From Verrucomicrobiota bacterium (lineage in GTDB: Bacteria; Verrucomicrobiota; Verrucomicrobiia; Limisphaerales; UBA11358): 38,821 nt of DNA. Numbering within the stretch: position 1 is the first letter of the stretch; every line of letters starts with the position of its first letter. Location of the stretch: the NCBI GenBank assembly GCA_021324235.1, contig JAJPJM010000176.1:1-38821 (forward strand). Direction: 5' to 3'. A program made the translations under genes and the position numbers. Below, piece by piece: positions 1 through 38,821 of the stretch. The notes under the pieces are model-generated. The model searched no databases. It was given only the letters and a program-made list of their open reading frames with translations, and was not told where the DNA came from.

Positions 1-624
1 AAAATCACCAAACATCTGCAAGTGGGTGTGGACGGCTATTACAAGACCGCCCGTCATCAGCTGGATGACGGATTGTTCGGGCAGACGCTGATTCTTTCGG
101 CATTCAACTACGCCAAAGGACGGATTTATGGCGTGGAATTCACCGGCTCTTACAATCAAGGCGGATTTTCCGCCTACGCCAACCTCGCCTGGTCGCAGGC
201 GTATGGCGAAGATTGGGAATCGGCCCAGTTCCTGTTTAGTCCGGGCGATTTGGCTTACGTCCAGAACCATTGGATTTATCTGGATCATGACCAGCGTATC
301 ACCGGTTCGTTCGGCATGTCTTACACGTGGCAAGAGGGTCCCCACTACAGCACGCAGCTCTATACCGACGCGATTTATGGCAGCGGCCTGAGAACCAGCG
401 TGAACACGCCCAACGACAGTTCGGTTCCGGCGTACTACTCGGTCAACCTCGGCGCGGCGCAGAGTTTCAAACTCCCCCATAACCAGACGCTGGTGGCACG
501 GCTTGATGTCGTGAACCTCACGGACAACATTTACCAACTCCGCAACGGCACCGGCGTCGGCGTCAATGCTGCCCAATATGGTGAGCGCCTCGGCTTCTTC
601 GGCTCGCTGAGCCTGACATTCTAA
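1..624 (+). CDS. TonB-dependent receptor, C-terminal part
   Basis: The reading frame is open from base 1 to a TAA at 622-624, so this is the last 207 residues of a longer gene cut by the window edge. The GTG at 22 is internal. Seen: alternating polar and aromatic strands, a stretch with NLTDNIYQLRNGTG typical of the last strands of TonB-dependent outer-membrane barrels, and a terminal Phe (LSLTF), the usual barrel-assembly signal. Known: such receptors import siderophores, cobalamin or glycans using energy from TonB-ExbBD. The tonB-exbB-exbD genes start 25 bases downstream on the same strand, which fits a dedicated receptor plus transducer unit. The substrate cannot be told because the plug domain lies outside the window. 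Confidence 0.85.
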   Translation, partial: KITKHLQVGVDGYYKTARHQLDDGLFGQTLILSAFNYAKGRIYGVEFTGSYNQGGFSAYANLAWSQAYGEDWESAQFLFSPGDLAYVQNHWIYLDHDQRITGSFGMSYTWQEGPHYSTQLYTDAIYGSGLRTSVNTPNDSSVPAYYSVNLGAAQSFKLPHNQTLVARLDVVNLTDNIYQLRNGTGVGVNAAQYGERLGFFGSLSLTF

Positions 625-649
625 GCTAATCAACCACTCGAAAATCCCC

Positions 650-1321
650 ATGGATGCAAATCGAACATCATCCGGTTACGAACTGAAGGACGAACTGGCA
701 CGGTTATGCCTGTCCACGGCCCGCCGCGACCCGGAACGGAAACTTGCCTGGGTGAATTCGATTTGCATCCTCTTCCTGCTGATTGGAATTCTCGGTGCGC
801 GGCAGGGCGTCATCGCCATCAAGCCGGTCCCGCCCGTTCGGGAAGAAGTTCCCGTCGTTATCCAGCCAGCCGTGCTGCCGCCGCAGGCCGTCGCCCCCAA
901 ACCGGAGCTGGCGCAACCAATCAACCAACCCCGCGTCCTCGTCGCCCTGCCGAATGCGCCAAGCGTCAACTTCGGGGTTCCCACCACCGGCACGCTGGTC
1001 GCGGACGCCGCCCTCGCCTCCGCGCCGCAGGTGGCCCCGGTGCGCGTTGGCTCACTCTCCAATACCGGCGCGGGCGGCGAACGGCCTGAACCGCCGTATC
1101 CGCCCATTGCCGAACAAACCGGCGAACAAGGCGTGGTGGTTCTGGTGCTTACCGGCGATGACGCGGGCAATGTTGTTTCCGTGAACGTGAAGGATTCATC
1201 CGGTTTTCCCCTGCTTGACCGCGCGACGGTGGATTTCATCAAGCGTCATTGGCGGCTCCCGACCGACACCGCCACGCGGCTATTCCAAACCAGCATCACT
1301 TACCAACTCCAACTAAACTAA
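650..1321 (+). CDS. tonB: TonB family energy transducer
   Basis: 223 residues. A short cytoplasmic N-terminus is followed by one membrane segment (about 34-56), a Pro-rich linker (about 57-110) and a C-terminal TonB domain (about 140-223) with the family pattern PEPPYPPIAEQTGEQGVVVL and a late DRATVDFIKRHWRLP. This protein would span the periplasm and pass proton-motive energy from ExbB/ExbD to the receptor encoded just upstream. The start ATG at 650 lies 25 bases after the receptor stop; exbB starts 7 bases after the tonB stop, so co-transcription is very likely. The N-terminal cytoplasmic part, about 33 residues, is longer than in Escherichia coli TonB. Confidence 0.9.
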   Translation: MDANRTSSGYELKDELARLCLSTARRDPERKLAWVNSICILFLLIGILGARQGVIAIKPVPPVREEVPVVIQPAVLPPQAVAPKPELAQPINQPRVLVALPNAPSVNFGVPTTGTLVADAALASAPQVAPVRVGSLSNTGAGGERPEPPYPPIAEQTGEQGVVVLVLTGDDAGNVVSVNVKDSSGFPLLDRATVDFIKRHWRLPTDTATRLFQTSITYQLQLN

Positions 1322-1328
1322 CAAACCT

Positions 1329-2006
1329 ATGTTCGCTAATATCGTCCTCCAATTCTTCCTTAAAGGCGGCCCGGTCATGTGGCCGATCCTCATCTGCGCC
1401 ATCGTTGCCGTCGCTGTCGTCGGCGAACGCGCCTTCTGGTGGTGGCGCGAGAGCCAGAAGCGCGACCCTCAAAAAATGGAACAACTGCTCGCGGCGCTGG
1501 AAAATGCCGACGTGCCGGCCGCCCAACAAATCGCCGCCGGCTCGGACGATCCCATCATCCGTGTGATTCATCACGGCCTCAACCATGTCGGCCACGCGCA
1601 CGGCTCGTTAATCGGTGCGCTGCAACTGGCGGCGGGCGTTGAGCTAAAGCGCGCTGGGCGCTTCCTCACTGTTATGGACACGCTGGTCACACTCGCGCCA
1701 CTGCTCGGCCTGCTCGGCACCGTCACCGGCCTCATGCGCGCCTTTCTTAACATTGGCAGCGCCGAATTGTCCGTGGTGGGTGTGACCGGTGGCATTGGCG
1801 AGGCGCTGATCGCCACCGCCTGTGGACTGGCCATCGCCATTTTCTCGCTGATTCCGTTCAATTACTTCTCCGCGCGGGTGGCGCAATTGCAATTCGACCT
1901 GGAAACCGCGGCAACGAACGTCGAAGTCCTGGTCGGTGGCAGAAAAACGGGTGATACCGTCAACTTGCACAAGCCGGAATCGCCGGGCCAGGCCACGAGC
2001 CACTAA
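1329..2006 (+). CDS. exbB: ExbB/TolQ/MotA family proton channel subunit
   Basis: 225 residues with the three-helix topology of ExbB: TM1 about 14-34, a cytoplasmic loop with HHGLNHVG and VELKRAGRFL, TM2 about 118-137 with TLAPLLGLLGTVTGLMRAF, and TM3 about 155-180 with GGIGEALIATACGLAIAI. The LGLLGTVTGL and EALIATA.G stretches are the family signatures lining the proton path. It should form the inner-membrane pentamer that with ExbD drives TonB. It sits 7 bases after tonB and 11 bases before the first exbD. Confidence 0.95.
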   Translation: MFANIVLQFFLKGGPVMWPILICAIVAVAVVGERAFWWWRESQKRDPQKMEQLLAALENADVPAAQQIAAGSDDPIIRVIHHGLNHVGHAHGSLIGALQLAAGVELKRAGRFLTVMDTLVTLAPLLGLLGTVTGLMRAFLNIGSAELSVVGVTGGIGEALIATACGLAIAIFSLIPFNYFSARVAQLQFDLETAATNVEVLVGGRKTGDTVNLHKPESPGQATSH

Positions 2007-2017
2007 ATATTTTACCG

Positions 2018-2443
2018 ATGAAGATTCCCTCGCCGATTCAGCGCCGCCGCTCGCGGATTGTCATCATTCCGCTGATTGACATCATGTTTTTCCTGCTCGC
2101 GTCGTTCATGATGCTGGCCCTGGAGATGAGCAGGACGGAGAACATCAAGGTCAACCTGCCGCCCGCCTTGCAGTCACAGCAGGATTTCCGGCCGGACATG
2201 ATTAACATTGCCGTGGACAAATCCGGCGCGGTGTGGCTGGAGAAAAAGGAAATTTCGCTGGCCGGCCTCGCGTCGATTTTGAAGGACCGCTTCCACGCCA
2301 ACCCCGACGTGCCGGTTTACATCAGCGGTGACCGCGACACGCTGCACGGCGACATGGTGAAGGTGTACCAAACCGTGCGCGCGGCCGGCATTCAGAAAAT
2401 CGCGTTCATGACTGACAGCCGGCAAAACCCGACGACGCCATGA
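2018..2443 (+). CDS. exbD: ExbD/TolR family protein, first copy
   Basis: 141 residues: a basic N-terminus, one membrane helix (about 15-36) and a periplasmic domain ending in the ExbD pattern with a DGDTLHG-like turn (SGDRDTLHGDMVKVYQ). The proton-carrying Asp of the family is D21 within IPLIDIMFFLLASFMM. It would partner ExbB. Its stop overlaps the start of the second exbD by four bases (ATGA). Bases 2063-2113 are identical to 2485-2535 in the second copy, including third codon positions, although the rest of the two genes differs clearly. Confidence 0.93.
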   Translation: MKIPSPIQRRRSRIVIIPLIDIMFFLLASFMMLALEMSRTENIKVNLPPALQSQQDFRPDMINIAVDKSGAVWLEKKEISLAGLASILKDRFHANPDVPVYISGDRDTLHGDMVKVYQTVRAAGIQKIAFMTDSRQNPTTP

Positions 2444-2865
2444 AAATCCGCACGCCCATCCCGGAAAAGAAGTCGCGGCTGGAAATCATTCCGCTGATTG
2501 ACATCATGTTTTTCCTGCTCGCGTCGTTCATGATGGTCACGTTGCAGATGCAGATTGTCCGGACGCTCAAGTCCAATCTGCCCACCGCCACGCTCGCCAC
2601 GCCCTCGAAGAAACCCGACATCGTGAACCTGACCGTGAACCCGGACGGCCAGGTTTCCGCGGATGACAAACCCGTCGCCTTCCCCGAATTGTTCACGCTG
2701 CTCACGAACCGTTACAGCCTGAACACCAACTTGCCGGTCTATATCACCGGCGCGGCGGACGCCACGCACGGCTCGGTGATGTTCGTGCTCGATTTGGTGA
2801 AACGCGCCGGCATTCAGCACGTCGCTATTGCTGTCAACGCCACTCCCGACCCTTCGACCCCATGA
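2440..2865 (+). CDS. exbD: ExbD/TolR family protein, second copy
   Basis: 141 residues, the same length and layout as the preceding gene: basic N-terminus, one membrane helix (about 15-36) with D21, and a periplasmic domain with ITGAADATHGSVMFVLDLV. The periplasmic halves of the two paralogues have diverged, whereas the helix is almost identical, so the pair may form a heterodimer inside the ExbB pentamer. Two exbD genes after exbB are common in Bacteroidota- and PVC-type Ton systems. Start overlaps the upstream stop by four bases and its own stop overlaps the next start by four, indicating translational coupling. Confidence 0.93.
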   Translation: MKIRTPIPEKKSRLEIIPLIDIMFFLLASFMMVTLQMQIVRTLKSNLPTATLATPSKKPDIVNLTVNPDGQVSADDKPVAFPELFTLLTNRYSLNTNLPVYITGAADATHGSVMFVLDLVKRAGIQHVAIAVNATPDPSTP

Positions 2866-3392
2866 AAAATTTTCAAGTGAACCTGTTTATCGTCCTCGCC
2901 ACCGGCCTTTGCAGCCTGTGCGCCTGGCAATGGTATGAACAAACCGTTCAGCGCACCGAAATCCAGACGCTCAACCGCATGGTCTATGACCGTGATGCCG
3001 CCATCCAGGGTTACACCAACTCCCTCGCCACGCTGAATCATCAGGTGAACCAGATGGATGCGAGCCTTACCGAAATGAAGGCGGTCGCGGCGACGAATGC
3101 ACAGCTCATCATTTCGCAAAAGGCTGAAATCACGCAACTGCAATTCGCCAACGAAAATGCCACCAATGAAATCGCGCAATATCAAGCCGGTGTAGACGCC
3201 TTGGAAACGAAGCTGAAGGAAGCCTATGCCGGCATTGACAGGCAGAATGGGGCCATCTCCAACCTCGTTTCCCAGCGCAACGACCTGGTCCAGAAATACA
3301 ACGACGAAGTGAAGGACCGGAACAACGTTGTCGCCAAATACAATGATTTGGTGAAGCAGGCGGAAAAACAGCAAGGCAGCTCGCAGCAGTGA
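2862..3392 (+). CDS. membrane-anchored coiled-coil protein of the Ton operon
   Basis: 176 residues. An N-terminal membrane helix (about 7-24) is followed by a nearly continuous coiled coil (about 30-170) rich in Gln, Asn, Ala and Glu, with heptad-like spacing of hydrophobic residues. I do not recognise a named family. The ATGA overlap with the second exbD strongly suggests joint translation with the ExbB-ExbD complex. With its anchor in the inner membrane and a long helical rod, it could scaffold or span the periplasm, but that is inference only. It is the last gene of the operon; the neighbouring gene is convergent. Confidence 0.75.
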   Translation: MKNFQVNLFIVLATGLCSLCAWQWYEQTVQRTEIQTLNRMVYDRDAAIQGYTNSLATLNHQVNQMDASLTEMKAVAATNAQLIISQKAEITQLQFANENATNEIAQYQAGVDALETKLKEAYAGIDRQNGAISNLVSQRNDLVQKYNDEVKDRNNVVAKYNDLVKQAEKQQGSSQQ

Positions 3393-3427
3393 GGTGCGGC
3401 ATAGCCCGGCGGAACGCCGTCCCTTGC
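3371..3427. repeat. possible degenerate palindromic element
   Basis: GCAAGG at 3371-3376 can pair with CCTTGC at 3422-3427, enclosing a CGGCG-GAA-CGCCG hairpin at 3407-3419. The segment 3407-3424 matches the inner part of the element inside pgl (29404 onward) at 17 of 18 positions by eye. It overlaps the last codons of the coiled-coil gene and the short gap before the convergent transporter gene. No T-run follows on either side, so it is a weak terminator candidate. This may be an eroded copy of the TTGGG-armed family. Confidence 0.35.
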
Positions 3428-3432
3428 CCGGT

Positions 3433-4329
3433 TTATCCTATTACCGTCAGCACGATGCCGGCGAGGATGCCGAGGACCGCGGCGATTTTCTGCCAGTTGC
3501 TCCGTTCGCCGAACAACAACAACCCGCCGGCAAATGCCACCAGCGTGTTACCGCGTCGCAGACTCATCACCACCGACACCAGCGCATGCGGATGCCGCAA
3601 CGCGCTGAAATAAATGTAATCCGCCGCCAGCAATGCCAGCGCAATCAACGGAATGGTCCAGCGCCAGCGGAACTCGTTGCGGTCCCACCAGTGTCGCTGC
3701 CAGCCGATGGCGAACGGCGTGAACAAAACCACGAGGTAAATGGAAAACCACGCCTGTACCGTTGGCACCGAGAAATGCGCAAACCCCAGCAGATATCTGT
3801 CGTAAAGCGAACTTACTCCGCCCAGCACCGTTCCTGCCATCAAAAACCACACCCACTTGTTCCGGTGAAAGTGCACCCCCTCCAGGCGGCCGGCGAAGGA
3901 AAGCCCCACGAACGACGCCAGAGTCGTGATGATGCCGAGCAGTTGCAGGCCCGTCGGTCGCTCGCCCAGAATCAACAGCGCGCCCGCCAGCGTCCACAAG
4001 GGCGACGTTGCGCGGATGGGTGAGGCCAGTGACAGCGGCAGATGTTTCAACCCGAAGTAGGTGAAAATCCACGAAGCCGTGACGATGGCCGATTTCAACA
4101 GCAATTGCAGATGCTGTGCCGGCGTGAGCGGGTCCGTGATGAGCGACGCCGGCAATAGTCCGGGATGTGCCGCCTGTACGAACAACAATGCCGTCCATAC
4201 CGTTGCGCCCGTCAACGTGCTCAGGAACAACACCGGTAACACGGCGTTGTCCCGGATGGCGTGCTTGATGCAAAGGTCATACACGCCCAGGAACAACGCC
4301 GACACCAGACTGGCTTCCACCCAACTCAT
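3433..4329 (-). CDS. EamA/DMT family transporter
   Basis: 298 residues from the ATG at 4329 (a TTG three bases earlier is also open). Ten hydrophobic helices in two similar halves mark the drug/metabolite transporter superfamily. The first half has IRATSPLWTLAGALLILGERP and the second ends with VAFAGGLLLFGERSNWQKIAAVLGILAGIVL, both matching the conserved GE motif at the end of helices 4 and 9. Such proteins sit in the inner membrane and usually export metabolites or amino acids; the substrate cannot be deduced. It lies downstream of the TIR pair on the same strand but a hairpin separates them, and it converges with the Ton operon. Confidence 0.88.
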   Translation of the reverse strand: MSWVEASLVSALFLGVYDLCIKHAIRDNAVLPVLFLSTLTGATVWTALLFVQAAHPGLLPASLITDPLTPAQHLQLLLKSAIVTASWIFTYFGLKHLPLSLASPIRATSPLWTLAGALLILGERPTGLQLLGIITTLASFVGLSFAGRLEGVHFHRNKWVWFLMAGTVLGGVSSLYDRYLLGFAHFSVPTVQAWFSIYLVVLFTPFAIGWQRHWWDRNEFRWRWTIPLIALALLAADYIYFSALRHPHALVSVVMSLRRGNTLVAFAGGLLLFGERSNWQKIAAVLGILAGIVLTVIG

Positions 4330-4341
4330 CAAGTTAAAACG

Positions 4342-4372
4342 CGACGGGCGAACCGGTTGGGCCCGCCCGTCG
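4342..4372 (-). terminator. hairpin terminator after the TIR pair
   Basis: CGACGGGCG at 4342-4350 pairs perfectly with CGCCCGTCG at 4364-4372. On the minus strand the stem is followed at once by CGTTTTAAC, a short T-run. It lies 23 bases beyond the stop of the last TIR gene and just before the transporter start, so it probably ends the TIR transcript. The T-run is short, hence moderate confidence. Confidence 0.5.
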
Positions 4373-4395
4373 AGTTGACAATAATTTTTCAGTGC

Positions 4396-4818
4396 CTACC
4401 GCCGCCAAGTTTTCAAAAGACTGCGGCAACCGATTGTATAACCACCAGTCAAGTCCACCATTTGAAAGCTTGCCAACGTCCAATGCAGTTGTTCGTAGTT
4501 ACATTTCCGGTAGATGACAGGGACGATTTTATCTTGAAAACGTTTCTGGATCAGCGCATACGAGAGTTCTCGTTTCACCCACATAGACCTGACTGATTTT
4601 GGGGATAGAATAACCATAAACCAATCACACCGGCGCAAAGCCCGGCCAATTTCTGCCTGCCATTGTTGTGCACCTCGCAGATGTGTCCGACTATACCAGA
4701 CGGCGATGCCCCTTTTGCGTAGTGTTTGGGCGAGTTTGTCTGCAAAATCCCTGTCACCGCTTGCATGTGACAGAAAGATTTCTCGTGGGACGGCTCTTCG
4801 TTTTTGTTTGGCCCTCAC
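4396..4818 (-). CDS. TIR domain protein, downstream member of a pair
   Basis: 140 residues from a GTG at 4818 that overlaps the TGA of the upstream TIR gene (GTGA). After a basic N-terminus (MRAKQKRRAVPR) the whole protein is one TIR fold: strand A EIFLSHASGDRDFA (13-26), strand B GIAVWYS, then WFMVILSPKSVRSMWVKREL (66-85). E84 occupies the place of the catalytic glutamate of NAD-cleaving TIR domains. No second domain is present. Known: bacterial TIR enzymes cleave NAD or make cyclic ADP-ribose signals in phage defence. That role here is inferred only from the fold and the lower GC of the locus. Confidence 0.85.
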   Translation of the reverse strand: MRAKQKRRAVPREIFLSHASGDRDFADKLAQTLRKRGIAVWYSRTHLRGAQQWQAEIGRALRRCDWFMVILSPKSVRSMWVKRELSYALIQKRFQDKIVPVIYRKCNYEQLHWTLASFQMVDLTGGYTIGCRSLLKTWRR

Positions 4819-5219
4819 GCCGGAGCAAGCTCAAATCCATTAGTGATATGTTTTTCGATTTCTCGACTGGCTTCGGCAATACGTTTGCCAGCCCGTACGG
4901 CAGGGAATTTTTTCAAAATCCACGGGATATCATCAGTCGGCTTGACAATTACTGGAATCAATCGCCCGCGATACTGCGGAGCACCAAGTGCAAATTCAAT
5001 TTCTTGGCGAACCCAATCAGACTTCATCGCCTGCGGCGATATTAGCACGACCATGGCTTCTGACTTGTTTAAAGCTTTCCCGACTTCGAGCGCCACATTC
5101 TCACCGGGGAAAAGCGCCTCGTCGGCAGACCAGACCTTGTGTCCGGCCTCTTCGAGATACATGGTCAATTCCTTAGCCACCTCTCGATCCGACTGGGCAT
5201 AGCTCAAGAAGACTTTCAT
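4815..5219 (-). CDS. TIR domain protein, upstream member of a pair
   Basis: 134 residues, again a single TIR domain: strand A MKVFLSYAQSDREVAKEL, strand B GHKVWSADEALFPGENV, then AMVVLISPQAMKSDWVRQEI (55-74). E73 aligns with the NADase glutamate. The C-terminus continues with RGRLIPVIVKPTDDIPWILK, as in stand-alone TIR proteins. It overlaps the next TIR gene by four bases, so the two are translationally coupled and may work as a heteromer. They differ clearly in sequence, so this is not a recent duplication. No ThsA, Argonaute, STING or SAVED gene is nearby. Confidence 0.87.
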   Translation of the reverse strand: MKVFLSYAQSDREVAKELTMYLEEAGHKVWSADEALFPGENVALEVGKALNKSEAMVVLISPQAMKSDWVRQEIEFALGAPQYRGRLIPVIVKPTDDIPWILKKFPAVRAGKRIAEASREIEKHITNGFELAPA

Positions 5220-5261
5220 ACGTTGACAAGTTAATCTGAATTAAACGCGCCGTCAACGCCG

Positions 5262-6530
5262 TTACATGTGGGCTATGATATTGTCACCGAACTGCGAGCA
5301 CTTGATTTCCGTTGCGCCTTCCATCTGGCGCGCGAAGTCGTAGGTGACGCGCTTGCTGCCAATCGCGCCATTCAGGCCTTTCAGAATCAAGTCCGCCACC
5401 TCAGCCCAGCCCAGGTAGCGGAACATCATTTCGCCGCTCAACACCACCGAACCGGGGTTCACCACGTCCTTGTTCGCGTATTTCGGCGCGGTGCCGTGCG
5501 TGGCTTCGAAAATCGCGTGGCCGCTGACATAATTGATGTTGCCGCCGGGTGCGATACCGATGCCGCCCACCTGCGCGGCGAGCGCATCACTCAGATAATC
5601 GCCGTTCAGGTTCAGCGTGGCGATGACGTCGAAGTCCGTCGGGCGCGTGAGCACCTGCTGGAGCGTGATGTCGGCGATGGCATCCTTGATGACCAGGCCC
5701 GCGCCGGGTTTGCCTTCGGGAATCTTGCACCACGGCCCGCCGTCGATCTCCACCGCGCCGAATTCGCTCTTTGCGAGCTCGTAACCCCAGTCGCGAAACG
5801 CGCCTTCGGTGTATTTCATGATGTTGCCCTTGTGGACAATCGTCACCGACTTCTTCTTTTGGGCGATGGCATATTGAATGGCGGACCGCACCAGGCGCTG
5901 GGTGCCGGTCTTTGACACCGGCTTGATGCCGATGCCGACCAGTTCCGGTGCCTCCGCGCCAAAACGGATCTTCTTGAAGTCCTTGGGGAAGTTCGCCTTG
6001 AGAAACTCAATCGTCTTGAGTGCCGCCTCTTTGCCGGCCTCGAAATCAATGCCCGCGTAAATGTCCTCGGTGTTTTCGCGGAAGATGACCATGTTCACCT
6101 TCTCCGGATGTTTCACGGGCGACGGCACGCCGGTGAACCATTGCACCGGGCGCAGGCAGACGTAGAGGTCAAGCATCTGTCGGAGCGCGACGTTGAGTGA
6201 GCGGATGCCGCCGCCGACGGGCGTGGTGAGCGGGCCTTTGATGCCGACCAGATATTCCTTGAACGCTTCGACCGTGTCATCCGGCAGCCAGTTGTCGAAT
6301 TTATTCTTGGCGGCCTCGCCGGCGAACACTTCAAACCACGCGACCTTGCGTTTGCCGCCGTAGGCTTTCTGCACGGCCGCGTCGAATACGCACACGCTGG
6401 CCGCCCAGATGTCCGGGCCGGTGCCGTCGCCGCGGATGAACGGGAGAATGGGGTTTTCCGGCACGTTGAGCCTGCCGTTCTGAGTTGAAATCTTTCCGCC
6501 CGCGGGCGGCGTCACGTCTTTATAGGCCAT
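5262..6530 (-). CDS. icd: isocitrate dehydrogenase (NADP-dependent)
   Basis: 422 residues, the usual length for the bacterial homodimeric enzyme of the citric acid cycle, converting isocitrate and NADP to 2-oxoglutarate, CO2 and NADPH. Seen: the start [12 protein letters not shown], the substrate loop [13 protein letters not shown] whose Ser is the regulatory phosphorylation site in Escherichia coli, [33 protein letters not shown], and the cofactor region [12 protein letters not shown]. The gene stands alone between the TIR pair and dxs, with a 166-base gap upstream. Its start ATG at 6530 gives the expected N-terminus. Confidence 0.97.
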
Positions 6531-6540
6531 GGCTGAAATT

Positions 6541-6568
6541 TACGATTAACGATTTGCGATATACGATT
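6541..6568. repeat. heptanucleotide repeat array upstream of icd
   Basis: Four seven-base units in a row: TACGATT, AACGATT, TGCGATA, TACGATT. The array starts ten bases upstream of the icd start codon, so it lies in the probable leader of the icd transcript. Arrays with the same period occur at 18632-18662 (closely similar sequence), in rimO and at 16560-16594. Confidence 0.75.
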
Positions 6569-6642
6569 TTAGAACCTTAATGCGCGTAGAATTAGGTCGG
6601 AAACCGGGGAAAGCAAGGAAAGAAATATATTCCGTGATCCGC

Positions 6643-6668
6643 TCCTCCTTCCCGGTGCCCGGAAGGAG
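6643..6668 (-). terminator. hairpin downstream of dxs
   Basis: CCTCCTTCC at 6643-6651 pairs with GGAAGGAGG at 6660-6668, a perfect nine-base stem around an eight-base loop. It lies about 28 bases beyond the dxs stop. No T-run follows directly on the minus strand; the nearest T-rich bases come after about 15 positions. It could be a weak terminator or another palindromic repeat. Confidence 0.35.
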
Positions 6669-6696
6669 GACGGTGGGACAGGCGCGAAGTTGTGGA

Positions 6697-8691
6697 CTAA
6701 GCCACCTCAATCAACTGCGTCACTTTTGCCGGGGCCTCGCCGAAATGTGCCTTCACCCTGGTCACAGCGTTCTCCACCGTCAGGCCGTATTTCTTGCGCA
6801 GTTCGTCCTGGGTCGTGGCGTGTTCGATGAACTGGTCCGGCCAGCCGATGCGGACGACGGGCGTGGTCACGCCTTTTTCGCTGAACAATTCCAACACCGC
6901 CGAGCCGTAACCACCCATTAATGCGTGATCTTCGAGGGTCACGACCAGGTCGGCGGCCTTGCCGAAAAATTCGTGCGTGCCGGCGTCCAGCGGCTTGGTG
7001 AAACGCGGATTGATGACGGCGCAATCAAAACCTTCTGCCGCCAGTTGCTCGGCGGCCTTGCGCGCCAGAGTGTTCAACGGACCAAGCCCGAACAACGCGA
7101 CCTTGTGCCGCGCCGCGGCCCCGCCGGAAAAATTCTGGATGACCTCCGCCTTGCCAATTTCGAGCAGCTCGGGCTGGTCCTTGATGGGCACACCTTCCGC
7201 CGCGCCGCGCGGGTAACGGATGAAGGTGGGATGATTTTGATGCGTGGCGGTGAACATCATGTCCGCCAGCTCGTCCTCGTCTTTCGGCGCCATGGCAATG
7301 AGGTTCGGCATGCAGCGCAGGTAGGCGATGTCGAACAGGCCGTGGTGCGTCGGTCCGTCATTGGCCGAAAGCCCGGCGCGGTCCATGCAGAAAATGACCG
7401 GCAAATCCTGCAGGCAAATATCGTGATGAATGCAATCGTAGGCGCGTTGCAGGAACGTGGAGTAAATCGCGCAAACGGGGTGAAAACCCATCGTGGCCAT
7501 GCCGGCGGCGAAAATGACGGCGTGTTCCTCCGCAATGCCCACGTCGTAATAGCGGTCGGGCATCGCCCGTTCCAGATGTTTCATCCCGGTGCCGCTGGGC
7601 ATGGCGGCGGTGATGCCGACGAGCGTGTTGTTTTTCTGGCAAAGTTTCACCAGCGTCTGGCCCATTACGTCCTGATACATCGGCGGCGCGCCGGCTTTGG
7701 CGGGCGGGGAATCACCCGTCTTCACGTCGTAAGGGCCGGTGCCGTGGAATTTTTCCGGAAACTTGATGGCCGCATCAAACCCCTTGCCCTTTTGGGTCAG
7801 GATGTGGATGACGATGGGGTGGTTGCACGTCTTGGCAAATTCCAGCGTGCTGATGAGCAACGGCAGGTCGTGCCCGTTGATCGGTCCCAGATAGCGCATC
7901 CCCATTTCCTCGAAAATGACCGGGCTGCCGTAACCGCCGCGGCCATCGGCGTCCACCAGGCTGCCGGTCTGGTGCAGGCCGACATCGGTGATGGCGCCCT
8001 TGAAGCCTTCCTCGGCCTTGCGGGCGAGCTTGATGGCGACATCGCCCTTGGGGAACCGGCGCAGGAAATTCTGGAAATCGGTGGCCAGTTTGTTGTAACG
8101 GGGATTGGTGATGAGCTTGTTCAGGTAATTCGAAATCGCGCCGACGTTTTTGGCGATGCTCCATTCGTTGTCGTTGAGGATGCCGATGAACCGTTTCGTC
8201 GTATGGCCGATGTTGTTGAGCGCCTCGTAGGAAATGCCGTTGGTCAGCGCCGCATCGCCGAAAATGCAGACGACATTTTCATCCGTGCCGCGTTTGTCGC
8301 GCGCCGCCGCCATGCCGAGGGCTGCCGACAATGCCGTGCCCGCGTGGCCGGCGCCGTAACAGTCGTGCTCGCTCTCCGTCCGCAGGGCGAAGCCGTTCAG
8401 GCCGCCCGTCTGGCGGATGGCCGGGAAACGGTTCTTGCGGCCGGTGAGCAGTTTGTGGACATAAACCTGGTGGCTCACGTCCCAGACAAATTTGTCCTTG
8501 GGCGTGTTGAAGACGCGGTGCAGGGCGAGCGTCAGTTCGACCACGCCGAGGTTCGGGCCGAGGTGCCCGCCATTTCGGGCCAGCACCGAGATGAGGTCCT
8601 GCCGGATTTCGGCGGCCAGTTCCTGCAGTTGCGGCTGCGTGAGTTTCTTCACGTGCTCCGGTCCATCCACCATGTCGAGATATCGGCTCAT
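6697..8691 (-). CDS. dxs: 1-deoxy-D-xylulose-5-phosphate synthase
   Basis: 664 residues. This thiamine-diphosphate enzyme joins pyruvate and glyceraldehyde 3-phosphate in the first step of the MEP isoprenoid route and also feeds thiamine and pyridoxal synthesis. Seen: HLGPNLGVVELTLALHRVF near the N-terminus, DVSHQVYVHKLLTGR, GAGHAGTALSAALGMA, the cofactor motif GDAALTNGISYEALNN, then PINGHDLPLL, GIAEEHAVIFAAGMA and the C-terminal PRYPRG-like segment IRYPRGAAEG. It is slightly longer than the common 620-640 residues, with no insertion resembling the palindromic repeats. It follows xseB on the same strand with a 69-base gap. Confidence 0.97.
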   Translation of the reverse strand: MSRYLDMVDGPEHVKKLTQPQLQELAAEIRQDLISVLARNGGHLGPNLGVVELTLALHRVFNTPKDKFVWDVSHQVYVHKLLTGRKNRFPAIRQTGGLNGFALRTESEHDCYGAGHAGTALSAALGMAAARDKRGTDENVVCIFGDAALTNGISYEALNNIGHTTKRFIGILNDNEWSIAKNVGAISNYLNKLITNPRYNKLATDFQNFLRRFPKGDVAIKLARKAEEGFKGAITDVGLHQTGSLVDADGRGGYGSPVIFEEMGMRYLGPINGHDLPLLISTLEFAKTCNHPIVIHILTQKGKGFDAAIKFPEKFHGTGPYDVKTGDSPPAKAGAPPMYQDVMGQTLVKLCQKNNTLVGITAAMPSGTGMKHLERAMPDRYYDVGIAEEHAVIFAAGMATMGFHPVCAIYSTFLQRAYDCIHHDICLQDLPVIFCMDRAGLSANDGPTHHGLFDIAYLRCMPNLIAMAPKDEDELADMMFTATHQNHPTFIRYPRGAAEGVPIKDQPELLEIGKAEVIQNFSGGAAARHKVALFGLGPLNTLARKAAEQLAAEGFDCAVINPRFTKPLDAGTHEFFGKAADLVVTLEDHALMGGYGSAVLELFSEKGVTTPVVRIGWPDQFIEHATTQDELRKKYGLTVENAVTRVKAHFGEAPAKVTQLIEVA

Positions 8692-8702
8692 AATTTCTTG
8701 TT

Positions 8703-8760
8703 AAAGCGTTAAACGGTTGAATCGTTGAATCGGAAAAATCCGGTTCGACGATTTAACGAT
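8703..8760. repeat. short-period inverted repeat between xseB and dxs
   Basis: The gap holds tandem GTTGAATC units (around 8715-8730), an AAAAA spacer, and then an imperfect inverted copy with ACGATTT-AACGATT heptads running into the xseB stop codon at 8761. The left half (GAATCGTTGAATCGG) and right half (CCGGTTCGACGATTTAACGATTC) are complementary with a few mismatches. It is the same general type as the arrays at 6541 and 18632. No clear promoter or terminator could be picked out. Confidence 0.6.
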
Positions 8761-9024
8761 TCACGTTTCAACGTCGGTTTCCAACGTCTTCAATTTTATT
8801 TCGCCCGCGGCATTCTTTTCCAACTGCCGGATTTTCAATTCCGCCTCGGCCAGCTTTTCCTGGCAGATCTTCACGAGCCGGGTGCCCTCTTCAAACCGGG
8901 CCAGCAGGGTTTCCAGCGGCAATTCCTCGGACTCCATCGCCTCGACGATGCCTTCGAGCTTCTTCAAGGCATCTTCAAACGGCAGCCCGCCTTTGCCCGC
9001 ATCGGCCCTGGCTGATTTTGACAT
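8761..9024 (-). CDS. xseB: exodeoxyribonuclease VII small subunit
   Basis: 87 residues from the ATG at 9024. Seen: LPFEDALKKLEGIVEAMESE, ELPLETLLARFEEGTRLVKIC and a C-terminal helix, which cover the whole XseB family. It forms a multi-subunit nuclease with XseA that degrades single-stranded DNA into short oligonucleotides. The gene follows xseA on the same strand. A GTG at 9090, directly after the xseA stop (ATGAGTG), would add 22 residues that do not look like the family, so the ATG was preferred; the GTG would however give tight coupling. Confidence 0.9.
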   Translation of the reverse strand: MSKSARADAGKGGLPFEDALKKLEGIVEAMESEELPLETLLARFEEGTRLVKICQEKLAEAELKIRQLEKNAAGEIKLKTLETDVET

Positions 9025-9090
9025 GCCGACAGGATAAGGAAAGCCGCTGCGCCCGTCCAGCGCGGAGTCAGGCGCGCCAAATGGCCGCAC

Positions 9091-10578
9091 TCATTCCTCG
9101 GTCCGGCTGAAAATTTCGCCGATCTTTAGCCGCGTTTTCAAACGCCGGCCGCCTTTCACTTCGGCGGCGGCGCGCAAAACTTTTCCCGTTACCGCATCTG
9201 TCGTGATGGAATAACCGCGTGACAAAACCTGCTCCGGCCCGAGCAAACGCAGCCGCGCCTCCGTCGCACTGAAACGATTCCGCCAGTTTCGCAGCTGGAC
9301 CTGCGCCAACTCGCGTAGCCGGTGCCGGCTGGTTTTCAAAAGTTCGCGCCGTTGTTTCAACAACTGCGCGGGGCGCACCCGTGAAAGCCGCGTCGCCAGA
9401 TTCTGCCAGGCCACCTGCCGTTCCTTGGTGCCCTGCTTCGCACAACGCTGCAGGCCGGTTTGCAAATCGTCCAGCCGTTGCAGAAATTCATCCAATCGCC
9501 GCCGCGGATGCACCCGCGTCAGTCGTTCCTGTAACTGCTTGAATCCCGTGACGGCGTCTTCCAGTCGTTGGTGGACCATTCGCCGCAGCATACCCGGCGC
9601 TTCGGCCACAAACTCACGGCTGGCGAACACGCCTTCGGTGATGATTTCCGCCGCCGCACTCGGCGTCGCCGCCCGCGCGTCCGCCACAAAATCGCTGATC
9701 GTGAAATCGATCTCATGTCCGATGGCCGACACCACCGGGATTGCCGATTCAAAAATCGCGCGGGCCACGACTTCCTCGTTGAACGCCCACAAATCCTCCA
9801 GCGATCCGCCGCCGCGAGTAACGAGGATCAAATCCAATCCATTATTGGTAGGGACGGCGCGCTGCGCCGTCCGGTCGTCGCAGCGCGACGACCCTACTTG
9901 TGAAACGTGCCATTCGTTAAGCAGCCGGATGGCGGCTGCAATTTCCGCCGCCGCGCCGTCGCCTTGCACGCGGCAGGGCGCGAGAATGATTTCCAGCGCC
10001 GGATTCCGCCGTTGCACCACGTGCAGCACGTCACGGATGGCCGCGCCGGTCGGCGACGTCACCAAGCCGATGCGTTGCGGATATTTGGGCAACGGCCGTT
10101 TCCGTTCCGGTGCAAACAGGCCTTCGGCCGCCAGCTGTTGCTTGAGCTTTTCAAAGGCGATTTGCAGTGCGCCGACGCCCTGCAGTTCCACCGCCCGCAC
10201 GATGAGCTGGTACTGGCCGCGCGCCTCATAGACCGTCACATCACCCTGTAGCAGAAGCTTTTGGCCATCCTGCAACACGCTGCGGTTCCTGACCGCCTCA
10301 CCCCGGAACAGCACGCAACTCAACTGCGCCCCGGCGTCCTTGAGCGTGAAGTACATGTGACCGGAACTCTGTGCGCGCAAATTGGTGACCTCGCCCGTTA
10401 CCCAGACCGAGCCGACCGATTTTTCCAGCAACCGCTTGACCTGTGTCGTCAGTTCCGAGACGGACAAAACCGTTCGTCCCGCACTGCGGGATTCCGTCGG
10501 ATTGGTCGCACCGGAACTTCCCGACGAAGATGGAAACAACTCACCGAAGTCCCATTGCGATTTGACTGGCTTGCTCAT
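9091..10578 (-). CDS. xseA: exodeoxyribonuclease VII large subunit, with an in-frame repeat insertion
   Basis: 495 residues; relatives are commonly near 400-460. Order: a Ser/Thr-rich N-terminal extension, an OB-fold (about 38-135) with VGSVWVTGEVTNLR and GHMYFTLKD, the catalytic region with PQRIGLVTSPTGAAIRDVLHV, then DLILVTRGGGSLEDLWAFNE and SAIGHEIDFTISDFVADARA, and a long coiled-coil C-terminus. Between the helix before strand DLILV and that strand, residues 228-244 (about SQVGSSRCDDRTAQRAVPT) are encoded by a palindromic repeat at 9848-9897 and have no counterpart in the family pattern. All catalytic motifs remain, so the enzyme is probably active. It begins directly after the rimO stop and precedes xseB. 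Confidence 0.95.
   Translation of the reverse strand: MSKPVKSQWDFGELFPSSSGSSGATNPTESRSAGRTVLSVSELTTQVKRLLEKSVGSVWVTGEVTNLRAQSSGHMYFTLKDAGAQLSCVLFRGEAVRNRSVLQDGQKLLLQGDVTVYEARGQYQLIVRAVELQGVGALQIAFEKLKQQLAAEGLFAPERKRPLPKYPQRIGLVTSPTGAAIRDVLHVVQRRNPALEIILAPCRVQGDGAAAEIAAAIRLLNEWHVSQVGSSRCDDRTAQRAVPTNNGLDLILVTRGGGSLEDLWAFNEEVVARAIFESAIPVVSAIGHEIDFTISDFVADARAATPSAAAEIITEGVFASREFVAEAPGMLRRMVHQRLEDAVTGFKQLQERLTRVHPRRRLDEFLQRLDDLQTGLQRCAKQGTKERQVAWQNLATRLSRVRPAQLLKQRRELLKTSRHRLRELAQVQLRNWRNRFSATEARLRLLGPEQVLSRGYSITTDAVTGKVLRAAAEVKGGRRLKTRLKIGEIFSRTEE
9848..9897. repeat. palindromic element inside xseA
   Basis: Outer arms GTAGGG (9848-9853) and CCCTAC (9892-9897) close two perfect inner hairpins: ACGGCGC-GCT-GCGCCGT and GGTCGTCGC-AGC-GCGACGACC. 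As RNA or single-stranded DNA this makes a three-way junction. The open frame of xseA continues through it. The same architecture and near-identical GGTAGGG arm occur at 25883-25940 in purL. Confidence 0.85.
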
Positions 10579-12318
10579 TTAAGCCGCAGCATGGCGCTGA
10601 GAGGCCGGCTCGGCAATCAAATCGTAATCCGTGTGGCCGATGATTTTGACGCGGGCAAATTCGCCGACCGGCAGATGGCCGCGCACATAAATCCGGCCGT
10701 CGATGTCCGGGGCGTCGGCCTCGCCGCGGGCCACGAGGTAGTTTTCAGTTTTTAATTTTGAGTTTTTAATTTCTGCTTCGCGAATCATGCCATGTTCCCA
10801 GGAACTCACGTTCGCGGCTTGCAATTGTTTGGCGCCGGCCCGGCCTTCGACGAGCACCTTGAGTTCGCGGCCAACAAAGGATTCGGAAATCCGCCGGGCA
10901 ATTTTATGCTGCGCGGCCATGGCGAGTTTGCGGCGCTGCTGTTTCACCTGGTCCGGGATTTGACCGGTCATCGCCCCGGCACGGGTGCCGTCTTCCTTGG
11001 AATAGGTAAATACTCCCAATCGCTCGAATTTGGTTTCGCGGATGAAATCGAGCAGTGTTTCAAAACTCGCCTCGGTTTCGCCCGGAAAGCCGACAATAAA
11101 AGTGGTCCGCAGGGCAATGCCCGGCACGCCGGCGCGGATTTTCCGAATCAAATCCACGATATATTGCTGCGAGGTTTCGCGGCGCATCCGTTCGAGCATG
11201 TTTTCATGGATATGCTGAAGCGGGATGTCCACGTAGCGCGCCACCTTCGGACAGTCGGCGATGGTCTGGATAAGTTCGTCCGTCCAATGCGCCGGATGGG
11301 TGTAGAGCAGGCGAATCCAGAAATCGCCGGGCAGCGCGTTTAACTCGCGCAACAGCGTGCAAATGGTCGTGGCATCAGCGGCCAGCGATTTGGCCGCCGC
11401 GGAAAATTTCTCCGGCGACGAAATAGCGCGGCTGTGGTTTGGGCGTAAATCGAGTCCGTAGTAGGTCGAGTCCTGGGAAATCAAATTGATTTCCTTCACG
11501 CCGTCGGCAATCAGCGCCTTCGCTTCCGCTACGATGTCCGCCTGTTGCCGGCTGCGATGCGAACCGCGCATGCGGGGGATGATGCAAAAGCTGCATGGAT
11601 GATTGCAGCCCTCGGCGATTTTGAGATAGGCGAAGTGTTTGGGCGTGAGGCGGAAACGCGGGGTGGCAAAGTCGGGGATGAAGGTGGGACGCGGGGTGAC
11701 ATCCAGAATGGGCAAGTCAGTTTTTAATTTTGAGTTTTGAGTTTTGAGTTGTTGTTCCGAAACAACAGTTTTGGTTTTGCCGAATTTCTTCGTGCCGCGA
11801 ACGGATTCGGTTTTTTCGTGTTCGGTTGTCGCGCGATTTTTTTCCAGTTCGGCCAATCGTCCGGTGATTTTTCCCTTCGATGTTGGATGTTGAATGTTGG
11901 ATGTTGAACTTTTTCCAATTTTGTTTTGTCGGTTCTGAACCGCTTGTTTCACGATGTCCGCGACCTGCGCGACCTGGTCAATGCCCATGAACGCGTCCAC
12001 TTCGGGCAGGAGCCCGGGCAATTCATCGCGGAAACGCTGGGGCAGGCAACCGGAGACGATCAGGCTTTGCCCGCGATGGTTCGCTTCGCGGACCTCGGCG
12101 GATTCGAGGATGGTATCCACGCTTTCCTCCTGCGCGGAGTCAATGAACGAGCAGGTGTTGACGATGAGGGCGTCGGCCTGGGCGGCGTCATTGGTGATTT
12201 CCACGCCGCTTTTCAGGAGCGAGCCGAGCATGATTTCGGCGTCCACGAGATTTTTGGCGCAGCCGAGTGAAATCAGGCCGACCCGCAAGGGTCGTTGACT
12301 GGAAGGTTTTTTCGTCAC
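10579..12318 (-). CDS. rimO: ribosomal protein S12 methylthiotransferase RimO, enlarged by repeats
   Basis: 579 residues; RimO is usually about 430-450. This radical-SAM enzyme adds a methylthio group to the conserved Asp of ribosomal protein S12. Seen: the N-terminal cluster cysteines C20 (SLGCAKNLVDAE), C56 and C91; the radical-SAM CNHPCSFC with C238, C242 and C245; EINLISQDSTYYGLDL; RYVDIPLQHI; FIVGFPGETE; and a C-terminal TRAM region (about 480-570). Residues about 130-205, between the first two domains, are low-complexity and include two heptanucleotide arrays; a third array gives residues 517-526 in the TRAM region. Another non-family stretch is about 294-316. Start GTG at 12318 gives a normal N-terminus. 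It ends one base before xseA. Confidence 0.93.
   Translation of the reverse strand: MTKKPSSQRPLRVGLISLGCAKNLVDAEIMLGSLLKSGVEITNDAAQADALIVNTCSFIDSAQEESVDTILESAEVREANHRGQSLIVSGCLPQRFRDELPGLLPEVDAFMGIDQVAQVADIVKQAVQNRQNKIGKSSTSNIQHPTSKGKITGRLAELEKNRATTEHEKTESVRGTKKFGKTKTVVSEQQLKTQNSKLKTDLPILDVTPRPTFIPDFATPRFRLTPKHFAYLKIAEGCNHPCSFCIIPRMRGSHRSRQQADIVAEAKALIADGVKEINLISQDSTYYGLDLRPNHSRAISSPEKFSAAAKSLAADATTICTLLRELNALPGDFWIRLLYTHPAHWTDELIQTIADCPKVARYVDIPLQHIHENMLERMRRETSQQYIVDLIRKIRAGVPGIALRTTFIVGFPGETEASFETLLDFIRETKFERLGVFTYSKEDGTRAGAMTGQIPDQVKQQRRKLAMAAQHKIARRISESFVGRELKVLVEGRAGAKQLQAANVSSWEHGMIREAEIKNSKLKTENYLVARGEADAPDIDGRIYVRGHLPVGEFARVKIIGHTDYDLIAEPASQRHAAA
10747..10774. repeat. heptanucleotide array inside rimO (TRAM region)
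   Basis: Four seven-base units on the plus strand: AGTTTTT, AATTTTG, AGTTTTT, AATTTCT. The gene reads through in frame as IKNSKLKTEN. The 21 bases at 10746-10766 are identical to 11718-11738 in the same gene, so two copies of one repeat type lie about 970 bases apart. Confidence 0.85.
11719..11753. repeat. heptanucleotide array inside rimO (inter-domain linker, copy 1)
   Basis: Five seven-base units on the plus strand: AGTTTTT, AATTTTG, AGTTTTG, AGTTTTG, AGTTGTT. Read in frame by rimO as QQLKTQNSKLKT. It lies in the low-complexity linker between the N-terminal and radical-SAM domains. Confidence 0.88.
11881..11908. repeat. heptanucleotide array inside rimO (inter-domain linker, copy 2)
   Basis: Four seven-base units, TGTTGGA, TGTTGAA, TGTTGGA, TGTTGAA, i.e. 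two exact 14-base copies. Read in frame as roughly STSNIQHPTS. Different sequence from the other rimO arrays but the same period. Confidence 0.88.
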
Positions 12319-12359
12319 AGGTGGGTCAAGCTACGCGAGACGCCGGGCGGCGTCGAAAA

Positions 12360-13913
12360 TTATTTGGCGACGGAATTGGCGGTGTTGGTGTCGACGGTTT
12401 CCGCTGCGTTGGTGGATGTAATCGTCGCGGGTGCCCCGTTGGTGGCAACGGTTTCGGGGGGCAGTTGCAGTTGGGTGCGCAGCACGGCGCGCGCGGCGAA
12501 GGGGATTCCCTGTTTGGGATCGAGGATTTGGTTGAGCACCCGGCGATCGATGTCGGCGAAGGGCGGCAGTCCGATGCGTTGTTGCCCGCCCGGATAGGCG
12601 GTCACTGATTGGTAACGCGCGTAAATTTTGCCGGCGAGCAGTTTGAATCCGGCGTAGCGGTCGTCCTGGCCAATGGCCAATTGATAATAGGCCTGGGCGA
12701 GCAAGCCTTCGACGGCGGCCGTGATGCGGTTTTGGTCCGTTTCGCCGATGTCACCCTGCACGCGGGCGATGGCGTATTGGTCCAGGGTTATTTGCGACGG
12801 CAGGGAATTGGTATCCGTGTCCAGGAGTGGCAGGCCGGGAAATTTCACGCTCAGGTAGTGAAACCATTTGGCGGCCTCGGCCAGGCGGTCGGCTTCATAA
12901 AGAAAATAAACGGCATCCCGCAGGAAATTCCGTTGCGCGTTCCGGAGGCTATCTTTCTGGCCGGGGTCGGGTTCCTCGGCGTACATGGTTTCGTAGGCGT
13001 CATTGAGTTTGGGGATCAGGTCCAGGTCCGGGTAGACGTCGGGTTTTTGGTCAAAGGGATTGATGACCAGCCGTCCGTGATAGACCGCCTGGAGCATGGA
13101 CTGGTAAATGGAACGGCGGAGCGTGGTCAAATCGGACTGTTTGACCACTTTCCCCGGATTTTCCGCCGCTTTTTCCAGGCCCAACGCGGCCCAATAGATG
13201 GCGCTCGCCTCCGGCAGGCGCCAGTCGAGCGGGCCCCATTCCGCGTCCACTTTTTTTGCAAAGACAGGATCCATTTTATATTTATTCCGGAACAAGTCGG
13301 CGCGGGCCCTGGCCTCGGCGGTTTGCGGGTCAATCAACTCGTCGAAATTCGTTCCGTTCGGGCCGAAAAACGGCGTCATTTCCCCGGCCCATTGCAGCTT
13401 ATAGTATTGATTGGCATCGTCCATGTTTTGACCCATTTTGCTTTGGAAAATCCAGCTCAACTGCTGGTACAGCAGGACGCTGTTGGGGTTGTAGACCAGT
13501 CCGTTGTCCCGGAGCAATTCGATCCCGCGCTCCACCCAGCGCCAGCGGTCGGAAAAATCCTTGAAGTTGACCGAGATGTTCCAGGCCATGTTCCAGGCCT
13601 GAAAGAACCAGACCTGTTCAAAGTGCGGTTCCAGGTCCGTGATCCAGCTGGCCAGTTGCACCATCTCAAAATATTTGCCCGCCTGCTGCAGGTCGTTGGC
13701 ACGAATCCAGAGAAAATTGGAAATTAACCCGCGGAACCCGCCCAGCGCCACCGTGGTGAACGCCAGCAGCGGCGGCGCATTTTTAAGCGGCGAGGCCTGG
13801 GTCAGATTCAACTCCTGCCGGCTCTGGTTCAGCGACGTTTGCACCCGTCCGGAGCCGGCCAGCAGGGCCGCCGCCAGCAGCAACAACAGGATTTTTTTGA
13901 GACGACTGTTCAT
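12360..13913 (-). CDS. large helical membrane-anchored protein next to an ABC exporter
   Basis: 517 residues; no named family recognised. An N-terminal anchor or signal (about 6-24, KKILLLLLAAALLAGSG) is followed by FTTVALGGFRGLISNFLWIRANDLQQAGKYFEMVQ-type helices and repeated Trp/Tyr-rich helical pairs (LEPHFEQVWFFQAWNMAWNI, WRWVERGIELLRDNGLVYNP) that look like TPR-type repeats through about residue 200. Later parts are helical too, with a long Ala/Thr/Asn-rich C-terminus. The bulk should lie outside the inner membrane. It is the last gene of the cluster, 33 bases after the ABC permease, and likely works with it. rimO begins 41 bases further on. Confidence 0.7.
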   Translation of the reverse strand: MNSRLKKILLLLLAAALLAGSGRVQTSLNQSRQELNLTQASPLKNAPPLLAFTTVALGGFRGLISNFLWIRANDLQQAGKYFEMVQLASWITDLEPHFEQVWFFQAWNMAWNISVNFKDFSDRWRWVERGIELLRDNGLVYNPNSVLLYQQLSWIFQSKMGQNMDDANQYYKLQWAGEMTPFFGPNGTNFDELIDPQTAEARARADLFRNKYKMDPVFAKKVDAEWGPLDWRLPEASAIYWAALGLEKAAENPGKVVKQSDLTTLRRSIYQSMLQAVYHGRLVINPFDQKPDVYPDLDLIPKLNDAYETMYAEEPDPGQKDSLRNAQRNFLRDAVYFLYEADRLAEAAKWFHYLSVKFPGLPLLDTDTNSLPSQITLDQYAIARVQGDIGETDQNRITAAVEGLLAQAYYQLAIGQDDRYAGFKLLAGKIYARYQSVTAYPGGQQRIGLPPFADIDRRVLNQILDPKQGIPFAARAVLRTQLQLPPETVATNGAPATITSTNAAETVDTNTANSVAK

Positions 13914-13946
13914 CGGAACCGGGAATCGAAAATCAGGCGCGCTTTT

Positions 13947-15323
13947 TCATTGGTTTCCCTGTGCGGTGGCCAGTTCACGCCGCGCAAACAGGCCGATGCC
14001 CATCGCGCTGATGACACCGCCCAGCAGCAGCACGATTTGCCCGAAAGCGGCGCCCAGCTCGCTCCAGGGAATGGCGCGTCCGGTGCTCAGCGAATCAATC
14101 GGCGAAAAGTCCTGTACCAGATTGATGAGCGGCAGGATGACCCGGTAAAGGGGAAGTAACACCATGTCGGCCAGGGAAGGCCCGGTGCTTTGACCGACAA
14201 TACCGGTTGTCCCCGAAGCCACCGCGTTGGCCAGGGTTCCGCCGGAGAACACCACCACCAGCACGGCCAGCGAAAAGAAGGTGGCCACCGGAAACGACAG
14301 AAAACTGGCTGAAGTCAGCCCAATCGCCGCCAGCAGCGCCATCCAGCAAAAAAGAATTCCCAGACCGCGGGCAAAATTCAGCGTGAAACTGCTTTGGGGA
14401 TACAACACTTCCATCCCGTCCTCGATCGGAAACAACATCGTCGTGTTGTTGGGGTTCAAAAAGGCAATCGTCAGCACCCCCTGGTTGTTGAACAGGTCCG
14501 CCGGAATTTCAAACTCATGGTAGGTGTCCGGCGACAGGCTCATTGGTTCACTGCGCCAGACGTTGGCCGTTCCCGGCTCGCCGACCTGCCACAGCCCGAT
14601 AAACGTGCCGGACGGGTTGTTCTGCGCGGTATTGAACTTCACGCGCAGTTGCAGCGGCCGGCCGTGCAGAAAATTTTTGGCGAACCCCAGATCAATCTGC
14701 CATTCGCGGGTGTAACCGGACGGCACCAGCTGATAAGCCGCCTTGACCTGCTCCCGGAGCTGCTGCCGCGCCAGGGCCAGGTCTGCGCCCGAAATCTGGG
14801 TCTGTTTCAAACGTTGCTGCAACAGTTGCTCCGTCTGGGCGTCAATGTCCGCATTATGGTCCGCCGGTTGCGCCACGCCGCGCGCCACGAGCACCTGCGT
14901 GCGTAAAACTTCCTGTTCCGCCGCCGGCAACCGGGTGGCGCGCCATTGCAGCAGGCCATAGACGCTCGCGCCCGACAACGCCAGCAACGCGGCGTTCAGC
15001 GACACGATGCCCAGCCATTTGCCCAGCCAGATTTGCCAGCGCGCCACCGGTTTGGAGGCGACCACCTGGATCTGGCATTCCTCGATGTCCCGGGCCAGCG
15101 TGCCGCAGGCCAGCCAGAGCGTGGACAGCCCGAGCAGCGCGGTGATCACGCTCAGGGTATAGGTGATTAAAATCTGCGTGAACCCGCGCGCCGTGCCGTC
15201 ATCCTTGAGCAACAGCGGCAGCCCGACGACCGCCGCCAGCAACAGCACGGCGATGACCAGGAACAGCCGGAAGCGAAACGCGGCTTTCCAGGTCAACCAG
15301 GCGATGGCGAGAATTTTTTGCAT
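13947..15323 (-). CDS. ABC-2 type transporter permease with large extracytoplasmic loop
   Basis: 458 residues. One helix near the N-terminus (about 16-38), then two or three (about 48-70 and 108-130), a large soluble loop (about 135-310), and four or five C-terminal helices (about 318-450). The pattern TLWLACGTLARDIEECQIQVVASKPVARWQIWLGKWLG matches ABC-2 permeases of the NosY/ABC-2 group, where the helix after LARDIE-type residues contacts the ATPase. The loop resembles a small beta domain. Its partner ATPase is the gene directly upstream. The palindrome at 15330-15393 fills the gap between them. Confidence 0.85.
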   Translation of the reverse strand: MQKILAIAWLTWKAAFRFRLFLVIAVLLLAAVVGLPLLLKDDGTARGFTQILITYTLSVITALLGLSTLWLACGTLARDIEECQIQVVASKPVARWQIWLGKWLGIVSLNAALLALSGASVYGLLQWRATRLPAAEQEVLRTQVLVARGVAQPADHNADIDAQTEQLLQQRLKQTQISGADLALARQQLREQVKAAYQLVPSGYTREWQIDLGFAKNFLHGRPLQLRVKFNTAQNNPSGTFIGLWQVGEPGTANVWRSEPMSLSPDTYHEFEIPADLFNNQGVLTIAFLNPNNTTMLFPIEDGMEVLYPQSSFTLNFARGLGILFCWMALLAAIGLTSASFLSFPVATFFSLAVLVVVFSGGTLANAVASGTTGIVGQSTGPSLADMVLLPLYRVILPLINLVQDFSPIDSLSTGRAIPWSELGAAFGQIVLLLGGVISAMGIGLFARRELATAQGNQ

Positions 15324-15329
15324 TTTTTT

Positions 15330-15393
15330 AACCGCGGATTTCGCGGATGACGCGGATACAAAACTGTCCGTGTTCTCCGTGCAATCCGCGGTT
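15330..15393. repeat. nonamer-type palindromic repeat ending on a stop codon
   Basis: AACCGCGGAT at 15330-15339 pairs perfectly with ATCCGCGGTT at 15384-15393. Inside the left half GCGGAT recurs every nine bases (GCGGATTTC, GCGGATGAC, GCGGATACA). The element fills nearly the whole gap between the ABC ATPase and permease genes, and its last base is the first plus-strand base (15393) of the ATPase stop codon. Confidence 0.85.
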
Positions 15394-16610
15394 CATTTTG
15401 ATTTCTTCAGCAGCGACGAAAGTGTTTCATCCGCTTTTGACAAATCCACCGGCTCTGTCTTCGCGGCGGGAGCGGATTTGGCTGGGGCCGCCGGTTCCGT
15501 CGCCTTGGTCAAGGTTTCGAGTTTCCGCTCGTTGACGGCGGGTTCCGCCGGCGAGGCGGGCTGTGGTTTGGCCACCGGCCGGGCGGCTTCCGGCAGGGCC
15601 AGGCGTTCCAGGATTTTTTCCGTGGCCGGGGGTGGTTCCTGGGCGCCTGCCCGCAGATACGGCGCCACCCGGGCGCCGGAGATCGCGCCGCTCGTTTCCG
15701 CGGCGGCCTGACGCGCCCGCTGCACCACGTCGAGAAAATAGCTTTCCAGGTTTTGCGTCGGGTTATCCACGCGCACCTTGTCCGCGGCCACGTCGCGGCG
15801 AACAATTTCCAGCACGCGCTCCAGCGTTTCCCGCGGCAGCACCGGGGTCGTGATGCGCAGCGTGTCCGGCGTGGCGAGCAGCTCCTTGAGCGTGCCCATC
15901 GCCTGGATTTTGCCACCGTAATAAATCACCACCCGATCGCAGACGTCCTCCACGTCTGCCAGCAGGTGACTGCTCAGAATCACCGTCTTGCCGCGACGGG
16001 CCAGCGCCAGAATCAGGTCCTTCACTTCGCGGCAGCCGATCGGATCGAGGCCGGAAGTCGGCTCGTCCAGAATGACCAGGTCGGGGTCGTTGATCAGCGC
16101 CTGCGCCAGGCCGATGCGGCGCTGCATGCCCTTGGAAAATTCACCCACCACGCGCGTCTGGACCTTGCCCAGGCCGACCATTTCGAGCAATTGTTCCGTG
16201 CGATTGTTGCGTTCGCCCTTGGGCAGGTGAAACAGGTTCCCGAAAAAATCCAGCGTCTCGCGCGAATTGAGGTAGCGATAGAGATAGGATTCCTCCGGCA
16301 GATAGCCAATGCGCGATTTCGTCTGCACGTGCCGCGGCGAATGGCCGAAGACCTCGATGTGTCCCTTGGTGGGGTACAGCAACCCAAGCATCAGCTTCAC
16401 CGTCGTGGATTTGCCGGAGCCGTTGGGCCCGAGCAGGCCGAACACTTCGCCCTGCCGGACTTCAAAATCCACGTTGTCCACCGCGCGGGCCTTGGGACGG
16501 TTCCAGAAATCCTTGAAGACCTTCGTCAGCCCGCGGACGGAGACGACGACCTCGCCGGTGGACTGCGGATGGCGGACTGCGGATGGCGGACTGGATTCGG
16601 TTACGGGCAT
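15393..16610 (-). CDS. ABC transporter ATP-binding protein
   Basis: 405 residues. Walker A GPNGSGKST at 61-69, Q-loop near YLPEESYLYRYLNSRETL, signature FSKGMQRR at 158-165, Walker B with ILDEPTSGLD at 180-189 and the switch His H215. It energises an ABC-2 exporter, most likely with the permease immediately downstream and perhaps also the one at 22769-23731. Beyond about residue 300 the protein has an unusual Ala/Pro/Glu-rich, probably disordered tail of roughly 100 residues. The first codons (residues 6-17) are encoded by a heptanucleotide array, so the true start could instead be a later codon; the domain itself begins near residue 21. Confidence 0.9.
   Translation of the reverse strand: MPVTESSPPSAVRHPQSTGEVVVSVRGLTKVFKDFWNRPKARAVDNVDFEVRQGEVFGLLGPNGSGKSTTVKLMLGLLYPTKGHIEVFGHSPRHVQTKSRIGYLPEESYLYRYLNSRETLDFFGNLFHLPKGERNNRTEQLLEMVGLGKVQTRVVGEFSKGMQRRIGLAQALINDPDLVILDEPTSGLDPIGCREVKDLILALARRGKTVILSSHLLADVEDVCDRVVIYYGGKIQAMGTLKELLATPDTLRITTPVLPRETLERVLEIVRRDVAADKVRVDNPTQNLESYFLDVVQRARQAAAETSGAISGARVAPYLRAGAQEPPPATEKILERLALPEAARPVAKPQPASPAEPAVNERKLETLTKATEPAAPAKSAPAAKTEPVDLSKADETLSSLLKKSK
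16560..16594. repeat. heptanucleotide array at the start of the ABC ATPase gene
   Basis: Five seven-base units: GGACTGC, GGATGGC, GGACTGC, GGATGGC, GGACTGG. It encodes residues about 6-17 of the ATPase if translation starts at 16610. Same period as the arrays in rimO and upstream of icd but a different sequence. Confidence 0.88.
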
Positions 16611-16634
16611 AAAACTAAAACGGACGCTGCGGCT

Positions 16635-18626
16635 TCACGCCATTTTGGGCGTCAATTGGCCGGGTGCAGGACGCGGCGGTTCCACCGGTTCGGGGTGGAA
16701 ATGTTCCAGTTCCTCGCCTTTGCGCACGAGCCGGGCGCTGTTGAAAATCACGATCAACGAACCGACATTGTGCAAAATGGCCGCGGGAATCGGGCCGATG
16801 TAGCCGAGCGACGTGACCGTGAGGCCGACGACGATGAACAGCAGGCCGAACAGGAAATTCTGGTTGATGACGGCGCGGGTGTTGCGCGATAGCTTTATCA
16901 GAAACGGCAGCCGGCGCAGGTCGTTGTTCATCAGCGCGATCGTTGCGGTGTGAATGGCCACTTCGCTGCCTGCGGCGCCCATCGCGATGCCGATGTCACC
17001 GGCCGCCAGCGCGGGCGCGTCGTTCACGCCGTCGCCCACCACGGCCACGCGGTAACCCTTGGCCTTCATGCTGCGCACGAATTCGACCTTGTTTTGAGGC
17101 AGGCATTCACCCTTGGCCTCTTCGCAGCCTATTTCGGCCGCCACCCGTGTGACCACGGCCTGACGGTCCCCGGAAATCATCGCCACGCGCCGGACACCGT
17201 TGGCCTTCAGCTCGACCAGCGATTCCCTGGCTTCGGCGCGGGTTTTGTCCTGCAAACCAACCCAGCCGACGCAACGGTGGTCGCGCGCAACAAAGATCAA
17301 GCTCCAGCCTTCGGTCTCGTTGAGATCCACGGATTGGAGAAAATCCTCGGTTACGCCATTGTCCTTCAACCATTGCGCGCGCCCGACGAGCACGGTGGAA
17401 CCACTGACCTGGGCCTTGACACCCCGCCCGGCGGCCTCGCTGAAGTCCTTGGGTTCGACGAGCGGCACGCCGGCTTCATCCGCCAGTTGCGCCAGCGCCT
17501 TGGCCGTCGGGTGGTTGCTGTATTTTTCCGCGGACGCCGCCAGGCGCAGGAGTTCGGCGGGTTTGATTTCGCCGGCCGGGGCCAGGCGGCTGACGGCGAG
17601 CTGGCCGGTGGTGAGCGTGCCGGTTTTGTCGAACACAAAGGCATTAATGCGGGCAGCGAGTTCGATGTCGGCGACGTTTTTGATCAAGATGCCCAGGCGC
17701 GCGGCCGCGGACAACGCGGCGACCATCGCCGTCGGGGTCGCCAGAATGAAGGCGCAGGGGCAGGAAACCACAAACACGGCAATGACGCGGTTCAAATCGT
17801 GTGTAAACGCCCAGACCAGCGCGCCGATGACCAACACGAGCGGCGTATAAAAACCCATGTACTGGTCCACGATTTTCATGAGGGGCAGCTTGGTTTTTTC
17901 CGCCGCCAGAATCAGCTCGCGCACCCGGCCGAGCGTCGTGTCGGTGCCGGCGCGGCTGACCTTGATCTCCAGCACGCCGGTCAGGTTTTGCGTGCCGGCA
18001 AAGACCTCGTCGCCTGTCTTTTTGTCGGCCGGCAGGGATTCGCCGGTGATGGTGGCCTGATTGAAGGAGCCCTGGCCGCTGACGATGACGCCGTCCGCCG
18101 CGACGTTGTCGCCGGGGCGGATGCGGATCAGGTCGCCGACGGCGAGTTCACTGGCGGCCACCTCCTCCTCGCTGCCATCCGGTTTGAGGCGGCGGGCCTT
18201 GGTGGGCGTGAGTTGAATGAGCGATTCGATCGAGGCGCGGGCGCCCTCGGCGGTGCGGCTCTCAATGATTTCGCCGGTGAGCATGAAAAAGGCGACGATG
18301 CCGGCGATCTTGTAATTGCCGGATGCGAACGCCGCCAGCACGGCGATGGCGACCAGTTCATTGATGCTGAGGCGGCCGACGCGCAAATCCTTGATGGCGG
18401 TGACGACGATGGGGTAACCGAGAATCATCGAACCGAGGCAGGCGCTGGCGCTGGCGACGGCGCCGCCCTGTGTAAACAGCGCGTCCACGACGTAGGCATT
18501 GATGACGAGCACCACACCCGCGACGGCCTGCCACAGATGCGTCACGGAGTGTTCGTGGTCGTGGCCGCACTCGCACTCCGTCCCGTGCTCATGTTCATGA
18601 TGGCTCAAAAGCGATGTGACTTGCAT
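16635..18626 (-). CDS. P1B-type heavy-metal transporting ATPase
   Basis: 663 residues. A His/Cys-rich tail (HHEHEHGTECECGHDHEH, 9-26) replaces the usual metal-binding domain. Then paired helices, the actuator TGES motif (194-197), the metal-site CPC at 289-291 in VVSCPCAFILATPTA, the phosphorylated D333 in DKTGT, the HP dipeptide at 372-373, and GDGVND in the hinge. The last helix reads LHNVGSLIVIFNSARL, close to Zn/Cd/Pb pumps but with Asn where ZntA-type pumps have Asp. It should export a soft divalent metal or copper from the cytoplasm. It lies between the SPFH genes and the ABC ATPase, all on one strand. Confidence 0.93.
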   Translation of the reverse strand: MQVTSLLSHHEHEHGTECECGHDHEHSVTHLWQAVAGVVLVINAYVVDALFTQGGAVASASACLGSMILGYPIVVTAIKDLRVGRLSINELVAIAVLAAFASGNYKIAGIVAFFMLTGEIIESRTAEGARASIESLIQLTPTKARRLKPDGSEEEVAASELAVGDLIRIRPGDNVAADGVIVSGQGSFNQATITGESLPADKKTGDEVFAGTQNLTGVLEIKVSRAGTDTTLGRVRELILAAEKTKLPLMKIVDQYMGFYTPLVLVIGALVWAFTHDLNRVIAVFVVSCPCAFILATPTAMVAALSAAARLGILIKNVADIELAARINAFVFDKTGTLTTGQLAVSRLAPAGEIKPAELLRLAASAEKYSNHPTAKALAQLADEAGVPLVEPKDFSEAAGRGVKAQVSGSTVLVGRAQWLKDNGVTEDFLQSVDLNETEGWSLIFVARDHRCVGWVGLQDKTRAEARESLVELKANGVRRVAMISGDRQAVVTRVAAEIGCEEAKGECLPQNKVEFVRSMKAKGYRVAVVGDGVNDAPALAAGDIGIAMGAAGSEVAIHTATIALMNNDLRRLPFLIKLSRNTRAVINQNFLFGLLFIVVGLTVTSLGYIGPIPAAILHNVGSLIVIFNSARLVRKGEELEHFHPEPVEPPRPAPGQLTPKMA

Positions 18627-18631
18627 ACAAA

Positions 18632-18662
18632 TTTACGATTTACGATTGCCGATTTACGATTT
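18632..18662. repeat. heptanucleotide array upstream of the metal ATPase
   Basis: Units TTTACGA, TTTACGA, TTGCCGA, TTTACGA and a partial fifth. The array sits just upstream of the ATPase start codon at 18626, matching the position of the array upstream of icd (6541-6568), whose units are similar. Confidence 0.8.
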
Positions 18663-18670
18663 CAAATCCG

Positions 18671-18776
18671 GCGACGCGCTGCCGCCAGGTTTTGGACCGC
18701 GCCATTCTTCCGGCGCTTTCGAATCGCCACCCGCCGATCCAAAGCAACCGGGGGGCGGCTGCCGCAGTCCAGGACG
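18671..18776. other. GC-rich intergenic block with several hairpins, possible repeat
   Basis: No gene is visible between the SPFH gene and the metal ATPase here. The block holds GCGCC-ATTCTTCC-GGCGC (18699-18716 region), GCGGC-T-GCCGC near 18756-18766, and GGTTTTGGA facing TCCAAAGCAACC. The layout resembles dispersed intergenic repeats of related genomes, but no second copy lies in this window, so repeat status is unproven. Confidence 0.35.
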
Positions 18777-18805
18777 CCATCGTGTTCCAAGTCAGACTTT
18801 TCATT

Positions 18806-19903
18806 TTACGGATTCGCCGGTTCGGTTTTCGGCCCTGGCGGCTCGCGGTTCAACAATAGCCTCAATTCGGTGGGTTTGCCATTGGCGGTGGTTGGCAAAT
18901 AGGTCTTGAAATCCACGTTGGTCAGCGCCTGTCCCATCACTTGCACCAGCTCCTGCTGTCGGAACAAATCGGGATTGATCCCGTAATTCGGCAACAGGTC
19001 GCTAAACGCCTTGGCGTCAGCCTGGACGGATTGGACGTAGCGTGTCTGTGCTCTTCGGGCCTCGTTGATGATGGTTGAAGCCTGGGCATCGGCACTGTTG
19101 GTGGCCTGGTTTTCGTAGCTGTGCGCGTCGTCCAAAACCTTGTTCTGATTCTGGCGCGCCTCGGTGACCTGGTCAAAAACGTCCTTCAACTGCCGGGGAG
19201 GGATGCTTTCCACGTTGCATTGTTTGACGGTGATGCCGAGCCGTTCCTGGTCGGCGAGGTCGCTGACGCGTTGTTGCACCGCTTCCTGGAACCCGGCCAC
19301 GTCGCTGTAGAGAACATCGTCCACCTTGAAACGCGCCGCGGTGTCCAGCAACGCATTGTTCAGCGCGTTCTGAATGGTGTTGGAGGCCGAGGTAAACCCG
19401 AACACATAACGGATCGGGTCGTCCACCTGATAATAAAGGGTCGCGCGCGTGTGAATGATGTTGCGATCGGCGGTAATCGCATAACCGTCCACGCCCGGGA
19501 TCAAGGAAGGGCCGGGCGGCGGCAGGTTGCCGCTCAGTTCCTGCTCCGGCGTTTCGGCAAACCAGCCGACGGTGGAGGAAATTTTTTGGATTTCCGTAAT
19601 TGGAATCTTGACCACTTCGTCAATCGGGTAGGGAAACGACCAGTGCAACCCCGGTCCCAGCAGGGCTTCCTGTCCCTGGCCCACGGTTTTGCCGAAGCGC
19701 AGAATGACGGCTTTCTCCTGGGTGCCGACCTGGAAAAAACCGGAACCCAGAAAGACCACCACCAGCGCCACCATGACAAATTTGACAATGGCAAAGCTGC
19801 TGCGCAACGCCTCGGCCAGCGCCTGCGAACCGGCGTCTTCCGGCGCCATTGCGGTCGCGGAAGGCTCGGGTGCGGGATCGTGATGGTCGTGCTCGTCGCT
19901 CAT
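18806..19903 (-). CDS. SPFH/band-7 protein, HflK-like
   Basis: 365 residues: a His/Asp/Pro-rich N-terminus, one membrane helix (about 39-60), then the SPFH domain starting FQVGTQEKAVILRFGKTVG with GPGLHWSFPYPIDEVVKIP, followed by helices with FDQVTEARQNQNKVLDDA. Known HflK-HflC assemblies form membrane cages around the FtsH protease. Here the gene is third in a chain of three SPFH genes and overlaps the middle one by four bases. No ftsH is in the window, so the partner protease, if any, is elsewhere. A short Pro-rich end completes it. Confidence 0.88.
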   Translation of the reverse strand: MSDEHDHHDPAPEPSATAMAPEDAGSQALAEALRSSFAIVKFVMVALVVVFLGSGFFQVGTQEKAVILRFGKTVGQGQEALLGPGLHWSFPYPIDEVVKIPITEIQKISSTVGWFAETPEQELSGNLPPPGPSLIPGVDGYAITADRNIIHTRATLYYQVDDPIRYVFGFTSASNTIQNALNNALLDTAARFKVDDVLYSDVAGFQEAVQQRVSDLADQERLGITVKQCNVESIPPRQLKDVFDQVTEARQNQNKVLDDAHSYENQATNSADAQASTIINEARRAQTRYVQSVQADAKAFSDLLPNYGINPDLFRQQELVQVMGQALTNVDFKTYLPTTANGKPTELRLLLNREPPGPKTEPANP

Positions 19904-20811
19904 GGTCGATGGCTGGGCGGGTTGGTCAGGGTGCCATGGAATAAATCAAACGGCGGGATGCGGTCGTCGAAAAACAGGGTGGAACGCTGATTGAGCGCCT
20001 GTTTGATCGCATCGATGCTCAACAGGAAATTGGCCAGTTCCGGGTTTTGCTGGAAGACGGGCAGGGTTTTGGCGGCTTCCGCCACGCCCTCGCCTTCAAT
20101 CCGCGTGGCCTCGGCCTGGGCGTTGGCGAGGGTTTCATTGGCCTGCCGGTCGGCGTTGGCCTTGATTTTAATGGCCTCGGCCAGGCCTTCATTCTGCGCC
20201 TGGCTGATGAGAATGGTGCGCTCCGACTTCATGCGGTCGAACACCGCCTGGGTGACGCTTTCGGGCAGGCCGAGCTGTTGGATGCCGAGAAACTCGATTT
20301 GAATGCCATAGTTGTTGGTCTGCAACTCGTCCTGGACCATTTGTTCCATTTCCGCCTGAATCTGGTCAAACTGCAATTGCTTCGGGTCGACATTCACAAA
20401 ATCCGCGAGCGGGTGTTTACCCACCACGGTGATGTTGTCGCTGGCCAGCAAGCTTTCGAGCTGGCCCTGGGCGGCGATCACGGAACCGTCCTTGAAACTG
20501 TTCAGAAACGCCGATGGGTCCGAGATCCTCCAGCCGACATAAATGCTGGTGATGAGGCTGATTTGGTCCGCGGTCAGGGTCTCACGGAATTTCTCCTGGA
20601 AGTTCTGGATGCGCTCGTCGAATTTATAGACCTGCTGAACCGGCCACGGCCACCGCAGGTGCAGCCCTGGTTCACACGGGGGACCCGTAATCCGGCCGAA
20701 CGTCGTGACCACGGCCACTTCGGACTGGCGGACTTGAAAGGTGAACAGCAACAGCGCGAAAATGACAATCAGCACGGCGCCGGTAATAAGGGTGATGAGG
20801 TTCCGTTTCAT
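19900..20811 (-). CDS. SPFH/band-7 protein, HflC-like
   Basis: 303 residues, close to the size of HflC. One N-terminal membrane helix (about 5-26), then VRQSEVAVVTTFGRITGPPCEPGLHLRWPWPVQQVYKFDERIQNF and a C-terminal helical part with ERTILISQAQNEGLAEAIKIKANADRQANETLANAQAEATRIEGEG in scattered register, typical of HflC. It overlaps both neighbours by four bases (ATGA), so the three SPFH proteins are likely made together and could form a hetero-oligomeric ring. Confidence 0.9.
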   Translation of the reverse strand: MKRNLITLITGAVLIVIFALLLFTFQVRQSEVAVVTTFGRITGPPCEPGLHLRWPWPVQQVYKFDERIQNFQEKFRETLTADQISLITSIYVGWRISDPSAFLNSFKDGSVIAAQGQLESLLASDNITVVGKHPLADFVNVDPKQLQFDQIQAEMEQMVQDELQTNNYGIQIEFLGIQQLGLPESVTQAVFDRMKSERTILISQAQNEGLAEAIKIKANADRQANETLANAQAEATRIEGEGVAEAAKTLPVFQQNPELANFLLSIDAIKQALNQRSTLFFDDRIPPFDLFHGTLTNPPSHRP

Positions 20812-22694
20812 GGTGAATTGGTGGATGGCACATTCAGGTTCAAAAGGTCTTCCCGGATTTTATCCTCCAGATCAAACTGGAGCACGTTGTACGTGTTGGT
20901 TACGAGCAGGATATATTTGCGCGCATTGGCTGTGGCCTCGGGAAACATGTGGAAATACGCGCGCTGCCGGTAAACCGAGGGTGCGGCCGCATACGCGGCC
21001 ATCTGGTTGGTAAACAAGCCGGCCCGCGCCAGCGCCGCCAGTTCGGTCTGCTGCCGTTCCGCCTCGGCCCGGCTGATATCGGTAAAGGCCTGGGCCCCGG
21101 CCAGCGCATTGGTATGAATGGCTTCGGCCACCGCGGCGTTTGTCATGGCAATCCTCTGTTGGGTGGCCCCGACGACGTTTTCGTAATCGCCCGCCACCTT
21201 GACCGGCGGATGCAGGTCCTGCACCCCGACAAAAAGGATTTTTACGCCGAGCCGGTACCGGTCCGCGTCGTTTTGAATTGTTTCATGCAACTGCCGGGCC
21301 GCCTCCACCCGCGATTGGGACAATACCGCGTTCAAATCCGCGCCCGCCAGATAATGAACAATCGCCCGGGTGGCCAGGTCCTGGAGCAGGTTGGTCGGGT
21401 CGGCGTTATGGTAGGCCCAATCCAGCACGTTGGTGATCTGAAATTGCACCGGAATGCTGATGTCAATCAGGCCCACCGGCGCCACTTTCAACCGGTCGCC
21501 GCTGTTGGCGGTGGAATTGGTGATCGTCTCCGCCGCCCGGTTGCCAACGAGAAAATTGACCTCCTCGGTGTGGACGACGGTCCACAAAATTGTCCGGTCG
21601 GCTTCGCTTTGCGCATTGGGCGTAAAACCGACGTTGAACGTCTGGATCTGGCCGGTGCGATAGCGCTGGACCTGGTCAACCGGCCAGGGCCATTTGAGAT
21701 GCGCGCCCGGGTCCAAAACGGGCTGCCCGGCGGCCAGCCGGCCAAAATGTTCCAGCACGCCCTGTTCGCCCGGCTCGATAATCACCACGCCGGTGGACAG
21801 CAGCAGCGCCGCCAACTGCGCCAGAAACAGGACGGGCAGGCTTTTCTTGAGCAGTTGGAAAAACCAGGTCTCGGACACCTTGAAACCGAATTGATAATCC
21901 AGCGCCTGGGCCGCCGTGGTGAACAAGCTTTCCGGCTGGGCCAGCAGGCCGACGATCCGGCTGTCGTAAAGCAGGCGGGCGACCTTGCCCTTCACCCGCG
22001 GGCGGTAAATTTCCAGCAGCAACATCATGAGGGTTTCCACCGCCATCAACCCCAGCAGCACGCACAGAATGCGCGCCAGATAGGAATCAATCCGGGGAAA
22101 CTCCGTTTTGACCCCGGCGATGCCGAGGGCCGTCACAAAGCAAATATAAGCGCCGGCCAGCAAAAAACTCGCGCCGGGTCGCAGCAACCGGTGGTTTTCC
22201 AGCCGGGCGATGGTTACGGAAAAGCGTCCGACCAGAAACAACAACAGCGCGAAAATGCCGAACAACGCGAGTGCCGGCATGGCCCGTTCGGGGGCGATGG
22301 CGGCCGTGGTTTTGGAAATCCAGCGCCAGAGCAGATACGCGCCGCCGCCCTCCAGCAGCAACAACAACACGCTGAAACCCGGCACCAGAAACTTCTCAAA
22401 CAGTTCGCGCGACTGGCGGGCGGGAAAACCTCCGGCGTCCTTTGTTTCAAACAGCGTGGTCCCGCCGCGGGTGCGGGCCAGTTCCTCCACCTCCAGCTTT
22501 TCCAGACGTTCGTTTTCCTCCAGCCGCATCTGAAACCAGCTCGCAAACGCCACCAGCGTTCCCAGTCCCAGGAAGATCGCGGCGGCCTGTCCCGCCAGCG
22601 AATTCACGTAGGCGGTCACGGCAAACGCGGCGATGAAAATCGCCAGCGCGGCGACCAGATTCACCAGGCCGTTCTTTTGAACGTTGCGTTCCAT
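20808..22694 (-). CDS. SPFH protein fused to a polytopic membrane domain
   Basis: 628 residues. The N-terminal half (about 10-315) has around seven hydrophobic helices, for example VNLVAALAIFIAAFAVTAYV, FLVPGFSVLLLLLEGGGAYL and SLPVLFLAQLAALLLSTGVV, with basic/acidic cytoplasmic loops. The last helix leads straight into an HflK-like SPFH domain (about 316-560): IIEPGEQGVLEHFGRL, DPGAHLKWPWPVDQVQRYR, PVQFQITNVLDWAYH. HflK normally has only one helix, so this is an enlarged architecture. It is the first of three SPFH genes and lies 74 bases after an ABC-2 permease gene. I do not recognise the membrane domain. Confidence 0.85.
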   Translation of the reverse strand: MERNVQKNGLVNLVAALAIFIAAFAVTAYVNSLAGQAAAIFLGLGTLVAFASWFQMRLEENERLEKLEVEELARTRGGTTLFETKDAGGFPARQSRELFEKFLVPGFSVLLLLLEGGGAYLLWRWISKTTAAIAPERAMPALALFGIFALLLFLVGRFSVTIARLENHRLLRPGASFLLAGAYICFVTALGIAGVKTEFPRIDSYLARILCVLLGLMAVETLMMLLLEIYRPRVKGKVARLLYDSRIVGLLAQPESLFTTAAQALDYQFGFKVSETWFFQLLKKSLPVLFLAQLAALLLSTGVVIIEPGEQGVLEHFGRLAAGQPVLDPGAHLKWPWPVDQVQRYRTGQIQTFNVGFTPNAQSEADRTILWTVVHTEEVNFLVGNRAAETITNSTANSGDRLKVAPVGLIDISIPVQFQITNVLDWAYHNADPTNLLQDLATRAIVHYLAGADLNAVLSQSRVEAARQLHETIQNDADRYRLGVKILFVGVQDLHPPVKVAGDYENVVGATQQRIAMTNAAVAEAIHTNALAGAQAFTDISRAEAERQQTELAALARAGLFTNQMAAYAAAPSVYRQRAYFHMFPEATANARKYILLVTNTYNVLQFDLEDKIREDLLNLNVPSTNSP

Positions 22695-22768
22695 TTAGTT
22701 TCGTTAAGTGATTAAATTGCTCAATCGTCAAGCCGGCGACGGGGCTCAACCGCCTGACGACTCGTGTC

Positions 22769-23731
22769 CTAACTCAATTCGCGTTCTTCAAACAGCGCCG
22801 TGCCAATGGCCAGCGCCGCGCCCGCGTAACCGACGGTATAGGCAAAAGCCTTGGCCACGTAATCCCAGTGGAATGTGCTTTTGCCCATGTCTAGGGCGTC
22901 CGCGAGCCAGAAAAGCTGCCAGTTTGGGATGACGGTGTAAAGCGTTGAAGCCCACCAATTGCCTGCTTCCGCCCGCTGGCCGAAGAGATAATCCGACATC
23001 AACCCGATCAGGAAAAATGCCGAACAAACCGCCAGTGTCGGAATGGTGTCCAGCCGCGTCGAACACGCCAGCGCCAGCGCCGCCAGAATCCATACCGCAA
23101 ACAAAATTAAAATTCCCGCCGGCACCAGCCGCCAGTCCACGTGTGCCAACGTAAACAAGCTCTGTTCCTGGTGGGTGAACCGGACGATGACGAACGCGGA
23201 GAGGGTCGCGGTCACGACCAGGGCCAGCACGGCATCGCTGACAAACGGCCGGCGCAGGAAAAAATTGCTGAATCCGCCCAGCGCATAGGCGATGACCACC
23301 CCCGCCGCGAAAACGCCGAGGGCGGCCAGGTCCGTGCTGCCGTAAGCGTCAAACGCCATCTTGCTGCACAGCAACACCCCGATGAGATTGACATACGTCA
23401 GCAACGTCAGCGCCGCGGCCAGGCCGGCGTACTTGGCCAGCAGGAATTGCGCGCGCCCGACCGGTTTGGCCAGCACCGCCAGCGCCGTGCCCACGCGGAT
23501 TTCGCGGGCCAGCGACGCGGAAGCGCTCAGCACGGCGCCAAACAATCCGGAGAGCAGCATCACCGCCAGGGCGCTGTTTTTGACCAGCTTGGGCTCGTCC
23601 CCCAGTGCGAAGTAATAAGGCACCGCCAGAAACAGTTCAAAAACCACCGACCCGGTCATCAACAGCAAAAACACGGGTTGCCGGATTAATTCCATAAAGG
23701 CATTGGCAGCGATGGTGAAAAACTGTCGCAT
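22769..23731 (-). CDS. ABC-2 type transporter permease
   Basis: 320 residues with six or more helices and the ABC-2 pattern SASASLAREIRVGTALAVLAKPV followed by GRAQFLLAKYAGL, in which AREIR and the KPV turn form the ATPase contact. It has no large extracytoplasmic loop, unlike the permease at 13947. No ATPase gene is adjacent, so it may share the ATPase at 15393-16610 as one half of a hetero-dimer. It is the first gene of the membrane cluster and lies 127 bases after purL. Confidence 0.85.
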   Translation of the reverse strand: MRQFFTIAANAFMELIRQPVFLLLMTGSVVFELFLAVPYYFALGDEPKLVKNSALAVMLLSGLFGAVLSASASLAREIRVGTALAVLAKPVGRAQFLLAKYAGLAAALTLLTYVNLIGVLLCSKMAFDAYGSTDLAALGVFAAGVVIAYALGGFSNFFLRRPFVSDAVLALVVTATLSAFVIVRFTHQEQSLFTLAHVDWRLVPAGILILFAVWILAALALACSTRLDTIPTLAVCSAFFLIGLMSDYLFGQRAEAGNWWASTLYTVIPNWQLFWLADALDMGKSTFHWDYVAKAFAYTVGYAGAALAIGTALFEERELS

Positions 23732-23858
23732 GATAAATTTCCGTCAAGTTACGCAACCGGCGGCAAATTGCCAGCGGTTAATCCGCTCGACGCGCAGGTC
23801 ATGGCTGAGCTTTCAGGAAAATGGAGCATCGGGCCGGCCGTTTCGTTCAAAATGAGGT

Positions 23859-26360
23859 TCAAACCATCGCCCGCGCAATGGCGTTCCACCATCGGTCGTG
23901 CAATTCCGCCGCCGGCACGCTGAGTTCACCGGCGGCCGTCTTGATGGATAATTGATCGCCGCCGACCCGGCCGATTTGCACCGCCGGAACCCCCAGCAGT
24001 TTCGCGCGTTCCACCACTTTCACCGCGTCGAGCGGGTTACAGGTGATCACGACGCGGCTTTGCGTTTCGCCAAAGAGCAAGGCGTCAATCCGGTGGGGCG
24101 GGACTCCGTCGAGTCCTGACTTTTGCTCACCTTCGGATTTTTGGGCTCGAGCGGACTCCCGCCCCACCAAAGAAAGATCGATCGCTGCCCCGATCAGCCT
24201 TGGTGTCCCGCGCGCCACGAGCTGGCTGATGCAGCTTTCCGCCAGACAGACCGCCAGGCCGCCTTCGCTGCAATCATGCGCGCTCTTGATGAGGCCCGAC
24301 TGAATCAGGCCCAGCAAGGTGGTATGCAACGTTCTGGCCGGTTCCAAATCGCAGCGCGGCGGGGTGCCGGTTTTCTTTCCGTGTACGGCCTGCAACCAGG
24401 CCGAACCGCCGAGCCCCAGCAAAGGGTCGTTCGCATCCACGGGTTCGCCAAGCAGGACGACGGCATCGCCTTCGTCCTTGAACCATTGCGTCGTGATATG
24501 TTCCGGTTTTTCAATCAGGCCGACCATGGCGACGGTGGGTGTGGGGTCAATCGGCCCGGCGGGACTTTGATTGTAGAGCGAGCAATTGCCGCCGGTGACC
24601 GGCGTGTTGAACGCCTGGCATGCGTCTGCCAGCCCGCGCACGGATTCCTTGAGCTGCCAGAACAACTCCGGCTTGAACGGATTGCCGTAATTCAAATTAT
24701 CCGTCACGCCCAGTGGTACCGCGCCGGAACAGGCCAGATTTCGCGCGGCCTCGGTCACGACAATTTTGCCGCCCTCGTAGGGATCGAGATAGACGTAGGC
24801 GCCGTTGCCATCCACCGTCAGTGCAATGAGTTTTTCGGGAATGGTGGGGCGAGAGTCCTCTCGAGCCCGGTCTTCGGAAAATTTGGGCTCGACGGAGTCT
24901 CGCCCCACCAAATCCGGAAGACTATCCGACTTGATCCGCAACACGGCGGCGTCACTGCCGGGGCAAATCGCCGAACCGTCGCGCACCATATGATCGTATT
25001 GCCGGTAAACCCAGTTCTTCGACGCAATCGTCGGCCAGGCGAGCAAGGTGAGGAGATCGCGCCCGGGGTCTGGCGACTGGGGGATTTCGTCCAACCGGAA
25101 CGCGCGCACTTCCTTCAAATACACCGGTTCCCGGGCTTCGCGCTGATATACCGGCGATTCGTCGGCAATCTTTTTGGCCGGAATGTCTGCCACGACATTG
25201 CCATGCTGTTTCACCACCATGCGGCCGGTGTCGGTGACAAAGCCGATTTCCGACCACGGCAAATCCCATTTGTCGAAGATGCGTTTCACTTCTTCTTCCC
25301 GGCCCTTGTGAACGATGATGAGCATCCGCTCCTGCGATTCCGAAAGCATGAGGTCGTAGCTCGTCATGTTCGGCGCGCGCTGCGGGACCTTGTCCAGTTC
25401 GATTTCGATGCCCGTGCCGGCGCGGGCGGCGGTCTCGCAGGTCGAGCAGGTCAACCCCGCCGCGCCCATGTCCTGAATGCCCGCCACCGCGCCGGTGGCC
25501 AGCAGTTCCAGGCAGGCTTCGCACACGAGTTTTTCCATGAACGGATCGCCCACCTGCACCGCGCCGCGCTGTTGCTCGGCGGATTCCTCGGTCAAATCCT
25601 GCGACGCAAACGACGCGCCGGCGAGGCCATCGCGACCGGTGGGCGGACCGACGTAAAAAACCGGGTTGCCGATGCCTTTGGCCGCGCCGCGCGCGATTTG
25701 TTCGTGGCGCAACACGCCGAGGCAGAAGGCATTCACGAGCGGATTGCCTTCATAGGATTTGTCGAAATAAACTTCGCCGGCGATGGTCGGAATGCCAAAG
25801 CAATTGCCGTAATGCGCGATCCCAGCTACGACGCCCGCGAACAGGCGTTTGTTATTTGCGATTTGTTGCGCCGTCAATTCCTGGTAGGGCGCGGTGTCCG
25901 CACCGCGCCGCTCGGCGGGCTGGGGACAGCCCGCCCTGCCTTCACCGTTCGTGATGGGCCCGAATCTTAGCGAATTGACCGAGCAAATCGGCCGGGCGCC
26001 CATGGTGAAAATGTCGCGCACGATGCCGCCGACGCCTGTGGCCGCGCCCTGGAATGGCTCGACCGCGCTGGGATGGTTGTGCGATTCAATCTTGAACGCG
26101 ATGGCCAGGCCGTCGCCGATGTCAATGATGCCGGCATTTTCCTCGCCTGCGCCGACGAGGATTTTTTTGGATTTGGTGGGAAAGGTTTTGAGCAGCGGGC
26201 GGGTGTTTTTGTAGCTGCAATGTTCGCTCCACATCACCGAGAAGATGCCCAGCTCGGTGTAACTCGGCTCGCGCCCCAGCAGTTCGAGGATTTTTTTATA
26301 CTCGTCCGGCGTAAGGTTGTGTTTGGCAACCAGTTCGGGGGTGATGGCGGGTTCGGTCAT
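23859..26360 (-). CDS. purL: phosphoribosylformylglycinamidine synthase, large subunit, with three repeat insertions
   Basis: 833 residues from the ATG at 26360; small-type PurL is usually about 720-750. It makes FGAM from FGAR, ATP and glutamine-derived ammonia with PurQ and PurS. Seen: [121 protein letters not shown] and [12 protein letters not shown]. Three stretches outside the family pattern coincide with palindromic repeats: residues about 141-160, 484-507 and 732-757. Each sits between conserved blocks and the frame is kept. purQ ends 13 bases upstream; an alternative start 18 codons earlier is open but would run into purQ. Confidence 0.96.
24092..24168. repeat. palindromic element A inside purL
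   Basis: Arms GGTGGGGCGGGA (24092-24103) and TCCCGCCCCACC (24157-24168) are perfectly complementary, and pairing resumes further in (TCCG, then TCGAG). PurL reads it as [19 protein letters not shown] followed by LDGVPPHR, just before the conserved LLFGETQSR. It is the same family as element B, in the opposite orientation. Confidence 0.92.
24842..24910. repeat. palindromic element B inside purL
   Basis: Arms TGGTGGGGCGAGA (24842-24854) and TCTCGCCCCACCA (24898-24910) are perfect 13-base complements, with GAGCCC/GGGCTC pairing further in. Length 69 bases, i.e. 23 codons. PurL reads [19 protein letters not shown] and SRPT, ahead of the conserved IALTVDGNG. Its reverse complement matches the first 25 or so bases of element A with two differences. 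Confidence 0.93.
25883..25940. repeat. palindromic element C inside purL
   Basis: Arms GGTAGGG (25883-25889) and CCCTGCC (25934-25940) pair with one G-T. They close two perfect hairpins: GCGCGGTG-TCCG-CACCGCGC and GGCGGGCT-GGGGAC-AGCCCGCC. PurL reads [20 protein letters not shown] here, between NSLRFGPI and the conserved [13 protein letters not shown]. Architecture and arm match the element in xseA. Confidence 0.9.
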
Positions 26361-26373
26361 GGGGAAAAGCTGC

Positions 26374-27087
26374 TCATGCTGCTTTGGCCACGGTTCTGTT
26401 TTGCAACGTTGCAATCATGCTCTCAAAAATCCAGCGGCCGTCGTCGCTGGCGAGCAGCCGTTCGCAGGCGCGTTCGGGATGCGGCATCAGGCCGGCCACA
26501 TTGCGGCGTTCGTTGCAGATGCCGGCGATGTTCAGCAACGAACCGTTCGGATTGGCGCCTTCGGTCAACTCACCCGTGGCGGAACAGTATTGCCATAAAA
26601 TCCGGTTGTTGGCCTTGAGTTCGGCCAGGGTTTCCTCATCAGCAAAATAGCAGCCTTCGCCGTGGGCGATGGGAATTTTCAGCCATTTGCCCTCGGGAAT
26701 TTTGTTCGTAAACGGCGAGTCGGGCGTGGCGGTCTTCAGGAAAATGTGCTCGCAGTGGAATTGCAGGTCACGGTTGCGGACCAGCGCGCCGGGCAAGAGG
26801 CCGGCTTCCGTGAGCACCTGGAAACCGTTGCAGATGCCGAGCACGAGGCCGCCGTTGTCGGCAAATTGTTTCACCGCCTGCATCACCGGGCTGAACCGCG
26901 CGATTGCGCCGCAGCGCAGATAATCGCCGTAGCTGAAGCCGCCGGGCACGATGACGGCATCAGCATCGCCGAGCGAGGTTTCCTTGTGCCAGACGTAGCG
27001 CGCCGGATGGCCCAGCACATCGCGCAGGGCGTGAATGGCATCCTGGTCGCAGTTGGAGGCGGGAAATTGGAGAACAGCAAAGTTCAT
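26374..27087 (-). CDS. purQ: phosphoribosylformylglycinamidine synthase, glutaminase subunit
   Basis: 237 residues from the ATG at 27087, giving the standard start [17 protein letters not shown]. Class I glutamine amidotransferase: it frees ammonia from glutamine for PurL. Seen: [19 protein letters not shown], the nucleophile elbow [23 protein letters not shown], and the C-terminal HGEGCYFA and [11 protein letters not shown] with the catalytic His-Glu. An open frame extends upstream through the CACAGAG repeat, but those 36 residues are repeat translation and are excluded. Confidence 0.96.
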
Positions 27088-27097
27088 TTTCTTATTT

Positions 27098-27164
27098 GCC
27101 ACAGAGTCACAGGGCACACAGAGAAGAGATTTTGAAAAACTCTGTGTCTCGGCGCCTCGGCGGC
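27098..27164. repeat. CACAGAG palindromic repeat between purS and purQ
   Basis: The left half has CACAGAG-like units about every nine bases (GCCACAGAG, TCACAGGGC, ACACAGAGA); ACACAGAG at 27116-27123 pairs with CTCTGTGT at 27140-27147, and GCC/GGC close the ends. It fills almost the entire gap between two operon genes and its last base, 27164, is part of the purS stop codon, like the palindrome at 15330-15393. Confidence 0.82.
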
Positions 27165-27406
27165 TAATCGGTAACTTCCAGTTTGTAATCCTCAATCACC
27201 GGGTTGCTCAAAAATTTGTGGCATGCCTCGTCGAGGGCCTTGCGCGCGGTTTCCCGATCCGCGCCATCCAGTTCAATTTCGAGATATTTGCCGACGTGAA
27301 CGGCCTTGATGCCCTGGTGCCCCATCTGTTCGAGCGCATTCCGGACGGTTTTGCCCTGGGGGTCCACCACGGCCCTCTTTGGAGTAATGACAATTTTTGC
27401 TTTCAT
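27164..27406 (-). CDS. purS: phosphoribosylformylglycinamidine synthase subunit PurS
   Basis: 80 residues from the ATG at 27406, the normal PurS size. Seen: MKAKIVITPKRAVVDPQGKT, VRNALEQMGHQGIKAVHVGK and YLEIELDGADRETARKALDE, the family's whole fold. PurS bridges PurQ and PurL and helps ammonia transfer. An open frame upstream to 27574 adds 56 residues of basic, non-family sequence and overlaps zwf on the other strand, so it is rejected. PurS is first in the purS-purQ-purL operon and is divergent from zwf. Confidence 0.93.
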   Translation of the reverse strand: MKAKIVITPKRAVVDPQGKTVRNALEQMGHQGIKAVHVGKYLEIELDGADRETARKALDEACHKFLSNPVIEDYKLEVTD

Positions 27407-27471
27407 CTTCGCGCCCCGGGAATCCGGGGCCTGACGCGGGAATTTTGGGGAAAATGGCCGCGTCGAGCGAG

Positions 27472-27500
27472 CAATTTTTGAGCATCGGACAATTTTTGAG
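27472..27500. promoter_or_regulatory. 11-base direct repeat in the purS/zwf divergent gap
   Basis: CAATTTTTGAG occurs at 27472-27482 and again at 27490-27500, starts 18 bases apart. The 137-base gap between divergent genes also has a perfect hairpin GCCCCGG-GAAT-CCGGGGC near 27413-27430. Direct repeats with near two-turn spacing in a divergent promoter region suggest a regulator site, though no consensus is recognised. Confidence 0.35.
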
Positions 27501-27543
27501 GCGCGGGTTGCAAGAAGCGTTGAATTTGTCCGCCCGTTGCGCC

Positions 27544-29112
27544 ATGGTTGTGACCGTGAATACTTCGATTTCACAGGAAGAGCCGGCCACAGATAACATC
27601 AGTGCCGAGCGCAAACCACCCGGACCCTGTTCCATCGTCATCTTTGGCGCCAGCGGGGACCTTACCGCCCGCAAACTCATCCCGGCATTTTATCATCTGT
27701 GCAAGGACAAGCAGCTGCCATCTGCGTTTCGCGTCATCGGCTTTGCCCGGCGCGACAAGACGGACGAATCGTGGCGGAACGAATTGCGCGAGGAGCTCAA
27801 CCAATTCTCGCGCACCCAACCGGTGGACGACGCGGTGTGGAAGGAATTCGCCAAAAACCTGTTTTATTGCCGGGGCGACCTGACGGACGCCGCGGCCTAC
27901 AAAAAGCTGGAAGAGCTGCTGACCTCGTTCGGCAGCGGTCCGCTGAGGGAAAACCTGCTGTTATATCTTGCCACGCAGCCGAGCCAGTTCGGGGAAGTCA
28001 TCGAACAAATCCACCGCGCCGGGCTGTTGCACAAGGACGGTGCCGGCTGGCAGCGCATCGTGGTGGAGAAACCGTTCGGCCACGATCTCGCCTCCGCCGA
28101 AACCTTGAACCGCGAATTGACGCGCTACGCCCACGAACAGCAGGTCTGCCGCATTGACCATTACCTGGGCAAGGAAACGGTGCAGAACATTTTGATGTTC
28201 CGCTTTTCCAACTCGATTTTTGAACGGCTCTGGAACCGCGAATCGGTGGACCACGTGCAAATCACCGTCAGCGAAAAAATCGGCGTGGGCGACCGCGGCG
28301 GTTATTACGAGGAGGCGGGGGCATTGCGCGACATGGTGCAAAACCACATGCTTCAGGTGCTTTCGCTCGTGACCATGGAACCGCCCGTGTCGCTCGCCGC
28401 CGAATCCGTCCGCGACGAAAAGGTCAAGTTGCTCAAATCCATCCGCGCGTTGACGCCCGAAGACGTCGCGCACCAGGTCGTCCGCGGCCAATACTTTGCC
28501 GGCATCGTCAACGGGGAATCGCGGCCCGGTTACCGGCAGGAACCGAAGGTGAAGCCGAATTCCAATGTCGAAACCTATGTGGCATTGAAGCTCCTCATCG
28601 ACAACTGGCGCTGGTCCGGCGTGCCGTTTTATTTGCGCACCGGTAAAAACCTGCCGATGAGCGCCAGCGAAGTGCGCATCCAATTCCGGCCCACGCCGCA
28701 CGTCTTGTTCGCCGCCCAATGCGGGCAGCATCTTGACACCAACGCCATTGCGTTGCGCCTGCAGCCGAATGAAGGCATTTACCTGCGGTTCAACGGCAAG
28801 GTGCCGGGCATGAGCCTGGGCGTGCGGCCCGTGCGGATGCATTTCAGCTACGACGCCGAGTTCGGCGCTTACACGCCTGAAGCCTACGAACGGCTGCTGC
28901 TGGAGGCCATTGCCGGCGATGCCACCTTGTTCATCCGCCGCGACGAAGTGGAAACCGCCTGGCAGATTGTGGATTCGATCCGCAAAGGCTGGGATGGCAA
29001 ACCGCTGACGAACCGGGAATTTTACGCCGCCGGAACCTGGGGCCCGATTGCCGCCGATGATTTGCTGGCCCAGGGCGGCCACGCCTGGCACGAACCGCAG
29101 ATGGTAAAATAA
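27544..29112 (+). CDS. zwf: glucose-6-phosphate 1-dehydrogenase
   Basis: 522 residues from the ATG at 27544 (start MVVTVNTSISQEEP); earlier in-frame starts at 27397 and 27454 give non-family sequence and run toward purS. It oxidises glucose 6-phosphate to 6-phosphogluconolactone, making NADPH, at the entry of the pentose phosphate pathway. Seen: the cofactor fingerprint IVIFGASGDLTARKLIPAF, VEKPFGHDLASA, the substrate motif RIDHYLGKETVQN, and the C-terminal DEVETAWQIVDSI. It is followed by a terminator-like hairpin and then pgl, the next enzyme of the pathway. Confidence 0.97.
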   Translation: MVVTVNTSISQEEPATDNISAERKPPGPCSIVIFGASGDLTARKLIPAFYHLCKDKQLPSAFRVIGFARRDKTDESWRNELREELNQFSRTQPVDDAVWKEFAKNLFYCRGDLTDAAAYKKLEELLTSFGSGPLRENLLLYLATQPSQFGEVIEQIHRAGLLHKDGAGWQRIVVEKPFGHDLASAETLNRELTRYAHEQQVCRIDHYLGKETVQNILMFRFSNSIFERLWNRESVDHVQITVSEKIGVGDRGGYYEEAGALRDMVQNHMLQVLSLVTMEPPVSLAAESVRDEKVKLLKSIRALTPEDVAHQVVRGQYFAGIVNGESRPGYRQEPKVKPNSNVETYVALKLLIDNWRWSGVPFYLRTGKNLPMSASEVRIQFRPTPHVLFAAQCGQHLDTNAIALRLQPNEGIYLRFNGKVPGMSLGVRPVRMHFSYDAEFGAYTPEAYERLLLEAIAGDATLFIRRDEVETAWQIVDSIRKGWDGKPLTNREFYAAGTWGPIAADDLLAQGGHAWHEPQMVK

Positions 29113-29122
29113 GTTTCTGGGA

Positions 29123-29143
29123 GGGGCGGCGTGTCGCCGCCCC
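29123..29143 (+). terminator. hairpin after zwf
   Basis: GGGGCGGCG-TGT-CGCCGCCCC, a perfect nine-base stem starting ten bases after the zwf stop, then CCATGTTTTCTTTG. The T-run is delayed by a few bases. The hairpin resembles the inner hairpins of the palindromic elements (GGCG/CGCC with a TGT loop), so it may be a repeat that doubles as an attenuator before pgl. Confidence 0.5.
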
Positions 29144-29173
29144 CATGTTTTCTTTGTCAAATAATCATTCAGG

Positions 29174-29207
29174 AATTTGGGCCGGCGCACGCCAGCCCTC
29201 CCAAATT
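29174..29207. repeat. palindromic element between zwf and pgl
   Basis: Arms AATTTGGG (29174-29181) and CCCAAATT (29200-29207) are perfect complements around a GGC(C)GGCG-CAC-GCC hairpin. It shares the TTGGG...CCCTCCCAA layout with the element inside pgl 220 bases away. Its right arm ends two bases before the pgl start codon at 29210, so it may shape the pgl ribosome-binding region. Confidence 0.8.
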
Positions 29208-29209
29208 AA

Positions 29210-29965
29210 ATGAAAAAGTTTGAACTCATTTCCTTTGCCACGGCCGACGAACTGGCCCGCGCCGTGGCCGGTGCGTGGCTGGATGAAATCGAATCGGCCA
29301 ACCGTACCGGCAAATTGCATGGCGTCGCATTGTCCGGCGGGCGGATCGCGCAAAAGTTTTTCACATCCGTCGTGAACCAAGCGAGAGCCCGGAAACTTGG
29401 GGACGGCGGCACGCCGTCCCTCCCAAGTAACGTCCATTTTTTCTGGGCGGACGAACGCTGTGTACCGCCAGGCGATCCGGAAAGCAATTTTCGCATGGTC
29501 AACGAGTTGTTATTTGCGCCACTGAAAATCCCCGAAAATCAGATTCATCGTCTCCGGGGTGAGGATTTACCGGCCATGGCCGTGAAAGAAGCCGAAGCGG
29601 AACTCCGTCAGATTGTGCCCTCCAATCCTGACGGTCAGCCGGTTCTGGATTTGGTGCTGCTTGGCATGGGCGAGGATGGTCACGTGGCCTCGTTATTCCC
29701 CGGTGCACCGGTGGGAATCATCCCGGGGGCCGCTCCCTTTCTGGCGGTGGAAAATTCGCCCAAACCGCCGCCCCGGCGTCTTTCGCTGAGTTATGCGGCC
29801 ATTGCGGCGGCCGGGCAGGTTTGGGTGCTGATTTCGGGTGCGGGCAAGGAGCGGGCGTTCCGCGAATCTCTCGATTTTCCGGGAAAAACACCTTTGGGCA
29901 GGGTCATTGAATTACGGCAAAAAACGTTGATTTTCAGCCAAATTGGGGCTGACGAAAAAAATTGA
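29210..29965 (+). CDS. pgl: 6-phosphogluconolactonase, with an in-frame repeat insertion
   Basis: 251 residues; common DevB-type enzymes are about 220-245. It hydrolyses 6-phosphogluconolactone made by Zwf. Seen: VALSGGRIAQKFF (substrate loop), VHFFWADERCVPPGDPESN, VLDLVLLGMGEDGHVASLFPG, and a late RRLSLSYAAIAAAGQVWVLISG. Residues about 62-74 (ARKLGDGGTPSLPSN) are encoded by a palindromic repeat and sit just before the beta strand VHFFWADER. The gene lies 97 bases after zwf on the same strand. Confidence 0.93.
   Translation: MKKFELISFATADELARAVAGAWLDEIESANRTGKLHGVALSGGRIAQKFFTSVVNQARARKLGDGGTPSLPSNVHFFWADERCVPPGDPESNFRMVNELLFAPLKIPENQIHRLRGEDLPAMAVKEAEAELRQIVPSNPDGQPVLDLVLLGMGEDGHVASLFPGAPVGIIPGAAPFLAVENSPKPPPRRLSLSYAAIAAAGQVWVLISGAGKERAFRESLDFPGKTPLGRVIELRQKTLIFSQIGADEKN
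29395..29428. repeat. palindromic element inside pgl
   Basis: Arms ACTTGGG (29395-29401) and CCCAAGT (29422-29428) flank a perfect hairpin GGACGGCG-GCA-CGCCGTCC. Read in frame by pgl. It matches the intergenic element at 29174-29207 in arm type and hairpin. Confidence 0.88.
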
Positions 29966-29989
29966 AATTTCTTTGAACCATTCTATGTT
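29962..29989 (+). promoter_or_regulatory. possible sigma-70 type promoter upstream of the accA leader
   Basis: TTGAAA at 29962-29967, a 16-base spacer, then TATGTT at 29984-29989, in an AT-rich patch overlapping the pgl stop codon. A transcript would start near 29996, ahead of the structured region. The match is moderate and such hexamers occur by chance in AT-rich DNA. Confidence 0.35.
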
Positions 29990-29995
29990 ACTTTA

Positions 29996-30167
29996 GTCAA
30001 TTACTAGCGAATGAGGATTTCGCTGTTCGTTTAGGGTTGGCATAGAGGTTTTGCTCGTGGCGCGGCTCGAACAGCGACCCCCAAGTTGGTCGCGTCACCC
30101 TTCTGAGCGCCTCGGTGAAGGCGTATAAACCTCGTCATCGCGGGGGCCGGACGAAAGTCCGGCCTTT
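29996..30167 (+). ncRNA. candidate structured small RNA or accA leader
   Basis: No protein gene is visible between pgl and accA. The region can fold as AGCGAA/TTCGCT (30006-30022), then a long rod closed by GAGGTTT (30045-30051) with AAACCTC (30127-30133), an inner GGCGC/GCGCC helix and GCGACC-CCCAAGTT-GGTCGC near 30074-30093, with large internal bulges. A strong terminator ends it at 30145-30167 and a possible promoter lies just upstream. A roughly 170-base rod with a wide central bulge is reminiscent of 6S RNA, but I could not match its conserved bases. A cis-acting leader of accA is the alternative. Confidence 0.45.
30145..30167 (+). terminator. intrinsic terminator upstream of accA
   Basis: GGCCGGAC-GAAA-GTCCGGCC is a perfect eight-base stem with a stable GAAA tetraloop, followed by TTTCGCATTTC. 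It lies 58 bases before the accA start, so it ends either a small RNA or an attenuated accA leader transcript. Confidence 0.7.
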
Positions 30168-30224
30168 CGCATTTCTGGAATTCCCCATTGATTATCGGGC
30201 CCCAAACGGATAAATTTGCGACAC

Positions 30225-31265
30225 ATGAAACATCAGCTCGATTTCGAGAAACCGATTATCGAACTGCAGAGCAAGCTGGATGAGCTCCGCGAGCACCCGG
30301 AAAAGCACTCGTTGGGCGTCAGTTTCGAGGAGGAAATCCAGTTGATCGAAAAGAAGCTGGAAGAGACCCGGCGGCAGATTTTCTCGAACCTCAACGCCTG
30401 GCAGCGCGTGCAATTGGCGCGGCACCCCAAACGGCCTTACACGCTGGATTACCTCGGAAAGACGTTTACCGATTTTCAGGAATTGCACGGCGACCGCCTG
30501 TTTGCCGAGGATCGCGCCATGGTCGGCGGCCTGGCCAGGATTGGGGGACACCGGGTGATGGTGATCGGCACCCAGAAGGGCCGTGATACCAAAGACAATA
30601 TTCTGCGCAATTTTGGTTGCGCCCATCCTGAAGGCTATCGCAAGGCACTCCGTTTAATGCGACTGGCGAACAAATTCAGCCTGCCCATCGTCACGCTCAT
30701 TGACACGACCGGCGCCTTCCCCGGCATCGGCGCGGAGGAACGCCATATCGCCGAGGCCATCGCCGTCAATCTCCGGGAAATGACCCTGTTCGAAGTGCCG
30801 ATCATCAGCGCCGTCATTGGCGAAGGCGGTTCCGGCGGTGCGCTGGGCATCGGGGTGGCCGATCGCGTGTTGATTCTGGAGAACGCCTATTATTCGGTCA
30901 TCAGTCCGGAAGGGTGCGCGGCAATTCTGTGGAAGGACCGCGCGCATGCTCCCAAAGCCGCCGCCGCCCTCAAAATTACCGCCAAGGATTTGTTCGAACT
31001 CAAACTCGTGGATGAAATCGTGCCCGAACCGCTCGGCGGCGCTCACACCGATCCCGACACGACGGCGGTAAATTTAAAAAAGCACCTGCTCAGGCACCTG
31101 GAGGAAATCATGGCGCTGCCGATCGCCGTGCGTTTGAAGAAGCGTTACGACAAATACCGCGCTCATGGACATTTTCTTGAAAAAGTCCAACCCCCGGCCG
31201 AGGAAGCCAAGCCGGCCCTTAGCCCGGCGGTCAGTGTCATGGCCCGCGCGGCTGCCACGGCATAA
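30225..31265 (+). CDS. accA: acetyl-CoA carboxylase carboxyltransferase subunit alpha
   Basis: 346 residues from the ATG at 30225 (a TTG nine bases earlier is also open). With AccD it moves the carboxyl group from biotin to acetyl-CoA, giving malonyl-CoA for fatty acid synthesis. Seen: LDFEKPIIELQSKLDEL, RPYTLDYLGKTFTDFQELHGDR, IGTQKGRDTKDNILRNFG, LIDTTGAFPGIGAEERHIAE, the oxyanion-hole GEGGSGGALGIGVADRVLIL, and YSVISPEGCAAILWKD. The C-terminus is Ala-rich and about 20 residues longer than usual. manA starts six bases after its stop. Confidence 0.97.
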   Translation: MKHQLDFEKPIIELQSKLDELREHPEKHSLGVSFEEEIQLIEKKLEETRRQIFSNLNAWQRVQLARHPKRPYTLDYLGKTFTDFQELHGDRLFAEDRAMVGGLARIGGHRVMVIGTQKGRDTKDNILRNFGCAHPEGYRKALRLMRLANKFSLPIVTLIDTTGAFPGIGAEERHIAEAIAVNLREMTLFEVPIISAVIGEGGSGGALGIGVADRVLILENAYYSVISPEGCAAILWKDRAHAPKAAAALKITAKDLFELKLVDEIVPEPLGGAHTDPDTTAVNLKKHLLRHLEEIMALPIAVRLKKRYDKYRAHGHFLEKVQPPAEEAKPALSPAVSVMARAAATA

Positions 31266-31270
31266 CCTCC

Positions 31271-32242
31271 GTGCTCTATCCGTTCACTTTTCAGCCGATT
31301 TTCAAGGAACGCGTCTGGGGCGGGCGCGAAATCGAACGGCTTTACGGCAAACCCCTCCCGCCGAACGCGCCGATCGGCGAATCGTGGGAAATCAGTGACC
31401 GGCCCGGTGATGCCAGTGTCATCGCCAACGGTCCGCTCGCCGGGAAAAATCTGCGCTGGCTCATGGACAATTACGCAACGGAAATCCTCGGGGGCGCGAA
31501 ATCGGCAACCGGGAACCGGTTTCCGCTGCTCTGCAAAATTCTCGATGCGCGGGAAAAACTTTCGCTCCAGGTCCATCCGCCGGCGAACCAGGCCGCCAAA
31601 CTCGGCGGCGAGCCGAAAACCGAGATGTGGTTCATTGCCGATGCGATGCCGGGCGCGGAATTATACGCCGGCCTTAAACGCGGCGTCGCGCGCGTGCAAT
31701 TTGAGAAGAAAATCCGGGACGGCAGTGTGGCCGAATGTTTTCACCGCCTGCCCGTGAAGGCCGGCGATTCCATGTTTCTACCGAGCGGCCGCGTCCATGC
31801 GATCGGCGCGGGCCTCGTCATTTTCGAGATTCAGCAAAATTCGGACACGACCTACCGGGTTTTCGACTGGAACCGCGTGGGGCTGGACGGCAAGCCGCGC
31901 GAATTGCACGTCGCGGAATCGCTGGCGAGCATTGATTTCGGAGACTTCGAACCGGCGCTGGTCCAAAGCCGCTTCACAGGCGGTGAGGTCAAATCACGTC
32001 CGCTCGCAACCGATCCACTTTTCAATGTCGAAGTCCTGGAGGCGAAAACCGGCGCGGGTCTGAATTTGAAACCGCGCACCCTTCAAATCGTTGCCGTGGT
32101 TCGCGGTCAACTCGAAATCAAGAGCGGTTTGGTCCCGGTCACCCTGGGCGCCGGCGGATTTTGCCTGGTGCCGGCGGCCCTGGAGCAAACGGAAATTTCG
32201 GCAAAATCAGACGCGGCATTATTGCGCGTCGAGGCGAATTAA
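31271..32242 (+). CDS. manA: mannose-6-phosphate isomerase, class I
   Basis: 323 residues from a GTG at 31271, six bases after accA. It interconverts fructose 6-phosphate and mannose 6-phosphate and uses zinc. Seen: FKERVWGGREIERLYGK, GESWEISDRPGDASVIANG, the metal-binding FPLLCKILDAREKLSLQVHP, KTEMWFIADAMPGAELYAGL, and LPSGRVHAIGAGLVIFEIQQ with the second metal site. This short form (about 310-325) resembles Bacillus-type enzymes. Its TAA overlaps the stop of the convergent yqgE gene in TTAA. Confidence 0.93.
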   Translation: MLYPFTFQPIFKERVWGGREIERLYGKPLPPNAPIGESWEISDRPGDASVIANGPLAGKNLRWLMDNYATEILGGAKSATGNRFPLLCKILDAREKLSLQVHPPANQAAKLGGEPKTEMWFIADAMPGAELYAGLKRGVARVQFEKKIRDGSVAECFHRLPVKAGDSMFLPSGRVHAIGAGLVIFEIQQNSDTTYRVFDWNRVGLDGKPRELHVAESLASIDFGDFEPALVQSRFTGGEVKSRPLATDPLFNVEVLEAKTGAGLNLKPRTLQIVAVVRGQLEIKSGLVPVTLGAGGFCLVPAALEQTEISAKSDAALLRVEAN

Positions 32243-32802
32243 TTCAGCGACAAATCCTCCGGCATCTGGGAGAGGAGTTTGTTTTTCCAGCCCCCCTTGC
32301 TCTTCAGGATTTTTTGCCAGAGTTGTTCGGGGGATGTTTCGAAGACCAGTTCCAGCGACGCGGGAAACGTGAGCCACGCCTTGCGCTTCATTTCCGTCTC
32401 CAACTGGCCGGGTGACCAGCCGGCGTAGCCGGCGAACATCTTGACTTTTTTGTTCGTTGAAAACGATTCACCAATATCCACCAGTTCATCAATCGAATGG
32501 CCGAGCGAGAGATTGGGCAGCACGTCGGCGTTGGGGATGAAATGGTCCGTGTGCAAAAAGCTCAGCGCGGCGGGCTGCACCGGTCCGCCCAGGTACAACG
32601 GCGATTCCTTGAGCCGATCCGGCAGGTCGGCCACCACCATTTCACCCACCGTTCTGCCCAGCGAATGATTGAGCACGAGGCCGAACGCGCCATCCGCGTC
32701 ATGTTGGCAAATCAACACCACGGACTGGTGGAAAAAAGAACCGCTCAAATTACCACCGTCCAGCAGCAACTGACCTTTGAGGAACTTTCCGTTCGCGCTC
32801 AT
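32239..32802 (-). CDS. YqgE/AlgH family protein
   Basis: 187 residues from the ATG at 32802 (a TTG at 32814 is also open). Seen: FLKGQLLLDGGNLSGSFFHQ, VVLICQHDADGAFGLVLNHS, LYLGGPVQPAALSFLHTD, and KMFAGYAGWSPGQLETEM, which span the YqgE/AlgH fold. The biochemical role of the family is not settled; AlgH was linked to alginate regulation in Pseudomonas. It is convergent with manA, sharing the four-base stop overlap. Confidence 0.93.
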   Translation of the reverse strand: MSANGKFLKGQLLLDGGNLSGSFFHQSVVLICQHDADGAFGLVLNHSLGRTVGEMVVADLPDRLKESPLYLGGPVQPAALSFLHTDHFIPNADVLPNLSLGHSIDELVDIGESFSTNKKVKMFAGYAGWSPGQLETEMKRKAWLTFPASLELVFETSPEQLWQKILKSKGGWKNKLLSQMPEDLSLN

Positions 32803-32875
32803 GTCCCACGCCAATCTGCCTCACCCCCGCCGGATTCGCAAAAAGAAAACCGCCGGAGCCCGGGAAATATAAGGA

Positions 32876-32903
32876 AAAACGCGGAGAAATGTCTCCGCGT
32901 TTT
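32876..32903. terminator. bidirectional intrinsic terminator downstream of tkt
   Basis: AAAACGCGGAGA (32876-32887) and TCTCCGCGTTTT (32892-32903) are perfect 12-base complements around an AATG loop, with A and T runs on opposite sides, so it works as a terminator on both strands. It lies 27 bases beyond the tkt stop and, since yqgE is also on the minus strand, separates the two genes. Confidence 0.85.
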
Positions 32904-32930
32904 CGCTGTGGTTTGAAAGCTGTCCGGCGG

Positions 32931-34766
32931 TTACAACGCCTTGACCTTTTTTACGATCGCCGCGGCGTCGATGCCAAAATGCGCGAGCAATTCCTCCGCC
33001 TTGCCGGAGCGCGGCAGCGCGGTCACGGCCAGTTTGTGGACTTTGATGCCTTCCACACTCAATTCGCCCGCAACGGCGTCACCCAGACCGCCTTCGGCAT
33101 AATGATCTTCAACCGTGATGACGGTGTTATTCGTTTTTTTCGCGGCGGCCAGAATCACTTCCTTGCCGAGCGGTTTGATGCTGTAAGCGTCAATGACCGT
33201 GATGCCGGTACCTTCGTTTTTAAGGGCGTCGGCGGCCTTGAGCGCTTCAAACAGTGTCACTCCGGCGGCAATCACCGTGACCTTGTCGCCGGCGTTCTGG
33301 CGCAACACCTTCGCACCGCCAATCGGAAACGCTTCGTCATTGTTGTAAATCACCGGTGTTTTGGGGCGGGACGTGCGCAGATAACAAATACCCTTGGTTT
33401 GCGCCATCTGCTCAACCAGCTTTTCCGCGCTGACGGCGTCGCTCGGATACAGGACCATGCTCCCGGCAATGGCGCGCATCATGGCCATATCTTCCAGGCC
33501 CATTTGCGACGGGCCGTCCTCGCCGATGCTCACGCCGACATGTGAGCCGGCGAGTTTCAGGTTCGCCTGCGAAATGCCGGCAACGCGAATCTGGTCAAAG
33601 GTGCGGCTGAAAAAAGTCGCGAAGGTGGAGGCAAACGGCACTTTGCCGCGGGCACCGAAGCCCGTGGCGACGCCGACCATGTTTTGTTCGGCGATGTAAC
33701 ATTCCACCGAACGTTCGGGGAATTTTTTGAAGAACTTGTCCGCGTAGGTGGAATTCTTCGTGTCGCCATCCACCGCAACAATGCGTTGATCCAACTCGCC
33801 GATGCGCGCGAGGGCGTTGCCGTAGGCTTCGCGCGTCGCGACCGAATCGCCGGTTTTGTAGCTGAGCGGCGGGAAACTCGCGGGGGCGGCGTGGTTTGGC
33901 GCGGGCAGCTGGTTCGGTGCGGCAATCGGCACGCCGATGCCGGATTTCGAGCTCGGCTGCAGTTCGGCGATGGCCTTGGCCGCTTCTTCCTTGTTCAACG
34001 GTTTGCCATGCCAGCCATCCTTGTCCTGCAAAAAGGAGACGCCGGCTCCTTTGTAGGTTTTGGCGATGATGGCGAGCGGTTGATCGTTCAATCCGACGCC
34101 GCCCAGCACCTCCGAAATTTCCTCGAGGTCATGGCCATCAATATCTTCCACCCGCCAGCCAAAGGCTTCAAACCGTTTCCGATAAACGCCAATGTCGTGG
34201 CCGAACGCCGTCGCCTGGCTTTGGCCGAGGCGATTCGCGTCCACAATGGCAATGAGATTGTTGAGTTTGTAAATGCCGGCCAGCGATGCGGCCTCCCACA
34301 CGGAGCCTTCGGCGATTTCGCCGTCGCCCATCATGACATAGGTATTGTAATCGAGTTTGTCGAACCGCGCGGCCAGCGCCATGCCGGCTCCGACACTCAA
34401 ACCCTGGCCGAGTGAACCGGTGGCCACATCCACGAACGACAGCCGCGGGGTCGGGTGGCCTTCGAGATCGCTGCCGAAGGTGCGGAGTTTCAACAAATCG
34501 CTCGTGGGGAACAGACCGGTCTCCGCCCACGCGGCATACAGCAGGGGCGCGGCGTGACCCTTGGAAAGGATGAAACGATCGTTGTTATGGTAATGGGGGT
34601 TCTTCGCGTCGTACCGCATGTGGCCGAAAAATAAGACCGACATCACATCCGCGGCCGAGCAGCACGAGGTAGGATGGCCGCTGCCGGCGGCGGTCGTTGC
34701 GGTGATCGAGTGGATGCGCAACTGATTGGCGATGCCCTTCAACAATTCAATATCAGTATCAATCAT
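32931..34766 (-). CDS. tkt: transketolase
   Basis: 611 residues, the shorter form resembling animal-type transketolases rather than the 660-residue Escherichia coli enzyme. It moves two-carbon units between sugar phosphates in the non-oxidative pentose phosphate pathway, using thiamine diphosphate. Seen: ATTAAGSGHPTSCCSAADVM, DRFILSKGHAAPLLYAAW, VATGSLGQGLSVGAGMA, the cofactor motif GDGEIAEGSVWEA, later YIAEQNMVGVATGFGARGK, SHVGVSIGEDGPSQMGLEDM, and TVEDHYAEGGLGDAV. A Pro/Ala-rich linker (about 270-300) joins the first two domains. It is divergent from the epimerase gene. Confidence 0.96.
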   Translation of the reverse strand: MIDTDIELLKGIANQLRIHSITATTAAGSGHPTSCCSAADVMSVLFFGHMRYDAKNPHYHNNDRFILSKGHAAPLLYAAWAETGLFPTSDLLKLRTFGSDLEGHPTPRLSFVDVATGSLGQGLSVGAGMALAARFDKLDYNTYVMMGDGEIAEGSVWEAASLAGIYKLNNLIAIVDANRLGQSQATAFGHDIGVYRKRFEAFGWRVEDIDGHDLEEISEVLGGVGLNDQPLAIIAKTYKGAGVSFLQDKDGWHGKPLNKEEAAKAIAELQPSSKSGIGVPIAAPNQLPAPNHAAPASFPPLSYKTGDSVATREAYGNALARIGELDQRIVAVDGDTKNSTYADKFFKKFPERSVECYIAEQNMVGVATGFGARGKVPFASTFATFFSRTFDQIRVAGISQANLKLAGSHVGVSIGEDGPSQMGLEDMAMMRAIAGSMVLYPSDAVSAEKLVEQMAQTKGICYLRTSRPKTPVIYNNDEAFPIGGAKVLRQNAGDKVTVIAAGVTLFEALKAADALKNEGTGITVIDAYSIKPLGKEVILAAAKKTNNTVITVEDHYAEGGLGDAVAGELSVEGIKVHKLAVTALPRSGKAEELLAHFGIDAAAIVKKVKAL

Positions 34767-34835
34767 GGAACCCTTAGTTTACGCGAGCAACGGCGAAAGC
34801 CAAGAGTGAAAATGACTCAATGAATCTTGAAGCGC

Positions 34836-34853
34836 GGTTACAAAACTGTAACC
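34836..34853 (+). promoter_or_regulatory. perfect 18-base inverted repeat, likely operator
   Basis: GGTTACA-AAAC-TGTAACC at 34836-34853: seven-base arms with a four-base centre, ending eight bases before the ATG at 34862 in a divergent gap. Such a symmetrical site over the ribosome-binding and start region suggests a repressor site for the sugar-epimerase gene. The regulator is not identified and no gene for it is adjacent. Confidence 0.5.
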
Positions 34854-34861
34854 CTTTGTGC

Positions 34862-36175
34862 ATGTGCATCAAACCCTCCGCCCCGCGGGCCGATTTTGCC
34901 TGCCGCCGATGCTGCCTTTGGCTGGTCCTGGCGATCGTTTTTCTCGCGGGCACGGCGGGGCGCGGCATGGATTTTTCCGCGCCGGCGCGCGAAATGAAGG
35001 CGCAACTGGCGGAGAAAATCCTGCCCTACTGGTTTGACACCGCCCAGGACACCAACCACGGCGGTTATCTGCTCAACGATGACGCGGTGAAAGGCCGCCG
35101 CACGCCGCCGGAAAAACAAATCGTCACGCAAAGCCGCATGGTCTGGGCCTTTTCGCTCGCCCAAATCGAAGGTTACAGCGACACCAACCGGAATTATTTG
35201 AAGGCGGCCGCACAGGGTTACCATTTTCTGCTGGACCATTTTCTGGACCGGCAGAACGGCGGTTATTTTTGGACGACCGACCTGGAGGGACAGCCGGTAA
35301 ACGACGGCAAGTTTCTTTATGGTCAGGCGTTTACGGTTTATGCCCTGGTTGAATACTATCGTGCCAGTGGCGACCGGGGGGCGTTGAACCACGCACTGGA
35401 ACTTTACCATGCCGTGCAGGCGCATTTGCACGACAACCAGAACGGCGGCTGGTTTGAGCACGCGGACCGGAACTGGAAACCGCTTTCGCCCGGTGACCCG
35501 CGCAATGAGGTCGAAGTCATCGGTTACAAAAGTGCCAACTCGCATCTGCACTGGATGGAGGCCCTGGCCGAATTATATGACGCGACCCACGATCCTGACG
35601 TCAAGCAATCGCTGCAGGAGGCTTTGCGCGTCAACGCGACGTTTTTTTATCCGACGGACCCGTCCCGGTGCGCCTTTCACCGTCAGTTCGATTGGAGGCC
35701 GGTGACGGTCCCGAGCAGCGCCGGGCTTTCCTATGGCCATAACGTTGAATTTGCCTGGCTGATGATTCGCGCTGAAAACGTGCTCGGCCAGAAAAGGTCA
35801 TGGAATCATTTTTACGCGCTCCTCGACCACGCGCTCCAAAACGGCTATGACCACCAACGCGGTGGACTTTATTATCGCGGCTTTGATGACCATCCGGCGA
35901 CCGACACGCAAAAAATCTGGTGGGTGCAGGCCGAAATGCTGTCCGCGCTCACGGACGCTTTAAAGCACGAGGACGACCCGCGCTACGAAATTGCGCTGGG
36001 CAAGCAGTTGCAGTTTATCAAAAACTATCAGGTCGGGCCCCGGGATGGCGTCTGGCTGTATGCGGTGACCGCCGCTGGCAAACCCCTGGACACGACGCTG
36101 GCGAACAGTTGGAAGGCGAACTACCACGACGTGCGCGCGATGATGAAATTCGTTGACGCCTTTGCCGGGAACTGA
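34862..36175 (+). CDS. secreted AGE-family epimerase (cellobiose 2-epimerase-like)
   Basis: 437 residues from the ATG at 34862; an ATG at 34820 is open but would place the operator-like repeat inside the gene and blur the signal peptide. The N-terminus is basic, then hydrophobic (CLWLVLAIVFLAGTAGRG), a signal peptide or anchor. The rest is an alpha6/alpha6 barrel of the N-acylglucosamine/cellobiose 2-epimerase type: TQSRMVWAFSLAQIEGYSDT, FLYGQAFTVYALVEYYRASG, SANSHLHWMEALAELYDATH, LSYGHNVEFAWLMIRAENVL, and KIWWVQAEMLSALTDALKHE with His and Trp at the catalytic positions. It would act on sugars outside the cytoplasm, which is unusual for the family. Confidence 0.9.
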   Translation: MCIKPSAPRADFACRRCCLWLVLAIVFLAGTAGRGMDFSAPAREMKAQLAEKILPYWFDTAQDTNHGGYLLNDDAVKGRRTPPEKQIVTQSRMVWAFSLAQIEGYSDTNRNYLKAAAQGYHFLLDHFLDRQNGGYFWTTDLEGQPVNDGKFLYGQAFTVYALVEYYRASGDRGALNHALELYHAVQAHLHDNQNGGWFEHADRNWKPLSPGDPRNEVEVIGYKSANSHLHWMEALAELYDATHDPDVKQSLQEALRVNATFFYPTDPSRCAFHRQFDWRPVTVPSSAGLSYGHNVEFAWLMIRAENVLGQKRSWNHFYALLDHALQNGYDHQRGGLYYRGFDDHPATDTQKIWWVQAEMLSALTDALKHEDDPRYEIALGKQLQFIKNYQVGPRDGVWLYAVTAAGKPLDTTLANSWKANYHDVRAMMKFVDAFAGN

Positions 36176-36192
36176 ATCAATTCCTTCCACCA

Positions 36193-38406
36193 ATGAAGCG
36201 GCAAAACCCCATGAGCTTTTCCCAATTGGCGGTGCGAATTTTTCTGACGGCGGCGGCGGGTCTGCAAGTGACGTCACATGGTTGGGCGGCTCCGCCCAGC
36301 CCGCCGGTCGCGCCGGTGGAAGCCGTGACCAACACGTATTTTGGGACGGCGGTCGTGGATCCCTACCGCTACATGGAAAACCTTTCAAACCCCAACGTGA
36401 CGGCATGGCTGCAGGCCCAGAATGATTACACCCATTTCCTGCTGGACCGCATCAGCGGCCGAGCGGCGTTGCGCGCGCGGATTCAGGAGCTGGACAATGC
36501 CGTGGCCGCGCGCGTGGAGGATGTGCGCCGCCTGCCGGACGGCCGGTATTTCTACCTGAAGCGGTTGCCCCAGGACAACACATTCAAACTTTATGTGCGC
36601 ACAGGATTGGCCGGGAAGGAAACGTTGCTGTTTGATCCGGAGAAGTTTGCCCAAACCGCCGGCAAGCCATTTGCCATCAATTACTATGAACCGTCCCAGA
36701 ATGGGGGCTACGTGGTCTGCGGGCTTTCGGCCGGTGGCTCGGAAGACGCGGTGATCCACGTGTTGGAAACGGCGACTGGAAAGGAAGTGGACCCACCGAT
36801 CGACCGCGCCCAGTACGGAGGCGTCAGTTGGCGCCCGGATGGAAAATCTTTTTTTTACAACCGCCTGCAGCAAATGGAACCCGGAATGCCCGAGACCGAA
36901 CGTTACCAGAAGAGCCGCGTGTATCTGCACGTCCTCGGCGCCGATGCCGGCCAGGAGCCGCCGGTCTTCGGTTACGGTGTTTCGCCCCGGGTGCAGATGG
37001 ATCCGGCGGACGACCCGTTTGTCGGCACTGCGCCCGGTTGCCAATACGCCCTGGGTTCGATTGAACACGGTACGCGGCAGGAGATCACGCTGTACGCTGC
37101 TCCGCTGGCTTCGGTCGGCAAACCCAACCCGCCGTGGCAGAAAATCTGCGATGTCGGGGACGACGTCACGGATTTCACCGTGAAAGGGAGGGAAATTTTT
37201 CTGCTGACACACCAGGGCGCGTCGCGGTTCAAAATCATCGCCACGTCCCTGGCCAAACCCGATCTGGCGTCAGCCCGGACGGTGGTGCCGGCCGGCGACG
37301 CCGTGATTACAGGACTGGCGGCAGCCAAAGATGCGATCTACGTGCAATTACGCGACGGCGGCCTGGGACGTGTCTGGCGCGTGACGGCCCAGGAAAAAGT
37401 CGAACCGGTCAAATTGCCGTTCGATGGTTCGGTGGGCTTGATGGGCATGGATCCGCGGCTGACCGGCGCCTGGCTGGACATGGGGACGTGGACCAGGGCC
37501 GGCCAGATTTACGCGTATGATCCGCGGACGGAAAAGATCACGAATACCGGCCTGCAACCTTTGGGCAAGTTCGATGCGCCGGAGAATCTGGAATCGGTCG
37601 AGGTCAAGGCCAGAAGCGGAGATGGAACATTGATTCCGCTATCCATCGTTTACAAACGCGGTATCAAACTGGATGGTTCGAATCCCACGCTGCTTTGGGG
37701 TTATGGAGCCTACGGCATTTCGCAGGACCCGGCATACGGTCCCGTATTACTGGCGTGGTATGAAAAAGGCGGCGTGTTTGCGGTGGCCCACGTCCGGGGT
37801 GGCGGCGAGTATGGCGAAGACTGGTACCAGGGCGGTTACAAGCAGACCAAGCCGAACACATGGAAGGATTTTATCGCATGTGCCCAATACCTGATTGACC
37901 ACCAATATACATCGCCGTCCAGGTTGGCGGGCGAAGGCGGCAGCGCCGGCGGCATCTTGATCGGCCGGGCCATCACCGAACGTCCGGATCTTTTCGGGGC
38001 GGCCATCATCCAGGTGGGTTGCCTGGACATGTTGCGGATCGAGACGACGCCCAACGGCGTGCCGAACATTCCCGAATTTGGAAGCGTCCGGACGGAGGAT
38101 GGGTTCAGGGAGTTGGATGAAATGAGTTCATACACGCACGTTCAGGACGGAACGAAATATCCCGCCGTGATGTTGACCACCGGCATCAACGACCCGCGGG
38201 TGGAACCCTGGCAATCGGCGAAAATGGCGGCGCGCCTGCAAGCTGCCACCACCAGCGGCAAACCCATCCTTTTGCGGGTCGATTACGAGGCGGGACACGG
38301 TATCGGCTCAACGAAGAAGCAAAATGAAGAGCAGCGGGCTGATGTTTGGACATTTCTTTTGTGGCAATTCGGGCTCCCGGAATTTCAAATGTCGGTTTCA
38401 CCTTAG
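36193..38406 (+). CDS. secreted prolyl oligopeptidase, family S9
   Basis: 737 residues. An N-terminal signal (about 10-33, AVRIFLTAAAGLQVTSHGWA) precedes VVDPYRYMENLSNPNVTAWL, a beta-propeller (about 100-440), and a C-terminal alpha/beta-hydrolase domain. Catalytic residues: S584 in GEGGSAGGILI, D667 in TGINDPRVEPWQ, H702 in YEAGHGIGS. Most prolyl oligopeptidases have GGSNGG; here Asn is Ala, a minor change. HVRGGGEYGEDWYQGG is also typical. It should cut short proline-containing peptides in the periplasm or outside. It begins 17 bases after the epimerase gene, so the two probably form an operon. Confidence 0.95.
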   Translation: MKRQNPMSFSQLAVRIFLTAAAGLQVTSHGWAAPPSPPVAPVEAVTNTYFGTAVVDPYRYMENLSNPNVTAWLQAQNDYTHFLLDRISGRAALRARIQELDNAVAARVEDVRRLPDGRYFYLKRLPQDNTFKLYVRTGLAGKETLLFDPEKFAQTAGKPFAINYYEPSQNGGYVVCGLSAGGSEDAVIHVLETATGKEVDPPIDRAQYGGVSWRPDGKSFFYNRLQQMEPGMPETERYQKSRVYLHVLGADAGQEPPVFGYGVSPRVQMDPADDPFVGTAPGCQYALGSIEHGTRQEITLYAAPLASVGKPNPPWQKICDVGDDVTDFTVKGREIFLLTHQGASRFKIIATSLAKPDLASARTVVPAGDAVITGLAAAKDAIYVQLRDGGLGRVWRVTAQEKVEPVKLPFDGSVGLMGMDPRLTGAWLDMGTWTRAGQIYAYDPRTEKITNTGLQPLGKFDAPENLESVEVKARSGDGTLIPLSIVYKRGIKLDGSNPTLLWGYGAYGISQDPAYGPVLLAWYEKGGVFAVAHVRGGGEYGEDWYQGGYKQTKPNTWKDFIACAQYLIDHQYTSPSRLAGEGGSAGGILIGRAITERPDLFGAAIIQVGCLDMLRIETTPNGVPNIPEFGSVRTEDGFRELDEMSSYTHVQDGTKYPAVMLTTGINDPRVEPWQSAKMAARLQAATTSGKPILLRVDYEAGHGIGSTKKQNEEQRADVWTFLLWQFGLPEFQMSVSP

Positions 38407-38732
38407 GCAAGGCAGGGCGGCCTGTTGAAGCCGCTTCCGTCCGACGCAACCCACACCGCCCCGAAATGAGACATTTTTAAATTGTGACGGTGGACAAGTC
38501 GGGACGGAAAATATGTAAACTGCCGCCTTTGAAGCATTTTTGGCTGATTTTCAACGTCCTGACCACCGACATGGAAATAGGCACCAAACATTTCTTGACT
38601 GGTTATTGGCATTGAGACTGCTGACTGTAGACGTAGTGCGGTTGTGGCAGGCAATCAAGTGAACAAAACTGAACTCATAAGTAACCCGCCTGCTGCGTCG
38701 TTCACACCGTACCAAGCAGAAAGAAAAGCAGT
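38407..38732. other. 326-base intergenic region before a pseudopilin gene
   Basis: No protein gene seen. The first bases have a weak GCGGC-CTGTTGAA-GCCGC hairpin near 38422-38440 without a T-run. The middle is AT-richer with short repeated TTTT patches. A possible sigma-54 promoter lies at 38607-38621. A purine-rich AAGAAAAGCAGT precedes the pseudopilin start at 38733. Confidence 0.6.
38607..38621 (+). promoter_or_regulatory. possible sigma-54 promoter for the pseudopilin gene
   Basis: TGGCAT-TGAGA-CTGC keeps the invariant GG-ten bases-GC spacing of sigma-54 promoters (consensus TGGCAC-N5-TTGC). It lies about 110 bases upstream of the pseudopilin start. Pilin genes are sigma-54 dependent in several bacteria. 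A TTGACT at 38595-38600 lacks a good partner at the -10 place. Confidence 0.35.
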
Positions 38733-38821
38733 ATGAAAATTAAAACCTCCCGTAAAGCGGGTTTCACCCTGGTGGAAATCATGATCGTGGTGGCCATCAT
38801 CGGCCTCCTGGCTGCGATCGC
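38733..38821 (+). CDS. type II/IV pseudopilin, N-terminal part
   Basis: The frame begins at the ATG at 38733 and runs off the window; 29 full codons are seen. A short basic leader MKIKTSRKAG is followed by the prepilin peptidase site G|FTLVE and a hydrophobic helix IMIVVAIIGLLAAIA, with the Glu at mature position 5. This start is common to GspG/GspH-type pseudopilins and the many prepilin-like proteins of Verrucomicrobiota and Planctomycetota. The exact subtype cannot be told from this fragment. Confidence 0.9.
   Translation, partial: MKIKTSRKAGFTLVEIMIVVAIIGLLAAI

Follow-up and report, generated by a model that had tools for sequence, protein, structure and literature searches.

REP dimers in frame within purL of a Verrucomicrobiota bacterium, and RAYT transposases embedded in conserved proteins of its genus

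The window analysed here, a stretch of 38,821 nucleotides from a Verrucomicrobiota bacterium (contig JAJPJM010000176.1 of assembly GCA_021324235.1; the genome is denoted G000), carries a purL gene encoding subunit II of FGAM synthase, within which three palindromic elements lie in frame (Table 1). The ORF ends at a stop codon at 23859-23861, its conserved start Met is probably the one at position 26360, and the translated 851-aa sequence matches the NCBIfam PurL equivalog with an E-value of 8.6e-283. Element A is bounded by the arms GGTGGGGCGGGACTCCG (24092-24108) and CGGACTCCCGCCCCACC (24152-24168), which match at 94% over 17 nt, the outer 12 being perfect, and element B by the arms TGGTGGGGCGAGA... 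and ...TCTCGCCCCACCA, perfect over 13 nt. The ends of A match those of B in inverted orientation, at 84% over 32 nt (I1) and 93% over 27 nt (I2), and both elements preserve the reading frame. Element C, the third in-frame dimer of the gene, belongs to a second REP family; with 3 mismatches allowed, its unit gave 14 matches, counting the one in purL itself, compared with 0 in the control.

Table 1. Features of the purL region, in coordinates of the window
Feature	Position	Strand	Remarks
purL (FGAM synthase subunit II)	23862..26414	-	ORF 851 aa, open throughout
Element A, inverted GTGG-REP dimer, landing site A	24092..24168	.	PurL aa 749-775
REP unit A-left, GTGG tag + hairpin	24092..24116	+	
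REP unit A-right	24143..24168	-	
Element B, inverted GTGG-REP dimer, landing site B	24842..24910	.	PurL aa 502-524
REP unit B-left	24843..24868	+	
REP unit B-right	24885..24909	-	
Element C, GTAG-tagged dimer, second REP family, landing site C	25883..25940	.	PurL aa ~158-178

The residues encoded by A and B are missing from the solved PurL structure 3viu, against which the alignment breaks at query residues 157/186, 497/530 and 728/779, and they are likewise absent from relatives whose sites are empty. A structural model of PurL obtained with a 30-row alignment (mean pLDDT 82.6, pTM 0.86) drops below a pLDDT of 50 inside all three inserts (residues 158-176, 505-521 and 763-772) and otherwise only at the N-terminus (1-18) and at residues 114-117 and 269-274, with short helices modelled within the inserts at 514-518 and 752-759. 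The low confidence predicted at the inserts is as for flexible loops. An earlier note on this DNA had described palindromes A and B with perfect 12- and 13-base arms, their terminal match in opposite orientation, their position in frame in a core enzyme with its motifs intact, and encoded residues foreign to the family, all of which the analysis confirmed. Its count of two insertions in purL was correct in that both are real and incomplete in that dimer C, and with it one of three landing sites, had been missed.

Each of palindromes A and B consists of two facing copies of a unit with the consensus GGTGGGGCGRG-N8-10-GAGCC, whose hairpin combines the GTGG tag with a GGC/GCC stem, an internal GA/GA pair, a 3-bp stem of variable sequence and a short loop. 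The proposal that A and B represent one dispersed family, to be checked by searching the genome for the arm, was upheld: the arm GTGGGGCGRGASTCC gave 96 matches at up to 2 mismatches, as opposed to 17 for the reversed pattern, and the whole unit (GGTGGGGCGRGN{8,10}GAGCC) gave 72, as opposed to 0 for its reversed pattern, among the matches listed. Moreover, the unit occurs in at least 37 of 49 genomes of the genus, with up to 180 copies per genome among the matches listed. The stem is kept through compensatory base changes. In the 71 units from the retrieved parts of the own genome (5 of the 96 arm matches, C4, C53, C99:10879, C112 and C127, lie outside these stretches), the first inner pair is invariably G-C (71/71), the second is A-T in 17, C-G in 29, a G.A mismatch in 19 and another combination in 6, and the third is C-G in 30, G-C in 39 and another in 2. 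The GTGG tag of A and B, the GTAG tag of C, the covarying stem-loop and the dispersed inverted dimers are the features of the GTAG superfamily of REPs.

When GTGG units differing from any of five consensus units by no more than 4 mismatches were grouped, 53 elements emerged in the genome, of which 31 are simple inverted (+-) dimers. The spacer between the dimer arms varies from copy to copy, and the copies therefore do not show that whole dimers are copied. Nineteen of the 53 elements lie inside genes with Pfam domains, as read from element positions against Pfam ranges, a reading that leaves further copies in long ORFs uncounted. The host genes are a GcvT-type and a MutY-type gene, a pseudouridine synthase/methyltransferase ORF, moeA, an inositol-phosphatase gene, a class II (D/K/N) tRNA synthetase gene, leuS, ribD, a radical-SAM gene, an SDR gene, dus, miaA, a second pseudouridine synthase gene, pdxJ, a propeller gene, pheT, panC and, twice, purL. 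Of 33 dimers tested for a length divisible by three, 8 of the 16 genic ones have such a length, compared with 0 of the 17 without a verified genic position (Fisher p = 0.0009). This result is suggestive only, as the test mixes subfamilies and the second group consists mostly of one compact form and includes unverified cases.

The further suggestion of the earlier note, that the element is adapted to coding sequence, is not clearly borne out for the GTGG family, in which 34 of the 53 elements have no verified genic position, all three codon phases are used and freedom from stops exceeds that of shuffled sequence only moderately. Two specific forms of this idea were rejected: tuning to a single reading frame, given all three phases among 27 candidate genic copies, and exceptional freedom from stops, given that 53 of 71 units are open in all six frames compared with 58% for dinucleotide shuffles. 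Specialisation for coding sequence looks to be a trait of a transposase lineage of the same genus rather than of the GTGG REP.

A purL match was present in 35 of 40 relatives' genomes, and 29 relatives were aligned with the own row, giving 30 rows, some of them partial. Notable interior length variation is confined to G000 residues ~156-183 (site C), 496-525 (site B) and 731-774 (site A), and these three stretches coincide with the alignment breaks to 3viu. Site C consists of four bare residues in 10 of the 30 rows and is longer in the other 20, with inserts of 12 to 80 residues that are mostly unrelated in sequence. At site A, at least six sequence-distinct insert families were distinguished by eye in the 30 rows. 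Strict palindromes, defined by a score of at least 11 reached by 0 of 60 codon shuffles, occur in 7 of 30 rows at C, 3 at B and 10 at A; several inserts that fail this test resemble side-by-side hairpins, tandem heptamers or half-elements, and element C of G000 itself fails it (score 9, equalled by 1 of 60 shuffles). The comparison with relatives proposed by the earlier note thus recovered presence and absence of the elements, but not clean insertion at A and B, where the element takes the place of loop residues native to the protein (IDLS-xIKDV and DSLPVMSAELAAKV... in rows with empty sites); judging from the aligned sequences, only site C looks like a plain addition.

GTGG elements also occupy site A in L131 (JACPZS010000041.1) and L141 (CAIKKJ010000191.1). 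Both are Verrucomicrobia records, L141 being assigned to subdivision 3. The GTGG phase is identical, encoding V-G-R or V-G-Q, in the eight readable site-A rows (G000, G005, G009, G017, G023, G026, L131 and L141), which may reflect common descent at this site. Taken together, the alignments indicate that the three PurL loops are recurrent landing sites in the clade, used by several repeat families, and that elements A, B and C are REP dimers of a known kind in a clear case of reused sites.

The own genome contains four Y1_Tnp matches, one of which lies within priA. Here a RAYT stands in frame just before the Walker A motif of a 974-aa fusion ORF, bounded by the inverted repeats TGTGTAGCACCCGCGTC and GACGCGGGTGCTACACA, and the fusion is shared by G000 and G022. 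Across the 29 complete genus rows at this PriA site (two further rows are incomplete), four carry RAYTs of a group that we denote E1 and two carry RAYTs of a second group, E2; the remaining relatives have a different insert sequence or almost none. On the tree of the host protein, these labels require 6 changes, no fewer than shuffled labels, and G045 (E2) adjoins G046 (E1) with a support of 94/81. Between G000 and G022, dN/dS amounts to 0.19 for the RAYT, 0.84 and 0.78 for the REP flanks (21 and 32 codons) and 0.09 for the rest of PriA. Furthermore, dS is only 0.32 for the RAYT compared with 0.91 for PriA, and therefore recent movement or exchange fits better than plain inheritance.

PriA is one of many proteins that harbour a RAYT. 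According to Pfam, the hosts of 34 fusions are AlaRS (10), PriA (6), ClpB (3), DnaE, RecG, MetH and MgsA-type proteins (2 each), and, once each, ThrRS, LeuRS, ValRS, IspG, a DinG-like helicase, an SNF2 helicase and HsdR. Host sequence is read on both sides of the RAYT in 31 of the 34 (the exceptions being L300, L302 and L306); the AlaRS inserts divide the PF01411 core, the LeuRS insert interrupts the editing domain, and the interrupted alaS is the sole alaS copy in all 11 genomes searched. The Y1_Tnp domain was detected at E 1e-5 in 24 of the 34 scanned fusions, the remainder being called RAYT by similarity to the query, while no Pfam match to an intein (Hint) domain was obtained at the same threshold in the 34 fusions.

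The embedded transposases retain their conserved motifs. The HxH motif is present in 20/20 genus rows and 18/20 phylum rows (38 of 40 embedded loci; exceptions L297 and L303), and the catalytic Tyr motif in 19 of the 20 genus rows and in all 18 phylum rows having HxH; in the one genus exception, L251, the excised region ends short of the Tyr motif and the ORF reads FHYICRNPW. Of the 40 embedded loci, 31 were tested for REP-type terminal inverted repeats, and in 30 of them the repeats outscore every one of 30 codon shuffles; the exception, L301, has direct repeats. An ATG-encoded Met (only ATG was considered) precedes the RAYT by no more than 45 aa in 7 of 38 embedded rows compared with 14 of 21 free-standing rows, after exclusion of rows without the motif (2 of the 40 embedded ones and 3 of the 24 free-standing ones). 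All E1 matches and the E2 matches of the genus lie in ORFs of at least 698 aa, with no stop of their own and usually no ATG.

In G021, the purL insert at site C matches both ends of the AlaRS-embedded RAYT element of the same genome at 25 of 26 nt, which ties the purL palindromes to embedded transposases for this family. For the GTGG family, 67 RAYT loci, covering part of the RAYTs of the genus and including an own genome that is ~91% complete, contained no RAYT with GTGG-REP ends; the only GTGG unit in these loci lies 595 nt from a RAYT-like ORF (L290). Mobilisation of A and B is consequently proposed by analogy.

With the PriA RAYT as query, all 12 E1 matches in the genus were inside long ORFs among the matches listed, where E1 ranks well clear of the cut-off. 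A search of 387 phylum genomes added 7 matches with an identity of at least 52%, all of them in ORFs of 730-1316 aa. E1 is therefore embedded in 19 of 19 cases among the matches listed, with AlaRS, ThrRS, PriA and RecG as hosts. Among the E1 matches, L293 is located where a contig runs out in poor sequence, and L297 has no HxH motif. For E2, the nine best matches in the genus (at least 51% identity) all lie in ORFs of 764-1469 aa, whereas ORFs of at most 393 aa contain the 39 remaining genus matches at E 1e-20 (up to 50%). In the phylum search with the PriA RAYT, a further 65 matches divide into 23 in ORFs of at least 685 aa, 13 of which were retrieved, and 42 in ORFs of at most 438 aa. No embedded RAYT was present in 80 named public loci, which cover purL with at most 3 kb of flanking DNA on either side, and a plasmid search for embedded RAYTs returned none, with three weak matches at 25-32% identity.

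A genus tree of 41 rows selected for their similarity to the PriA RAYT query, of which 20 are embedded and 21 free-standing, requires 2 changes of the embedded label compared with a mean of 13.9 for shuffled labels, and none of 500 shuffles was as low. Left out of this tree were L275, L276, L283 and L288-L290, in which the motif is absent, and L052, which gave no match; L297 and L303 were also left out of a 59-row tree that includes phylum members. On the latter, the embedded label changes 4 times compared with 17.5 when shuffled, and E1 forms one clade of 18 rows, all embedded, with a support of 92/80. E2 has no single supported clade there, the MetH and IspG RAYTs form a group of their own, and the embedded RAYT of L298 sits among free-standing ones. 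The candidate statement that embedded RAYTs form exactly two lineages, which holds on the 41-row tree, fails on the 59-row tree. Because E2 dissolves and L298 falls among free-standing RAYTs, the case for an exclusively embedded lineage rests on E1; and because E1 is one clade and yet its hosts differ, the embedded state outlives a change of host gene.

These trees bear on the view that we are dealing with ordinary intragenic REP debris, in which REPs land at random, harmful copies are purged and the embedded RAYTs are occasional fusions that reflect no lineage-specific habit. Such debris would be in keeping with the GTGG elements that lack a verified genic position (34 of 53), with the occupation of all codon phases, with the in-frame REPs already published (PMC3733652, accessible part) and with the less clean separation of embedded from free-standing RAYTs outside E1. 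It does not account for a clade whose 19 listed matches are all embedded in spite of hosts as different as PriA, AlaRS, ThrRS and RecG, nor for the few changes of the embedded label on the 59-row tree, and we consider it unlikely. Alternatively, the inserts might be RNA-level elements whose mRNA structure is selected for regulation inside genes, rather than tolerated insertions. A hairpin of -54 kcal/mol is predicted for the 90-nt stretch with B, a raw value without shuffle control, and roles of REPs in mRNA stability are mentioned in the accessible part of PMC3733652; nevertheless, the host genes are of many kinds, and the same purL sites accept different families as well as tandem repeats, which leaves this explanation quite improbable. 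Still less credence is due to the idea that the purL inserts serve the protein as loops for regulation or interaction and are palindromic by chance: a core enzyme has indeed retained them, repeatedly at the same sites, but their residues are unrelated between many species and derive from different repeat families, they are of low confidence in the model, and 10 of 30 rows have only the bare four residues at site C. Finally, most of the genomes compared are MAGs and the L293 sequence deteriorates where its contig stops, yet assembly or binning artefacts can be practically dismissed as the source of the RAYT-host fusions, in which both junctions are open in frame in many independent genomes and families, three being on contigs of more than 340 kb and the PriA fusion being common to G000 and G022.

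The explanation that we hold with high confidence is that A and B are GTGG-REP dimers situated in tolerated loops of PurL, in a genus that also contains embedded RAYTs. As members of the GTAG superfamily, A and B would be non-autonomous elements that RAYT (HUH/Tyr) transposases mobilise in single-stranded form. They would have inserted into purL and been retained there because each occupies a flexible loop, presumably at the protein surface, contains no stop in the frame that is read and preserves that frame. Some autonomous versions in the genus would share this habit, namely the RAYTs between REP-type ends, which form stop-free, mostly ATG-less in-frame domains of conserved proteins. As a domain of a host protein, a RAYT would be expressed by the host gene, and its imprecise deletion would harm the host; we infer that the inserts are translated, that the fused proteins function and that the arrangement protects against deletion. 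Beyond this, we favour with modest confidence the proposal that E1, together with the E2 members of the genus, consists of in-frame-only transposons of conserved, mostly essential proteins, which would have lost their own start and stop, would move as single-stranded DNA between host proteins by means of their REP ends, and would be maintained where imprecise deletion is harmful, the purL dimers being the non-autonomous fleet of systems of this type.

In-frame REP dimers are known, most of all from the verrucomicrobium Opitutus terrae, for which two REP insertions in a single gene, uvrA, are also described (PMC3733652, accessible part). According to the same partial text, the GTAG-20 family of O. 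terrae resembles the purL REPs in its GTGG tag (found in most units), stem-loop, inverted dimers, high copy number and partly intragenic location. In contrast to GTAG-20, with which the comparison is by description and not by stem sequence, several repeat families here reuse the same protein loops, and the RAYTs themselves lie in frame; the accessible part of PMC3733652 names one case of a reused site, recB in two Xanthomonas. The Rickettsia palindromic elements, offered as precedent by the earlier note and cited in that text (PMC3733652), are likewise in-frame palindromes inside conserved genes, so that the likeness, drawn by description, stands in this respect; the nearest kind is nevertheless the GTAG/GTGG-tagged REP superfamily, of which in-frame copies have been described in genes of a verrucomicrobium. 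Enterobacterial RU elements and Coxiella MITEs are further small mobile repeats within genes, of other families and in other hosts (PMC2759123, PMC5896051, accessible parts). As for the transposases, the embedded RAYTs share with REPtrons (RAYT, TnpA-REP) a Y1 HUH enzyme with a catalytic Tyr and flanking REP or terminal inverted repeats, as far as the accessible parts of PMC3733652 and PMC6006769 describe them, and differ from them in lying inside a host ORF without their own stop and usually without an ATG.

Our literature search, which mostly covered sources other than subscription journals and preprints, found no RAYTs in frame inside conserved proteins, and the embedded RAYTs, E1 above all, look like members of a known transposase family with a novel mode of existence. 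We know of no embedded transposase associated with Rickettsia palindromic elements. Inteins and homing endonucleases are selfish genes that lie in frame inside conserved proteins; in contrast to inteins, the embedded enzyme is here an HUH transposase with REP-type ends, and there is no sign of splicing.

The reused PurL loops and the loop preceding Walker A in PriA constitute a natural repeated experiment on insertion tolerance, carried out with unrelated elements. Surveys may lose proteins such as the RAYT fusions as fusions or annotation errors, as happened in one in which overlong TnpA-Y1 proteins were discarded on these grounds (PMC6006769, accessible part). The spread of RAYTs and REPs has been called poorly understood (PMC8266576, accessible part), and embedded RAYTs would make it testable if they are expressed within the host protein. 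In that same case, embedded transposases would represent a second solution, besides inteins, for hiding a selfish gene in an essential gene.

The dimer of REP-like units (REPs are short tagged hairpin repeats) in xseA constitutes a fourth in-frame palindrome of the window. On contig G000:C76 of the same genome, the RAYT (REP-associated Y1 HUH transposase) embedded in priA is bordered on either side by inverted GTAG-type REPs. Another REP-like peptide pair (VAAVYDRRQTGETNAAVADRRYN) is located in the C-terminal part of this priA ORF, close to the PriA end. A free-standing RAYT ORF, also flanked by GTAG-REPs, was observed on contig G000:C144; as read from the flanking sequence, these REPs represent a different family, with the stem GCAGACATTCTTGTCTGC.

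Features of the window and of the priA locus
Feature	Location	Strand	Remarks
GTAG-tagged REP-like dimer	window 9848-9897		inside xseA, in frame
xseA host ORF	window 9091-10578	minus	exonuclease VII large subunit (NCBIfam)
Inverted repeat	window 15330-15393		27 nt with 81% complementarity; flanked by ORFs 13947-15323 and 15393-16610
RAYT within priA	G000:C76, ORF 1194-4115		in frame, a short way upstream of Walker A

In relatives, composite inserts were observed at purL site C (L074 of genome G017 and L073 of G022) and also at site A in L074, in which REP halves are fused to palindromes of the CCCTCTCC type and to tandem copies of the heptamer AAATCGC. It appears as if elements had nested in, or replaced, one another at the landing site.
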